From Sphingobacterium sp. PCS056 (GTDB lineage: Bacteria > Bacteroidota > Bacteroidia > Sphingobacteriales > Sphingobacteriaceae): 64,000 nucleotides of DNA. The stretch's first letter is position 1; each line of letters begins with the position of its first letter. The position numbers were made by a program, and so were the translations under genes. Under the pieces are notes generated by a model. It saw nothing but the letters and a program-made list of their open reading frames with translations, searched no databases and was not told the origin of the DNA. The stretch covers positions 1,178,001-1,242,000 of the forward strand of contig NZ_CP096883.1 in assembly GCF_023273895.1 (NCBI RefSeq). Reading direction: 5' to 3'. Below are positions 1 to 64,000 of this stretch, in pieces.

Positions 1-406
1 GTATCACTCCTCCCATTACGGCTGAAAACATCCCTAATATGACTGCTGCAATCGTAGAGCTTTCGTAAGTTAATGACTTTTGTACACCAACGATGGTAAA
101 AAAGGCAATACCCATAGCATCAAAAAGGGTCAAAGTTCGAGAAAATTTATCGAGTTGATCATTGAGTATAGCAGAAAGAAATACGCCTATTAATATAGCA
201 ATTAAGTAATTGCCATCATCAACCCAAATAGGTCGAAGGTTTAGAAAAACATCTCTTAAAGACCCTCCTCCTATAGCGGTAACGAAACCGGTAAAGGTTG
301 CTCCGAAAATATCAATTTTTCTACGATTTGCGGCCATAGCTCCTGAAATAGCAAAAAGCATCGTACCTAATAAATCAGTATAATATATATAATCGGTGCC
401 TGTCAT
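1..406 (-). CDS. TRIC/UPF0126 (YadS-like) membrane channel protein, C-terminus cut by window edge
   Basis: The minus-strand reading frame starts with ATG at 406 and stays open for 135 codons to the window edge, so the C-terminal part is missing. The protein is very hydrophobic, with several predicted membrane segments. It carries the GGGSLRD motif near residues 47-53, followed by a hydrophobic repeat of the same layout (motif remnant MGGVI at the cut end). This glycine-rich motif is the signature of the UPF0126/trimeric intracellular cation channel family (E. coli YadS/YicG). Bacterial members are inner-membrane proteins for which monovalent cation or small amino acid transport has been proposed. 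The family call is firm; the substrate is not visible from sequence. It points away from the rRNA operon. Confidence 0.85.
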   Translation of the reverse strand, partial: MTGTDYIYYTDLLGTMLFAISGAMAANRRKIDIFGATFTGFVTAIGGGSLRDVFLNLRPIWVDDGNYLIAILIGVFLSAILNDQLDKFSRTLTLFDAMGIAFFTIVGVQKSLTYESSTIAAVILGMFSAVMGGVI

Positions 407-771
407 TTATCCGCATTGAATGATTTAACTATTTGTCTGTAAAGTTATGATTTTTTATAAAAAAAATATGTTTGTCATATTATAGTCGATTTGCCAATTA
501 AGTTACTAATAATCAGTATGGTATAGCTGTATTGATTTCATGTTCTATACTTTCTCTTTCTCTACTCATCTATAAGGCACGCGATATCTGATTATTTATC
601 GAGTTAATACATCTGTTATACTCTATTGGGGAGTAATTATATCTATAATAGGAAAAAGGTATTGCGGTCTTCTACAAAATTATATCAAATGATATAGGGA
701 TTCCTCCCTTAGAAGTAATACCAACTACATATCAAATTCTGACCAACTTCGTATTTAATACCGGTATAGTA

Positions 772-808
772 GGGGGATAACAGGGGGTTTATAGGGGGTT
801 AGTAGGGG
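772..808 (+). other. Candidate G-quadruplex: four G-tracts with an exact 11-bp period
   Basis: Runs of G occur at 772-776, 783-787, 794-798 and 805-808, each separated by exactly six A/T/C-rich bases, so they repeat every 11 bp. Four tracts of at least three G with loops of 7 or fewer bases satisfy the usual G-quadruplex rule. The last two tracts form the left arm of the palindrome at 785-836, so quadruplex and cruciform would compete. No folding evidence is available from sequence alone. Confidence 0.6.
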
Positions 809-836
809 TATACCCCTACTAACCCCCTATAAACCC
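785..836. repeat. 52-bp perfect palindrome without a loop
   Basis: The two 26-base arms are exact reverse complements, meeting between bases 810 and 811 with no spacer. The left arm contains GGGGG and GGGG tracts, the right arm the matching C tracts. It is not followed by a T-run typical of an intrinsic terminator and sits between the minus-strand channel gene, which reads away from it, and the rRNA operon. Function unknown. Confidence 0.9.
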
Positions 837-924
837 TAAGTAATGTCTGGTGTATTCCCCATTTAATAGTGAAGTTGGTATCTAGTTGGTCAGAATTTGT
901 CTTTAAGATCTGGTATATATTGTA

Positions 925-1112
925 AAGTAACGGAGGGATCGAGTGATGTGACGCATTAACCAAGTAACGAAGTGATGAAGTGACGAAGCTAAAACAGTAA
1001 CGAAGTGACACATTAATTAAGTAACATAGTGATGTAGTAACCTAGTAACGCAGTAACCGAGTGATCAAGTGACCAAGTAACGGAGTGACGAAGTAACCGA
1101 GTAACGCAGTAC
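925..1112. repeat. Degenerate tandem octamer repeat (AGTRACNN, about 20 units)
   Basis: The segment is built almost entirely of 8-base units beginning AGTAAC or AGTGAC/AGTGAT followed by two variable bases, with a few insertions (for example around 988-996 and 1008-1016). Variation is confined mainly to the last two positions and to A/G at the fourth. It has no coding potential of its own. The array lies about 150 bp upstream of the duplicated rRNA leader. Whether it is a recombination product, a protein-binding array or neutral slippage cannot be told from sequence. Confidence 0.8.
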
Positions 1113-1289
1113 TTGTATGATGATCCCATACCAATCAACAATGTGATCCATAGCAAAAGCTAATCCATATCCGACCCAGCATGATCATCAGGCGGCATCC
1201 AGATAAATTATCGGTCACATTTCTAGCCCTTTACCGTGTCGCGGTAAACTATTTCCGGAAAACATTAGGAAGTGAAGGATAAAAGTTCC

Positions 1290-1297
1290 TATCTTTG
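1290..1297 (+). promoter_or_regulatory. Possible upstream rRNA promoter P1 (-7 box)
   Basis: TATCTTTG fits the Bacteroidota -7 consensus TAnnTTTG. No good TTTG is found 19 bp upstream (the region reads TTAGG), so this is weaker than the downstream box. The same sequence is kept in the second rRNA copy at 14377-14384. Confidence 0.45.
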
Positions 1298-1416
1298 CAC
1301 CACTCCGCAAGGGAGGAACGTCCGATCCGAGAGGGGAAGCACTGAAAAAAGAAGGGTTTAATTTAGTTTAAACGCAGAAACGAAAGGAAAACAAAAAAAT
1401 AAATTTTCACATTTAT

Positions 1417-1447
1417 TTTGGAGATACCAAAAAGATTTCTACCTTTG
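1417..1447 (+). promoter_or_regulatory. rRNA operon 1 main promoter (TTTG, 19 bp, TACCTTTG)
   Basis: TTTG at 1417-1420, a 19-bp spacer and TACCTTTG at 1440-1447 match the Bacteroidota sigma factor consensus exactly. The 16S gene starts about 245 bases downstream, leaving a long leader. The element is repeated at 14504-14534 before the second operon. Confidence 0.8.
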
Positions 1448-1692
1448 CAGTCCCAACGGAAACGAAGGGAAAACAAACAAGACCGATACCGGCGCAATGC
1501 CGACATCATATAAAGCCGAAGCGAGATGCGGGAGCGAAGAAAGTTCTTTAAAAATATAATCATGTAACGTAACGAGTAGTGTTGAGAAACAACGAAAGTT
1601 AAAAAAATCAACCTGTTCAATTTTAGAATTAGAAATAAAATACAAGACAATTCTATTTATTATAAATAGTCTTGATCTTACACTTCATTTTA

Positions 1693-3221
<1,529 letters not shown>

Positions 3222-3350
3222 CTAGAGCATTCAGGATTGAAGCTCGTTACGTACACACATGGTTTATATAAGAAACAAACAAGAGACAAAACATTTGAAG
3301 AAATGTGCCCATCCCTGATTGGATGGTCCAGAGAGATAGAAAGATAAGCT

Positions 3351-3427
3351 AGTCCCGTAGCTCAGTTGGTTAGAGCACTACACTGATAATGTAGGGGTCA
3401 GCAGTTCAAATCTGCTCGGGACTACCA
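3351..3427 (+). tRNA. tRNA-Ile (GAT), operon 1
   Basis: A 74-base cloverleaf plus an encoded CCA. The acceptor arms AGTCCCG and CGGGACT pair fully, and the anticodon loop reads CTGATAA with anticodon GAT. It lies in the 16S-23S spacer, its usual place. Confidence 0.97.
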
Positions 3428-3436
3428 AAAATACAC

Positions 3437-3510
3437 GGGGAATTAGCTCAGCTGGCTAGAGCACCTGCCTTGCACGCAGGGGGTCATCGGTTCGACTCCG
3501 ATATTCTCCA
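3437..3510 (+). tRNA. tRNA-Ala (TGC), operon 1
   Basis: The acceptor arms GGGGAAT and ATTCTCC pair with one G-U, and the anticodon loop carries TGC. It lies nine bases after tRNA-Ile. Unlike tRNA-Ile, the CCA end is not encoded (the bases after the discriminator A are CAG) and must be added enzymatically. Confidence 0.97.
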
Positions 3511-3736
3511 CAGGTTTGCCCGGACGCTAAGATACTGCGTTCATATACAGGCATACAAAGAGTTCTTTGACATATTGAAAGAAAAAAAATTACAAGAGAA
3601 GACAACAGTAGAGACAATACTGTGGTGTGTCTGATGTATTATGAAGACCCTCGGTCAAGGCCGAACGGATTAATGCGTAGCACCATGGTTATATATATCA
3701 AAAAGCAACCCATAGTAGCAAAAGGGCTATGAGGTG

Positions 3737-6627
<2,891 letters not shown>

Positions 6628-6736
6628 AACGCAGACACTGTTGTCTTCCTCTTTTAGTTTTTCTTTCAATTGTCTATAGATTAGTATGTTGGATGGGATA
6701 TTGTATATTTCATTCTTATGACTAATAAAAACATTT

Positions 6737-6845
6737 TAGGTGCCTATATCGGCGGTGTCTACCTCTTCCCATTCCGAACAGAGCAGTCAAGCCCGCCAGA
6801 GCCGATGGTATTGCCGTAACAGGTGGGAGAGTAGGTCGGTGCCTT
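6737..6845 (+). rRNA. rrf: 5S ribosomal RNA, operon 1
   Basis: The terminal helix pairs AGGTGCC (6738-6744) with GGTGCCT (6838-6844), with wobble pairs. The conserved CCGAACAG loop region lies at about 6774-6781. It is immediately followed by a T-run. Confidence 0.95.
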
Positions 6846-6856
6846 TTTTTATACAG

Positions 6857-6887
6857 AAGCCCTTGCTAAACAGCAGGGGCTTTTTTG
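6857..6887 (+). terminator. Intrinsic terminator of rRNA operon 1
   Basis: An 11-bp stem (AAGCCCTTGCT against AGCAGGGGCTT, one G-U) with a four-base loop is followed directly by a T-run. Confidence 0.85.
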
Positions 6888-7714
6888 TGCGCTAAACTTT
6901 TTCTGTCTTTCGGAAGCAGCATATCCCAATAGCGCTGCTTCCGGAACCATGCCGATGCAGCTCCATCTCCCCCCTTTCCATATGTCCATGCCTTTGTCTG
7001 TGGAACTGTTTCTGATAAAGCTTACTTGCTATAGGATCAGTTTCGCTTCTAAGTTTTGTGGCAATCTGATATCAGATGTTGATATTTTGCTGTTAACGGA
7101 TAGGATATAGGAATAGATGTGTTATCACTTATTGGGAAATTGATCTAAATTCATTATTCTCCTATATGATTTTATAAATTGCAGCTCTTCTAGTCTGCTC
7201 TAATCTGATATTACTTGAGCATATCATCGATTATTCTCTCAATAACTTCTTATGAAGACACCCTGGCGTTTATGATGAGATCTGATCATAGGGTTTGTAT
7301 AGCTATCATGATTATATTATCTTGCTTCATATCGTCTATTATTTCCTCAATAATTTTAATTTGCAGGGAGAGTGTCGTAAGTAAATGGATTTTCGACTCC
7401 TTTATTGAATTGATTATCTTGTTCTATTTTTATTCAAGTTGTAAGATGCTCTTCAAGTATTATGAAATTAATTATTTGCATTCTTAATTTTAACTTTTTG
7501 CAATAGATTTACTGATTTCACTTATTGATTTTCCTCGTAGATTGGGCTGGTATTATATACGAATCATTTCCTTATTCTAGTAAAATAAAACCGATTTTAG
7601 CAATTTAAAGGGTCATTATCCTAGTTTTTAGTCGATAGTTTGCTGCTAAATTTTTATTAATAAAAATTTATTTCTCAGTTAATCAGTGATTTATTGTTTA
7701 AAGTGAAAAATAAA
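6888..7714. other. AT-rich intergenic stretch, no supported gene
   Basis: These 830 bases after rRNA operon 1 carry no gene I can support. The longest frame (7215-7487, plus strand) begins only with TTG, has a low-complexity Ile/Ser composition and no family resemblance. Two degenerate copies of a 26-base word lie at about 7220-7245 and 7328-7353, about 108 bases apart, and account for the repeated ISSII in that frame. Nothing else was recognised. Confidence 0.6.
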
Positions 7715-7745
7715 TTTGACTTTATTAATTTTCGATGTATATTTG
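7715..7745 (+). promoter_or_regulatory. tRNA-Pro promoter (TTTG, 19 bp, TATATTTG)
   Basis: TTTG at 7715-7718, a spacer of exactly 19 bp and TATATTTG at 7738-7745 form a perfect Bacteroidota promoter. It ends 32 bases before the mature tRNA. Confidence 0.8.
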
Positions 7746-7777
7746 CATCACAGTAAAACAAAAAGGTGATACCTTTT

Positions 7778-7851
7778 CGGGGTGTAGCGTAGCCCGGTAT
7801 CGCGCCACATTTGGGATGTGGAGGTCGTAGGTTCGAATCCTGCCACCCCGA
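7778..7851 (+). tRNA. tRNA-Pro (TGG)
   Basis: A complete cloverleaf: acceptor CGGGGTG pairs with CACCCCG, the anticodon stem CCACA/TGTGG encloses TTTGGGA with anticodon TGG, and the T-arm carries GTTCGAATC. CCA is not encoded. It has its own promoter and a terminator directly downstream. Confidence 0.97.
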
Positions 7852-7854
7852 CAA

Positions 7855-7885
7855 AAAAGCTCTAACTTTAGTTAGAGCTTTTTTT
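7855..7885. terminator. Bidirectional terminator between tRNA-Pro and kdgA
   Basis: The 12-bp perfect stem AAAAGCTCTAAC / GTTAGAGCTTTT with a four-base loop is flanked by A-runs on the left and T-runs on the right, so it can end both the tRNA transcript and the convergent kdgK-kdgA transcript, whose stop lies at 7893. Confidence 0.85.
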
Positions 7886-7892
7886 TGTGTCT

Positions 7893-8540
7893 TTATTTTA
7901 TACTTTCAATATGATGAAAAGCTTTGCGTAATCTATTTTCGATATAGTTGCTTTCTTCAAATTCTGTTGGAGCGTTGAATAGTTTGGAACCCATCCCTAC
8001 AGCAGATACTCCAGCTTGAAACCATTCCGTCAGGTTTTGTTCTTCTAAGGATACTCCTCCGGTAGGCATAAACTTGAGTGATGGAAATAAAGGTTTAATT
8101 CCCTTTAAAAAATTTGATCCTAGTGCATCCCCTGGAAAAAGCTTTACTAGCGGGGCTCCTAGTTCTTCGGCAAGTGCAATTTCTGTAGGCGTCATACAAC
8201 CGGGGATCCAAAGAATATGATGTTTTAATGTAACTTCCGCTATTTCTGGTTTAACAATGGGGCTAACAATAAATTCTGCTCCTATATCTAGGAAATCGAG
8301 GGCTTGTTGTTTTGTCTTAATTGTTCCAATTCCTAACTTTAAATCTTGGAAATGTTGATCTCGGTAGTTTAATAGTTGTTTGAAATTGTTAAAAGCTTCT
8401 GGACCTCTGTTAACGAATTCGAAAACACGTATCCCTCCGCTGTAACACGACTTTAAAATCTGGATACATTGATCGATATCGTCATGATAGTAAACGGGGA
8501 TAATGGGAGAACTTTCAATCTTGGATAGGATAGTCTGCAT
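7893..8540 (-). CDS. kdgA: 2-dehydro-3-deoxy-phosphogluconate (KDPG) aldolase
   Basis: This 215-residue protein has the length and motifs of class I KDPG/KHG aldolases (E. coli Eda). The Schiff-base lysine is K133 in the segment LVKLFPGD, the catalytic glutamate is E41 in RVFEFVNRG, and PTGGVSLE near residue 160 forms the phosphate site. It splits KDPG into pyruvate and glyceraldehyde 3-phosphate, the last step of hexuronate breakdown. It lies five bases after kdgK in the same operon. The neighbours make KDPG rather than 4-hydroxy-2-oxoglutarate the expected substrate. It could equally be called eda. Confidence 0.93.
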   Translation of the reverse strand: MQTILSKIESSPIIPVYYHDDIDQCIQILKSCYSGGIRVFEFVNRGPEAFNNFKQLLNYRDQHFQDLKLGIGTIKTKQQALDFLDIGAEFIVSPIVKPEIAEVTLKHHILWIPGCMTPTEIALAEELGAPLVKLFPGDALGSNFLKGIKPLFPSLKFMPTGGVSLEEQNLTEWFQAGVSAVGMGSKLFNAPTEFEESNYIENRLRKAFHHIESIK

Positions 8541-8545
8541 GTTAA

Positions 8546-9538
8546 TTATGATAAGTTGATGAAATCACCTTTGTTGAACAGTTTTTTAAAGCCTAGTTGA
8601 GTGGCTGTGTCAATAATTTCTTGTGAAGATTTATTTTCATATATAGCTGCAATTAAGCCTGCCATAAATGCATCTCCACTACCAATTCGATCGATGAGGG
8701 TATTTGTTTCTAAGATATCGCTTATTTTATTTTCTGATGGATTGTGATAAGTACCATAGAATAAATTATGATTGGCATTATCCATAAATCGAAAAGTATT
8801 AGCAACGTGCTTACATTTCGGATATTTTTCAAATATCTCTTGAGCAACTACACGAGCATAATCGAAATATTGGTCCACTGATGTTGAACGGGAAAATTGA
8901 TCATTGATCGATGTTCCAAGCATTTTATTTTCAGCCCAGATATTGCCCATAATCACATCGCAATATGAAACTAAATGTGGCATAATGTCAAGAGGTTGTT
9001 TTCCATATTGCCATAATCTACTTCTATAATTTAGATCAACGGATATGGTTATTTTCTTTTCATGTGCCATTTTTAATGCTGTTAACATGAGATCTGCTAA
9101 TTCGCTATTTAGTGCCGGCGTTAGGGCTGTCCAATGAAACCAGGAGCAATCCTTAAATAGATCATCCCAATCGATATCACCAGCTTTTAAAGTGGAAAAA
9201 GAGGAATGATTTCGATCATATATTACTTCTCCACTTGTTAAACCATTTGCTGATTGTAAAATGTAAGAACCTAAACGTTCCCCTCCAAATATAAATTTGG
9301 AGGTATTGACATTACGTTGATTCAAGATGTTCAGTATTTCTTTAGTTAGCGCGTGCTCAGGTGCAGCTGACACATAAGCACTAGGAATCGATAATGATGC
9401 TAGAGCAACCGCTACGTTGGCTTCAGAACCACCAGGATAAGCGTATACAACAGATTGGTCGGTATTAAAAAAATGTTGATCCTTTGCTTGCAGTCTATAT
9501 AGAATCTCTCCAAAACAAAGGACTTTGTTATTATCCAT
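8546..9538 (-). CDS. kdgK: 2-dehydro-3-deoxygluconokinase (PfkB family)
   Basis: A 330-residue PfkB-family sugar kinase. The N-terminal glycine motif GGSEANVA is at residues 36-43 and the C-terminal signature DRIGSGDAF has the catalytic aspartate at D289. It phosphorylates KDG, produced by mannonate dehydratase, to KDPG, the substrate of the aldolase encoded immediately downstream. The family alone does not fix the sugar; the assignment rests on adjacency to kdgA and on the divergent uxuB-uxuA-uxaC operon. A LacI-type operator candidate lies about 70 bases upstream of its start, between the two divergent operons. Confidence 0.9.
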   Translation of the reverse strand: MDNNKVLCFGEILYRLQAKDQHFFNTDQSVVYAYPGGSEANVAVALASLSIPSAYVSAAPEHALTKEILNILNQRNVNTSKFIFGGERLGSYILQSANGLTSGEVIYDRNHSSFSTLKAGDIDWDDLFKDCSWFHWTALTPALNSELADLMLTALKMAHEKKITISVDLNYRSRLWQYGKQPLDIMPHLVSYCDVIMGNIWAENKMLGTSINDQFSRSTSVDQYFDYARVVAQEIFEKYPKCKHVANTFRFMDNANHNLFYGTYHNPSENKISDILETNTLIDRIGSGDAFMAGLIAAIYENKSSQEIIDTATQLGFKKLFNKGDFINLS

Positions 9539-9609
9539 AAGTTATAAGTTTATAGTTCTAAAGTAGTGTAAATAATTGTATTTATATAAGATTTATGCCC
9601 ATAATTTCG

Positions 9610-9619
9610 AAAACGTTTT
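9610..9619. promoter_or_regulatory. Candidate LacI-family operator between kdgK and uxuB
   Basis: AAAACGTTTT is a perfect 10-bp palindrome with the central CG typical of LacI/GalR-family operators. It is placed in the 161-bp divergent spacer between kdgK and uxuB, so one site could control both arms. The likely ligand is the LacI-type regulator encoded at 13132-14157. This is inference from symmetry and context. Confidence 0.5.
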
Positions 9620-9699
9620 AGTAAATAAAGTTTTAAGGAAGTTTCTTTCATAATTAATTATTTCCTAAAATTGGTAACTTTAAATCTAACAATTATAAA

Positions 9700-10521
9700 A
9701 TGGGGATATTGGATACATTTTCTTTAAGGAATCACGTCGTTGTGGTTACAGGTGCTACTGGTGTACTTGGGAAAGCTTTTGTAGATGCTTTAGCTGAAGC
9801 GGGTGCTAAGATTGCAGTACTTGGACGCAATACAGAAAAACTGCAAGAGCGGGTTGAAGCTATTGAAGCAAAAGGTGCTGAAGCTTTGGCGATACAAGTG
9901 GATGTGTTAAATGAGGAGGATGTGATAAGAGCCAAGGATGAAATATTGGCAAGATGGGGTACTATTAACGGTTTAGTAAATGCCGCTGGTGGTAATATTC
10001 CAGGCGCAACTATTCAACCAGATCAAAATCTTTTTGATCATGATGTTAAAGATACATTAAAAGCAATTGAGCTTAATTTATATGGTACAATTATACCGAC
10101 ACATATTTTTGGACGTGTGATTGCAGAATCGGGTAAAGGTTCTATTATTAATATTTCTTCTTTGGCTGCCAGTAGACCAATAACTAGAGTTTTAGGTTAT
10201 ACCGTTGCCAAACATGGTGTCGATGGATATACCAAATGGATGTCCGTTGAACTGGCTTTGCGTTATGGAGATAAAGTGCGCGTCAATGCGATCGCCCCTG
10301 GTGTCTTTTTAACGGAGCAAAATCGAAATTTATTAATGGATTCAAACGGTGCGTATTCTGATCGTGCTCAAAAGTTTATTAATGGAATGCCATTTCAAAG
10401 ATTAGGGGAGCCAGATGAATTAAAAGGAACTTTAGTTTACCTCTTAAGTGATGCTTCGGCTTTAGTGACTGGTGAAACAATCTTTGTTGATGGTGGTTTT
10501 AATTCATGGTGTGGTGTTTAA
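9700..10521 (+). CDS. uxuB: D-mannonate oxidoreductase (fructuronate reductase), SDR type
   Basis: A 273-residue short-chain dehydrogenase/reductase. The Rossmann motif TGATGVLG is at residues 17-24 and the catalytic set is serine 153/154 with Y167 and K171 (YTVAK). It resembles the SDR-type mannonate oxidoreductase of B. subtilis (YjmF), not the long-chain UxuB of E. coli, although the reaction is the same: NAD(H)-dependent interconversion of fructuronate and mannonate. It is first in a three-gene operon, ten bases before uxuA. A weak -7 box (TAACTTTA, 9675-9682) lies 17 bases before the start. SDR substrate is assigned by context. Confidence 0.85.
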   Translation: MGILDTFSLRNHVVVVTGATGVLGKAFVDALAEAGAKIAVLGRNTEKLQERVEAIEAKGAEALAIQVDVLNEEDVIRAKDEILARWGTINGLVNAAGGNIPGATIQPDQNLFDHDVKDTLKAIELNLYGTIIPTHIFGRVIAESGKGSIINISSLAASRPITRVLGYTVAKHGVDGYTKWMSVELALRYGDKVRVNAIAPGVFLTEQNRNLLMDSNGAYSDRAQKFINGMPFQRLGEPDELKGTLVYLLSDASALVTGETIFVDGGFNSWCGV

Positions 10522-10530
10522 TAAATAGAG

Positions 10531-11691
10531 ATGAATAAACTTGAACAAACTTGGAGATGGTATGGGCCGAATGATCCCGTTTCTTTAGTCGACATAAAAC
10601 AGGCTGGTGCTACAGGTATTGTAACGGCATTACATCATATTCCACATGGTGAGATTTGGCCAGTAGCAGATATTTTAGAACGTAAAAGTGTGATTGAGGA
10701 GGCTGGATTAGTCTGGTCGGTTGTAGAGAGTCTACCTGTTCATGAGGCAATAAAAACTGCGAATCAAGAGGCTGCATACTACATGCGCAATTACATTCAG
10801 TCACTGGAAAACCTGGCGAAATGTGGAATCCAAATTATAACCTACAATTTCATGCCGGTTTTAGATTGGACGAGGACACAATTAGATCTATTGATGAAGG
10901 ATGGATCCAAAGCGTTATATTTTGATTGGATAGATCTAGCCGTATTTGATATTTATATTTTAAAGCGTGTGGATGCCAGAAGGGATTATTCGGATGAAAT
11001 ATTAGCCGAGGTGGAACGAAAATTTGCTTCGTATTCGCCATCTGATTTAAACGCATTAACTCAAGTTGTTTTAATGGGAATTCCTGGAGAAAAAGATCTT
11101 ACACTTGAAGATTTAAATAATAGCATTGCTATATATAGTGAGATTGGTCGAGAAGGTTTATTGCGCAATTTATTACATTTCTTGTCGTCAATCGCTGAAG
11201 TTTGTGAAAGTAGCGGAATAAAAATGACCATTCATCCTGATGATCCTCCATATGCAATTTTAGGTCTTCCACGAATTGTGAGTAATCAATCCGACTTGGA
11301 GGCCATCTTGGCAGGTGTTAATAAGCCTTTTAATGGAGTGTGTTTTTGCACGGGATCTCTTGGTGCAAGCCAGTCAAATGATGTCGTATCGATATTGGAC
11401 AGGGTTAAAGACCGGGTTTATTTCGCTCACCTAAGAAATGTGAAAAAGGATCGTATGGGCAGTTTCTATGAAGCAGATCATTTGGATGGAGATGTCAATA
11501 TGCATGCTATTATGCAGATTTTGGCTGCTGAAAATCAGAAACGGATTCGACCAATTCCGTTTAGACCTGATCATGGTCACCAAATGTTAGATGATTTAAA
11601 TAAAGTAACTAATCCAGGGTATTCTGCTATAGGACGCTTAAGAGGGCTTGCAGAGCTTCGAGGTTTAGAATATGGGATTTTAGGTGAATAA
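10531..11691 (+). CDS. uxuA: Mannonate dehydratase
   Basis: 386 residues, the normal family length, with sequence typical of UxuA from the N-terminal WRWYGPNDPVSL onward. Probable metal and active-site segments are HPDDPP at about residue 235, CFCTGSLG at about 272, AHLRN at about 300 and DHGHQ at about 347. It dehydrates D-mannonate to 2-dehydro-3-deoxygluconate in the cytoplasm, using a divalent metal. It is the middle gene of uxuB-uxuA-uxaC, with spacings of nine and ten bases. The motifs place this firmly in the UxuA (TIM barrel) family, not the enolase-type mannonate dehydratases. Confidence 0.96.
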   Translation: MNKLEQTWRWYGPNDPVSLVDIKQAGATGIVTALHHIPHGEIWPVADILERKSVIEEAGLVWSVVESLPVHEAIKTANQEAAYYMRNYIQSLENLAKCGIQIITYNFMPVLDWTRTQLDLLMKDGSKALYFDWIDLAVFDIYILKRVDARRDYSDEILAEVERKFASYSPSDLNALTQVVLMGIPGEKDLTLEDLNNSIAIYSEIGREGLLRNLLHFLSSIAEVCESSGIKMTIHPDDPPYAILGLPRIVSNQSDLEAILAGVNKPFNGVCFCTGSLGASQSNDVVSILDRVKDRVYFAHLRNVKKDRMGSFYEADHLDGDVNMHAIMQILAAENQKRIRPIPFRPDHGHQMLDDLNKVTNPGYSAIGRLRGLAELRGLEYGILGE

Positions 11692-11701
11692 AAAGAGAAG
11701 C

Positions 11702-13111
11702 ATGTCGAACTTTATTAATGATAACTTTATTTTGCAATCGGATATCGCGCAACAACTCTATCATAATTATGCTAAAGACCTTCCGATTATAGATTACCAT
11801 AATCATCTTCCTCCTGATCAAATATGCAGTAACCACCAGTTTGAAAATTTGACCCAAATTTGGTTATATGGCGATCATTATAAATGGCGAGCAATGCGAA
11901 CTTTGGGAATTGAGGAGAAATATATTACTGGACAAGCTTCAGATTTTGAGAAATTTCAAAAATGGTCAGAAGTAGTTCCTCAAACAGTGAGAAACCCTTT
12001 GTATCATTGGACGCATATGGAACTTAATAATCCATTTGGTATCCATGAATTGTTAAACCCGTCTAATGCAAAGGATATTTATGCGCAAACGAAAGAGCAG
12101 CTCAAAGGTGCTAACTTCAGTACACAAAATTTGCTGACTCGATTTAATGTGGAAATGGTGGGGACAACGGATGATCCCATTGATCATCTAATCTTTCATA
12201 AGACATTAAATGCAAACGATGACTTTAAGACAAAGGTTGTCCCGACGTTTCGTCCGGATCAAGTGTTTCAATTATCAAAAGGAGATAAATTTCGATCCTA
12301 TCTTCAAAAATTGTCGGACAGTTCTGGTACCCAGATATACCACATCGATTCCTTGCTCGAAGCGCTAGAACAGCGGATCAATTATTTTGACGCTTTAGGC
12401 TGTGTAGCTTCCGATCATGGATTGAAATACTTGCCAAAGAAGGGTAGCTTTAAGTTGACAGAAGTAAATGCTGTGTTTGTCGATGTACTCCATGGAGATG
12501 ATACAAGGGCTTTGGAGTTTGAAGATAGCTTTACTTTTTATGTTTTGAATGAATTGTGTAAAAAATATCATGATAAACAATGGGCGCAGCAGTTCCACCT
12601 GGGACCGTTGCGTGATACAAATAGGGGAAAATTAGCTGTTTTGGGTGCTGATACGGGATATGATTCGATTGGAGACTTTAAGCAAGCGGAACGAATGGCA
12701 GATTTTTTTAATGATCTCGATACAACAGACCAGTTGGCAAAGACGATTATTTATAATATCAATCCTGCCGATAATGCTGTATTTGGTACCATGATCGGTA
12801 ATTTTCAGGGAGAGGGTATAAGAGGAAAAATTCAATTTGGTTCAGGCTGGTGGTATCAAGATCAGCTGGATGGGATGACGCAACAAATCAATGCGCTTTC
12901 TAATTATGGCTTGATAAGTTGTTTTATAGGTATGCTGACAGATTCGAGAAGTTTCTTGTCTTATTCTAGACATGAATATTTTAGAAGGTTGCTCGCTAAT
13001 ATCTTTGCTGAAGATATTTTAAAAGGCTACTTACCTCATGATATTGATATGATCGGAAAAATTGTTGCTGATATCTCTTATTATAATGCTGCTGAATATT
13101 TTAAAAAGTAG
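11702..13111 (+). CDS. uxaC: Glucuronate isomerase
   Basis: 469 residues from the ATG at 11702. An in-frame GTG at 11684 would overlap uxuA by eight bases and add only a lysine/arginine-rich hexapeptide, so I prefer the ATG ten bases after the uxuA stop. The N-terminal DYHNH (H33, H35) is the metal motif of the uronate isomerase branch of the amidohydrolase superfamily. It isomerises D-glucuronate to D-fructuronate (and galacturonate to tagaturonate), the entry step of the pathway encoded here. No uxaA or uxaB is present, so galacturonate would not be processed by this cluster alone. Confidence 0.96.
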   Translation: MSNFINDNFILQSDIAQQLYHNYAKDLPIIDYHNHLPPDQICSNHQFENLTQIWLYGDHYKWRAMRTLGIEEKYITGQASDFEKFQKWSEVVPQTVRNPLYHWTHMELNNPFGIHELLNPSNAKDIYAQTKEQLKGANFSTQNLLTRFNVEMVGTTDDPIDHLIFHKTLNANDDFKTKVVPTFRPDQVFQLSKGDKFRSYLQKLSDSSGTQIYHIDSLLEALEQRINYFDALGCVASDHGLKYLPKKGSFKLTEVNAVFVDVLHGDDTRALEFEDSFTFYVLNELCKKYHDKQWAQQFHLGPLRDTNRGKLAVLGADTGYDSIGDFKQAERMADFFNDLDTTDQLAKTIIYNINPADNAVFGTMIGNFQGEGIRGKIQFGSGWWYQDQLDGMTQQINALSNYGLISCFIGMLTDSRSFLSYSRHEYFRRLLANIFAEDILKGYLPHDIDMIGKIVADISYYNAAEYFKK

Positions 13112-13127
13112 TGTACTAATTTGTTTT

Positions 13128-13157
13128 AAGATCAAGCTAATAGGCTTGATCTTCTTA
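13128..13157. terminator. Terminator between convergent uxaC and the LacI-type regulator
   Basis: A 10-bp perfect stem (AAGATCAAGC / GCTTGATCTT) with a six-base loop, followed by a T-rich tract on the plus strand. It overlaps the last codons of the regulator (stop at 13132), so it probably serves the plus-strand uxu operon. Confidence 0.65.
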
Positions 13158-14157
13158 TTTCTATTGTATTTTCCAATTCGATTGTTTCAAAATCAGTATA
13201 GTGCGGATGCTTGATTAGGTATATTAGTTTTTTCATGGCAGTATGACCGATTTCGCTAGCGGGTTGTTTAATTCTGCTTAATGCAGGGTTTAAAGAGTCT
13301 GGAATGGAAATATTGGAAAATCCAATTACGGCTATTTCTTCAGGAACTCTAATATTAAGTTCTGCTAATATTCCTAGTGTTCGCGTCGTGATGACATCGG
13401 TAGCTCCAAATATGGCATTTAATTTATGTTCAGCATTTAAAGTTTTTTGAATCGCACTTTTTATTTGTTTGTCCAGTATTTCTGTATCTTGGATATTGCA
13501 TTCAATAAAATAATAAGGTTTTAATGGAATTTCAAATTCTCGTAATGCTTCTTTATATCCATTAAGTCTATCTTTTGATACCCCCAGTTGATGTCCAGTA
13601 ATATGAAGGATATTGGTGCGGCCTTGTTCTAATAGATGTTTAGTAGCTTGATATGCCCCATCAAAATTATTCACTCCAACTTTATCTGTTTTTAATTGAT
13701 TGACGGTCCTATCGAAGATAACGACAGGTTTTTGATTCTCTTGCAATTCCTTTAATAGATTTATATTTGATGTTTCGCTTACAGGAGAGATTAAGAGTCC
13801 GTCGATACCTCTGGAGTTTAATACTTCAATGCAAGATTTTTCCACAAGTACATCTTCCCTACTCTGCATAATGATGATATCATAGCCCGTTTCTATTGAA
13901 GCCTTTTGAATCCCATCTAATATTTCAGCGATAAAGGTGTTGTTTATAGCACATACAATAACTCCAATGGTATTGGTTTTGCCAATTTTTAGACTTTGAG
14001 CCACTTTATTGACGCTAAAATTCATCTCAGCAGCATAGTCCTGAACCATCTTTTTGGTTTTTTCACTTATTTCGTAACTATCGGATAATGCTTTGGAGAC
14101 CGTGGAGATTGAAATATTGAGTGCTTTAGAGATATCTTTGAGGGTAGTCTTGGCCAT
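13132..14157 (-). CDS. LacI-family transcriptional regulator, likely hexuronate regulator
   Basis: A 341-residue LacI/GalR-type protein. The N-terminal helix-turn-helix TLKDISKALNISISTVSKAL lies at residues 4-23, followed by the hinge region and a periplasmic-binding-like sensor domain with the typical IGVIV start near residue 65 and a C-terminal IRRSS. It is convergent with uxaC. By position it should repress the kdgKA and uxuBA-uxaC operons and respond to a pathway intermediate such as KDG, fructuronate or mannonate; the effector cannot be read from sequence. AAAACGTTTT at 9610-9619 is its candidate operator. Confidence 0.88.
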   Translation of the reverse strand: MAKTTLKDISKALNISISTVSKALSDSYEISEKTKKMVQDYAAEMNFSVNKVAQSLKIGKTNTIGVIVCAINNTFIAEILDGIQKASIETGYDIIIMQSREDVLVEKSCIEVLNSRGIDGLLISPVSETSNINLLKELQENQKPVVIFDRTVNQLKTDKVGVNNFDGAYQATKHLLEQGRTNILHITGHQLGVSKDRLNGYKEALREFEIPLKPYYFIECNIQDTEILDKQIKSAIQKTLNAEHKLNAIFGATDVITTRTLGILAELNIRVPEEIAVIGFSNISIPDSLNPALSRIKQPASEIGHTAMKKLIYLIKHPHYTDFETIELENTIEIRRSSLLA

Positions 14158-14503
14158 TGTGCTTACTATTTTGGTTATTATGTATAGATAAAGGTATTTA
14201 TAAATCTGAGATTAACCTAAATATTGTATCAATAGGTGAGGTTCTTTTTAGCTAGGATCAATCATTTTTTATTGATTATATCTTTAATGATAAATCAATC
14301 ACACAATGTTACAGCAAGTTAAGATAATATGAACAAATAAGACAGAAAACATTAGGAAGTGAAGGATAAAAGTTCCTATCTTTGCACCACTCCGCAAGGG
14401 AGGAACGGCTGATCCGAGAGGGGAAGCACTGAAAAAAGAAGGGTTTAATTTAGTTTAAACGCAGAAACTTAAGGAAAACAAAAAAATAAATTTTCACATT
14501 TAT

Positions 14504-14534
14504 TTTGGAGATACCAAAAAGATTTCTACCTTTG
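14504..14534 (+). promoter_or_regulatory. rRNA operon 2 main promoter (TTTG, 19 bp, TACCTTTG)
   Basis: Exact copy of the operon 1 promoter: TTTG at 14504-14507, a 19-bp spacer and TACCTTTG at 14527-14534. The upstream TATCTTTG box is also kept, at 14377-14384. Confidence 0.8.
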
Positions 14535-14779
14535 CAGTCCCAACGGAAACGAAGGGAAAACAAACAAGACCGATACCGGCGCAATGCCGACATCATATAA
14601 AGCCGAAGCGAGATGCGGGAGCGAAGAAAGTTCTTTAAAAATATAATCATGTAACGTAACGAGTAGTGTTGAGAAACAACGAAAGTTAAAAAAATCAACC
14701 TGTTCAATTTTAGAATTAGAAATAAAATACAAGACAATTCTATTTATTATAAATAGTCTTGATCTTACACTTCATTTTA

Positions 14780-16308
<1,529 letters not shown>

Positions 16309-16437
16309 CTAGAGCATTCAGGATTGAAGCTCGTTACGTACACACATGGTTTATATAAGAAACAAACAAGAGACAAAACATTTGAAGAAATGTGCCCATC
16401 CCTGATTGGATGGTCCAGAGAGATAGAAAGATAAGCT

Positions 16438-16514
16438 AGTCCCGTAGCTCAGTTGGTTAGAGCACTACACTGATAATGTAGGGGTCAGCAGTTCAAATCT
16501 GCTCGGGACTACCA
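16438..16514 (+). tRNA. tRNA-Ile (GAT), operon 2
   Basis: Identical to the copy in operon 1: full cloverleaf, anticodon GAT, CCA encoded. Confidence 0.97.
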
Positions 16515-16523
16515 AAAATACAC

Positions 16524-16597
16524 GGGGAATTAGCTCAGCTGGCTAGAGCACCTGCCTTGCACGCAGGGGGTCATCGGTTCGACTCCGATATTCTCCA
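16524..16597 (+). tRNA. tRNA-Ala (TGC), operon 2
   Basis: Identical to the copy in operon 1: anticodon TGC, CCA not encoded. Confidence 0.97.
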
Positions 16598-16823
16598 CAG
16601 GTTTGCCCGGACGCTAAGATACTGCGTTCATATACAGGCATACAAAGAGTTCTTTGACATATTGAAAGAAAAAAAATTACAAGAGAAGACAACAGTAGAG
16701 ACAATACTGTGGTGTGTCTGATGTATTATGAAGACCCTCGGTCAAGGCCGAACGGATTAATGCGTAGCACCATGGTTATATATATCAAAAAGCAACCCAT
16801 AGTAGCAAAAGGGCTATGAGGTG

Positions 16824-19714
<2,891 letters not shown>

Positions 19715-19823
19715 AACGCAGACACTGTTGTCTTCCTCTTTTAGTTTTTCTTTCAATTGTCTATAGATTAGTATGTTGGATGGGATATTGTATATTTCAT
19801 TCTTATGACTAATAAAAACATTT

Positions 19824-19932
19824 TAGGTGCCTATATCGGCGGTGTCTACCTCTTCCCATTCCGAACAGAGCAGTCAAGCCCGCCAGAGCCGATGGTATTG
19901 CCGTAACAGGTGGGAGAGTAGGTCGGTGCCTT
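19824..19932 (+). rRNA. rrf: 5S ribosomal RNA, operon 2
   Basis: Identical to the 5S of operon 1, with terminal helix AGGTGCC (19825-19831) / GGTGCCT (19925-19931), followed by a T-run. Confidence 0.95.
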
Positions 19933-19940
19933 TTTTTATA

Positions 19941-19972
19941 CAAATAGCCTTGTTGAAAGGCTATTTGCTTTT
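19941..19972 (+). terminator. Hairpin between the two downstream 5S genes
   Basis: An 11-bp perfect stem (CAAATAGCCTT / AAGGCTATTTG) with a five-base loop is followed by a short CTTTT. The T-run is weak, so it may be a leaky terminator, or a processing stem between the two 5S genes. Confidence 0.55.
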
Positions 19973-20015
19973 AAATCTGATTTGTTTATATCAACATTGT
20001 TGATTCAAAATATTT

Positions 20016-20124
20016 TAGGTGTCTATATCGGCGGTGTCTACCTCTTCCCATTCCGAACAGAGCAGTCAAGCCCGCCAGAGCCGATGGTATTGCCGTAACA
20101 GGTGGGAGAGTAGGTCGATGCCTT
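20016..20124 (+). rRNA. rrf: Additional 5S ribosomal RNA downstream of operon 2
   Basis: A third 5S gene follows the second rRNA operon after about 85 bases. It differs from the other two at only two positions, T20022 and A20118. These are paired with each other in the terminal helix, where the other copies have C and G. This compensatory exchange shows that the gene is kept functional. About 15 bases of upstream flank (TATTTTAGG context) are also conserved, suggesting a local tandem duplication. Confidence 0.93.
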
Positions 20125-20134
20125 TTTTTATACG

Positions 20135-20167
20135 AAACCACTAGCACATAATGCTAGTGGTTTTTTG
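20135..20167 (+). terminator. Intrinsic terminator after the third 5S gene
   Basis: A 12-bp perfect stem (AAACCACTAGCA / TGCTAGTGGTTT) with a five-base loop and a following T-run, GTTTT continuing. Confidence 0.88.
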
Positions 20168-20336
20168 TTTTATTACACTTTTCTGAACGGTAATCTAAAC
20201 CGTATCTTTTATAATAATCATATTTATTCTGTTATTATCATAACAATATTACGAAAATCTACTTTTTTAGTCGTTTAATTTTTATAAACTTGAATATTGA
20301 AATGCATTTACGCATTTTGACATGCTATACTCGATT

Positions 20337-21395
20337 ATGAAAATTAAATATATTGTCATTGCGCTATTAGTACTTGTATTTGGATACTTGATTTGGCAAC
20401 GAATTGCGACCAATAAGGAAAAGGAGGCTACTCCTAATGCAGGAAAAGGAAAGACCGGTGATATGGCTGTATATGGTACAGTTATCTTTGCTGAATCATT
20501 TGCTGATAACCTTAATCTTACAGGAACAATAGAACCGGATGAACAGGTTGAGATTCGCTCGGAAGTTTCGGGTCTGATCGATCAATTGAATTTTTCTGAG
20601 GGTAGTCGCGTCAATAAGGGGGCTGTATTGGTCAAGATTGTAGCGGCTGATTTATTGGCGCAACTGGAACAGGCTAAAACGAGGACTCAATTGACATCTG
20701 AAAATGAAAGAAGAGCAAAATTGTTATTAGAGAAAGAGGCGATCAGCCAAGAAGAGTATGATATCGCTAGTGCTGATTATAGAACAGCAAAGTCTCAAAT
20801 AGCTTTTATTGAAGCTCAGTTATCTAAAACCTATATTCGTGCTCCTTTTTCTGGTACAATCGGTCTAAGATCAGTATCGAAAGGGGCATATATCACACCA
20901 ACATCTCCAATTGCAAAACTGGTCAAATCTGACCGTGTTAAACTTTCTTTTGCTATTCCAGAAAAGTATGTGAATAGAGTGTCTGTAGGTCAACGAATTT
21001 CTTTTAAAATTCCGGAATCTAAGGAAACTTTTGAGGCTAAAGTTTTTGCAATAGATCCATCTGTTGATTTAACGACTAGAACTTTATTGATCAAAGCTAT
21101 CGCGGAAAATACACAAAATAAATTTGTACCTGGTGTATTTGTGAATGTTATATTGCCACTGGAAAGTATTGACGATGCATTAATGGTTCCGTCGGAAGCC
21201 TTGATACCGATCCAGAATGGTAAAAAAGTTTTTGTTGTCAAAGAGGGTAAAGCAAGAGAAGTGATTGTCGAGACGGGAGGAAGAACTAAGGATAAGGTGA
21301 ATGTGTTGTCGGGTTTAATGAACGGTGACACTGTTTTGACTACAGGAGTAATGTCGCTTAAGAACGATGTTAAAGTGAAGGTTACATTACGTTAG
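20337..21395 (+). CDS. RND efflux periplasmic adaptor (membrane fusion protein)
   Basis: 352 residues from the ATG at 20337; an in-frame ATG 15 bases earlier (20322) is possible but adds only MLYSI in front of a standard MKIKYIVIALLV anchor. A single N-terminal membrane segment is followed by the HlyD-family layout: lipoyl half-motif VEIRSEVSGLIDQL near residue 73, a short alpha-hairpin, the second half-motif TYIRAPFSGTIGL near 165, then beta-barrel and membrane-proximal domains. No lipobox is visible. It is first in an adaptor-pump-channel operon, ten bases before the pump gene. It bridges the pump and the outer-membrane channel. Exported substrate unknown. Confidence 0.92.
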   Translation: MKIKYIVIALLVLVFGYLIWQRIATNKEKEATPNAGKGKTGDMAVYGTVIFAESFADNLNLTGTIEPDEQVEIRSEVSGLIDQLNFSEGSRVNKGAVLVKIVAADLLAQLEQAKTRTQLTSENERRAKLLLEKEAISQEEYDIASADYRTAKSQIAFIEAQLSKTYIRAPFSGTIGLRSVSKGAYITPTSPIAKLVKSDRVKLSFAIPEKYVNRVSVGQRISFKIPESKETFEAKVFAIDPSVDLTTRTLLIKAIAENTQNKFVPGVFVNVILPLESIDDALMVPSEALIPIQNGKKVFVVKEGKAREVIVETGGRTKDKVNVLSGLMNGDTVLTTGVMSLKNDVKVKVTLR

Positions 21396-21405
21396 TTGTT
21401 TTTTT

Positions 21406-24400
21406 ATGAGTTTGTCTACAACAAGTATTAAGCGTCCCGTTTTAACGATTGTATTAAATTTGATGCTCATCTTATTTGGTATCATTGGTTATACTTATCT
21501 GGGTGTTCGTGAATTTCCATCCATCGATCCTGCTCAGATATCGGTGAGAACAAGCTATGCTGGAGCAAATGCTGATATTATCGAATCACAGATAACTGAA
21601 CCCTTAGAAAAAGCGATTAATTCTATTGATGGTATTCGAAATATTTCGTCTTCGAGTAATCAAGGTACGAGTAATATAACAGTTGAGTTTAATTTAGGCA
21701 AGAATTTAGAGGAAGCGGCCAATGATGTGCGTGACAAAGTCTCTCAGGCAGTGAGAAGCTTACCTCAAGATATTGATGCTCCTCCTGTGGTATCGAAAGC
21801 TGATGCCGATTCGGAACCCATCATTACGATGACTGTTCAAAGTTCTGAGAAGAATATTTTGGAATTATCGGATTATGCCGAGAATACCATTTCACAGAGG
21901 CTTCAAACAATCCCAGGTGTCAGTTCTGTCCAGATATGGGGGCAAAAGAAATACGCTATGCGATTATGGTTGGATCCCGTAAAATTAAATTCATATGGCG
22001 TCACCGTATTGGATGTGAGATCTGCTCTAAACCTTCAAAATGTTGAACTACCCTCAGGAAAATTGACAGGCTCTAATACGGAATTGACAGTAAAGACTAT
22101 CGGAAATTTAGCTTCAGAGGATGAGTTTAATGATATCATCATAAAATCTACAGGAAATAGTATCATTCGGCTAAGTGATGTCGGAAAGGCTGCTCTGGAG
22201 GCTGAGAATTTTGAAACGAAAATGTCGGATTCGGGACTGCCCATGTTGAGTATGGCGGTCATTCCACAGCCGGGTACGAATTATTTAGAAATTGCGAAGA
22301 ATTTCTATAAAGAATTTGATCAATTGAAAAAGGATCTCCCTGAGGATATTGTGATGAAAATAGCACTTGATAATACATTATTTGTCAAACGTGCTGTTCT
22401 GGAAGTGGCCGAAACATTACTAATTTCTGTTGTTTTGGTTGTGTTAATTATCTTCTTATTTTTTCGAAATTGGTCTATTGCATTTCGACCACTAATTGAC
22501 ATTCCAGTATCTTTGATTGCAACATTCTTTGTGATGTATCTTTGTGGATTTTCCATCAATGTATTAACATTATTGGCGATTGTACTGGCAACAGGTCTAG
22601 TGGTAGATGATGGAATTGTGGTAACAGAGAATATATTTAAAAAGGTAGAAGAGGGGATGTCTCCTATTCAAGCAGCAATAAAAGGATCTAATGAAATTTT
22701 CTTTGCTGTGATATCCATTTCAATTACACTTGCAGCAGTGTTTTTACCTGTTGTCTTTTTAGAAGGATTTGTAGGACGGCTCTTTCGAGAGTTTGGGATA
22801 GTTATAGGGGCAGCTGTACTTATTTCGGCTTTTGTTTCCTTAACATTGACACCGATGTTAAATGCTTATCTGATGAAAGGTGGTGAACAGAAAAAGACTA
22901 AGTTTTATGATAAAACGGAACCTTATTTTGTTGCATTAACGGATGGATATGCCAATTCTTTGGTCAAATTCTTGAAAAAGCAATGGTTAAGTTACCCCAT
23001 CATATTAGCTTGTTTTGCGCTTATCTACTTATTCTTTAATTTATTACCCAAAGAGACAGCTCCTTATGATGACCGTAGTTACTTAACTATGCGTGTTACC
23101 GCTCCGGAAGGTGTATCATACGATTATATGGATCGTTTTATGACTGAATTAACGACATTGGTAAATGATTCGGTTCCTGAAAAAGATGTCAGTTTGGTTA
23201 TTACTTCTCCTGGATTTGGATCTGCTGCGGCTAACAGTGGTATTATACGCCTTGGTTTAGTGCAGCAAGAAGATCGAAGCAGAACTCAAGCTGAAATTGC
23301 CCGTGATTTATCTCGATTGACGCGTTCTTCTTCGGAAGCTAAGGTCTCTATTATGGAACAGCCAACGATTTCAGTAAATCGAAGAGGTGGACTACCTGTA
23401 CAATATATTATACAGGCGCCAAATTTTCAAAAATTGGAAGAAAAGATTCCTGAATTTATGGATGCTGTGAATGATGATCCTACTTTTTCGATCACTGATG
23501 TTAATTTGAAATTTAATAAACCCGAAGTATATGTGAATATAGATCGGGAAAAGGCCTTGAGTTTAGGTGTTTCTATTTTGGACGTTGCACAGACGCTGCA
23601 GATGTCTCTTTCAGGGCAGCGATTTGGTTATTTTATGATGAATGGCCGACAATACCAAGTGATAGGTCAGTTTGATAAAAAAGATACAAGTACACCATTG
23701 GATCTTGCTTCTATATTCGTTAAGAATAAAGATGGTGAGTTAATTCAATTGGATAATATTGTAAAGATTGAGGAGCAGAGCAGTCCGCCGCAGTTGTACC
23801 ATAATAATCGTTATATGTCTGCTACTGTCTCTGCCGGTTTAGCACCAGGAAAGAGTTTAGGTGAGGGAATAGAAGCGATGGATCGTATTAAATCGAAAGT
23901 GCTAGATGAAACTTTTACAACAGATTTAGGTGGTGAATCAAGAGATTTTAGGGAGAGTGGCTCTAATACTATGTTTGCTTTTGGTTTAGCCCTTTTATTG
24001 ATATATTTAATTCTGGCTGCACAATTTGAAAGTTTTATAGATCCTTTTGTTATTATTATTACTGTACCGCTTGCTGTTGCTGGCGCACTATTTTCGCTGT
24101 GGTTATTTGGACAATCTTGGAATATCTTTAGTCAGATTGGAACAATTATGTTAATTGGATTGGTAACAAAAAATGGTATTTTAATTGTGGAATTTGCAAA
24201 TCAGTTACGTGAGGAAGGTAAATCTAAATATGAGGCTATTATTGAGGCTTCTGCTGGAAGATTGCGTCCGATCTTGATGACTTCATTAGCAATTGCACTT
24301 GGGGCCTTACCGATCGCGTTATCTCTTGGTGCGGCTTCTACAAGTCGTATAGGAATGGGAGTTGTGATCGTAGGAGGAACATTGTTTTCGCTTGTATTGA

Positions 24401-24483
24401 CTTTATTTGTTATTCCTGCGATCTATTTAATGTGGTCTAGAATAAAGAAGCATAATCCTGAACTGTCGAATATTGAAGATTAA
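21406..24483 (+). CDS. RND efflux pump, inner-membrane permease (AcrB/HAE1-type)
   Basis: 1025 residues, the usual length for AcrB-type proton-driven exporters, with twelve membrane segments in two halves and large periplasmic loops. The proton-relay aspartates are the DD pair D401-D402 in TGLVVDDGIV (D407-D408 in AcrB), and the partner lysine is K922 in LVTKNGIL (K940 in AcrB), which shows an active, drug-type rather than metal-type pump. It lies between its adaptor and its TolC-like channel. No regulator gene is adjacent, so specificity and induction are open; multidrug or lipid-like substrates are typical of this subfamily. Confidence 0.95.
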   Translation: MSLSTTSIKRPVLTIVLNLMLILFGIIGYTYLGVREFPSIDPAQISVRTSYAGANADIIESQITEPLEKAINSIDGIRNISSSSNQGTSNITVEFNLGKNLEEAANDVRDKVSQAVRSLPQDIDAPPVVSKADADSEPIITMTVQSSEKNILELSDYAENTISQRLQTIPGVSSVQIWGQKKYAMRLWLDPVKLNSYGVTVLDVRSALNLQNVELPSGKLTGSNTELTVKTIGNLASEDEFNDIIIKSTGNSIIRLSDVGKAALEAENFETKMSDSGLPMLSMAVIPQPGTNYLEIAKNFYKEFDQLKKDLPEDIVMKIALDNTLFVKRAVLEVAETLLISVVLVVLIIFLFFRNWSIAFRPLIDIPVSLIATFFVMYLCGFSINVLTLLAIVLATGLVVDDGIVVTENIFKKVEEGMSPIQAAIKGSNEIFFAVISISITLAAVFLPVVFLEGFVGRLFREFGIVIGAAVLISAFVSLTLTPMLNAYLMKGGEQKKTKFYDKTEPYFVALTDGYANSLVKFLKKQWLSYPIILACFALIYLFFNLLPKETAPYDDRSYLTMRVTAPEGVSYDYMDRFMTELTTLVNDSVPEKDVSLVITSPGFGSAAANSGIIRLGLVQQEDRSRTQAEIARDLSRLTRSSSEAKVSIMEQPTISVNRRGGLPVQYIIQAPNFQKLEEKIPEFMDAVNDDPTFSITDVNLKFNKPEVYVNIDREKALSLGVSILDVAQTLQMSLSGQRFGYFMMNGRQYQVIGQFDKKDTSTPLDLASIFVKNKDGELIQLDNIVKIEEQSSPPQLYHNNRYMSATVSAGLAPGKSLGEGIEAMDRIKSKVLDETFTTDLGGESRDFRESGSNTMFAFGLALLLIYLILAAQFESFIDPFVIIITVPLAVAGALFSLWLFGQSWNIFSQIGTIMLIGLVTKNGILIVEFANQLREEGKSKYEAIIEASAGRLRPILMTSLAIALGALPIALSLGAASTSRIGMGVVIVGGTLFSLVLTLFVIPAIYLMWSRIKKHNPELSNIED

Positions 24484-24484
24484 T

Positions 24485-25789
24485 ATGAATAAGATTTATT
24501 ATTTATTAGCCCTGTTGTTGATCCCAATGAGCACTGCTTTTTCGCAAGATGTACTGACTGCTCAAGAGGCAGTAACTATCGCTATGGAAAATAATTTCGA
24601 TATATTGCTTACAAAAAAGGATGTAATCATAGCGAAAGAAAATGCGACATATGGAAATGCAGGGATCTTACCCAACCTTACAGCAAATTTTACTCAAAAT
24701 AATAGTAGCCAAAATTCTAAACAAACACAGATTACAGGTGAAGTTAGAGAATTGGAAAATGCAAAGAACAATAGCATGAATTATGGGGTTAGTCTAGGCT
24801 GGACCATTTTTGATGGATTTGGAATGTTTGCGCGATATGAAAAATTAAATCAATTGAAATCAAGGAGTGATCTGGAGTTGAAATCTGTTATTTTAACAAC
24901 GGTGGGTGATGTGTTAAACATGTATTATACGATCGTTTTAGAAGAGAATTTATTGCATACGATAGATTCTTCTATCGCCATTTCTAACGATCGTTTAAAA
25001 ACAGCTGAAAACCGTTTTCAAATTGGAAAGGCTTCAAAACTGGAAGTCTTGAATGTTCAGGTAAACTTAAATGAAGATCAATCCTTGAGGTTAAAAAAAC
25101 TGGAAACAATTGCTAATTTGAAAACGGAGTTAAACCGATTAATGGCAAGGGATTTAACAATAGATTTTGATGTTGAATATCAATTTCAGTTTAATGAAAA
25201 TTTGCAAATCAATGCCTTATTACAAGAAGCCAGCGATCAAAATATCGATCTTCAATTGATCAAATTGGATAAACGCTTAGCCGAATTGGAACAAAAGGAT
25301 GTCCGTTCAAAACGACTACCGGTGGTTAGACTCAATTCAGGATATAACTTTTCTTCATCAGAATCGAGTTTAGGGTTTGTTTCTCAATCTAACGCTAGAG
25401 GTTTGACTTATGGTGTAACTGCATCTTTGAATATTTTTGATGGATTTAATCAACGAAGGAGTGAACGTGTCGCTAAGCAAATGGTAGAAAAAGCTTCTAT
25501 ACAAATTGAAAGATCGAAAGAGCTTATCAATGCGACTATTTTGAAAGCATATCAAAGTTATATGACCAATATAAGCTTAACGAAATTGGAAGAGCGAAAT
25601 GAGAAAATCGCTAAACAAAATTTAAATATAACTTTAGATAAATATAAGATAGGTACGATCAGCGCCGTTGAATTTAGAGACGCTCAGGAAAACTATGTCA
25701 ATGCCGTGAGTAGGCTAAAGGAGGCTAATTACCAAGCAAAGCTTTCTGAGATAGGTCTAAAAGAACTTGTTGGCAACTTAGACTTGTAA
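24485..25789 (+). CDS. TolC-family outer-membrane efflux channel
   Basis: 434 residues from the ATG at 24485, right behind the pump stop codon; a TTG at 24473 would overlap the pump and extend the signal peptide needlessly. A signal peptide (MNKIYYLLALLLIPMSTAFS, cleaved before QD) is followed by the two-fold repeated helical barrel of the outer membrane efflux protein family, including the LNVQVNLNEDQ and VEFRDAQENYVNA half-repeats. It provides the exit duct for the RND system. The operon ends here; the downstream gene is convergent. Confidence 0.93.
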   Translation: MNKIYYLLALLLIPMSTAFSQDVLTAQEAVTIAMENNFDILLTKKDVIIAKENATYGNAGILPNLTANFTQNNSSQNSKQTQITGEVRELENAKNNSMNYGVSLGWTIFDGFGMFARYEKLNQLKSRSDLELKSVILTTVGDVLNMYYTIVLEENLLHTIDSSIAISNDRLKTAENRFQIGKASKLEVLNVQVNLNEDQSLRLKKLETIANLKTELNRLMARDLTIDFDVEYQFQFNENLQINALLQEASDQNIDLQLIKLDKRLAELEQKDVRSKRLPVVRLNSGYNFSSSESSLGFVSQSNARGLTYGVTASLNIFDGFNQRRSERVAKQMVEKASIQIERSKELINATILKAYQSYMTNISLTKLEERNEKIAKQNLNITLDKYKIGTISAVEFRDAQENYVNAVSRLKEANYQAKLSEIGLKELVGNLDL

Positions 25790-25804
25790 GATTTAACAAG
25801 GGCA

Positions 25805-25828
25805 CTAAGAGCCTAAAAGGCTGCTTAG
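25805..25828. other. Imperfect hairpin between convergent tolC-like and SRPBCC genes
   Basis: CTAAG-AGCCT pairs with AGGCT-G-CTTAG around a three-base loop, with one bulged G. There is no T-run on either strand, so its role as a terminator is doubtful. Confidence 0.35.
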
Positions 25829-26214
25829 CGTCCATCTTCGGTATAGAAGTCTAGGAGAGAACTCATATAAGGATCGTCCCAGCCATCTACGATATCAGCA
25901 TAGTCTTCTTCTGGTATGTTAGTATGGTTAATTTCAATGGAAGTTCCCTTCTTGTGGTCATGTAGCTTGATCGTCACTATAGATTCGGAATCCTGCTCAC
26001 CAAAATACCATTGTTGAACAATTTTCTTATTCGGGTCTAATTCGATAAATTTTCCTGTAATGGCACCATCCCACATCGAAAATTCGCCGCCGACAACTGG
26101 ATTGATTTCTACTAAGTCTCCTGTCCAAAGACGTATGGTAATGTCGGTCGTCAAAGCTAAGTAGATCTCTTCGGGCTCTGCAGGTATTATGTAATATTTT
26201 TTGAAATCTTTCAT
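25825..26214 (-). CDS. SRPBCC (AHSA1-like) domain protein
   Basis: 129 residues spanning a single START/AHSA1-like fold: the N-terminal KKYYIIPAEPEEIYLALT strand-helix, the central GGEFSMWDGAITGKFIELDPNKKI with the typical GG-F-W/G-G pattern, and the C-terminal helix around WDDPYMSSLLDF. Such proteins bind hydrophobic ligands, or Hsp90 in the case of eukaryotic Aha1; the bacterial role is generally unknown. It is a single gene, convergent with the efflux operon. A TATTTTTG box ends only five bases before its ATG, suggesting a leaderless or nearly leaderless mRNA. Confidence 0.85.
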   Translation of the reverse strand: MKDFKKYYIIPAEPEEIYLALTTDITIRLWTGDLVEINPVVGGEFSMWDGAITGKFIELDPNKKIVQQWYFGEQDSESIVTIKLHDHKKGTSIEINHTNIPEEDYADIVDGWDDPYMSSLLDFYTEDGR

Positions 26215-26432
26215 ATGAACAAAAATACATTTATTATAATTGAGAGTATCAATCTATTTTAATCTTTTCTGTACTGATAGAGAAATGAAAAAACAAAATG
26301 GGAGCCTGATCGAGTAAGACAAGTTTTTTGTAGAGTCTATTATGGATCGTATATCAGCAATAATCACTGTTAAGGAGCTGCTACGAGAACTATTTACTAG
26401 CTATAATCCCAATGGAGCAATGGAGGATAGGA

Positions 26433-27650
26433 CTAATTTGAACTTAAAATGGGATGATGTACGATAAGTTGACAAATATCTTTTGCCACTTCTTCTTTTG
26501 ATTTTAAGGTATATTCCTGAATATGTTCAGAGCGATCGATCACTGTTACTTTATTTGTATCTGTGGCAAAACCAGCGCCTTTATCTTGCATGGAATTGAG
26601 AACGATCAGATCTAAATTTTTACGGATTAATTTGCTTTTTGCATTTTCAACTTCATGATCAGTTTCAAGTGCAAAACCGATTAAAAGTTGCTTTTCCGTC
26701 TTTCTTTTTCCAACAGTTGCTAAAATATCCGTTGTTTTTTTGAGTGATATAGAAAATTGATCTTCTTTCTTTTTAATTTTTTGAGTTGCGACTTCAATGG
26801 GAGTGTAGTCAGCAACTGCTGCGCTCATAACAATTATATCGGACTGAATGAAATATTGCTCAACAGCTTCAAGCATTTCTTGAGCAGAGGTAATTAATAT
26901 GCGATGCACATTCTTTGGTGTCTTCAAAGCAGTTGGACCACTAATTAAGGTTACATGTGCTCCCAATTCTGAAAGTTGTTTTGCTAATGCATATCCCATC
27001 TTGCCACTGGAATGATTTCCGATGAATCTGACAGGGTCGATCGCCTCATGGGTTGGTCCAGCAGTTACTAAAGCCTGTCTGCCGATTAAAGGTAAATCAA
27101 TGGAGAGGTTTTTTGTAATAAAATGAAGTATTTCTTCGGGCTCGGCAAGTCTTCCTTCTCCAATTAACCCGCTCGCTAGTTCTCCATTTCCAGGATGAAT
27201 TAATGTGTTTCCATAAGACTGAAGTAGTCGAATGTTATTTTGAGTCGAAGGATGTTTCCACATGTCTAGGTCCATTGCGGGAGCAATAAAAACAGGACAT
27301 TTAGCTGATAAATAGACTGCCGTTAATAAGCTGTTGCAGATACCATTTGCTAATTTTCCAATGGTATTAGCTGTGGCAGGAGCTACAAGTATAAGGTCAG
27401 CTTTTAGTCCGATATGGACATGATTATTCCATTCCCCAGTTTTAGGGTCGAAATAATCGATTAAAACGGGGTTATTTGAAAGTGTTGACAATGTGAGCGG
27501 GGTGATAAATTCTGCCGCCTCTTTTGTCATTATGATTTGAACATTTGCTTTTTCTTTGACTAATAATCTTGTCAGATGTGCAATTTTGTATGCGGCAATA
27601 CTGCCGCATACAGCAATTACAATATTTTTATCAGCTAAGCTCATATCCAT
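26433..27650 (-). CDS. coaBC: Phosphopantothenoylcysteine decarboxylase / phosphopantothenate-cysteine ligase
   Basis: 405 residues in two domains. Residues 1 to about 185 form the flavin-dependent CoaC decarboxylase, with active-site histidine H78 in HVHIGL; the rest is the CoaB ligase with NHSSGKMGYALA near residue 212. It makes 4'-phosphopantetheine from phosphopantothenate and cysteine in CoA synthesis. Two CoaC motifs deviate from E. coli: PxMNxxMW reads PAMDLDMW (D127), and the ACG of the catalytic cysteine loop reads ASG (S160). The ATG two codons downstream is an equally possible start. It is the last gene of bamD-rpoZ-coaBC, 14 bases after rpoZ. Confidence 0.95.
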   Translation of the reverse strand: MDMSLADKNIVIAVCGSIAAYKIAHLTRLLVKEKANVQIIMTKEAAEFITPLTLSTLSNNPVLIDYFDPKTGEWNNHVHIGLKADLILVAPATANTIGKLANGICNSLLTAVYLSAKCPVFIAPAMDLDMWKHPSTQNNIRLLQSYGNTLIHPGNGELASGLIGEGRLAEPEEILHFITKNLSIDLPLIGRQALVTAGPTHEAIDPVRFIGNHSSGKMGYALAKQLSELGAHVTLISGPTALKTPKNVHRILITSAQEMLEAVEQYFIQSDIIVMSAAVADYTPIEVATQKIKKKEDQFSISLKKTTDILATVGKRKTEKQLLIGFALETDHEVENAKSKLIRKNLDLIVLNSMQDKGAGFATDTNKVTVIDRSEHIQEYTLKSKEEVAKDICQLIVHHPILSSN

Positions 27651-27664
27651 TTAGATAAGGCAAG

Positions 27665-27994
27665 TTATTCTTGCTCTTTTGCAGGATTTCTGAAATAAAT
27701 CTTATCGTGTAAGAATTCGTCAATTGCAATAAGAGTAGCTTTTGGCATACGCTCATAGTGTTTTGAGATTTCAATTTGCTCACGGTTTTCGAATACCTCT
27801 TCTAAGTTATCATTGTTAGTAGCAAATTCTGCAAGTTTGCCATTCAATTCTTCTTTGATGTCAACCGAAATTTGATTAGCACGTTTGCTGATCACTACGA
27901 TTGACTCATAAATATTGTCAGTAACGATGTCTAATTGTCTTAAATCACGTGTTACAGTTGAAGTTGCTACAGTGCTGTTATTTTTTTGACTCAT
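27665..27994 (-). CDS. rpoZ: RNA polymerase omega subunit (Bacteroidota type)
   Basis: 109 residues matching the Bacteroidota omega/Rpb6-like protein: a flexible N-terminus, then LRQLDIVTDNIYESIVVISKRANQI (the conserved omega core that clamps the beta-prime C-terminus), an acidic middle and the C-terminal KATLIAIDEFLHDKIYFRNP. It assists assembly of RNA polymerase. The start overlaps the end of bamD by 17 bases, implying translational coupling. The gene order bamD-rpoZ-coaBC, familiar from this phylum, supports the call. Confidence 0.9.
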   Translation of the reverse strand: MSQKNNSTVATSTVTRDLRQLDIVTDNIYESIVVISKRANQISVDIKEELNGKLAEFATNNDNLEEVFENREQIEISKHYERMPKATLIAIDEFLHDKIYFRNPAKEQE

Positions 27995-28919
27995 TGTTTT
28001 GGGTATTATCTTTATTATCTTTATTATCTTTTTTTTCTCTCGCGGCTTTTCTTTCTTTCTCTTGCTCTGCGATTGCTTTATTTACTGTTGCCATATAGGC
28101 TGTAGCAGCTTTCATTTTCTTTTCAGCATTATCGCGAATGGATTCTGCTTCTTTCAAATATTTACTATTTGGAAATGCCATTGCCAATGAACGATAATAA
28201 TCAATCACTTCAGCATAGCGATCTGCCTGTTTAAAAGGTGTACTTTGATTGGCAAAATTATACTGAGACTTTAGCGTAAGGTACTCAATTTCTTCCGCAT
28301 ATTTAGTATCTGGATATTCTTTCAATACATTTTGTAATGCGATTACTGCAGCTCTATAATCATCATTTAATCCCATGTCATAGAGAAGCTTAGCATTTGA
28401 AAAGGCTTTAAATTCCAATTTATCACGAAGCTTTTGAATTAAATCACCAGCTTCTTTTGCTCTATCTGACTCTGGATACAAGTTGACAAATAATTGTAAT
28501 GCATCAATTGCTTTTCTTGTATTTTCTTGATCTAAACTAGATCTAGGAGAATCGAGGTAATAACAATAAGCAGACATAAAACGGCATTCTTCAGCTCTTG
28601 GACTATTCGGATAAACATCTGCGAAGTCTTTGAAATGATAGCGTGCTGATGTGTAGTCTTTCAGTCTGTAGTTTGCAAAAGCTGTGAAATAATAGAGATT
28701 CTCTGCTTCTGCTTGTCCTCTAAATTTACTTCTCAAATCTTCAAACAATATTAAAGCTTTGCTATATTTCTTATTTTCGTATAATTTGACTGCCTCTTCG
28801 TATTTCTGAGCGATGTTATTGCTTGCGCGCAACTTCTCAAATTTACTCTTACAGCTACTGAATGATACCAATAACAAAATTCCGGCACATAAAGCCGCTA
28901 TACGCCTATTTAAAAACAT
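27978..28919 (-). CDS. bamD: Outer membrane protein assembly factor BamD (lipoprotein)
   Basis: 313 residues with a lipoprotein signal peptide ending at the lipobox FSSC (cysteine 23), then TPR-like repeats with the family pattern (ALILFEDLRSKFRG, YPNSPRAEECRFM, YPDTKYAEE, FPNSKYLKEAESI). BamD is the essential lipoprotein of the BAM complex, inserting beta-barrels in the outer membrane. The charged KKDNKDNKDNTQNNESKK tail is low complexity. It opens the bamD-rpoZ-coaBC operon. The -7 box ends four bases before the ATG, so the transcript may be leaderless. Confidence 0.93.
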   Translation of the reverse strand: MFLNRRIAALCAGILLLVSFSSCKSKFEKLRASNNIAQKYEEAVKLYENKKYSKALILFEDLRSKFRGQAEAENLYYFTAFANYRLKDYTSARYHFKDFADVYPNSPRAEECRFMSAYCYYLDSPRSSLDQENTRKAIDALQLFVNLYPESDRAKEAGDLIQKLRDKLEFKAFSNAKLLYDMGLNDDYRAAVIALQNVLKEYPDTKYAEEIEYLTLKSQYNFANQSTPFKQADRYAEVIDYYRSLAMAFPNSKYLKEAESIRDNAEKKMKAATAYMATVNKAIAEQEKERKAAREKKDNKDNKDNTQNNESKK

Positions 28920-28923
28920 TTTA

Positions 28924-28954
28924 CAAAGATAAGTGAATTTGTAATACTAATCAA
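28924..28954 (-). promoter_or_regulatory. bamD promoter (TTG, 20 bp, TATCTTTG)
   Basis: On the minus strand TTG (28954-28952), 20 bases and TATCTTTG (28931-28924) match the Bacteroidota consensus. Only four bases separate the box from the bamD ATG at 28919, so transcription should begin at or next to the start codon. Confidence 0.65.
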
Positions 28955-29146
28955 TTAAATTTTTATGTTGCAATATAGTGCATTAATGAATGCTAAACAA
29001 CGAAATACTTTCATATTAACTTTTTTTAACCTCTAGCTAAAGCGCAATTATTATTGTCATTTTCATGTTTAAAAACGATATGAATCGATTTGTCATCATT
29101 TCATTTTGGTAAATTTTGATTATATTTACATTCAAATTGTTAAAGT

Positions 29147-29428
29147 ATGACATTAAAAGAAAGAGTTGAGCAGGCATTGGATACGATTAGACCTTATTTG
29201 GAAACTGATGGTGGCGATGTTAGTGTGGAAGAAATCACAGCAGATAATGTTGTTCGTCTAAAATTATTGGGCGCATGTGCTTCATGCTCGATGAGTATTA
29301 TGACTTTTAAAGCGGGCTTAGAGCAAGCGATTAAGAAAGCTGTTCCTGAAATTACAGCGGTAGAGGCGATCAATATTACCGACATCAATGATCCTAATGC
29401 TACCTTACCAACGCCTAAAGCCTTATAA
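29147..29428 (+). CDS. NifU C-terminal domain (NfuA-type) Fe-S cluster scaffold
   Basis: 93 residues consisting only of the NifU C-terminal domain. The cluster-binding motif CASC (C44, C47) follows the conserved PYLETDGGDVSVEEI segment. Such stand-alone domains carry and deliver [4Fe-4S] clusters. There is no A-type scaffold domain as in E. coli NfuA. It is a single gene, followed 62 bases later by an unrelated exported protein. Confidence 0.92.
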   Translation: MTLKERVEQALDTIRPYLETDGGDVSVEEITADNVVRLKLLGACASCSMSIMTFKAGLEQAIKKAVPEITAVEAINITDINDPNATLPTPKAL

Positions 29429-29490
29429 TTGACGGCTTTAATTAACACAATTTAACAACAGTATTACTGTTTAAATCTTAGATTTGTGCT

Positions 29491-30138
29491 ATGAAATTCA
29501 ACTATCACTTTATTCTTGTTACATTTTTTATTTTTCTGGGATATGTTTCTTATTCCCAAGAACGTAAAATATTGCAGTTTAGTGGTATTGTACAAACAGT
29601 GAGCTCGGGCCTTCCTGTAGGGTATACGACAATTACGAATGAAAGCTTTCGGAATGAAACCTACATGGCTAATAATGAAGGCTTTTTCTCTTTTGTGGCG
29701 CATGTGGGGGATACGATCCGTTTTACTTCAGTAGGTTATGAAACCTATCAATATGTTATTCCTAATGTAGAGGGCGATCGACTCTCTACTGCTATCGTGA
29801 TGACTAATCTCATTATTGAATTGCCAATGGTGACTCCTTATCCTTGGGCTAGTATTGAAGAATTTAATATCGCATTTATGAATTTGGAAGTCAATTCGGA
29901 TAACGTGATTCGTGCCAAACGAAATATGTCTAAAGAATCAATTGATGCGATGGCTGCTATGATGCCGAGAACTGCTGATGAAATGCACAGCTATAATGTG
30001 AATGAAAATCATCGTGGAATGACTAATAAGGTTATCAATCAACGATACGCCAATCCATTATTAAATCCTTTTGCATGGGGAAGCTTGATTCAACAGATTT
30101 CTAAAGGAAAAAAAGGTAGTAAAAGCTCAAATTTTTAA
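29491..30138 (+). CDS. Exported protein with carboxypeptidase-like regulatory domain
   Basis: 215 residues. A signal peptide (MKFNYHFILVTFFIFLGYVSYS, cleaved before QE) is followed by a carboxypeptidase-D-regulatory-like beta-sandwich (LQFSGIVQTVSSGLPVGYTTI... GDTIRFTSVGYETYQYVIP), the domain used as an N-terminal extension in SusC-type receptors. Here it stands alone with a methionine-rich helical tail and a basic end (KGKKGSKSS). Periplasmic or surface location expected; function unknown. TAGATTTG (29479-29486) ends four bases before the ATG. Its stop codon overlaps that of the convergent permease gene in a shared TTAA. Confidence 0.8.
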   Translation: MKFNYHFILVTFFIFLGYVSYSQERKILQFSGIVQTVSSGLPVGYTTITNESFRNETYMANNEGFFSFVAHVGDTIRFTSVGYETYQYVIPNVEGDRLSTAIVMTNLIIELPMVTPYPWASIEEFNIAFMNLEVNSDNVIRAKRNMSKESIDAMAAMMPRTADEMHSYNVNENHRGMTNKVINQRYANPLLNPFAWGSLIQQISKGKKGSKSSNF

Positions 30139-31364
30139 TCTGTCGCTTCCAATTTATTTAATTCCGATACACTTATTTTAGATGAAAAATAGGCAATCAG
30201 TCCTGCTATGCCGGTAATGGTAAAGAATACAATAATAAAATCGCTTAAACGCAATGCAATAGGGTAGCTGTCGATTAACATATTGGCTCCTTCTTCTACT
30301 TTTATTATGCCATAATGGATCTGTAAAAAGCAGAATATATAGCCAATTACTAATCCGGTTACGCAACCGATTAAAGAAATCATTAATCCTTCATAAAAAA
30401 ATATTTTCTGAATCATAGAATTGTCTGCACCTATGTTCTTTAAAATAGTCATGTCTTCTTTTTTGTCAAGTACGAGCATGGTTAATGATCCTACAATATT
30501 AAATAGTGCAATGATGCTAATTAATGTGAGTATAAAAAAAACTGCCCAACGTTCTACTCGTACATTTTTATAAAGAGTTGGATTTTGTTCCTCTCTATTT
30601 TTCACAATAAAATCATCACCGAGTTGTGTTTGGAGATTATCTTTGAATGTTTCCAAGTTTGTTTTGTCTTTCACATAAAATTCAATCGCAGAAATACGAT
30701 TAAATTCGCCTAAGACTTCTTGGGCAAAAGAGATCGGCGTGACTACTAAATTATCAAAATCTTGTTGATTTTTAAATATTCCGGTTGGTTGAATGGATCT
30801 TATATTAAATTCGTCCGCAGGATTTGCGCTATTTTTGATACCTTTCCGTGGTGAATATATGTCGATTCGACTTAGGCCTGTGTGTATTGAAACACCTAAG
30901 TTTGCTTGTACCCCTGCTCCAATTACAGCATAAGGAGTACTATCTTGCATCAGGTTGTAATCTCCATTACTGATCAAGCTATCCTTGGCCTGATGGTCGA
31001 TCGAATTGCCTTCTATACCTTTTATCGTGCCAATATATTGTCGATTTTCATACTGGAGCAATACCTTTTCTTGTAGTACTTCCGTATAATTGATTACGTT
31101 TGTATCTTTTTTTAGTGCCTGAATACCGGGATGATTGGGGTCGAATAATTTACCTTGTCTTGGTTCTATTTTTATTTCTGGGGCAAATTGGCTAGACATG
31201 GATAATATTAAATTTTCCATGCCATTGAATGATGATAAAAGGATTATTAAAGCTGCACTACTTACTAAAACTCCTACGATACTGATACCTGAAATAATGT
31301 TTATTGCATTGACTGATTTTTTTGAAAACAAATATCGCTTTGCAAATAGATAAGGTAAATTCAT
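30135..31364 (-). CDS. FtsX-family ABC transporter permease (LolC/LolE-like)
   Basis: 409 residues with the LolCE/MacB topology: one membrane segment after LFAKRYLFSKKSVNAINIISGISI, a periplasmic domain of about 240 residues, then three C-terminal membrane segments with the FtsX core (FILTLISIIALFNIVGSLTMLVLDKKEDM, ILKNIGADNSMIQKIFFYEGLMISLIG). In Gram-negative bacteria such permeases extract lipoproteins from the inner membrane for Lol transport. No ATPase gene is nearby, so the partner is encoded elsewhere. It is the last gene of the operon TPR-aroE-MBL-permease. Confidence 0.85.
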   Translation of the reverse strand: MNLPYLFAKRYLFSKKSVNAINIISGISIVGVLVSSAALIILLSSFNGMENLILSMSSQFAPEIKIEPRQGKLFDPNHPGIQALKKDTNVINYTEVLQEKVLLQYENRQYIGTIKGIEGNSIDHQAKDSLISNGDYNLMQDSTPYAVIGAGVQANLGVSIHTGLSRIDIYSPRKGIKNSANPADEFNIRSIQPTGIFKNQQDFDNLVVTPISFAQEVLGEFNRISAIEFYVKDKTNLETFKDNLQTQLGDDFIVKNREEQNPTLYKNVRVERWAVFFILTLISIIALFNIVGSLTMLVLDKKEDMTILKNIGADNSMIQKIFFYEGLMISLIGCVTGLVIGYIFCFLQIHYGIIKVEEGANMLIDSYPIALRLSDFIIVFFTITGIAGLIAYFSSKISVSELNKLEATD

Positions 31365-31369
31365 TATTA

Positions 31370-32011
31370 TTATGCTCTAATATATGGATTGTTCACTTTT
31401 TCCGATCCGACTGTTGTGGTTGGTCCATGTCCTGGGTAAACGGTGACCTCATTCGGAAGGGTATAAATTTTTTCTTTTATATTTTTAAGGAGTAGTTCGT
31501 GATTACCTCCTGGCAGGTCTGTTCTCCCTATACTGTTTTTAAACAATACATCTCCACCAATAAGGAATTGTTGTTTTTCATGATAGAAGCATAGGTGTGC
31601 TGGCGAATGACCGGGTGCAAATATCAATTTTAACTCATCGTTTCCTATTTTTATAATACCTTCTTCGCCAAGAAAGGTTTCTGCGATAGGGGAGATCTCG
31701 TATCTGAATCCCATTTGGGGTGCATAGTTTTGCACTTCAATCAAAACAGACAGTTCTCCCTCATGAAATTGAGGGTATAGAGCGTATTGATCAAATATAA
31801 ATCTATTGCCCAGAACGTGATCAATATGACAGTGTGTATTTAATAAGATTTTGGGAATTAAACCATTTTGCTCTATGAAATCTGTTAATAGTTTTTCATC
31901 AGCCTGACCATACATTCCCGGGTCTATTATGGCACAATTGCGGTGCTCATCATAGAGTACGTAGGTATTTTCTTGGTATGGATTAAAGGTGAAAGTCTTA
32001 ATATGTAACAT
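31370..32011 (-). CDS. MBL-fold metallo-hydrolase (glyoxalase II-like)
   Basis: 213 residues with the complete metallo-beta-lactamase metal set: THCHIDH near residue 59, a central GHSPAH, and PGHGPTT near the C-terminus. The size and motifs fit the short glyoxalase-II-like hydrolases (YcbL type), which act on S-lactoylglutathione or other thioesters; glutathione is not usual in this phylum, so the substrate is open. Five bases separate it from the downstream permease gene. Confidence 0.88.
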   Translation of the reverse strand: MLHIKTFTFNPYQENTYVLYDEHRNCAIIDPGMYGQADEKLLTDFIEQNGLIPKILLNTHCHIDHVLGNRFIFDQYALYPQFHEGELSVLIEVQNYAPQMGFRYEISPIAETFLGEEGIIKIGNDELKLIFAPGHSPAHLCFYHEKQQFLIGGDVLFKNSIGRTDLPGGNHELLLKNIKEKIYTLPNEVTVYPGHGPTTTVGSEKVNNPYIRA

Positions 32012-32090
32012 AATTTTTTAAAGTAATTTCATGATCAAAATAGTATTTTTAGCGGGGCTGAGTGAAGGTATTATACGTGCTGCAAAATCA

Positions 32091-32834
32091 TCACAGTTCA
32101 TTCCAAATTTCCCAATTTTTTTCTGCTTGTAGTACTAACATCTCTAATCCATTTTTGATCTTAGCGCCGTTATTTTTGCCATTTTTAAGGAATGTTGTTT
32201 CTGGGGGATTATACACTAAATCATATAACAGATGCTTATTACCAATATGATCATATGGAATATCCGGTGCATCTTCGATATTTGGGAAGGTCCCCACCGG
32301 AGAACAATTGATAATGATATAATATTCATTTAATATGTGAGCATCAAGTTCGCTATAGGTCAGGTTTGTTTCTGTTTTTGATCTACTGACAACTTTGTAG
32401 GAGATATCCAAGGCATTTAATGCATATTCAACAGCTTTTGCGGCACCACCATTTCCTAGAATTAATGCTTTTTTATGATGGTCATCTAATAAGGGTTTTA
32501 ATGACTCCATAAAGCCAAACACATCCGTATTGAATCCCTTTAAAAAAGGTCCAGAAGCTGTATGTTTAATTTGTATACAATTTACTGCTTGAATAGCTTG
32601 TGCTTCTGGCGATAGCTCTTGAAGATACGGAAGCACATTGATTTTATGTGGAATGGTAACATTCACACCATAGAAATCCGAATCCTTAAATATTTTTTCA
32701 AATTCCTGAATATCTGCTATACTATAGAGATCATAATTAACGTCTGTAATATGTTCTTTATCAAATTTCTCTAAATAGTATTTTTTAGAGAAGGAGTGTC
32801 CTAAAGGGAAACCGATGAGTCCTAACTTTTTCAT
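32091..32834 (-). CDS. aroE: Shikimate dehydrogenase
   Basis: 247 residues, slightly shorter than E. coli AroE (272). The N-terminal shikimate-binding motif LGLIGFPLGHSFSKKYY and the catalytic-lysine segment NVTIPHKINVLPYL (near residue 60) are present, followed by the Rossmann motif LGNGGAAKAVEYAL (near 125) and the C-terminal NGLEMLVLQAEKNWEIW. It reduces 3-dehydroshikimate to shikimate in aromatic amino acid synthesis. It begins at the base directly after the stop codon of the TPR gene. Confidence 0.95.
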   Translation of the reverse strand: MKKLGLIGFPLGHSFSKKYYLEKFDKEHITDVNYDLYSIADIQEFEKIFKDSDFYGVNVTIPHKINVLPYLQELSPEAQAIQAVNCIQIKHTASGPFLKGFNTDVFGFMESLKPLLDDHHKKALILGNGGAAKAVEYALNALDISYKVVSRSKTETNLTYSELDAHILNEYYIIINCSPVGTFPNIEDAPDIPYDHIGNKHLLYDLVYNPPETTFLKNGKNNGAKIKNGLEMLVLQAEKNWEIWNEL

Positions 32835-34244
32835 TTACTTAGGAGAATATTTTTTAATGATTTCTGAAATGATATGATTCCCCTGTAATTGAGGTAGATA
32901 ATCAAAAAGGATATAATGCTTTTCAGGATCTGTTGCAAGACCCAATTCTAAGAAGACGATTGCATCATTGTATTTACCGTTTGCAAACAAATAGGCTACC
33001 ATTCTGAAATATAGTTCTGCAGCCTCTGGATTATTAGTGATAGCTTCAGATACAATTTCAATGGCTTCATCGACTTTATCTTGTTCGAAGAATATAGATG
33101 AATAGTCCAGCCAGGCGTCAATATCTAAGGGGTTCAATTCAACCACTTTGGCATATGCCTCTTCTGCTAGATCGATTTGTTTTAATTTATATCTTGCGTC
33201 GGCAATTGCAAACCAGTAATCTGGATTTGAATCATCTAACTCCAGTGCTTTCTTATAAAAGTGTAACGATTCAAAGTGGCGTTCTTCAAAATCAAGAGTT
33301 ACACCAATGCCAAACCAGGCATCCGCCAGGTCGCCATCCATTTTGACTGCTTTTTTATAAAAAACACGAGCTTCTTCCATTTGCTCCAGTTTTTCTAAGC
33401 ATTCTCCGATAGCACAATAGGTGTCAGCACTTGGTTTTTCATATTCAAATGTTTGCTTATAGACTTCCAATGCTTCTTGATAGCGATCAAGATTGACCAA
33501 TGCATTTCCTTTGTTGAAATATGCAGATGAAAAATTTTCTTTGATTAAAATAGCGTAATCATAAGCATCTATCGCTTCCGGGTATTTGGACAATTTGTGA
33601 TAAGCATTGCCTAAATTGTACCAAGCATAATAGGAATAGGGTTCCGAATCAATATATTTTTTATAAAACTCGACACTTTCTTCTTGTCTGTCCAGAATAT
33701 CATAGCAATAGGCAAGTTCATACAAAGCTTCTTGGTTATCCATATTGAGCTCAAGCGTTTTTTTAAGATAATAAATCGCTTTTTCGAAATCTGCTTCACC
33801 TTGATAGACGACACTGATGTGAAAGTAGATCTCATCTTTATTATCGGACAAACTCAATGCTTGAAATAATTGTTCTTTTGCTTCTTTAAATTGTCCTTTG
33901 GCACCATAGACACCTCCTCTAATAAAGAATATATCTCCTTCAGATGGTTCTAATAACTCCGCTTTTGAAAGTGCGTTTAATGCTTTTTCGAATTGTTGGG
34001 TGGCAGAATATAACTGTGCTTGTTTTAATAAAAATGTCACATCAAAGGGGTGCTGATTAATGGCATAATCTGCAACCTGTAAGGCTTTAATAGGATCATT
34101 TTTTTCAATGTAATAATCAATAATTCCTTCAAATGCTTTAGAGTCAAAGAAGTATTGATCTTCATTTCTTATCATTTCTTCATAACGATCAACCGAGGTT
34201 TTTCTTTCCTCAGGAGATTCAAAATCAAATTCCTCTTCCATCAT
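32835..34244 (-). CDS. Tetratricopeptide-repeat protein
   Basis: 469 residues, acidic, built of about twelve TPR units from residue 40 to the end (for example IYFHISVVYQGEADFEKAIYYLKKTLELN, SAYFNKGNALVNLDRYQEAL). No signal peptide or membrane segment, so cytoplasmic. Such TPR proteins are protein-protein scaffolds; the partner is unknown. Two adjacent ATG codons open the frame. The gene leads the operon to aroE, the MBL hydrolase and the Lol-type permease, an order I recall from related genomes. A TATCTTTG box lies at 34348-34341 about 100 bases upstream. Confidence 0.85.
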   Translation of the reverse strand: MMEEEFDFESPEERKTSVDRYEEMIRNEDQYFFDSKAFEGIIDYYIEKNDPIKALQVADYAINQHPFDVTFLLKQAQLYSATQQFEKALNALSKAELLEPSEGDIFFIRGGVYGAKGQFKEAKEQLFQALSLSDNKDEIYFHISVVYQGEADFEKAIYYLKKTLELNMDNQEALYELAYCYDILDRQEESVEFYKKYIDSEPYSYYAWYNLGNAYHKLSKYPEAIDAYDYAILIKENFSSAYFNKGNALVNLDRYQEALEVYKQTFEYEKPSADTYCAIGECLEKLEQMEEARVFYKKAVKMDGDLADAWFGIGVTLDFEERHFESLHFYKKALELDDSNPDYWFAIADARYKLKQIDLAEEAYAKVVELNPLDIDAWLDYSSIFFEQDKVDEAIEIVSEAITNNPEAAELYFRMVAYLFANGKYNDAIVFLELGLATDPEKHYILFDYLPQLQGNHIISEIIKKYSPK

Positions 34245-34340
34245 CCTTGTATAATCTATCAGTAACTCAACTTAGTTGAAAGTAGTGATTTTTAATAACT
34301 ATGTCTAATTAATTTACAAATAAAATTAATTATTACTTAG

Positions 34341-34348
34341 CAAAGATA
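34341..34348 (-). promoter_or_regulatory. Candidate -7 box for the TPR-aroE operon
   Basis: TATCTTTG on the minus strand fits TAnnTTTG; the -33 region 19 bp upstream is only T-rich. It gives a leader of about 95 bases. It lies just downstream of the ompA terminator. Confidence 0.45.
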
Positions 34349-34366
34349 CGGATTAAAGTGGGCAAA

Positions 34367-34397
34367 ATAAAAAAGCCGATTCTTGCGAATCGGCTTT
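34367..34397 (-). terminator. Terminator of the OmpA-family gene
   Basis: An 11-bp perfect stem (AAAGCCGATTC / GAATCGGCTTT) with loop TTGC. On the minus strand it is followed by TTTTTTATTTTG, a good intrinsic terminator 24 bases after the gene's stop. Confidence 0.85.
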
Positions 34398-34420
34398 CTA
34401 AAATTATATGTTATATATAA

Positions 34421-35797
34421 TTATTTTTTGATCTCAACACGACGGTTTTGAACACGACCTTCTTCAGTTGCATTAGATGCTACTGGATTAGCCTCACCGT
34501 AACCGTTAGCTGTAATTTTAGAAGAAGCAACACCAGCGTTAACTAAGTATTGTTTTACTGCATTAGCACGGTCTTTAGATAAAGAAAGGTTATATGCTTC
34601 AGAACCTTCAGCAGATGCATAACCATCTAAAGTAACAGATGAATTGTTATCACGTACTTCTTTAGCAACTTTGTCTAAAGTAGCATATGATTGAGTTTTC
34701 AATACTGAGCTATCAAATTCGAATTGAATTGGAGCAACATAACCGTTTGAAGAAGTTACATTGTTAACAACTGGCTCAGGGAATTTGATTTGACGACCAG
34801 ATCCATCAACTACTGCACCTGCAGGAGAGTTAGGCTCTTTATCGAATTTATCAGAAACACCGTCACCATCAGAATCAGTATTTAATGCACTAACAGTACT
34901 TTCTAATGTAGATACACGTTGTTTTAATGCTTCAACTTCGTTACGTAATGAAGGATCTTTCAATTCATCATACATTGTAGCAACTGGGTTAGCAAAAGTC
35001 AAGTTTTGTTTGTCTCTTGAACCTAAAGTGAATTCTAAACCACCGTATACATTAGAGAATTTACCTTTAACATCAGAACGACCTGGGCCGAATAACATGT
35101 TGTCATCAGTAAAGTTCATTGTGTAACCTAAGTTTAAAGCAACAACTTCAGATAATTTGAATTTTGCACCAACTCCTACTGGAACGTAAGCAGCTAATTT
35201 AAAATCTCTATCTCCAACTTTGTCACGATCTCCGAAGATTTCTTCACCCCATTTACCTTTGTTAGAGAATGAAGTACCTGTGAAATCATTGTTTGCATAT
35301 TGAACAGGGTTACTTGCCATAACACCTAAACCAACTTTAGCATAGAAATTAACTGAGTTTTCTCTTCTCAAGAAATCGATAGTACCTAATTGGAATACAC
35401 CATTTAAGCTAGCTGCCCAGTTTACTTCAGTTTCTGCAGATTTTGCACCAGCAGCAAGCCATTTAGTACTTTCAACAGCATTATTTTTGTTGAAAGTTTT
35501 GATTTTGCCACGGTTACCTTCTAATTCTAAACCGAATAGGTGAGAGAATTGTTTACGAACTGTTAATCCGTAGTACTCACCTACTTTATTTTGGAAGTAA
35601 CCAACTTTTTGACCGAAGTTATTAGATCCACCGACCAAAGCATTAGGGGTAGTGATACCACCTTGAACACCGATTGACCAAGTTCTGTATTGTGATCTTC
35701 CACCAAATACAGTTTGAGCTTGTGCTACATCAGCAAAGCCTAAAGCGGCAACTAAGGAAGCAGCAACAGCTGTTTTTTTAATTGTAGAATAGTTCAT
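34421..35797 (-). CDS. OmpA-family outer membrane protein with TSP3-like calcium repeat
   Basis: 458 residues from the ATG at 35797; the longer frame adds 24 residues before a clear signal peptide (KKTAVAASLVAALGFADVAQA), so the internal ATG is preferred. The mature protein has an N-terminal beta-barrel of about 270 residues, a short coiled segment, an acidic DTDSDGDGVSDKFDKEPNSP repeat of the thrombospondin type 3 class, and a C-terminal OmpA domain (residues about 340-458) with the peptidoglycan-binding NLSLSKDRANAVKQYL motif. It anchors the outer membrane to the cell wall. Strongly biased codon use suggests very high expression. A candidate promoter (TTTG, 18 bp, TACGTTTT) lies near 35957-35930 on the minus strand. 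Confidence 0.93.
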   Translation of the reverse strand: MNYSTIKKTAVAASLVAALGFADVAQAQTVFGGRSQYRTWSIGVQGGITTPNALVGGSNNFGQKVGYFQNKVGEYYGLTVRKQFSHLFGLELEGNRGKIKTFNKNNAVESTKWLAAGAKSAETEVNWAASLNGVFQLGTIDFLRRENSVNFYAKVGLGVMASNPVQYANNDFTGTSFSNKGKWGEEIFGDRDKVGDRDFKLAAYVPVGVGAKFKLSEVVALNLGYTMNFTDDNMLFGPGRSDVKGKFSNVYGGLEFTLGSRDKQNLTFANPVATMYDELKDPSLRNEVEALKQRVSTLESTVSALNTDSDGDGVSDKFDKEPNSPAGAVVDGSGRQIKFPEPVVNNVTSSNGYVAPIQFEFDSSVLKTQSYATLDKVAKEVRDNNSSVTLDGYASAEGSEAYNLSLSKDRANAVKQYLVNAGVASSKITANGYGEANPVASNATEEGRVQNRRVEIKK

Positions 35798-36045
35798 ACT
35801 CTTGTTTTTAAGGTTATTATTAAATTTTAATTGTTCTAATTTGTATGTGATCTTTTGAAATGGAAACACGGTTTGGAATAATCAAACACCGTGCCGAAAT
35901 TAAAAAAGCATCAATTGTTTTAATTCTAACTAGAAGAAAAACGTATTTTTCTTTGTTTTATTGCAAAGCAGTAAAACAAAAATCCGGACGAATCTACCAA
36001 ATTTTTGTTTTACTTTATATTTTTTTTGTAAAATAGTGTAAATTA

Positions 36046-37056
36046 TTACAATATGTAGTGTATAATAAACAATGTGATTGCACCAAGCAATGCAGATACA
36101 GGAATAGTTAATACCCAAGCCCATAATAGACTGATCGTAACTCCCCATCTTACTGCTGAAACGCGTTTAACAATACCCACCCCTATGATAGAACCTGTGA
36201 TGGTATGTGTGGTCGAAGCAGGAATACCAAAATGCTCTGTTAGACCTAATGTTAGGGCACCAGCTGTCTCTGCAGCAACACCCTCCAAAGGGGTAACTTT
36301 CGTAATTTTAGTTCCCATCGTTTTCACAATTTTCCATCCTCCACTCATCGTTCCTAAAGAGATGGCCAAATAACAGGTCAATGGAATCCATTCCGGCATG
36401 TGCTCAGTATTGGGTAAATACCCCCCTGCTACCATCGCTACTAGGATAATACCCATCACTTTTTGTGCATCATTACCTCCATGAGCAAAACTTAATGCTG
36501 CTGAAGAAACCAATTGTAATACCTTAAACCACTTTTCTGCAACTGCAGGTCGGGAGTTTTTAGCGATATTGATAATAATGAGGGTGATAATAATGGATAT
36601 GAGCATCCCAATAATGGGGGCGAGTACAATAAATGCAATGATTTTTAGAGTTGCATCAATATTGATGGCATGGATCGGATCTCCACCTATGATGAAAGCG
36701 TAAGCCATTCCTGATCCGGCAAACCCACCGATTAGAGTATGTGAAGAACTTGACGGTACACCGTAGTACCATGTGAATAGATTCCAGCCTATCGCAGCTA
36801 ATAAACCTGCAAAAATGACTTCTAATGTAATATATTCTTCTAATACAGTTTTTGCAACTGTATTGGCCACTTTATGGTCTGTAAAGTAAAAGTAAGCAGC
36901 GAAATTGAAAATCGCAGCCCACAAAACAGCCATAAAAGGAGTTAATACTTTTGTTGAAACGACGGTAGCAATTGAGTTGGCAGCATCATGAAAACCATTA
37001 ATGTAGTCAAAAGCAATCGCTAGTATAATTACAACAATTAATAATGTTGACATCAT
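36046..37056 (-). CDS. pit: Inorganic phosphate transporter (PiT family)
   Basis: 336 residues with the duplicated PiT signature: FDYINGFHDAANSIATVVSTKVL near the N-terminus and LSFAHGGNDAQKVMGIILVAM in the middle, with about ten membrane segments. It is a low-affinity, cation-coupled phosphate carrier of the inner membrane. It is cotranscribed behind the DUF47 gene (32-base gap), an arrangement widespread among bacteria. The pair is preceded by a Pho box, so phosphate starvation control is expected. Confidence 0.94.
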   Translation of the reverse strand: MMSTLLIVVIILAIAFDYINGFHDAANSIATVVSTKVLTPFMAVLWAAIFNFAAYFYFTDHKVANTVAKTVLEEYITLEVIFAGLLAAIGWNLFTWYYGVPSSSSHTLIGGFAGSGMAYAFIIGGDPIHAINIDATLKIIAFIVLAPIIGMLISIIITLIIINIAKNSRPAVAEKWFKVLQLVSSAALSFAHGGNDAQKVMGIILVAMVAGGYLPNTEHMPEWIPLTCYLAISLGTMSGGWKIVKTMGTKITKVTPLEGVAAETAGALTLGLTEHFGIPASTTHTITGSIIGVGIVKRVSAVRWGVTISLLWAWVLTIPVSALLGAITLFIIHYIL

Positions 37057-37088
37057 AATATGAATGTGTTAATGTGTTAAAATCGCGA

Positions 37089-37736
37089 TTATGCGTTTTT
37101 AACCAATATGCTTTCTAATACGTTTGCTACGTCTTCACATTTGTCTGTAGCGTCTTCCATTGCCGATAATACTTCTTTATGTTTGATCAAAGTAATGGCA
37201 TCTTTTTCAAATTCGAATAAATCAGCGACTGCTTTATCAAAGATATAATCAGCTTTATTTTCAACGCTATTGATACGAACACATGAATCTGTAATATTGC
37301 GGATGTTTTTAAGATCTTTTAATTCGAAAATTGCTTTTGCTACATGATCTGTTGCCTCAACGATTAAATCAGCCATTTCAATCATAGGTTCTGTCGCCTT
37401 TTGTACTTTATAAAGATCCATTTTGTTAGAAGCTCCATTTATAAAATCTGCAACATCATCCAATGAACTTGCTAATGCGTGAATATCTTCACGATCAAAT
37501 GGAGTAATGAAATTTTTACCAAGCTCGAGGTGAATTTGGTGTGTAATATTGTCTCCTTTATGTTCTAGATCTTCGATTTTACGAACGATTTCTTTACGTT
37601 TTTCCGCGTCGCTTGCGTTAACGGCTTCTTTTAGTAATTTTGACATTTCTATCAAATTACTACCTGCTTGTTCAAATAAAGGGAAAAACTTTTTATCCTT
37701 AGGAACGAAATACTGAAAAATGCTATTTAAAGACAT
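37089..37736 (-). CDS. DUF47 (PhoU-like) partner of the phosphate transporter
   Basis: 215 residues, all-helical, with the TIGR00153/DUF47 features: acidic and histidine-containing motifs IEDLEHKGDNITHQIHLEL near residue 50 and FDREDIHALASSLDDVADFINGA near 78, which in PhoU-like folds bind metal clusters. Family members are thought to control the associated PiT transporter. First gene of the DUF47-pit operon. Its promoter region holds the Pho box and a TAATTTCG -7 element. Confidence 0.9.
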   Translation of the reverse strand: MSLNSIFQYFVPKDKKFFPLFEQAGSNLIEMSKLLKEAVNASDAEKRKEIVRKIEDLEHKGDNITHQIHLELGKNFITPFDREDIHALASSLDDVADFINGASNKMDLYKVQKATEPMIEMADLIVEATDHVAKAIFELKDLKNIRNITDSCVRINSVENKADYIFDKAVADLFEFEKDAITLIKHKEVLSAMEDATDKCEDVANVLESILVKNA

Positions 37737-37758
37737 ATCATTATTAATTATTTTTTGC

Positions 37759-37810
37759 GAAATTACTAAGTTAATGTTAAGTTAATGTTAAGTTTTGTGG
37801 AATGTTAAGT
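37759..37810 (-). promoter_or_regulatory. Pho box and -7 element of the DUF47-pit operon
   Basis: Reading the minus strand, CTTAACATT occurs at 37810-37802, 37793-37785 and 37782-37774, with a degenerate fourth CTTAG at 37771-37767. The last two full copies are spaced exactly 11 bp, the spacing of PhoB and PhoP half-sites, and contain the TTAACA half-site known for B. subtilis PhoP. A -7 element TAATTTCG (37766-37759; consensus TAnnTTTG) follows at once, so the activator would cover the -33 region. The start codon is 23 bases further on. A PhoR-like kinase gene ends 16 bases upstream. Confidence 0.75.
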
Positions 37811-37825
37811 CGTACATCCTTGATA

Positions 37826-38860
37826 TTATGTTTGAGAAACTTTTTCAAGGGTAAACCCAAAAGTTGTCCCGATGCCTTCTGTACTTCTTACATTTACATT
37901 TTGTTGGTGTGCTTCTATAATATGTTTGACTATTGATAAACCTAGCCCAGAACCTCCAATGCCCCTTGATCTACTTTTATCGATCCTATAAAAACGTTCA
38001 AAGACGCGGCTTAAATTTTTCTCCTCAATACCATATCCGTCATCTGTTATTTCTACTAATACCTGCTCGAATAGGGGAAAAATACGGATTTGACTTTTTC
38101 CGCCATTTTTCCCATACTTGATCGAGTTTTCAATTAAGTTGACAAGAACTTGACTGATTTTGTGCTTATCCGCCTTTACCCAATAGGGGGTACCCGGTTT
38201 TATTTTTAATTGAATTTCAATATTATTCGATTTGGCTTTATCATCCAAGGATTCCTTAGTTTCTTTAATTAGTTCTACAATATCAAACTTTTCAATATTT
38301 AAAACCATTTTTCCGGATTCTAGTTTTGATATTTCATCTAAATCTTGGATGAGATAGTTTAAGCGATCCACATTTTTAGATGCTTTATTGAGAAAAGTTT
38401 TGGCCATCTCCAGATCTTCTTCCATAAGGCCATCTTGTAAAGTTTCTATATAGCCTTGAATCGAAAAAAGCGGGGTCTTAAATTCATGAGAAACATTAGA
38501 CAAGAATTCTCTTCTAAATTTTTCCTGTGATTTTAATTGTTCTATTTCTATTTTTTTTGCTTTCGCCCAAGCTTTTACTTCATTTTCAGCATCTCCTATT
38601 GGGTCTGCAGTCACATGCTCACCTAGTGCATCCTTAAGATCTTTTCCTAATTTAAGGTTATGTATAAGCTTGTACATCGTATTTATTCTTTTATAAATAT
38701 AGCGTTCAAATACGAAGTTGAACATCAGAAAACTGACAAGGGTAGCGATAATAAAAATAATTAGAAAGGACTTCCAATCCGAATGGTAGTAAAAACTAAC
38801 GGCAGAAATAGCCAAACCAACGGCTAATGAACAATTTAAAACGAGTTGTCTAAAATTCAT
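37826..38860 (-). CDS. PhoR-like sensor histidine kinase
   Basis: 344 residues. Two membrane segments (about 8-24 and 31-50) are separated by only a few residues, so there is practically no periplasmic sensor. A short linker leads to the dimerisation domain with phospho-acceptor H125 in SNVSHEFKTPL, then the ATPase domain with NLIENSIKYG (N box), DDGYGIEE (G1) and GGSGLGLSIVKHI (G2). No PAS domain is evident. The layout resembles PhoR of phosphate sensing, and the Pho box plus phosphate transporter next door support that. The response regulator is not adjacent within the window. Orthodox PhoB/PhoR pairs are adjacent, so the assignment remains inferred. Confidence 0.8.
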   Translation of the reverse strand: MNFRQLVLNCSLAVGLAISAVSFYYHSDWKSFLIIFIIATLVSFLMFNFVFERYIYKRINTMYKLIHNLKLGKDLKDALGEHVTADPIGDAENEVKAWAKAKKIEIEQLKSQEKFRREFLSNVSHEFKTPLFSIQGYIETLQDGLMEEDLEMAKTFLNKASKNVDRLNYLIQDLDEISKLESGKMVLNIEKFDIVELIKETKESLDDKAKSNNIEIQLKIKPGTPYWVKADKHKISQVLVNLIENSIKYGKNGGKSQIRIFPLFEQVLVEITDDGYGIEEKNLSRVFERFYRIDKSRSRGIGGSGLGLSIVKHIIEAHQQNVNVRSTEGIGTTFGFTLEKVSQT

Positions 38861-38868
38861 GTATATAA

Positions 38869-38899
38869 TAAAAAAGGCTTTGGTAAAATACCAAAGCCT
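38869..38899 (-). terminator. Terminator of psd
   Basis: An 11-bp perfect stem (AGGCTTTGGTA / TACCAAAGCCT) with a three-base loop; on the minus strand it is followed by TTTTTTATT. It separates psd from the kinase gene that starts just downstream. Confidence 0.85.
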
Positions 38900-38927
38900 A
38901 AGTTAGTTATTACTTGTTAATAAATTA

Positions 38928-39581
38928 TTAAAATTTTCCGATGATGGTCTTACCTCCGACTACCTTATCACCAATATTAACATGGATTTCTGTGCCCAAA
39001 GGTAAGAATAGATCAACACGGGAACCGAATTTGATAAACCCAAATTCTGCCCCTTGTGCAACTTGATCATTTTCTTTTATATACCATACAATACGACGTG
39101 CTAATGCGCCTGCAATTTGTCTAAAAAGTACTTCTACACCATTGGCGTTTTTTACGACTACTGTCGTTCTTTCATTATCTGTGGATGATTTTGGATGCCA
39201 TGCAACCAAAAACTTGCCAGGATGATATTTGAAATAGGTCACAATACCACTAATTGGATTACGATTAACATGTACATTAATAGGTGACATGAAAATAGAA
39301 ACTTGTAACCTTCTGTCATGGAAATATTCATTTTCTTCCGTTTCTTCTATCACGACAACTTTTCCGTCAGCAGGACATAAAATCGTTCCTTCGTCGATAA
39401 CAATTTGTTTTGTTGGACTACGGAAAAATTGAACGATTGTGATAAAAAGAAATGCTGAAAGGATATAAATAATCCATTTAATAACTTCAGGAGCATCATA
39501 ATAGTCCGCAATTGCATTTATAATAAATATTACTAAAATAGTAATAGCCAGACTTGTATATCCTTCTTTGTGAAATTTCAT
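38928..39581 (-). CDS. psd: Phosphatidylserine decarboxylase proenzyme, short type
   Basis: 217 residues, the short PSD form common in this phylum. Two N-terminal membrane segments lie at residues 10-25 and 33-52. The conserved ILCPADGKVVVIEE and IFMSPINVHVNRNPISG segments are present, and the self-cleavage site is G186-S187 in KFGSRVDLF, where serine becomes the pyruvoyl cofactor. It makes phosphatidylethanolamine at the inner membrane. A TATATTTG box (39605-39598) lies 16 bases before the start. Confidence 0.93.
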   Translation of the reverse strand: MKFHKEGYTSLAITILVIFIINAIADYYDAPEVIKWIIYILSAFLFITIVQFFRSPTKQIVIDEGTILCPADGKVVVIEETEENEYFHDRRLQVSIFMSPINVHVNRNPISGIVTYFKYHPGKFLVAWHPKSSTDNERTTVVVKNANGVEVLFRQIAGALARRIVWYIKENDQVAQGAEFGFIKFGSRVDLFLPLGTEIHVNIGDKVVGGKTIIGKF

Positions 39582-39616
39582 GCCTATAATTTTTTTGCAA
39601 ATATAATCAAATAGTC

Positions 39617-40720
39617 TTATTGTCCTTTTTCTCGATGAATTATTATTGGTAGTACAGTAATTTTTCCCTCAGAATTCGTATATATTTTACCGGTTACGGT
39701 CAGGATATCTACAACTGGCATACCGTTTTCTAATGATGGATAATAAAAGCTAATATTACTTAATAATGGTTTAAGCACATTATTGATCGCGTCTGATGAG
39801 GTTAACTTAATAAAATTTATTTTTGATGGTGTTCCAGATTTATCTAGCTTGATTTTATACTCAAACGTATCTTCTATAAATCCTTCTGAATCCATCTGGT
39901 TTAATGCACTCGTTAATTCTAAACTTGTAAACATGTTGAAATTAGAAAAATCATCAAAGTTACAGGCTTTAAAGGTCAATGACTCAGCTCTAAAAAATGT
40001 ATCATACGGAATTATCCCAAATTTTGTTTTGCGGTATGAATTGTCAAAATAGTAATCGTTTCCTATGAGTAAGTTTCCATCCTGATATTTTTCTGTTGCG
40101 ATTAGTGTTTCTTTGTCTCCTTTATTATAACCTAGTATTTGCCAATTGCCATCCTGTTTGCCATTGCGTATTTTTCCTTTTGCTACATAAAAATCAAATC
40201 CATACTGGTTGTAACCTTCAAACGGAATTGAAAATGAGTAGGTTCCTTCGCCATCTTTTATTTTCTGCGTGCCATTAGGTAACCAAAAGTCTTTTATATA
40301 GATGATGCTATCGGTGTACAATAGTGTCATTGCCAACTGGTTACTTGGGTAACGATGTTTGACTTCTCCTTTTGGCACATCTGCTATAAAATTAGCTTCC
40401 CATTTTAATGTGCCATTAGGGTGATAGGCTTTGAAAGGCCCATCTTTTATTCCATTTGTATAAACTCCTTCTAGAATTAAACGACCATAATTGTTGAAGT
40501 CTTTAAAAATACCATCAAATTTTTGTGTTTTCGGATTTAAAGGGACAACACGTTCAATGGACTTGAATTCACAAAATTTGTCGGAAAGAAAATAGTTCTT
40601 ATCAAAGAAAAAACGAAAAGTATTATTCTCGACTTTTTCATAGTAAGTTGCTTTTTCTTGTCCTATAACCATGTTAACGATTTGAAAGTAAGCTATTAAG
40701 ATAAACAGAAGTTTTCTCAT
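39617..40720 (-). CDS. Exported MORN-repeat protein
   Basis: 367 residues. A signal peptide (MRKLLFILIAYFQIVNMVIG, then QEKATYYEK) is followed by MORN-type repeats of the YwqK class: YGRLILEGVYTNGIKDGPFKAY, PNGTLKWEANFIADVPKGEVKHRY, and further copies around residues 180-200. The C-terminal 90 residues (EYKIKLDKSGTPSKINFIKLT) resemble the TonB C-terminal fold seen in many exported Bacteroidota proteins; this is a weak resemblance. Function unknown. It lies 21 bases downstream of polA and may be cotranscribed with it. Confidence 0.75.
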   Translation of the reverse strand: MRKLLFILIAYFQIVNMVIGQEKATYYEKVENNTFRFFFDKNYFLSDKFCEFKSIERVVPLNPKTQKFDGIFKDFNNYGRLILEGVYTNGIKDGPFKAYHPNGTLKWEANFIADVPKGEVKHRYPSNQLAMTLLYTDSIIYIKDFWLPNGTQKIKDGEGTYSFSIPFEGYNQYGFDFYVAKGKIRNGKQDGNWQILGYNKGDKETLIATEKYQDGNLLIGNDYYFDNSYRKTKFGIIPYDTFFRAESLTFKACNFDDFSNFNMFTSLELTSALNQMDSEGFIEDTFEYKIKLDKSGTPSKINFIKLTSSDAINNVLKPLLSNISFYYPSLENGMPVVDILTVTGKIYTNSEGKITVLPIIIHREKGQ

Positions 40721-40741
40721 AATTATCCTTGATATAGTTAT

Positions 40742-43528
40742 TTAATGTGCTTCTAACCAATTTTTACCTTGTCCTATTTCTACGACTAGTGGGATCTCTG
40801 TTTTTATGGCGCCAGTCATTTTTGTTTGGATGATCTCTTTAAAAATGGATACTTCATTTTCAGGGACATCAAAAACAAGCTCATCATGCACCTGCATAAT
40901 CATTTTACCTAATAGTCCTTGCTCTTCAATTTCTTTTTGAATACCGAGCATGGCAATTTTGATCAAATCTGCCGCCGAACCTTGAATAGGAGCATTAATG
41001 GCATTTCGCTCTGCAAACCCCCTTACGGTCATATTTGCTGAATTGATATCTCTTAGATAACGTCTTCTTTTGAGGATTGTTTCGACATAACCGTTTTCTT
41101 TTGCAAACTCTAAAACTTCACTCATGTATTTTTTGATCCCTGCATATTGAATAAAATATTGATCAATAATTTCTGCGGCTTCTTTGCGTGGAATAGCAAG
41201 ACTCTGCGATAGACCAAATGCCGACTGTCCGTAGATTATACCAAAATTTACTGCTTTTGCATTTCTACGCTGATCTGATGTTACTTCTTCTAGCTCGAGC
41301 CCATAAACTCGGGCAGCTGTCGCACGGTGAATGTCATGCCCAGAAGTAAATGCTTCCATCATATTGGGATCTTTACTCAATTCGGCAATAAGGCGTAACT
41401 CGATCTGAGAATAATCGGCAGATAATATGACATTGTTTTCATGACGAGGGATGAATGCTTTTCTTACTTCGCGACCGCGCTCTGTTCGAATCGGTATATT
41501 TTGTAAATTGGGATTTGTTGAACTTAAACGACCAGTAGCTGCTACAGCTTGATTGTATGAAGTGTGGATGAGTCCTGTATCGGGATTGATCAATTCTGGA
41601 AGCGCATCTACGTAAGTCGATTTTAATTTCTGTAGCTGTCTAAAACTCAATATATCTTGGACAATATCTGATTTATAAGCTAATGCTAATAAAACATCTT
41701 CTCCTGTTTTGTATTGCCCCGTTTTTGTCTTTTTTGCCTTAGGATCTAATTTTAATTTATCAAAAAGAACTTCACCCAACTGTTTAGGTGACGCGATATT
41801 AAAATTTACTCCTGCTTTTTCGTAAATGGTCTGTTCTAATAATCGAATGTCTGTTTCCAGATTTTTTGAGAATTGTTGCAAAGCGTCAATATCGATGCGG
41901 ACACCATTTCTTTCTATTTCTGCTAAAACGTACACCAATGGGAACTCGACCTCATTGGCAAGGCCTAGTGTATTTGTTTCCTCTAAGAGTGGTTTAAAGA
42001 TTTCTTTAAGTTGTAGGGTAATATCAGCATCTTCGGAAGCATATTCTTTAATTAAATCAAGTTCAACATCTCTCATATTTCCTTGTTTTTTACCTTTGCT
42101 TCCTATCAACTCTGTGATGGATAGTGGTTTGTAGTTTAGGTAGTTCTCTGCCAATACATCCATGCCATGCCTTGTATCTGGATCGATTAAATAATGGGCA
42201 AGCATGGTATCAAAAATAGGACCTTTGACAGCAACTTGGTATCGAGCTAATAATAAAATATCGTATTTTATATTTTGACCAATTTTTTCAATTTGATCAT
42301 TTTCCAATATGGGTTTGAAAATATTGATCACTTCTTGTGCCTGTTGTCTATCTGCTGGTGTGGGTATATAATAGGCTTTTCCCTTTTCAAAAGAGAATGA
42401 TAACCCTACAATATCAGCAAGGTTGGCATCTAAGCCTGTAGATTCTGTATCAAAGCAAAAGCTTGTTCGTGTCGATAATTGTGCTGCTAGCGCTTCTTGT
42501 TTCTCTTTTGTGTTGACTAAAATATATTCGTGTGGCGTATTTTCCAGGTTGTTCACAGGGCCTGCGTAGTTCTCTTCTTCGATCATTTGAACATCTTGTG
42601 GTAAGGAAAATAAGTCCATTTGTCCAGTTGTAGTCTTTGAACTTTCTGTACTATTGGCCATCTCTCCAAATACCCGTTTCCCAAGTGTTCTAAATTCCAA
42701 TTCGATGAATAGGGGCTCAAGTATATCTTTATTGGGTTCTTCTATTAATAATTTTTCTTCTTCGAGTTCTACTGGAACATCCAATAATATCGTGGCCAAT
42801 TTTTTTGAAATTAAGCCCTGCTCAGCATAATTTTCGACGTTTTCACGTTGTTTGCCTTTTAATTTGTCTGCATTGGCAATAATATTCTCTATTGAACCAA
42901 ATTCCTGAATCAATTTTTTGGCTGTTTTTTCACCAATTCCAGGTATTCCTGGTATATTATCAACAGCATCTCCCCAGAGTCCTAAAATATCAATGACTTG
43001 GTTGACATCCGATACTTCCCATTTTTCAAGAATTTCTTTTACACCTTGTATTTCCGCTCCATTCCCCATACGAGCTGGCTTGTATATAAAAATATTTTCT
43101 GAAACGAGTTGACCAAAATCTTTATCTGGAGTCATGCAATATACAGTAAAGCCATTTTTTTCGGCTTTTTTCGCTAGGGTTCCGATGATATCATCTGCTT
43201 CGTAACCATCTTTCGTAATGATGGGAATATTGAAACCTGTGATCAATTTGAAAATATAGGGTATGGATGCCGAAAGATCTTCTGGCATTTTCTCACGATG
43301 GGCCTTATATGCTTCAAACTCAATATGCCTAGCTGTTGGTGCTTCGGTATCAAAAACTACGGCTAAATGTGATGGTTTTTGATTTTTTAATATTTCCAAT
43401 AATGTGTTTGTAAATCCCATTATTGCACCTGTATTTAAGCCATTTGAGGTAATACGAGGTGTTTTGCTTAATGCAAAATAGGCTCTATAAATAAGGGCCA
43501 TTCCATCTAGAAGAAATAGTTTTTTCAC
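40742..43528 (-). CDS. polA: DNA polymerase I
   Basis: 928 residues starting at the GTG at 43528 (VKKLFLLDGMALIYRAYFAL is the normal PolA N-terminus); the longer frame adds 32 residues without resemblance to the family. Domains in order: 5'-3' exonuclease with YKAHREKMPEDL and GIPGIGEKTAKKLI; an intact 3'-5' exonuclease with FCFDTESTGL and a later YASEDADIT; the polymerase with SADYSQIELR (motif A), RRNAKAVNFGIIYG (motif B) and MQVHDELVFD (motif C). It has both nuclease activities and acts in Okazaki fragment processing and repair. A TACCTTTG box (43562-43555) lies 26 bases before the GTG. Confidence 0.96.
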   Translation of the reverse strand: MKKLFLLDGMALIYRAYFALSKTPRITSNGLNTGAIMGFTNTLLEILKNQKPSHLAVVFDTEAPTARHIEFEAYKAHREKMPEDLSASIPYIFKLITGFNIPIITKDGYEADDIIGTLAKKAEKNGFTVYCMTPDKDFGQLVSENIFIYKPARMGNGAEIQGVKEILEKWEVSDVNQVIDILGLWGDAVDNIPGIPGIGEKTAKKLIQEFGSIENIIANADKLKGKQRENVENYAEQGLISKKLATILLDVPVELEEEKLLIEEPNKDILEPLFIELEFRTLGKRVFGEMANSTESSKTTTGQMDLFSLPQDVQMIEEENYAGPVNNLENTPHEYILVNTKEKQEALAAQLSTRTSFCFDTESTGLDANLADIVGLSFSFEKGKAYYIPTPADRQQAQEVINIFKPILENDQIEKIGQNIKYDILLLARYQVAVKGPIFDTMLAHYLIDPDTRHGMDVLAENYLNYKPLSITELIGSKGKKQGNMRDVELDLIKEYASEDADITLQLKEIFKPLLEETNTLGLANEVEFPLVYVLAEIERNGVRIDIDALQQFSKNLETDIRLLEQTIYEKAGVNFNIASPKQLGEVLFDKLKLDPKAKKTKTGQYKTGEDVLLALAYKSDIVQDILSFRQLQKLKSTYVDALPELINPDTGLIHTSYNQAVAATGRLSSTNPNLQNIPIRTERGREVRKAFIPRHENNVILSADYSQIELRLIAELSKDPNMMEAFTSGHDIHRATAARVYGLELEEVTSDQRRNAKAVNFGIIYGQSAFGLSQSLAIPRKEAAEIIDQYFIQYAGIKKYMSEVLEFAKENGYVETILKRRRYLRDINSANMTVRGFAERNAINAPIQGSAADLIKIAMLGIQKEIEEQGLLGKMIMQVHDELVFDVPENEVSIFKEIIQTKMTGAIKTEIPLVVEIGQGKNWLEAH

Positions 43529-43637
43529 GAATTCTAATTTTAAGGTGTCTCTTACAAAGGTAATAAAAACGATAAACCTTAAGTTTAATAAATTTTTCCG
43601 ATTTTTGTTGGATGATATATGCACAAAAGAAACTTTT

Positions 43638-44558
43638 ATGAGAGGACTAGTAACAAAATCTACGGGTAGTTGGTATCAGGTATTGGGTGAAGATGAGCAA
43701 CGTTATGACTGTCGTATAAAAGGAAAATTTCGTACAAAAGGGATTAAAAGCACCAATCCTGTCGCTGTTGGTGATTGGGTTCATTTTGAAGTGGAGCCTG
43801 ATCTTGAAAGTGCTGTCATTAATGAATTAGAACCTAGACGTAATTATATCATTCGTAAATCTGTCAACTTATCAAAGCAAACACAGATCATTGGTGCTAA
43901 TTTAGATCAAGCTTTTTTGGTTGTAACATTAGCATCTCCGCCTACATCACTTGGTTTTATCGATCGTTTTTTGGTTACCACAGAAGCATATAGCATTCCT
44001 GCAGTTTTGATTTTTAATAAATTGGATTTATTTAGTGAAGACGGATTAGCTATTTTACAAGATTATAAAAGTATCTATGAACATATTGGCTATCCATGTT
44101 ATGAAGTGTCGGCACTGAATGGGATGAATATAGATCAGTTAAAAGACCTTCTGAAAGATAAGACGACACTAATTTCAGGACATTCTGGTGTAGGTAAATC
44201 AACTTTAATTAATGCGATTGTGCCTGAATATGCTGTTAAGACAGGAGACATTTCGGATTGGTCTGATAAAGGGAAGCATACGACAACATTTGCTGAAATG
44301 TATGATCTCCCATTTGGTGGAAAACTTATTGATACGCCAGGTATTCGCGAATTGGGTATTGTAGACATTGAAAAGCAAGAGTTATCTCACTTTTTTCCTG
44401 AAATGCGTGATCTGATGAATCAATGCCGATTTGACAATTGTAGACATGTCAACGAACCGGGATGTGTGGTTATGGAGGCGGTTGAAGCTGGTGAGATCGA
44501 ATCATCCCGTTATGATAGCTATCTCAGTATCTATCATAACGAGAATAATCGGATGTAA
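43638..44558 (+). CDS. rsgA: Ribosome small subunit-dependent GTPase RsgA
   Basis: 306 residues from the ATG at 43638 (MRGLVTKSTGSWYQVL, the usual start of the OB domain); an upstream ATG at 43545 would run into the polA promoter region. Circularly permuted GTPase: G4 NKLD comes before G1 GHSGVGKST (near residue 180) and G3 DTPG. A C-terminal zinc finger uses C-x4-C-x-H-x5-C (CRFDNCRHVNEPGC). It helps maturation of the 30S subunit. It is divergent from polA and ends two bases from the convergent gene at 44561. Confidence 0.96.
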   Translation: MRGLVTKSTGSWYQVLGEDEQRYDCRIKGKFRTKGIKSTNPVAVGDWVHFEVEPDLESAVINELEPRRNYIIRKSVNLSKQTQIIGANLDQAFLVVTLASPPTSLGFIDRFLVTTEAYSIPAVLIFNKLDLFSEDGLAILQDYKSIYEHIGYPCYEVSALNGMNIDQLKDLLKDKTTLISGHSGVGKSTLINAIVPEYAVKTGDISDWSDKGKHTTTFAEMYDLPFGGKLIDTPGIRELGIVDIEKQELSHFFPEMRDLMNQCRFDNCRHVNEPGCVVMEAVEAGEIESSRYDSYLSIYHNENNRM

Positions 44559-44560
44559 TA

Positions 44561-46972
44561 TTAATTTTTTGAAATAAAATCTTGTAAATAAGTACATTCT
44601 CGGACTGCTGTTTGATAAAAAACAGTCTTTTGATATTGATTTTTTAGTTGATGAAAGTATTTGTTTTGGATTGCAAATTGATAAAATGGATTGTCATGAC
44701 TACTTTCGTAATAGGTCCATCGCATATCATCTTTTAATTCAAATTCTTTTTGCTCACATTTTGCTAACATAAATGTACACTTCGCTTTGAATTCGGGAGT
44801 TGAACCCAACTCTCGGGCTTTTAAGTACCATTCTTTGGCAGTTTTAGTTTGTGTGTAGTTTCGTTCCCAATATTGACTTGGTCTGGCATTATTGTCATAC
44901 GATGACCACTGGTAAGATACGAGAGACCATGCATTGCCGTAAGTACTTGTTTGGTAAATGCCATTTGCTAAATGAAAATAATAATCTGCTTTTTTACTAT
45001 TATTTTTTTCTTCATTTATTAAAGACTGGAACTTTAACATACGTGCTGCGTACTCGAGTTTAGTCATACCAGAAGTTCCAATTCTTTTTGGATAGTCATT
45101 GATCGTCGTAATAAATGGATCTGGAGCTATTGTCTGGTCTGTATACCAATTGCTATATTCTTTGGATTTATATGTACCAGGTAGTCTTTTTAATGTTTTT
45201 ACAGCATTCTTAAAATCTAATTCTCTCAAATAGGCGGTACCGATCAATTCGGTTAAATAATTCTTATTTATTTTTTTGATATCTTCTAGTAAAAATTGAA
45301 CCATTTTTGATGGTTTATCAGGCGTTAAAATATATTCCTGAATTCTTAACAATATTTGTGGAGTTAAATTGTCTTGCCAAAACTGGATAGTGCTATATTG
45401 CATATTATTTTCAAGTGTATCATTCACATGACCATAGTGATAAAAAGTATCACCTTTTACTGCAGCCAGGCTTGCTAGAGCAGTATCTCCTTTAATCAGA
45501 TATTGATTGACAACGATATTTTGTATGATATTTTTAGCAATGAGGCTGTAAGAGCTATTTTCAAATGCATTCCAATAACTTGGATTTTCAGATTTATTTT
45601 CTTTACGTGCCTTTTCTTGTAGCCACTTTAAGGTTGAGATCAACTGATTTTCATTTAATGTTTTATTCGCTTCCCAGTCTTTCAGTTGGGTTAACATATC
45701 TGTTATTCGTAATTGATCTTTAAGATTTTCATTCAGAGATTTAATGTCTACCTTTTTGATGTAGTTCTTTGCTAAATCATTTTCTGCATTAAGCCAGCTT
45801 AAATAAGCTGCTGTGATTAATCCTAATTGTGGTTGAACATATTTTTTATCTTTATAGAGTGAGATAGCAAGTGCTCTAACATCTTGGAGGTGTTTTTGAA
45901 TATCTTGTGTTTGTCCATCATTATACCCATTTGTGCTACTGCGACCTAGTGTATTGGGTTTGATGAAATAGTTTTCAATTTTATTGACTTCGCGCGTTAG
46001 GAGTACAGCATTAATCGTATTTGCTGGGTCTAGTTGATAACAGTTTTTAAGATATGTTAAGTTGATATTGCTGTTATTAAAACCAATAATTGCATTGATA
46101 TTGAACTTGTCGGCTTTAGTTTTTGCATGTGCTAATATTTCGGAGTCTGTAGTCTGAATATAATGGAAGTTGTTATAAGCTAATATTCTTCTTTCGGGTG
46201 ATTGTGTAAAAACTTTAGAAAATAAGAAAGCTGCTTTTGCTGGATCGCCATTTTTTCTGGTAGCGCCGGCATAATTAGATAGAGCCCATCCTAGGATAGG
46301 AGATTTTGACTTTGAGCGTGCTATGTATTTCTCATAAACCATCATACTTTTTTCATATTCTTTTGCAAAAAGAAATAACCTTGCAGCCTGATATGCATAG
46401 CGCAGTGCGATGAAGTGATTGTCTTTGTCGTTAGAAATTTTACTTTCAGCTTCTACTGCAAATTGATTTATTTTATCAAAATTACGTTCATCTGGACTCC
46501 ATGGATCCTGAGCTATATTAGTAATAGGTTCTTGATCTTTTGTAAAGATGAAATAATCCCATTCCGACTTATTTTTTGGAAGTAGTAAGCTCTGAACAAA
46601 GGTGTTATTTTGTAGCGAATCAGGTAGATTTTTTAAGGCATCATTTTTTTTAAAAATCTGTATTGTTTCTGCGTTGTATTGATACATAAGAGCGTACACA
46701 TCCTCACTTTTGACCTGGCTGCCAAGGTGATCAATCCAGTCTGCCACGTTGACCATCGCTTCAGAAATAGGTTCTTGTTCGGTATAGAGAAATTGATAAG
46801 GGATAAATTGAAAGGCTGAATAGCTATTGTCCTCCAAATTGGGGAGAAAATAGGTTTTTTGATTGTCGTATGGATCCATCTCAGGACCGCAAGCGATATT
46901 AATCGCAATCTCACTGAAATATAGGGAAAGTGTTGTGCTAAAAAGCAGCAATGACTTCTTGTAAATCTGCAT
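44561..46972 (-). CDS. Large exported helical-repeat protein of unknown function
   Basis: I do not recognise a characterised homologue. 803 residues with an N-terminal signal-like segment (KKSLLLFSTTLSLYF...) ending near IACGPEMDPYDN; the cysteine at 28 is not in a good lipobox. The body is helical and TPR-like, with a clear unit around residues 195-250 (ALRYAYQAARLFLFAKEYEKSMMVYEKYI, WALSNYAGATRKNGDPAKAAFLFSKV) and motifs rich in Trp, Tyr and Asn. The frame starts inside the preceding gene (35-base overlap), so the two are translationally coupled and probably act together in the periplasm or at the outer membrane. See findings. Confidence 0.7.
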   Translation of the reverse strand: MQIYKKSLLLFSTTLSLYFSEIAINIACGPEMDPYDNQKTYFLPNLEDNSYSAFQFIPYQFLYTEQEPISEAMVNVADWIDHLGSQVKSEDVYALMYQYNAETIQIFKKNDALKNLPDSLQNNTFVQSLLLPKNKSEWDYFIFTKDQEPITNIAQDPWSPDERNFDKINQFAVEAESKISNDKDNHFIALRYAYQAARLFLFAKEYEKSMMVYEKYIARSKSKSPILGWALSNYAGATRKNGDPAKAAFLFSKVFTQSPERRILAYNNFHYIQTTDSEILAHAKTKADKFNINAIIGFNNSNINLTYLKNCYQLDPANTINAVLLTREVNKIENYFIKPNTLGRSSTNGYNDGQTQDIQKHLQDVRALAISLYKDKKYVQPQLGLITAAYLSWLNAENDLAKNYIKKVDIKSLNENLKDQLRITDMLTQLKDWEANKTLNENQLISTLKWLQEKARKENKSENPSYWNAFENSSYSLIAKNIIQNIVVNQYLIKGDTALASLAAVKGDTFYHYGHVNDTLENNMQYSTIQFWQDNLTPQILLRIQEYILTPDKPSKMVQFLLEDIKKINKNYLTELIGTAYLRELDFKNAVKTLKRLPGTYKSKEYSNWYTDQTIAPDPFITTINDYPKRIGTSGMTKLEYAARMLKFQSLINEEKNNSKKADYYFHLANGIYQTSTYGNAWSLVSYQWSSYDNNARPSQYWERNYTQTKTAKEWYLKARELGSTPEFKAKCTFMLAKCEQKEFELKDDMRWTYYESSHDNPFYQFAIQNKYFHQLKNQYQKTVFYQTAVRECTYLQDFISKN

Positions 46973-47990
46973 AACTATAATTGGATATTACTTCTGGTGC
47001 TAAATGATAAAATATAATTCTGTTCTCTTTTCCTTGAAGTTCTTTCTTTAAAAATTTTGCTGTCGCTATCAATTGCTCTTTAGTAACAAATTCATGACGG
47101 ATCACATCTCCTTTTTTAAGATTGGCTTTTTGTAGATCTTGGTTTAGAATATATAATTCAGTTTTTGGATTTCTTGTAAAAAGGCCATTATCCTGAAAAT
47201 CTGATTGGTCAATATACTTGGATATTCCGATGTACTGTTGATCACGGAACGCGACATACCAATCAAAAAGTGGTAAAGCGATGTCTAATTGTAACGGATA
47301 GTTTTTTAATGTACCACTTAAATAGGTTGTTAAATCCTGCTGATTTAAAATGGAGTTATGATCACCAAATTGTCTCAAGTTGCCCATATTATAGCACATA
47401 AGTGTTGCTTTTTTAACAGGAGGGACACCATTTGTTTGAATATTTTTCACTTGGTGGAGTCGCAAAGTTGATGTTACTGTCACTTCATTTAGTTCTGGAA
47501 TTGTTTGTAAGAATTCGAGTAAATAAAAAAATTTATCTCTTGAACTTTTTGTCCAATCACAGTCTATTTGGAGTTCCTTGAACGCGTCTTTTCCTCCTTG
47601 CTTTACTTTTGCAGCTATAAAAGGTATCATTTTATGGGCAAGTCCTCTTATCTCTAGACTATCGAGCTCTGTAAATATTCTTTGGTTAATAAATACTACT
47701 GGAATAAGCTCCTGATTTTGATCCACAGTTTGTTCAAAAGAAATAGGTGATATGGGTGTGGGTTCAATTCCATTATCTGTAAAATCAATATCCATAACAC
47801 GTACGAACAGGGCATCGGATTTCAACTCTTGGACTATTTTTTGAGATATGGTGTCAGGTTTATAAATTGTTTTCCAGTAATAAAATCCTACAGGATGCTC
47901 TTTTTTTTGACAGGAAATGAGTAATATTATGCTAAATGCAGCGCATAAGAATATTTTTATTTTGGGAAATGCCATGGATTTTTTCTTCAT
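46938..47990 (-). CDS. Lipoprotein of unknown function, TIM-barrel-like
   Basis: 350 residues. A lipoprotein signal peptide ends at LLISC (cysteine 27); a start at the second Met (residue 6) is equally possible. The mature part contains HPVGFYYWKTIY, LFVRVMDIDF, a FKELQIDCDWTKSSRDKFFYLLEFL segment and LMCYNMGNL, which read as successive strands of a glycoside-hydrolase-like (alpha/beta)8 barrel; the QIDCDW segment recalls the DUF3142 family. The resemblance is from memory and not certain. It overlaps the start of the helical-repeat gene by 35 bases. A TACTTTTG box lies at 48037-48030 upstream. Confidence 0.65.
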   Translation of the reverse strand: MKKKSMAFPKIKIFLCAAFSIILLISCQKKEHPVGFYYWKTIYKPDTISQKIVQELKSDALFVRVMDIDFTDNGIEPTPISPISFEQTVDQNQELIPVVFINQRIFTELDSLEIRGLAHKMIPFIAAKVKQGGKDAFKELQIDCDWTKSSRDKFFYLLEFLQTIPELNEVTVTSTLRLHQVKNIQTNGVPPVKKATLMCYNMGNLRQFGDHNSILNQQDLTTYLSGTLKNYPLQLDIALPLFDWYVAFRDQQYIGISKYIDQSDFQDNGLFTRNPKTELYILNQDLQKANLKKGDVIRHEFVTKEQLIATAKFLKKELQGKENRIIFYHLAPEVISNYSYADLQEVIAAF

Positions 47991-48105
47991 GAATGAATCG
48001 TTATGAATATGATTTTATTGAAAATCAAACAAAAGTATCGATAAGTTGTTTTGTTTAAGTTTAAAATAACCAAATAATTTACACTAAGATAAGGAGAGCA
48101 TTTTA

Positions 48106-49908
48106 ATGAAGACAGTTTGGAAATGGGTTATCGGCATCGTTGTGACGCTGTTAATAATGCTTGGCGGTGTCGTTTGGTATTTTAGTGTACACTGGAAGCC
48201 TCTATTGGACCAAAAATTTAAAGAACTTGTGGTCGCTTCAACAGATAGCTTGTATACTGTTGATTATGATGATTTAGATATTAATCTGGCTTTAGGAAAT
48301 GTTACGGTTAGTAATCTTGTGCTTAGGGCAGATAGTAATGTGTATAGACAATTAGAGAGTGTTAAAAAAGCGCCGGATAATCGCTTTCAAATCGAAGTGA
48401 GTAAATTAAAATTTCGAAATTTCTCGATTAAAGATATGCTCATGAATAAGGAGCTTTATCTCAAAAATGTTGTATTGGATACGCCAATTATCCATATGAT
48501 CAATGAATATCACTCATACAATGATACTGCATCTACCGAAGTCAAAAAACCGTTATATGATAAAATTAAAAATACCTTAAAAAGAATTCAAATATCTGGA
48601 ATAGCATTGAATGGGGTTAATTTTAAATATTCTCAACTCCAAAAAAATATCTATCAAGATTTTGAATTAAAAAAAGTCAATATAAAGATCCAAGATGTAT
48701 TGGTAGACTCTACATCAATATTAGATGTGAGTCGATTTTACCACACGAAAATGGTTGATATAGAAGTTCCTGGTTTTACTTATAAAACATCGGATGGCTT
48801 TTATAAAATAAACTTTGATAAGTTAAAGATCAATACAAAAGAACGCAATATCTTATTGACAAAGGTCGCCTATCAACCACTTTTGAATAAAGCTGACTTT
48901 TATAAAGCAAAAGGAAAGGGGGGGAGTTATATTGTGATGAAGTTTGACACAGTGCGTTTCGAATCTTTCGATTTTAACGATTTGATCCGCAATAAGAAAA
49001 TATATGCGGCAAAGGCACAATTAAAAAATGGTCGATTGGATATTTACTCGGATAAGCATTATAAATCCACTCCGTTGAATAAAATTGGAAGATCTCCTCA
49101 TCAGGCTTTATTACATATGAAGACGCATATGGCAATAGATACAGTATTAGTTCAGAATGCTGATATAAGTTATTCAGAGCTGAGTGAAAAATATAATCAA
49201 GTCGGGAAGATCACATTTGATAACAGCTATGCAACGATTAGTAATATGACAAATGATGCAGCCAGTTTGATCAAAAATAAATGGATGCGCGTCGATGTGA
49301 TTACAAAAGTGATGAATAGCGGGAGGTTGCATGTTTTATTTGGATTTGATATGACATCTAAAACAGGTTTTCATACTTATAAAGGCACTGTTGGAGCGAT
49401 GAAAGCTCCTGCATTTAACCAAATTTTACGCCCGCTACTGAATGTCGAAATTACTTCTGGTAATATCAAAAAAATAGCGTTTGATATGGAAGCAACTGAT
49501 CACAGAAATTGGGGGAAATTTAACTTTGATTATGATGATCTGAAAATTGCTATTTTAGAAAAGAAAGAAGATGGTACACATAAAAAGAAAGGTCTGGTTT
49601 CTTTATTGGTTAATGAGCTTCTTGTAAATGGAAGTAATCCCAACCTTTCGGGAGAATATATTATTGGAAAAGTAAATTGGCATAGACACCCTGAGCATAC
49701 TTTTTTCAAGACTTTGTGGCAAAGTTTATTGGATGGTATCAAACAGTGTGTTGGATTGAGTAAACAAAGAGAAGCAAAATTAATGCGTTCTGCTGATCGA
49801 GCGCAGCATACGCTTGAAAAGGCAAATACTGTTGTTGGTAAAACAAAGAGCTTTGTCTCAAAGCTTTTCAAAAAAGATAAAGACAGCGAAGATAAAAAAG
49901 AGAAATAG
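48106..49908 (+). CDS. AsmA/DUF748-like membrane-anchored protein
   Basis: 600 residues with one N-terminal membrane anchor (WVIGIVVTLLIMLGGVVWYF) and a long periplasmic region. The repeated pattern of strands such as YDDLDINLALGNVTVSNLVLRAD, VSKLKFRNFSIKDMLMNKELYLKNVVLDTPIIHMI, and a second half around KLKINTKERNILLTKVAYQP is typical of AsmA-like repeating beta-groove proteins that shuttle lipids between membranes. A basic, coiled tail (about 560-600, ending KKDKDSEDKKEK) would be periplasmic. No neighbouring gene clarifies the cargo. Single gene, divergent from the lipoprotein operon. Confidence 0.7.
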   Translation: MKTVWKWVIGIVVTLLIMLGGVVWYFSVHWKPLLDQKFKELVVASTDSLYTVDYDDLDINLALGNVTVSNLVLRADSNVYRQLESVKKAPDNRFQIEVSKLKFRNFSIKDMLMNKELYLKNVVLDTPIIHMINEYHSYNDTASTEVKKPLYDKIKNTLKRIQISGIALNGVNFKYSQLQKNIYQDFELKKVNIKIQDVLVDSTSILDVSRFYHTKMVDIEVPGFTYKTSDGFYKINFDKLKINTKERNILLTKVAYQPLLNKADFYKAKGKGGSYIVMKFDTVRFESFDFNDLIRNKKIYAAKAQLKNGRLDIYSDKHYKSTPLNKIGRSPHQALLHMKTHMAIDTVLVQNADISYSELSEKYNQVGKITFDNSYATISNMTNDAASLIKNKWMRVDVITKVMNSGRLHVLFGFDMTSKTGFHTYKGTVGAMKAPAFNQILRPLLNVEITSGNIKKIAFDMEATDHRNWGKFNFDYDDLKIAILEKKEDGTHKKKGLVSLLVNELLVNGSNPNLSGEYIIGKVNWHRHPEHTFFKTLWQSLLDGIKQCVGLSKQREAKLMRSADRAQHTLEKANTVVGKTKSFVSKLFKKDKDSEDKKEK

Positions 49909-49933
49909 AACAAAATCAAATTGATTGCAAATG

Positions 49934-49949
49934 AGTTTCACGTGAAATA
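49934..49949. promoter_or_regulatory. parS: Putative parS chromosome-partition site
   Basis: AGTTTCACGTGAAATA matches the widely conserved bacterial parS sequence TGTTTCACGTGAAACA at 14 of 16 positions, including the full central 12-bp palindrome TTTCACGTGAAA. It is located in the 96-bp intergenic gap between the AsmA-like gene and ktrB. It would be bound by ParB, encoded elsewhere. I saw no second copy in this window. Confidence 0.75.
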
Positions 49950-50004
49950 TCACTGTAATTTGATCGCTGCTCTTTTTCCTAAGTTATGAGTATGTTTGTG
50001 ACAG

Positions 50005-51792
50005 ATGGGGTCAATATTGAGTTTTTTAAAGTTCGTCTTTAAATATAAAAACGGCGTTGTGGATCAGATTATGTTGTATGTCAGCATGATCTGTGCTTTT
50101 GCTGTTATTTTTAATGTAGGATACGTGCGAGATCCTGAATTAGCAGATCTCCTAGATCGTATCATTCATGTGATGTTCTACGCTTTATTTATCATGACGG
50201 GGCTTCGTACAGCGTCGTCTATTTTTGCATTAAAGAAAATTGAAGTAGAACATTATTCGGGTTTAGTCATATTGACTTATTTCACCGTGATTATCATTGC
50301 ACGATTTGCAAGTATTCCCGCTGTGGATTTATTTGGAAAAGATCAGTGGATTTATTTAGGAATATATCTTGTGTTTATTACAGAATTATCTAAGAGTACT
50401 TTATTTTTTGATAATTTCTATTTTAATCCTACGATTTTATTTGTGATCAGTTTTTTCGCATTGATTTTAATAGGTACGGTTTTATTGATGCTGCCTAGGA
50501 CAACATTGCAAGCTCCTCTAAGTTTTATAGATGCCTTATTTATGGCGACAAGTGCGGTGTGTATTACTGGATTATCGGTAACTGATATTTCGACTAACTT
50601 TTCTCTTTTTGGACAAACTATTATCCTCGTTTTAATACAGATTGGTGGATTGGGCATCATGACGTTCACGGGATTTTTTGGTTATTTTTTTTCTGGTGGA
50701 TTTTCTTTTAAGAATCAATTGATGTTTGGGGAAATCCTTGGTGAAAATAAAGTGGGTTCCGTTGTCAAAACACTATTAACTATTATTTTTATAACCTTAT
50801 TATTTGAGCTTCTTGGTGCATTATTAATTTTTAGCACATTAGACGCAACTCTTTTTCCATCTCTAGGAAATCAAGTTTTTTTTGCTATTTTTCATTCTAT
50901 ATCTTCTTTTTGTAATGCTGGATTTTCCATATTAACAAACGGAATAACAAACGATGGCTATAAATACAATTATAATTTCCAGTTGGCTTTATCTGTTTTA
51001 TTTATACTTGGAGGATTGGGCTTTGGAATTGTATTGAATATATATTCTTATGTTAAGGATTCTACCGTGTATTGGTACCATCGTCTTATTACAAAGAGAA
51101 ATTATAAGCACAAGGCCTGGAATTTTAGTTTCAATTCTAAGTTAGTTCTACTGTGTAATGCTATTATTATTGTCGTTGCAACGGTATTCTTCTTTTTATT
51201 AGAAAGAAATAAAACACTTTCGTTGGAACATGGGCAGGTTGGAGAATGGGTGACTTCATTTTTTATGGCGAATGCTTCTCGTTCTGCGGGATATAATAGT
51301 GTTGATTTATCGTTTATATCCATGCCGACAGTTTTACTCATCATTCTGCTGATGTGGGTTGGAGCCTCACCAGGTTCTACAGGTGGAGGTGTGAAAGTAA
51401 CGACCATAGCTGTATCCATTATGAATATCATAGCCTTAGCTAGAGGAAAGGAGCATATTGAGCTTTTTAAAAGGCGTATAGCGAGTGAATCGGTTCATAA
51501 GGCCTTTGCCATTATTTTATTATCCTTATTTACAATAGGTATTAGTTTTATGCTCTTGGTGTTTTCGGATCCGGATAAGAGTTTTAAAGCATTATTGTTT
51601 GAATCGGTATCAGCGTATACGACTTGCGGACTTAGTTTGGGAATTACGCCATCTTTAAGTGTTGCAGGGAAATTTATTGTGATGGTGACCATGTTTGTTG
51701 GTCGGGTGGGCACTTTGACTTTATTAGTTGCTTTTATTAAGAATATAACACGGAGGAATTATACTTTTCCTGAGGAAAAGATACTCTATTAA
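50005..51792 (+). CDS. ktrB: Potassium uptake channel subunit (KtrB/TrkH family)
   Basis: 595 residues. The four selectivity-filter loops of the family are visible: AVCITGLSVTD, FCNAGFSIL, ASRSAGYNSVD and AYTTCGLSLG. Membrane segments surround each. Compared with standard KtrB (about 450 residues) it has an N-terminal extension of about 140 residues with four extra hydrophobic helices. It mediates K+ entry with the cytoplasmic gating protein KtrA, encoded ten bases downstream. Trk- or Ktr-type naming is a matter of taste; the adjacent small RCK protein favours Ktr. Confidence 0.92.
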   Translation: MGSILSFLKFVFKYKNGVVDQIMLYVSMICAFAVIFNVGYVRDPELADLLDRIIHVMFYALFIMTGLRTASSIFALKKIEVEHYSGLVILTYFTVIIIARFASIPAVDLFGKDQWIYLGIYLVFITELSKSTLFFDNFYFNPTILFVISFFALILIGTVLLMLPRTTLQAPLSFIDALFMATSAVCITGLSVTDISTNFSLFGQTIILVLIQIGGLGIMTFTGFFGYFFSGGFSFKNQLMFGEILGENKVGSVVKTLLTIIFITLLFELLGALLIFSTLDATLFPSLGNQVFFAIFHSISSFCNAGFSILTNGITNDGYKYNYNFQLALSVLFILGGLGFGIVLNIYSYVKDSTVYWYHRLITKRNYKHKAWNFSFNSKLVLLCNAIIIVVATVFFFLLERNKTLSLEHGQVGEWVTSFFMANASRSAGYNSVDLSFISMPTVLLIILLMWVGASPGSTGGGVKVTTIAVSIMNIIALARGKEHIELFKRRIASESVHKAFAIILLSLFTIGISFMLLVFSDPDKSFKALLFESVSAYTTCGLSLGITPSLSVAGKFIVMVTMFVGRVGTLTLLVAFIKNITRRNYTFPEEKILY

Positions 51793-51802
51793 TCAGATTG
51801 AT

Positions 51803-52489
51803 ATGAAATATATTGTTTTGGGACTTGGGCATTTCGGACGATCACTTGCTGTACATTTGACCGAATTGGGACATGAAGTGATTGGAGCGGATAAGAGTCT
51901 AATTATAGTGGAACAATTGAAGGATAAAGTGACACATACTGTTTGTTTAGATACAACAGACCGAGAAGCTGTTTCTTCTTTGCCCTTAAAAGATTGTCAT
52001 GCGGTTATTGTTGCAATAGGTGAGGATGAAGGTGCATCTTTATTGACTGTAGCTTTAATGAAGCAATTAAAAGTAAAGCGGATTATTGGACGAATTGTAT
52101 CTGATCTGCAGAAAACGGTACTTGAGGCTATGGAAATCGGCGAGTATATCATGCCAGAAGAAGAGGCTGCAGAAAGACTGGCTATGCGTTTGGATAATAT
52201 TGATATCGTGGATTCGTTTAAGGTATCGGATAAATATAGTATTATTGAAACTAAGGTTCCAGCAAGATATATTGGTATGACCCTTCGCGAAGCTAATCTT
52301 ACTAATCTATTTAAGGTTATCGTTATGACAACGCTAAAGATAACGGAGACCAAAGATCATATCAAAAAGAAGGAGGTGAAAGAGGCATCTGGAATAGCAA
52401 CTTCAGAAACTTTGCTGGAAGAAGGCGATATATTGGTTCTTTTTGGCGAATTGTCCAATATTAATAAGCTTATTCAAAAAGGTGAATAG
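51803..52489 (+). CDS. ktrA: Potassium uptake regulatory subunit (KtrA/TrkA, RCK)
   Basis: 228 residues: an N-terminal RCK/Rossmann domain beginning MKYIVLGLGHFGRSLAVHL (nucleotide-binding GLGHFG at residues 7-12) with the acidic D30 and the LDTTDREAV segment, then a C-terminal RCK_C domain ending EEGDILVLFGELSNINKLI. It binds ATP/ADP and often c-di-AMP to gate KtrB. Overlapping length and position fit a KtrAB pair. Confidence 0.94.
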   Translation: MKYIVLGLGHFGRSLAVHLTELGHEVIGADKSLIIVEQLKDKVTHTVCLDTTDREAVSSLPLKDCHAVIVAIGEDEGASLLTVALMKQLKVKRIIGRIVSDLQKTVLEAMEIGEYIMPEEEAAERLAMRLDNIDIVDSFKVSDKYSIIETKVPARYIGMTLREANLTNLFKVIVMTTLKITETKDHIKKKEVKEASGIATSETLLEEGDILVLFGELSNINKLIQKGE

Positions 52490-52582
52490 ATTAAATAAGT
52501 AGTGGGTTTGGAAAATAATATAAATTGTAAAATCAAATGTATATTTTTGGTTTTCGTAAGTTTTAATAACCTAATAATATAG

Positions 52583-55066
52583 ATGAAAAATTGGTTTAAA
52601 GAAAATTCAGCACATCTGATCGTTATAGCGATTTTTGTAGCGCTTGTATTCTTTTATTTTACTCCAGTGTGGCAGGGTCAGACCTTGGCACAAAGTGATG
52701 TCGTGCAAGCTCAAGGTGCACAGAAAGAAATGTTCGACTATAAAGCACAGGATGGCAAAGCACCTTTGTGGACAAATTCGATGTTTGGAGGTATGCCGAC
52801 CTATCAGATTTGGTCAGCAAGTGAAAATAATATAGGAACTTATATTCTAGCGGCTGTTAAAACCGTTTTTCCACAACCCATTGATATCGTTTTATTTTAT
52901 TTATTGGGTGGTTATTTCCTATTGAGTGTCTTACGTGTTCGCCCTTGGCTGGCAGCATTGGGTGCTATTGCTATTGCGTTTACTTCTTATAATTTTATTT
53001 ATATCGAAGCGGGACACGTCACTAAAGCTTATGCTATCGCCTTTATTCCTCCCGTTATTGGAGCTGTGATCATGTGTTTTAGAGGAAGCCGATTATGGGG
53101 ACCTGTGTTATTAGCCTTATTTATGGCTCTTGAAATTCGTGTCAACCACTTACAAATGACCTATTATATGCTTATTGCATTGATGGTGTATGTCATCTTT
53201 GCATTGGTATATGCGATTCGTGATAAAAAAGTCAAAGAATTTTTTATAGCTTCAGGTTTACAATTGGCTGCAGTGATTGTTGCGGTTATGGTGAATGCTT
53301 CTATTTTAATTCCAACCTATGAATATAGTAAATTAAGTACGCGTGGTCATGCCAATATAACTAAGGTAGATGCTTCGAAAGAAAAGGGGTTGGATAAACA
53401 ATATGCTTACGAATGGAGCCAAGGTGTTGGAGAGACATTGACATTTTTAATTCCGAATGCCTATGGAGGCGGATCAAGTGGCGTCTTGGATGAAAAATCA
53501 AATGTCGCTAAATTTTTGATGTCTACTTTTGGGGCACAGGGAATGACCAACGTTCAGGCTGCGGAGATTGCTAGTCGAATGCCTGTCTATTGGGGGGATA
53601 AACCGTTTACATCTGGACCATGGTATTTTGGTGCTGGGGTATTGTTTTTATTTATCTTGGGTCTAGTGATTGTCAATAATAGATTAAAGTGGTGGATCTT
53701 GACAACAACAGTATTGATTTTATTGCTGTCTTTTGGAAAGAACTTTACTTTAGTTTCAGACTTATTCTTTGACTACTTCCCGATGTACAATAAGTTCAGG
53801 GCAGTGGAATCGATTCTGGTTATTGCAGCAATCTTGATTCCGCTAATGGCTGTATTAACATTGAATGAGCTGATCACAAAGGCAGATAAAATTGAAAAAT
53901 TGGATAAGAAAGTATTATATACTTTTATCGGTGTTGGCGTGATTTGTTTACTTGTGGCCTTTGTTCCTGATTTATTTTTAAGCTTTAAAAATAAAGATCA
54001 TGCGCAATTGATCGAGAGTTTGACTCAGCAAGTTGGTGATCAAAATGCTGCTAATCAATGGGCAAATAGCTTGATCAAAGATCGTTCTGCAGTAGCAAGT
54101 GCCGATGCATACCGTTCTTTTGCTATAGTTCTGATTACTTTTTTAGCGATTTGGTTTTATATTAAGAAAAAGCTTTCCGCAAATGTATTAATCATTGGAC
54201 TAGCTGTTATTTTTCTTTTTGATCTATGGAGCGTTGATAAGCGTTTTTTAAACGATAAATCTTTTATGGAGAAACGTTTGGTTACAAGCCAAGCATTTCA
54301 GGAACGAGAAGTAGATCAATTGATCCGTATGGATAAAGATTTGAGTTATAGAGTGATTGATCTAACTACCAATCCATTTTCAGATGCGCGTGCGTCTTAT
54401 TATCATAAATCTTTGGGAGGTTATCATGCGGCAAAATTGATGCGTTTTCAGGAGATTTTGGAAAATCAATTTAATGGAGCAGTCAATGAAGACGTATTGG
54501 ATATGTTTAATGTTCGTTACGTCATTACTGGTGATGAGCAAAAGGGCCAGCGTATTCAACGCAGAAGCTCTGCTGCTGGTAATGCATGGTTTGTCGATCA
54601 GGTAACTTTCGTTAAGGACAATGCTCAGGAAATGCAAGCAATCAGCAGCTTCAATCCTTCCAAAGAAGCTTTCGTTAGCGAAGAGTTTAAAGATAAATTC
54701 AATGGTCAACGTCTGGGTGTGCCTGTAAATGCATCGATCAAATTGACATCGTATCATCCTGATAAAATGGTGTATGAGTATTCTACTCCTACTGAAGCAT
54801 TTGCTGTATTCTCCGAAGTATATTATGAGAAAGGCTGGAAAGCTTTCGTTGATGGTAAAGAAGTTCCAATCATCCGTGCCGATTATATTTTGAGAGCTTT
54901 ACAATTACCAGGTGGAAATCATAAAGTAGAATTTATATTTGATCCTGAATCTCATAAGCTTGGAGGTATGTTAACTTTAATTGCGTCAATAATCTTAGGC
55001 TTAGGTTTAGTTGCTGCAGTTTATTATTCTGTAAAAAACGATAAAACGAAAAAAGCAACAACCTAA
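52583..55066 (+). CDS. YfhO-family multispanning membrane protein
   Basis: 827 residues with about twelve membrane segments. The N-terminal YFTPVWQGQTLAQSDVVQ and SMFGGMPTYQIW motifs and the repeated GAGV/GTLT helices are typical of YfhO. The C-terminal soluble part (about 590-800) with FSEVYYEKGWKAFVDGKEVPIIRADY is the usual periplasmic-side domain. YfhO proteins resemble GT-C-fold glycosyltransferases; in Bacillus and Listeria YfhO adds sugars to teichoic acid, but the Bacteroidota function is unknown. Single gene, with a double hairpin after the stop. Confidence 0.88.
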   Translation: MKNWFKENSAHLIVIAIFVALVFFYFTPVWQGQTLAQSDVVQAQGAQKEMFDYKAQDGKAPLWTNSMFGGMPTYQIWSASENNIGTYILAAVKTVFPQPIDIVLFYLLGGYFLLSVLRVRPWLAALGAIAIAFTSYNFIYIEAGHVTKAYAIAFIPPVIGAVIMCFRGSRLWGPVLLALFMALEIRVNHLQMTYYMLIALMVYVIFALVYAIRDKKVKEFFIASGLQLAAVIVAVMVNASILIPTYEYSKLSTRGHANITKVDASKEKGLDKQYAYEWSQGVGETLTFLIPNAYGGGSSGVLDEKSNVAKFLMSTFGAQGMTNVQAAEIASRMPVYWGDKPFTSGPWYFGAGVLFLFILGLVIVNNRLKWWILTTTVLILLLSFGKNFTLVSDLFFDYFPMYNKFRAVESILVIAAILIPLMAVLTLNELITKADKIEKLDKKVLYTFIGVGVICLLVAFVPDLFLSFKNKDHAQLIESLTQQVGDQNAANQWANSLIKDRSAVASADAYRSFAIVLITFLAIWFYIKKKLSANVLIIGLAVIFLFDLWSVDKRFLNDKSFMEKRLVTSQAFQEREVDQLIRMDKDLSYRVIDLTTNPFSDARASYYHKSLGGYHAAKLMRFQEILENQFNGAVNEDVLDMFNVRYVITGDEQKGQRIQRRSSAAGNAWFVDQVTFVKDNAQEMQAISSFNPSKEAFVSEEFKDKFNGQRLGVPVNASIKLTSYHPDKMVYEYSTPTEAFAVFSEVYYEKGWKAFVDGKEVPIIRADYILRALQLPGGNHKVEFIFDPESHKLGGMLTLIASIILGLGLVAAVYYSVKNDKTKKATT

Positions 55067-55147
55067 TAGGTTATTGCTTTCGATATATTTTGTGTCAAAC
55101 CTTTAGAATAGCTTGAGCTGCGGATCAGTTATTCTAAAGGTTTTTCT
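55052..55147 (+). terminator. Two hairpins ending the YfhO transcript, one inside rnhB
   Basis: The first hairpin (55052-55080: 12 pairs, one mismatch, three-base loop) overlaps the YfhO stop but lacks a T-run. The second has 14-bp perfect arms, AAACCTTTAGAATA (55097-55110) and TATTCTAAAGGTTT (55130-55143), with a 19-base loop and a following T-run. The second spans the last 14 codons and stop of the convergent rnhB gene. Confidence 0.65.
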
Positions 55148-55699
55148 ATGATGCGGTGTTATTCCTCTTAGTAGTACTGCACTTCTGTGTTTGACTGTAG
55201 GATAGCCCTTATTATTTAACCAATCATATTCTGGATAATCCTTTGCAATATAATCCATATAATCATCACGATAGGTTTTGGCTAGGATGGATGCCGCTGC
55301 AATAGATAAATACTTGCCGTCTCCTTTGACAATACAATTATGTGGGACTTGCTGATAAGGGATAAACTTATTACCGTCAACTAAGATATACTCGGCTTTT
55401 AATTTTAATTGATCCAATGCGCGATGCATAGCGACATAGGATGCATTGTGAATATTGATCCGATCAATTTCTTCAGCAGATACACTTGCTACTGCATATG
55501 CAATTGCTTCTTGTTCAATAATACTGCGCAATTGCATTCTTTTTTTTGCACTCAGCTGCTTGGAATCATTTAAGAGCTCATGATGATAATCTTTGGGGAA
55601 AATCACTGCGGCAGCAAAGACGGGTCCTGCTAGACAGCCTCTCCCTGCTTCATCACAACCCGCTTCTATAAGTTCATCTTGAAAGTACGATAATAGCAT
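55103..55699 (-). CDS. rnhB: Ribonuclease HII
   Basis: 198 residues with the RNase HII active-site carboxylates: DEAGRG (D16, E17), LVDGNKF near residue 110 and the C-terminal [12 protein letters not shown]. It removes RNA from RNA-DNA hybrids, including single ribonucleotides in DNA. Length is typical. A TATTTTTG box lies about 20 bases upstream of the ATG. Confidence 0.95.
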
Positions 55700-56171
55700 C
55701 TTTTGTATTTTTTAAGAGACAAAAATACAATATATTATCAAATAGCCCTAGTCCGGTATCCTATATTTTGGCCTATGATTTTGTTGCTTGAAAATTATTA
55801 TAGTTCGATTTTGTGAGGGTAATGTGAAAAATAAGGGTGTGTTTTACCCCATAAATATTGCCCTCATTGATTAGGATCTATTCTGCCTCTCCCTATTATT
55901 TAATGGCAATTGTTATGATCTGTATCGCAGAGGCTTTATTGTAACTATTGTGTTAAAATTCGGGATTTACATTTATTAACAATACTATTCTCGTCATTTG
56001 TATAATTATTTTAATGCATATTTCCTTGCAGCAATTTGTAGATAGATTGTTTCGAGAGAAAAGCTCGTTTTAAAAGTTAAGTGGAAAAGAAGAAATAAAA
56101 ATCTTTTATGAAAGTAAGTTTAAAAACGTGTTTTATGATTTAAATAATTGGCTTTTGCTGTTAAAGTATAT
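55700..56171. other. Intergenic stretch with a nested hairpin
   Basis: No gene is supported in this 470-base gap. The most structured part is at 55815-55865, where GAGGGTAAT pairs with ATTGCCCTC around an inner GGGT/ACCC hairpin (one G-T pair in the outer stem). The remainder is AT-rich, and no convincing promoter for the downstream barrel gene was found. Confidence 0.5.
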
Positions 56172-59036
56172 ATGATGATCACAAAAAAGAAGAATATGAT
56201 GAGGGTTACTTTCCTATTATTTTGGAGTATGCTATTGAGCTGGGGAGTTCAAGCGCAAACGAAGACTGTGCAGGGTATGTTGAAAGATGACAAGATCCGT
56301 GTTGTCGCTGGAGCGTCAGTAAAGTTGATTTCCGATCAGGATTCGCTAGTTACAAGTTCTTCGATCGCTGGAATATTTATTTTTAATAATGTAAAAGCAG
56401 ATAAGTTTAAAATATCGGTTTCAAATTTGGGGTTTCAAAGGCTTGAACAAGAGTTTACCTTTCCTTTGGGAGAAACTAAATATATCATTCCAAGTTTCAC
56501 TTTACAACAGTCGTCAGAGTTGTTGCAAGAGGTTGTTATTGATGGTGTCCCTACTGTTGTTGTCAAAGGGGATACTTTAGAGTATACCATGAAAGACTTA
56601 AAGTTGCGTGATGGTTCTGTTGCTGAAGATGCTTTAAAGAAATTGCAAGGAGTCGACGTGGATAAAGATGGCAATGTGACTGCGCAAGGTGAGTCTGTAA
56701 AGCGCGTTCGTATTAATGGGAAAGATTTTTTTGGTGGAGATGTGAAGACGGCTACTCAAAACTTGCCTGCCAATATCATCGAAAAAATGCAAATTGTCGA
56801 TGATTACGGTGATATGGCGAATATAACAGGTAATAAAAATGGTGATTCGGAGAAAGTGTTGAATATTCAAATTGATCCGAAATATAATAAAGGTCAAATG
56901 GCCACTTTACGTGCTGGATATGGTACGGAAGATCGTTATCAAGCTACCGGTATGTGGATGGGCATGAGGGAAGGAGAGCAGATTTCCGTCTTAGGTAATC
57001 TAAATAACACGAACGCGCCATTATTTGATTTTAGCACCACTGGTGGTGGCGCTCGTCGTCAGCAAGGTGGCGGAGGACGTCGTGGAGGAGGTATGTTTGG
57101 TGGATCTGATGGTCTTACAAAATTGGGATCAATTGGACTGAATGCGAGAAAAGACTTTTCTGATAAATTGACTGTATATGGTAGCTATAGTTATAGTCAT
57201 AGTAATAATGTCACTTTGTCTGAACAATTCCAAGAAAATACCTTGAGAGGAATAATTCAAGATGATAGTATAAAATCAAATGCAAATACGATTGGCGGGA
57301 GTCATCGTTTTGAAGCAAATCTAGAATGGAAACCTTCAGCTAAGGATTACATCAAGATCTCTCCTCAATTTGGATTTGACGAGGGGGATGCAAGCTCGTT
57401 GACAAATTCTATTACTTTTAGAAATGGAGAGTTTAATAATTCACAAGATCAAAATATTTTCACACAATCAACTGCTCCTCGATATGGTATTAGCGGCTTG
57501 TATAATAGGAAGCTAAGTGATCGTGGTCGAAATATCTTCTTGAATATGAATTATAATAATGCTAAAACTGATAAAGATCAGAATGCCATATTAAAACGTT
57601 TGTTAGAAGATCCAAATAATGCCAATGCTTCTTTAAATTCGATTTATGAGAAAACAATTCAAGAAGCAAGTAATAAAAGTTGGAATGCTGGTGGCTCGTT
57701 GAATTATACAGAACCTTTATCTGAGAAAGGAAGATTAGAATTTACATATGATTTCAATAAGAATAAATACGATAATTCAAATCTGCAACAGGGATTTGAT
57801 CGTGATGAAAATCCAATTGCTAATGATCCGAAGTTAAACTTTGATTATAATTATGATTATTCTTTCACTACGCATAAAGTCGGAGCTAATTACTTGTATA
57901 ATGGTGACAAGGTAACTTATTCCATTGGTGCTGCTGCGCAACCTTCCCAATTGCGTGGTAATGCATTGAGTTCCGATCTATTGGTACCTATTCATCGTAA
58001 TAATTTAAACTGGATGCCTATTGCACGATTTGAATACAAATTTTCACGCCAATCAAATATTTCCTTAAATTATAGCGGTTCAACAACAGAACCATCTGTT
58101 ACGCAAATATTACCCTTTGATATGAGTACTAATCGCACGAGCATTGTGATGGGAAATGCAGACCTAAGTCCAGAATTTAATCATCAATTGAATATTAGGT
58201 TTCGCAAAAATGATTTTCAGAAGGGAAATAACTTCTTTGCTTTTTTAAATGCAAATTTGGCCAATAATAAAATTGTGAGCCTTAATAAGTCATATTTAGG
58301 TCGTTTACAAAATAATAATACTGGCGGGGTTGATACGACTTTAATTTCAGAAACACGTTATTTAAACGAATCAGATGATCATCCTTTTGGCATCAGTTCT
58401 TTTTATCATTACGGCAAATCGTTGAAAGAAAAGACTTACAATATCATGCTGATGGGGGGTGTTTCTTACAACAAAAGAATAGGCTATTCTTCAACAGATA
58501 GTTTGGACAATATTGGATTGAAAAATATATCTAACAATATTGTGTTTAATCAGGGTTTAATGTTCAGATATAATCCTTCCGAAAATTTTGAACTCAATCC
58601 GGGCGTTAGATATCAGTATAACCATACTAAAAACTCTTTAACAAATAGAACGACAAATATTTCATCTTGGACACCTACTTTAATCGGATCTGTTAATATC
58701 ACGCCTACCACCATCTTTGGAGCCGATCTATCGAAACAGTTTAATCAGGGCTATGGTGATGGGATTAATTCCAATCCGTTTATTATCAATACTTATGTGG
58801 AACAAAAGTTTTTAAAAGGGCAACGTGGAACGATACGTTTACAAGCATTTGATCTGTTAAATGAGCAGACTAATATTTCTAGAACTGTAAGTGAGTCGAT
58901 GGTTATCGATAGTCGTACCAATCGTTTGGGAAGGTATTTTATGTTGTTATTTACCTATAAATTTCAAAAATTTGCGTTGGGTTCCCCAACAGGAGATGGC
59001 GGAGGCCCTGGTGGAATGCGTCCGCCTCGCATGTAA
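56172..59036 (+). CDS. Outer-membrane beta-barrel protein with carboxypeptidase-regulatory domain
   Basis: 954 residues from ATG 56172 (TTG at 56148 in the same frame is discounted; another ATG follows at 56175). A signal peptide ends at WGVQAQ. Then come a carboxypeptidase-regulatory-like beta-sandwich (TVQGMLKDDKIRVVAGASVKL), a plug-like domain (GDTLEYTMKDLKLRDGSVAEDALKKL, RVRINGKDFFGGDV), and a beta-barrel of about 650 residues ending in an aromatic-rich strand. This is the OMP_b-brl family related to SusC/TonB-dependent receptors but lacking a clear TonB box. An unusual Gly/Arg/Gln-rich loop lies around residues 292-312 and the C-terminus is Gly/Pro-rich (GDGGGPGGMRPP). Cargo unknown; no SusD-like gene follows. 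Confidence 0.85.
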   Translation: MMITKKKNMMRVTFLLFWSMLLSWGVQAQTKTVQGMLKDDKIRVVAGASVKLISDQDSLVTSSSIAGIFIFNNVKADKFKISVSNLGFQRLEQEFTFPLGETKYIIPSFTLQQSSELLQEVVIDGVPTVVVKGDTLEYTMKDLKLRDGSVAEDALKKLQGVDVDKDGNVTAQGESVKRVRINGKDFFGGDVKTATQNLPANIIEKMQIVDDYGDMANITGNKNGDSEKVLNIQIDPKYNKGQMATLRAGYGTEDRYQATGMWMGMREGEQISVLGNLNNTNAPLFDFSTTGGGARRQQGGGGRRGGGMFGGSDGLTKLGSIGLNARKDFSDKLTVYGSYSYSHSNNVTLSEQFQENTLRGIIQDDSIKSNANTIGGSHRFEANLEWKPSAKDYIKISPQFGFDEGDASSLTNSITFRNGEFNNSQDQNIFTQSTAPRYGISGLYNRKLSDRGRNIFLNMNYNNAKTDKDQNAILKRLLEDPNNANASLNSIYEKTIQEASNKSWNAGGSLNYTEPLSEKGRLEFTYDFNKNKYDNSNLQQGFDRDENPIANDPKLNFDYNYDYSFTTHKVGANYLYNGDKVTYSIGAAAQPSQLRGNALSSDLLVPIHRNNLNWMPIARFEYKFSRQSNISLNYSGSTTEPSVTQILPFDMSTNRTSIVMGNADLSPEFNHQLNIRFRKNDFQKGNNFFAFLNANLANNKIVSLNKSYLGRLQNNNTGGVDTTLISETRYLNESDDHPFGISSFYHYGKSLKEKTYNIMLMGGVSYNKRIGYSSTDSLDNIGLKNISNNIVFNQGLMFRYNPSENFELNPGVRYQYNHTKNSLTNRTTNISSWTPTLIGSVNITPTTIFGADLSKQFNQGYGDGINSNPFIINTYVEQKFLKGQRGTIRLQAFDLLNEQTNISRTVSESMVIDSRTNRLGRYFMLLFTYKFQKFALGSPTGDGGGPGGMRPPRM

Positions 59037-59070
59037 TCTTGCCACCTATCTACCGAAAAATAAGTGGATT

Positions 59071-59107
59071 AAATGGTTCTGATAGCAATATCAGGACCAT
59101 TTTTTAT
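59071..59107 (+). terminator. Terminator after the outer-membrane barrel gene
   Basis: A 14-bp stem (AAATGGTTCTGATA / TATCAGGACCATTT, one G-U pair) with loop GCAA, followed by a T-run. Confidence 0.85.
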
Positions 59108-59197
59108 TTGATGCTATATCCCATCCACGTCATTTTTCCAATGTTATAGAATAGGGCTGTTTTTATTTAGTTATTTTTGCCTGTAAACAAATGCACT

Positions 59198-59650
59198 ATG
59201 CTCACATTTGAAAAATTAACATTTGAAAATATCGATACCATTGTTTCCATGATGCAAGATTTCTATGCCATTGATGGATATGATATGGATCCTGCTGTAA
59301 GTCGAGAAAATTTTAAAACTTTTCTTGATGATCAAAACTTGGGTCAGTCTTGGCTAATTAAAGAAAATGATTTAGTGCTTGGTTATATTATTGTTGTTTA
59401 TTTCTTTAGCTTTGAATTTAAGGGAAGGGTAGCTTTGTTGGACGAGTTATTTCTCAATGCTGATGCTAGAGGTAAAGGCGTAGGGAGAAAAGCTGTTGAG
59501 TTTGTCAAGGATTATGTTCAAGAGCAAGGATGTAAACTGGTATTATTAGAGGTTGAGTCTCATAATTTACCTGCGCAAAAACTGTATGAAAGTCAAGGGT
59601 TTGATTTTCACCCCAGAAATATAATGCGATACAGCATTAAGAATAATTAA
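59198..59650 (+). CDS. GNAT-family N-acetyltransferase
   Basis: 150 residues starting at ATG 59198; an in-frame TTG 21 bases earlier is less likely. The GNAT fold is shown by the acetyl-CoA-binding turn DARGKGVGRKAVEFV near residue 93 and the following strand VLLEVESHNLPAQKLYESQGF, a standard motif B. The acceptor substrate is unknown. It is followed 22 bases later by the M16 protease gene and may share its transcript. Confidence 0.9.
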   Translation: MLTFEKLTFENIDTIVSMMQDFYAIDGYDMDPAVSRENFKTFLDDQNLGQSWLIKENDLVLGYIIVVYFFSFEFKGRVALLDELFLNADARGKGVGRKAVEFVKDYVQEQGCKLVLLEVESHNLPAQKLYESQGFDFHPRNIMRYSIKNN

Positions 59651-59672
59651 AATAGAATCTCCAAATTAATAT

Positions 59673-60902
59673 ATGGAATACGAAATAATACGCTTATCCA
59701 ATGGTATTCGTGTGGTTTTTCAACCACAAAATTTACCGATTACACATGCCTGCATGTTGATCAATGCTGGCTCGAGAGATGAAAAAGAAGGTAAATTTGG
59801 TGTTGCACATTTTATTGAGCACCTCCTTTTTAAAAGAACTGAACGTAGAAGCACGAACCAAATTTTGAATCACTTGGAAGCTGTTGGTGGAGATCTGAAT
59901 GCCTATACAACTAAAGAATATACCTGTGTGCACGCTTCTTTTTTGACACCCTATTTGGATAGAGCATTGGACTTGTTTGAAGATATATTTTTTCATTCGA
60001 CTTTTCCAGAGGAGGAATTAGAGAAAGAGAAGTCAGTTATTGTAGATGAAATGGCTTCTTACTTGGATAGTCCTGAAGAATCGATCGTAGATGATTTTGA
60101 GGATCTTTTATTTGAGAAATCGGGTTTGGGACACAATATACTAGGACTTGAAGAGCAATTGTTAGCCCTTACAAAAAATGATATTCATGATTTTATTCAA
60201 TCCAATTACGACACAAACGAAATCGTAATCTCGATTACGGGAGATTATACGCTAAAGCAGGTGGAGCGATTGGCTAATAAAATATTTGCGCCCGTTGCTG
60301 AAAATAAAATTCAAAGAGAACGAAATGACGTGGTTCCTGTATTAGTCAGTCATGTGGAGTCTCCAAAACCAATCAATCAGGTACATTATATGTTGGGGGC
60401 TCATGCTTATAGTTTCCGTGATGATCGTAAGACAGGCTTATTACTGCTTAATAATATGTTAGGGGGAATGGGAATGAGTTCGATATTGAATCTTTCTATT
60501 CGTGAAAAACATGGTATCGCCTATACTATTGAATCGAACTATACGATGTTTTCTGACTCAGGCCTATTTAGTATATATCTTGGAACGGATGAAGAGAAAA
60601 TAGAAAAGGCTAAAAAATTAGTTTTTAAAGAACTCAATAAATTATGCGACAGAGAGATGACATCTGGACAGCTCCAAAAAGCCAAACGTAAATTTATCGG
60701 TCAAATCGCACTATCTGAAGAAAATAGAATGAGTATGATTATTGCGGCCGCAAAAAATGTGATGGATTATAATCGTATCATAGAATTGGATGTTATCATT
60801 GAAAAGATAAAAACAATCACAGCTGTAGAATTACTGGAAATATCGAGAGATATTTTGGATCCTACGAATATGACATCGCTAAGTTTTGTACCTGAAGATT
60901 AG
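59673..60902 (+). CDS. M16-family zinc metallopeptidase (single-unit, processing-peptidase type)
   Basis: 409 residues with the inverted zinc motif HFIEH (H46, E49, H50) and the downstream glutamates of EEELEKEKSVIVDEM that supply the third ligand. The second half (about 180-400) includes the inactive repeat with LNNMLGGMGMSSILNLSIREKHG. No signal peptide, so cytoplasmic. Single-unit M16B proteases of this length degrade peptides or process precursors; native substrate unknown. Confidence 0.93.
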   Translation: MEYEIIRLSNGIRVVFQPQNLPITHACMLINAGSRDEKEGKFGVAHFIEHLLFKRTERRSTNQILNHLEAVGGDLNAYTTKEYTCVHASFLTPYLDRALDLFEDIFFHSTFPEEELEKEKSVIVDEMASYLDSPEESIVDDFEDLLFEKSGLGHNILGLEEQLLALTKNDIHDFIQSNYDTNEIVISITGDYTLKQVERLANKIFAPVAENKIQRERNDVVPVLVSHVESPKPINQVHYMLGAHAYSFRDDRKTGLLLLNNMLGGMGMSSILNLSIREKHGIAYTIESNYTMFSDSGLFSIYLGTDEEKIEKAKKLVFKELNKLCDREMTSGQLQKAKRKFIGQIALSEENRMSMIIAAAKNVMDYNRIIELDVIIEKIKTITAVELLEISRDILDPTNMTSLSFVPED

Positions 60903-61039
60903 TTTTTCATGTATTATGATGTTGCTTTTTTAAGAATTTAAATATAAAAGATGATTTGTTATTGCTTGTAAATCATTTGTTTAAATATTTTTAAATGGCC
61001 GGGTGGTTTTTATTGTATTTGATATTCAATTCAATTTCA

Positions 61040-61070
61040 TTGTATATAAAATACAATTTCTCTAAGTTTG
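61040..61070 (+). promoter_or_regulatory. Candidate fabD promoter (TTG, 20 bp, TAAGTTTG)
   Basis: TTG at 61040-61042, a 20-bp spacer and TAAGTTTG at 61063-61070 fit the Bacteroidota consensus. The start codon lies 25 bases downstream. Confidence 0.6.
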
Positions 61071-61095
61071 TTTATTAGAATAGATAATTTTAAAT

Positions 61096-61986
61096 ATGAA
61101 AACAGCATATGTATTTCCTGGTCAAGGAGCTCAATTCGTAGGAATGGGCCAAGACTTGTATAACTTAAATGATGAAACGAAAGCTTTATTTGAAAAAGCA
61201 AATGATATCTTGGGGTTTCGCATTACAGATATCATGTTTACAGGAACTGATGATCAATTAAAACAAACAAATGTAACTCAGCCCGCTATTTTTTTGCATT
61301 CTGTCATTTTAGCTAAAGCTTTAGGAGACCAATTTAAACCCGATATGGTGGCTGGTCATTCTTTAGGAGAGTTCTCTGCATTAGTATCTGCAGGTGCACT
61401 GTCTTTTGAAGATGGCTTGAAATTAGTTTCTCAGCGCGCAAATGCGATGCAACGGGCATGTGAACTTGAACCTTCCACTATGGCTGCGATTTTAGGTCTT
61501 GAAGATGCTGTTGTGGAAGAGATTTGTTCAAAAGTAGATGATGTGGTTGTGGCCGCAAATTATAATTGTCCGGGTCAATTGGTGATTTCTGGATCAATTT
61601 CTGGAGTGGATAAGGCTTGTGCTTTATTGACAGAAGCTGGTGCGAAGCGCGCATTGAAATTAAACGTTGGTGGTGCCTTTCACTCGCCATTGATGGAGCC
61701 GGCTAAGGTTGAGCTGCAGGCGGCTATTGAAGCTGTTGAGATAAAAACACCTATTTGTCCAATTTATCAAAATGTAGATGCAAGCTCTTATACAGATGCT
61801 GAAACAATTAAGAAGAACCTGATTGCACAATTGACAGGGGCTGTGCGTTGGACGCAAACTGTTCAAAATATGCTCCATGATGGTGCAGAGGCTTTTGTAG
61901 AAGTTGGTCCTGGTAATGTATTGCAAGGATTAGTGAAAAAGGTAAATCGTCAAGTTCAAACATCAGCAGCTAGCATTGCCGAATAA
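61096..61986 (+). CDS. fabD: Malonyl-CoA:ACP transacylase
   Basis: 296 residues with the FabD motifs FPGQGAQFVGMGQDLY near the N-terminus, the nucleophile S89 in GHSLGEF and the catalytic histidine in GGAFHSPLM near residue 195; NVGGAFHSPLMEPA is characteristic. It transfers malonate from CoA to acyl carrier protein, starting fatty acid elongation. Unlike in many bacteria no other fab gene is adjacent; it stands alone with its own promoter and a shared terminator with metK. Confidence 0.96.
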   Translation: MKTAYVFPGQGAQFVGMGQDLYNLNDETKALFEKANDILGFRITDIMFTGTDDQLKQTNVTQPAIFLHSVILAKALGDQFKPDMVAGHSLGEFSALVSAGALSFEDGLKLVSQRANAMQRACELEPSTMAAILGLEDAVVEEICSKVDDVVVAANYNCPGQLVISGSISGVDKACALLTEAGAKRALKLNVGGAFHSPLMEPAKVELQAAIEAVEIKTPICPIYQNVDASSYTDAETIKKNLIAQLTGAVRWTQTVQNMLHDGAEAFVEVGPGNVLQGLVKKVNRQVQTSAASIAE

Positions 61987-62018
61987 TATACTTAATAAGG
62001 TATTGGTTTAACTATCAT

Positions 62019-62051
62019 AAAAAAAGGAAGTCATTTTGACTTCCTTTTTTT
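62019..62051. terminator. Bidirectional terminator between fabD and metK
   Basis: A perfect 15-bp stem with A-run and T-run flanks (AAAAAAAGGAAGTCA / TGACTTCCTTTTTTT) and a three-base loop. It ends fabD on the plus strand and metK on the minus strand (stop at 62068). Confidence 0.9.
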
Positions 62052-62067
62052 ATGATATATTTTTTAA

Positions 62068-63321
62068 TTATAGACCAAATGACGTCTTTACTTGATCAAC
62101 ATAATCTAATTTTTCCCAAGTAAATAGCTCTACTTCGACTACTTTTTTATCTCCATTTGAGTTTTCAAATTCTTTGGTAACCTTTTTAGGAGTTCTACCC
62201 ATGTGACCGTAGGCAGCTGTCTCAGAGTATATCGGATTTCTTAAACCTAACCGAGTTTCAATTCCGTAAGGAGTCATGTCAAAGATCTCGGTTATTTTTG
62301 ATGCAATTTGACTATCATTTAAATTCACTTTGGCTGTACCATAGGTATTTACGTAAATACCCATAGGGTCTTTTACGCCAATAGCATATGAAATTTGAAC
62401 TAATATCTCATCTGCAATGCCTGCTGCAACTAAATTTTTGGCAATATGACGAGTTGCATATGCTGCCGAGCGATCAACTTTAGAAGGATCTTTACCAGAG
62501 AAAGCTCCGCCCCCATGTGCGCCTTTACCTCCATAAGTATCTACAATAATTTTACGACCAGTTAAACCTGTATCTCCATGGGGACCACCAATGACAAATT
62601 TTCCTGTTGGATTAATGTGAAATTTGATTTCATCATTAAATAAACTCTGCAACTCCGGTTTTAATTGAGCTTTGACTCTTGGTATTAAAATATTCTTAAT
62701 GTCAGCAGTAATTTGGTCACGCATTTCTTCTTCTGTCGAAAAGTCATCGTGTTGTGTTGAGATTACGATGGTATCAATACGAGCAGGTTTGTGATCTTCT
62801 GTATATTCTAAGGTTACTTGTGACTTGGCATCTGGACGCAGATAGGTGATTTCTTTATTTTCACGACGCAGTACGGCTAATTCATACAGTAATCGATGCG
62901 ATAGATCCAAAGCGAGAGGCATATAGTTGTCTGTTTCATTGCTAGCGTATCCAAACATAATTCCTTGGTCACCAGCTCCTTGATCTTGCTTTGCTTTACG
63001 ATCTACACCCTGATTGATATCTGCAGACTGTTCATGGATTGCTGATAGTACGCCACAAGAATTTGCTTCAAACATATATTCAGATTTCGTATAACCAATA
63101 CGTTCGATTACTGAACGGGTTATCTTTTGAACGTCTAAATATATTTTTGATTTCACTTCCCCAGCAAGAACAACTTGTCCAGTTGTTACTAAAGTTTCGA
63201 TTGCAACGCGTGCATCTTCGTCCCAAGCTAAAAAATTGTCGATCAGCGCATCTGAAATTTGATCAGCAATTTTGTCTGGATGTCCTTCTGAAACAGATTC
63301 GGACGTAAATAAGTAAGCCAT
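62068..63321 (-). CDS. metK: S-adenosylmethionine synthetase
   Basis: 417 residues with the MetK signatures: [17 protein letters not shown] at the N-terminus (active-site H14), the [12 protein letters not shown] motif near residue 117, and the P-loop-like [19 protein letters not shown] near 270. It makes SAM from methionine and ATP. Length and order of motifs are typical. The 320-base upstream region shows no riboswitch I can identify. Confidence 0.97.
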
Positions 63322-63606
63322 ATTACCTTTTTTATTTATATAATAAGGATTTGCGTTGGAGAGGTTTTCAATAGAAAAGTACTAAATAGCCTTGCTATAT
63401 GATGGTTTTAGCACTTTTTTACTGTGGTTGCAATCTCCTGTTATATTCTCATTATATTCTCATTAAGAATAAACTACGCAAATCAATCCACATTTTTTTA
63501 TTGTCGACACAAAACTACAATACTTTCTGTTAAGATTAAAGATTTCTTGTATAATAGTTTTAAATTGATGGATCAAATGGATCTTAATTAAGAATTTTGA
63601 CATTGT
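63322..63606. other. Intergenic region between divergent metK and lipid kinase genes
   Basis: AT-rich sequence without a supportable gene. It must contain the metK promoter, but no minus-strand TAnnTTTG with a proper -33 was found by eye. The base composition is similar to other intergenic parts. Confidence 0.5.
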
Positions 63607-63637
63607 TTTAAGAAATTAGCGAATAACTGTATATTTG
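63607..63637 (+). promoter_or_regulatory. Promoter of the lipid kinase gene (TTTA, 19 bp, TATATTTG)
   Basis: TATATTTG at 63630-63637 is preceded after exactly 19 bp by TTTA (63607-63610), a near-consensus -33. The box ends four bases before the ATG, so the transcript is probably leaderless. Confidence 0.6.
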
Positions 63638-63641
63638 ATTT

Positions 63642-64000
63642 ATGGGAGAACGTAAACAGATACTGTTTGTTATCAATCCGATTTCGGGAGGTAAGCATAA
63701 GACATCATTTAAGAAGCAGGTGTTAGATGTGCTTGATTTACAAAAGTTTGATCCTACATTTCAAGAGACTTCTTATGCAAATCATGCGTATGAAATCGGT
63801 TTGCGTGCTATTGAAGAACAGTATGATGCGGTGATCGCAGTAGGGGGAGATGGAACTATTAACGAATTGGGTTCTGCGCTAGCGGAGAGTGGTATCCCGT
63901 TGGGTATTGTGCCGGAGGGTTCGGGCAATGGTCTTGCATTATATTTGGGTATACCGTTAAATGAAACTGCTGCAATTCGTCGTATTAATAGATTTGAATT
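63642..64000 (+). CDS. Diacylglycerol/sphingosine kinase family protein, C-terminus cut by window edge
   Basis: 119 codons from ATG 63642 to the window end; the remainder lies outside. It opens with QILFVINPISGGK, then carries the catalytic-domain signature VGGDGTINELG (near residue 70) and PEGSGNGLALYLG (near 92), the nucleotide-binding motifs of the DAGK/YegS/LCB5 family. It phosphorylates a lipid alcohol such as diacylglycerol; sphingolipids occur in this bacterial group, so a sphingoid base is possible. Divergent from metK. Confidence 0.9.
   Translation, partial: MGERKQILFVINPISGGKHKTSFKKQVLDVLDLQKFDPTFQETSYANHAYEIGLRAIEEQYDAVIAVGGDGTINELGSALAESGIPLGIVPEGSGNGLALYLGIPLNETAAIRRINRFE

Follow-up and report, generated by a model that had tools for sequence, protein, structure and literature searches.

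What is done by two overlapping genes of Sphingobacterium sp. PCS056, one for a lipoprotein and one for a large helical-repeat protein? They lie in a 64,000-nucleotide stretch of contig NZ_CP096883.1 (positions 1,178,001 to 1,242,000), hereafter referred to as the window. An original prediction had read them as an uncharacterised envelope system in which a tethered barrel enzyme and a scaffold act on cell-surface polymers. The overlapping, uncharacterised pair was borne out, as both ORFs are exact, they share 35 bases, and no Pfam or NCBIfam model scored above its cut-off with either product. Our best explanation, to which we give about an even chance, is a two-gene module of the Bacteroidota envelope that stands alone and in which a GH18-type barrel lipoprotein binds, rather than cuts, an N-acetylated glycan and has a TPR-like solenoid partner. 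The genes are as follows:

46938..47990, minus strand: gene 1, lipoprotein of 350 aa, intact ORF
44561..46972, minus strand: gene 2, 803-aa protein of helical repeats (TPR-like alpha-solenoid), predicted to be exported, intact ORF
46938..46972, minus strand: out-of-frame overlap of gene 1 and gene 2, 35 nt, from the ORF coordinates

Since both genes are on the minus strand, the lipoprotein gene lies upstream of the solenoid gene. We confirmed 257 Sphingobacteriaceae loci and kept 80 for gene-order comparison, all 80 of which carry both genes in the same order. Two of these are exceptions in form, with the genes fused in one frame in L026 and the large gene split in L043. The overlap spans 35-65 nt in the 77 loci measured (L026, L043 and L076 were excluded), and of 21 distant pairs one has an overlap of 4 nt and the other 20 of 17-86 nt, with 32–41 nt kept by most of those measured; it is absent from the f22/g22 genomes. 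The one-frame fusion occurs in S. multivorum (L026 and, going by the search listing, L007) and is set apart from relatives by one base within the overlap; because a sequencing error is possible, it was set aside as evidence of natural fusion. The expectation that the proteins are made together at a fixed ratio was upheld in part: the overlap suggests translational coupling at most, and translation of gene 2 is probably coupled to that of gene 1, but a fixed ratio is not implied.

We then searched for both genes in 395 Bacteroidota genomes, and found the lipoprotein in 47 and the solenoid in 46, with 46 shared. One genome had the lipoprotein without the solenoid, none had the reverse, and 348 had neither (Fisher P = 1.4e-59, relatedness ignored). 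Read from coordinates, the genes are adjacent in 44 of the 46 genomes carrying both, and hence are not typically found apart. The two genes are unlinked in G232, and the lipoprotein gene of G284 is a short match only. The near-obligate pairing is thus well supported. Tree distances of the two proteins were also correlated (r = 0.924; 65 rows, 63 distinct pairs), a value reached by 0 of 2000 permutations, which shows joint descent rather than contact. The anticipated co-occurrence across Bacteroidota held for these 46 genomes but not for most genomes, as the pair is patchy (~12% of those sampled) and spread over 13 families. Given the 348 genomes with neither gene, and the lack of the lipoprotein gene in 17 of 36 Sphingobacterium genomes, the genus of the window itself, the module is dispensable. 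Individual genomes had up to three lipoprotein match rows, some of them pieces of one gene, and in two Sphingobacterium genomes the copy nests with that of another family (AU P = 3e-5). In plasmids, tblastn gave no match with two lipoprotein queries and one weak match with the solenoid query (E = 0.6).

The AF2 model of the window lipoprotein (pLDDT 94.2) is a GH18 chitinase-type (beta/alpha)8 barrel. By our reading of the model's secondary structure, a segment is inserted behind beta7, as in some GH18s. In a Foldseek search with this model, SleL matched at E = 3.3e-10, and nearly all of the best 50 matches listed were GH18 chitinases or GH18-fold non-enzymes by title. The VIA comparison placed SleL at Z 19.0 (rmsd 6.0, 294 aligned) and the other 49 listed entries at Z 17.6-18.5, all with rmsd 4.0-4.7 over 267-287 aligned residues except a second SleL entry, which had rmsd 7.3 over 298. 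Profile comparison agreed: hhalign of the lipoprotein profile against 18 Bacteroidota GH18 domains, drawn from 25 loci fetched, gave a probability of 95 and E = 3.7e-8, and the solenoid partner, run as a control against the same domains, gave E = 0.87. The GH18 family model itself (PF00704) did not match the window lipoprotein up to E 10, and matched one of 53 homologue rows (E = 0.015). Searches of solved-structure sequences with the profiles of both proteins returned nothing credible, the one solenoid-type outcome being weak TPR chains, and member-by-member Pfam and NCBIfam scans gave scattered weak matches, except for TPR in some solenoid relatives and DUF3142 in five lipoprotein rows. Together, the confident model and the profile homology, which agree with the TIM barrel of the original prediction, make a GH18 fold well supported for the globular part of the lipoprotein.

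We further compared the catalytic region in an alignment of 53 rows (52 genes, as L019 and L105 are the same gene), in which hhalign sets T147 on the GH18 catalytic Glu:

47550..47564, minus strand: codons of D143-C-D-W-T147 at the GH18 DxxDxDxE position, with Glu replaced by Thr (from the alignment, register by hhalign)
47391..47393, minus strand: codon of Y200 (LMCYN), counterpart of the GH18 beta6 MxYD tyrosine, Y in 53/53 rows (hhalign)

The motif reads QIDCDW(T/S) in this family, with T in 44, S in 9 and E in none of the rows at position 147. No row keeps the leading Asp of DxxDxDxE (position 140). The D-x-D of the motif is retained, as are other pocket positions: D143, D145, W146, T175, R177, Y200, P240 and E300 are invariant, so the barrel does have conserved acidic residues in its core. 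Position 331 is D in 51 rows, but A in the window's own protein, and position 67 is D in 49 and E in 4. The beta6 Tyr of GH18 holds the N-acetyl group of the substrate. The GH18 beta8 Trp seems lost, as judged by eye in a region outside the hhalign match. As every row has Thr or Ser in place of the catalytic Glu, the barrel is unlikely to be a canonical hydrolase and more likely to serve in binding, and the proposed barrel enzyme with the usual action on polymers is not supported in its canonical GH18 form.

The barrel might instead have a rearranged catalytic site (D145/D143 with, e.g., D331, E300 or R177) and be active as a glycosidase or another enzyme of glycan processing, the solenoid positioning the polymer. 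The pocket has been kept rather than left to decay, its invariant residues (including T175, P240 and E300) could equally be compatible with unusual chemistry, and the PDB title of SleL, the nearest structural match, names a spore cortex-lytic enzyme. However, both the acid/base Glu and the position-140 Asp are absent throughout and the beta8 Trp is seemingly gone; no GH18 is known to work without the catalytic Glu. We consider this explanation unlikely.

Non-catalytic members of the fold offer a further comparison. The GH18-fold pseudo-chitinases YKL-39, SPX-40, Ym1, narbonin and IDGF-2 share the barrel and are among the structural matches listed, with YKL-39, SPX-40 and Ym1 among those of VIA. 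These proteins are eukaryotic and are not known to have a coupled solenoid, SPX-40, Ym1, narbonin and IDGF-2 are not known to have chitinase activity, and the Glu was presumably lost independently here. By its PDB title, YKL-39 is a pseudo-chitinase that still binds chitooligosaccharide. Compared with GH18 (nearest solved structures SleL 4S3J/4S3K), the family described here lies under the Pfam cut-off and is distinguished by its Thr/Ser substitution, its lipoprotein form and its near-obligate TPR-like partner. Searches of open-licence literature found nothing on Bacteroidetes pseudo-chitinases, GH18 pseudoenzymes, or a GH18 lipoprotein with a tetratricopeptide protein in Bacteroidota, and PMC11180146 alone on surface glycan binding by inactive GH18-like proteins. 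That paper describes BT1284 and B. faecium 8W01 as Bacteroidales GH18-like proteins that have substituted catalytic residues and are catalytically impaired. They share with our barrel the phylum, the GH18 fold and the substitution of catalytic residues, but are ENGase-like, and the solved one has an N-terminal DUF1735 beta-sandwich. The window lipoprotein has no such domain, as its barrel begins at about residue 34 of the AF2 model, directly behind the lipidated C27, with no Pfam match, and it has a TPR-like partner instead; 8W01 ranked 48th in the Foldseek search. According to PMC11180146, binding of BT1284 to the high-mannose N-glycans assayed there was not measurable, and loss of the Glu is thus no proof of lectin function.

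The Pfam family with the largest number of matches among the lipoprotein homologues was DUF3142 (PF11340), with weak matches in 5 of 53 rows (best E = 0.01). A literature search on DUF3142 gave one paper, a genome comparison. In the two stretches viewed, L076 and L151, the match covers the DCDW motif, at 15.7 and 14.7 bits against a cut-off of 30 in a comparison by Pfam model only, and the window lipoprotein had no DUF3142 match. DUF3142 is paired with an 'ACGPDFP' protein in Pseudomonadota. PF11340 matched in 0 of 198 Bacteroidota genomes, 0 of 14 control genomes and 0 of 1 plasmid record, zeros that do not show absence, and a link of our lipoprotein to this family is conceivable.

The partner protein, predicted to be exported, has an N-terminal hydrophobic segment and is nearly all helical in its AF2 model (pLDDT 87.8), as predicted for a helical-repeat protein. 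Its tandem antiparallel helix pairs form a solenoid, and this prediction, with the structural matches, places it in the TPR superfamily. For the window protein, TPR models stayed below the Pfam cut-off (TPR_14, 15.5 vs 23.5 bits; TPR_12, 15.3 vs 30.1), and TPR_2 matched 6 of 45 relatives (best E = 3e-6, by E value rather than curated cut-off). Structural matches were generic TPR folds (lowest E in Foldseek 2.8e-3; highest Z 10.2, with rmsd 15.0 over 246 aligned residues). The protein thus resembles solenoids such as OGT TPR, LGN and SprE in its modelled fold and in the TPR motifs of some relatives, but differs in having no strong sequence or structural match and in two invariant cysteines:

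46862..46891, minus strand: CGPEMDPYDN, residues 28-37 of the solenoid protein, with C28 invariant in 45/45 relatives across the phylum
44594..44596, minus strand: codon of C793, the invariant C-terminal cysteine, 45/45 relatives

The suggestion that CGPEMDPYDN is an invariant family hallmark was partly accurate, at the level of 28 near relatives, in which C28, E31, D33, P34 and D36 are invariant, but in the 45 phylum-wide relatives only C28 is, the rest being variable. A C28-C793 disulfide is conceivable, in a model of low confidence at residues 25-29. We also tried C28 as a second lipidation site and rejected it, as a strict lipobox fits 5 of 43 rows; the rule is a weak one, since it passes 16 of 50 lipoprotein rows.

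TPR solenoids usually bind proteins, and the pair could be a protein-assembly or chaperone module in which the solenoid is the active part (with cargo such as outer-membrane or secreted proteins) and the barrel a mere membrane tether. The solenoid varies more than the barrel does (mean identity per column, 28% in alignment A4 vs 37% in alignment A3), its gene has tandem copies in L045, L054 and G210, and SprE of the T9SS is among its structural matches. We nevertheless regard this as improbable, because a pocket invariant in 53/53 rows would not be needed in a mere tether. Moreover, unrelated TPR proteins score as well as SprE (Z 9.8, rmsd 12.2, 304 aligned), for which reason SprE/T9SS was rejected as a relative.

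Location was approached through the lipoprotein anchor:

47910..47912, minus strand: codon of C27, the lipidation cysteine (LLISC) of the signal-peptide-like start

Position 27 is C in all 50 alignment rows that reach it; the three remaining rows of the 53 are trimmed ahead of it. The window sequence continues C-QKKEH, and the residues after the cysteine are mostly basic in the family, with at least two acids at +2 to +6 in 6 of 50 rows. They do not fit the K-(D/E)2 or acid-rich surface export signal just after the lipidated Cys, which PMC5080379 describes as worked out in Capnocytophaga, a consensus that may not be that of Sphingobacterium. A complex of the two proteins would most likely lie on the periplasmic side.

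Beyond the pair, no neighbour recurred in more than three of 20 distant stretches. Among 20 nearby genes that were scanned (15 from distant loci, 2 from near loci, 3 from the window), none matched SusC/SusD models, and 3 lacked any match. A polysaccharide deacetylase at L162, and a GH3 and a beta-lactamase protein at L164, may act on GlcNAc polymers; two distant loci are too few, and these neighbours were set aside as evidence. A module for competition or defence that passes between species would fit the patchy distribution, the several copies in some genomes and the two Sphingobacterium copies nesting with another family's, but is very improbable, as no PADLOC model matched the two window proteins at E 0.1, no neighbour recurs widely, and near loci L021, L023, L034 and L035 have common surroundings.

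The pair looks like an undescribed two-part envelope module by which a sugar polymer is bound rather than cut. Since the barrel keeps many sugar-facing residues and has lost the acid/base Glu, glycan binding without cutting is most likely; the ligand would be an N-acetylated glycan (peptidoglycan, a chitin-like oligosaccharide or an envelope polysaccharide). The solenoid, presumably exported, is most likely the obligate binding partner of the barrel, and the two would form a membrane-tethered recognition or scaffold complex. More tentatively, they may represent a widespread unnamed machine, in which a GH18 barrel turned sugar-reading or otherwise re-purposed part works with its near-obligate TPR solenoid in sensing or organising cell-wall or envelope glycan, and the pocket may do new GH18 chemistry. 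Two unannotated families can now be treated as a single module, for which a fold is predicted, an exact substitution is given and the partner is clear-cut, and as the GH18 fold points to N-acetylated glycan, ligand screening should be straightforward. The phylum has members in the environment, on plants and in the gut, with many envelope proteins yet to be explained, and a pseudo-glycosidase fixed in a two-gene unit across 13 families would show one way in which an enzyme can become a receptor.

The original prediction had proposed a lipoprotein gene overlapping a gene for a large helical-repeat protein by 35 bases, and two intact open reading frames with this arrangement were confirmed at its coordinates on the minus strand of the window (1178001-1242000 of a 5.2-Mb genome in a single contig), read in different frames and sharing 35 nt:

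47990 to 46938, minus strand: lipoprotein gene, intact open reading frame, 350 aa
46972 to 44561, minus strand: large-protein gene, downstream of the lipoprotein gene, intact open reading frame, 803 aa, hydrophobic N-terminus
48106-49908, plus strand: neighbouring gene, divergent from the pair, for a protein of 600 aa whose N-terminal segment is hydrophobic

The flanking genes are ordinary: a Pfam scan identified an RsgA gene on one flank, followed by what we take to be DNA polymerase I, while the 600-aa protein (no Pfam match at E 1e-4) lies on the side of genes presumably for Trk-type potassium uptake. No model of Pfam or NCBIfam scored above its cut-off for either protein of the pair, and the nearest named relative among the loci found was Sphingobacterium faecium (93% lipoprotein identity).

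A lipoprotein scan of 84,980 species' genomes yielded 257 confirmed places, and the best 80 of these 257, all Sphingobacteriaceae by title, carried both genes in identical order (80/80). Among 395 sampled Bacteroidota genomes, the lipoprotein profile matched 47 and the large-protein profile 46, all included in the former (the exception, G284, is a short lipoprotein match; Fisher p 1.4e-59, relatedness uncorrected). The two-gene module is patchy in distribution, with matches from 13 anonymous families (23 of the 170 genera), the lipoprotein in 19 of 36 genomes of the window's own genus, and both genes absent from 348 of the 395. By coordinates, the genes stand side by side in 44 of the 46 genomes having both; in genome G210 the contig ends directly after the lipoprotein gene, and the loci L176 and L177 of genome G232 lie inside different long contigs and are thus unlinked, the sole such case among the 46. 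Tree distances of the two proteins were also correlated (0.924; 0/2000 permutations as high; 65 rows representing 63 distinct pairs, two entered twice).

The gene overlap is itself conserved: 77 measured Sphingobacteriaceae loci share 35 nt (43 loci), 38 (14), 41 (12), 44 (1) or 65 (7), and 21 pairs from other families, whose large proteins have 20-27% identity to the window's, overlap by 17-86 nt in 20 cases (32-41 in 18) and by 4 nt in one, counted from the first Met under our start rule. The f22/g22 genomes have the genes without overlap. At L026:4977-8438 (Sphingobacterium multivorum NCTC11343), lipoprotein and solenoid form one 1154-aa open frame because of a single-base difference within the overlap, which may be a real fusion or an assembly error; locus L007 (genome G005) reads identically. 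At L043:5950-8407 (Pedobacter agri PB92), the solenoid gene is in two frames, through a frameshift or sequencing error. Tandem solenoid genes follow a single lipoprotein gene at L045:5813-10801 and L054:5953-10960 (2 copies each), and L167 (G210:C11:1-7048) has 3 tandem copies at a contig start; in such loci copy number appears to rise for the partner and not for the barrel.

Neighbour clustering of 39 loci (19 near and 20 distant stretches) revealed no other cluster in more than 3 distant stretches, the larger clusters consisting of near relatives, and thus the two-gene unit seems to travel alone. In two distant genomes, a polysaccharide deacetylase lies immediately downstream of the pair (L162:10434-11222) and a GH3 plus beta-lactamase protein immediately upstream (L164:11089-14031), a weak hint of GlcNAc polymers. 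Two pairs from the window's genus (L017 and L020, genomes G028 and G020) nest with copies of family f26, their lipoproteins having 51% and 47% identity to the nearest f26 copy versus 35% and 31% to the window's. This nesting, together with rejection of a tree forcing six rows of the genus together (AU p 3e-5; related rows L034 and L086 left outside), suggests transfer or ancient paralogy.

The lipoprotein model (pLDDT 94.2), built from an alignment of 53 rows representing 52 genes (L019 and L105 being one gene), matched the spore cortex-lytic enzyme SleL best in Foldseek (E 3.3e-10). Almost all the best 50 rows were GH18 chitinases or GH18-fold non-enzymes by title. A second structural aligner gave Z 19.0 for SleL (rmsd 6.0, 294 aligned) and Z 17.6-18.5 for the other 49 among the matches listed, including the pseudo-chitinases YKL-39, SPX-40 and Ym1. 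The modelled GH18 fold agrees with an independent sequence test, in which hhalign against 18 GH18 domains (out of 25 loci, taken from 40 related genomes) gave probability 95 and E 3.7e-8, the control with the large protein giving E 0.87. At L178:9928-12582 (genome G244), the barrel forms the C-terminal portion of a longer open frame (885 aa), in which the first ~500 residues resemble, by eye, a polytopic membrane protein replacing the lipid anchor; this part had no Pfam match, 452 aa of the frame had no PDB match, and the 395 genomes held one other, distant homologue, in a genome whose own pair lies on another contig.

The hhalign register pairs LMCYN with MxYD and IDCDWT with IDIDWE, so T147 stands where GH18 enzymes have their acid/base Glu, the residue that their catalysis requires. 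This position is Thr in 44, Ser in 9 and Glu in 0 of the 53 rows, and W39, D143, D145, W146, T175, R177, Y200, P240 and E300 are invariant (53/53). Judged from this alignment, the family is not in decay, its pocket being strictly constrained despite loss of the Glu; the invariant pocket also argues for the main rival to a binding role, namely that the barrel is an enzyme with rearranged catalysis. Since it scores below the cut-off for GH18 and lacks the full catalytic motif, the family is classed here only as GH18-fold and GH18-homologous, and not as a GH18 enzyme. DUF3142 is a sub-threshold lead, its match covering the DCDW motif in both homologues whose stretches were inspected. One report describes catalytically impaired GH18-like proteins in Bacteroidales, BT1284 (N-glycan binding not measurable) and a B. 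faecium protein, with a DUF1735 domain on the solved protein (PMC11180146). The present family lacks DUF1735 and is paired with a solenoid protein dedicated to it.

All 50 rows that extend to the lipidation cysteine have it, followed by mostly basic residues, whereas the surface-export signal described in another report is acidic (PMC5080379), which weakly favours the periplasmic side.

The large-protein model (pLDDT 87.8; 45 rows) is nearly all helix and matched only generic TPR proteins (Foldseek E 2.8e-3 at best; highest Z 10.2, with rmsd 15.0), so the modelled protein can be called no more than a TPR-like solenoid. C28 and C793, close to its opposite ends, are each conserved in 45/45 rows and could form a disulfide joining them; a strict lipobox precedes C28 in 5 of 43 rows. 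The CGPEMDPYDN start proposed as a hallmark holds at the level of Sphingobacteriaceae (approximately CGPExDPYD after C28) and fails beyond, where the sequence varies, making it a family feature.

The near-obligate, overlapping pairing without a third gene implies that lipoprotein and solenoid may form a two-protein complex, which the lipid anchor would tether. The Glu-less GH18 pocket is predicted, most likely, to hold but not cleave an N-acetylated sugar polymer, while the solenoid would act as scaffold or effector arm of the complex.
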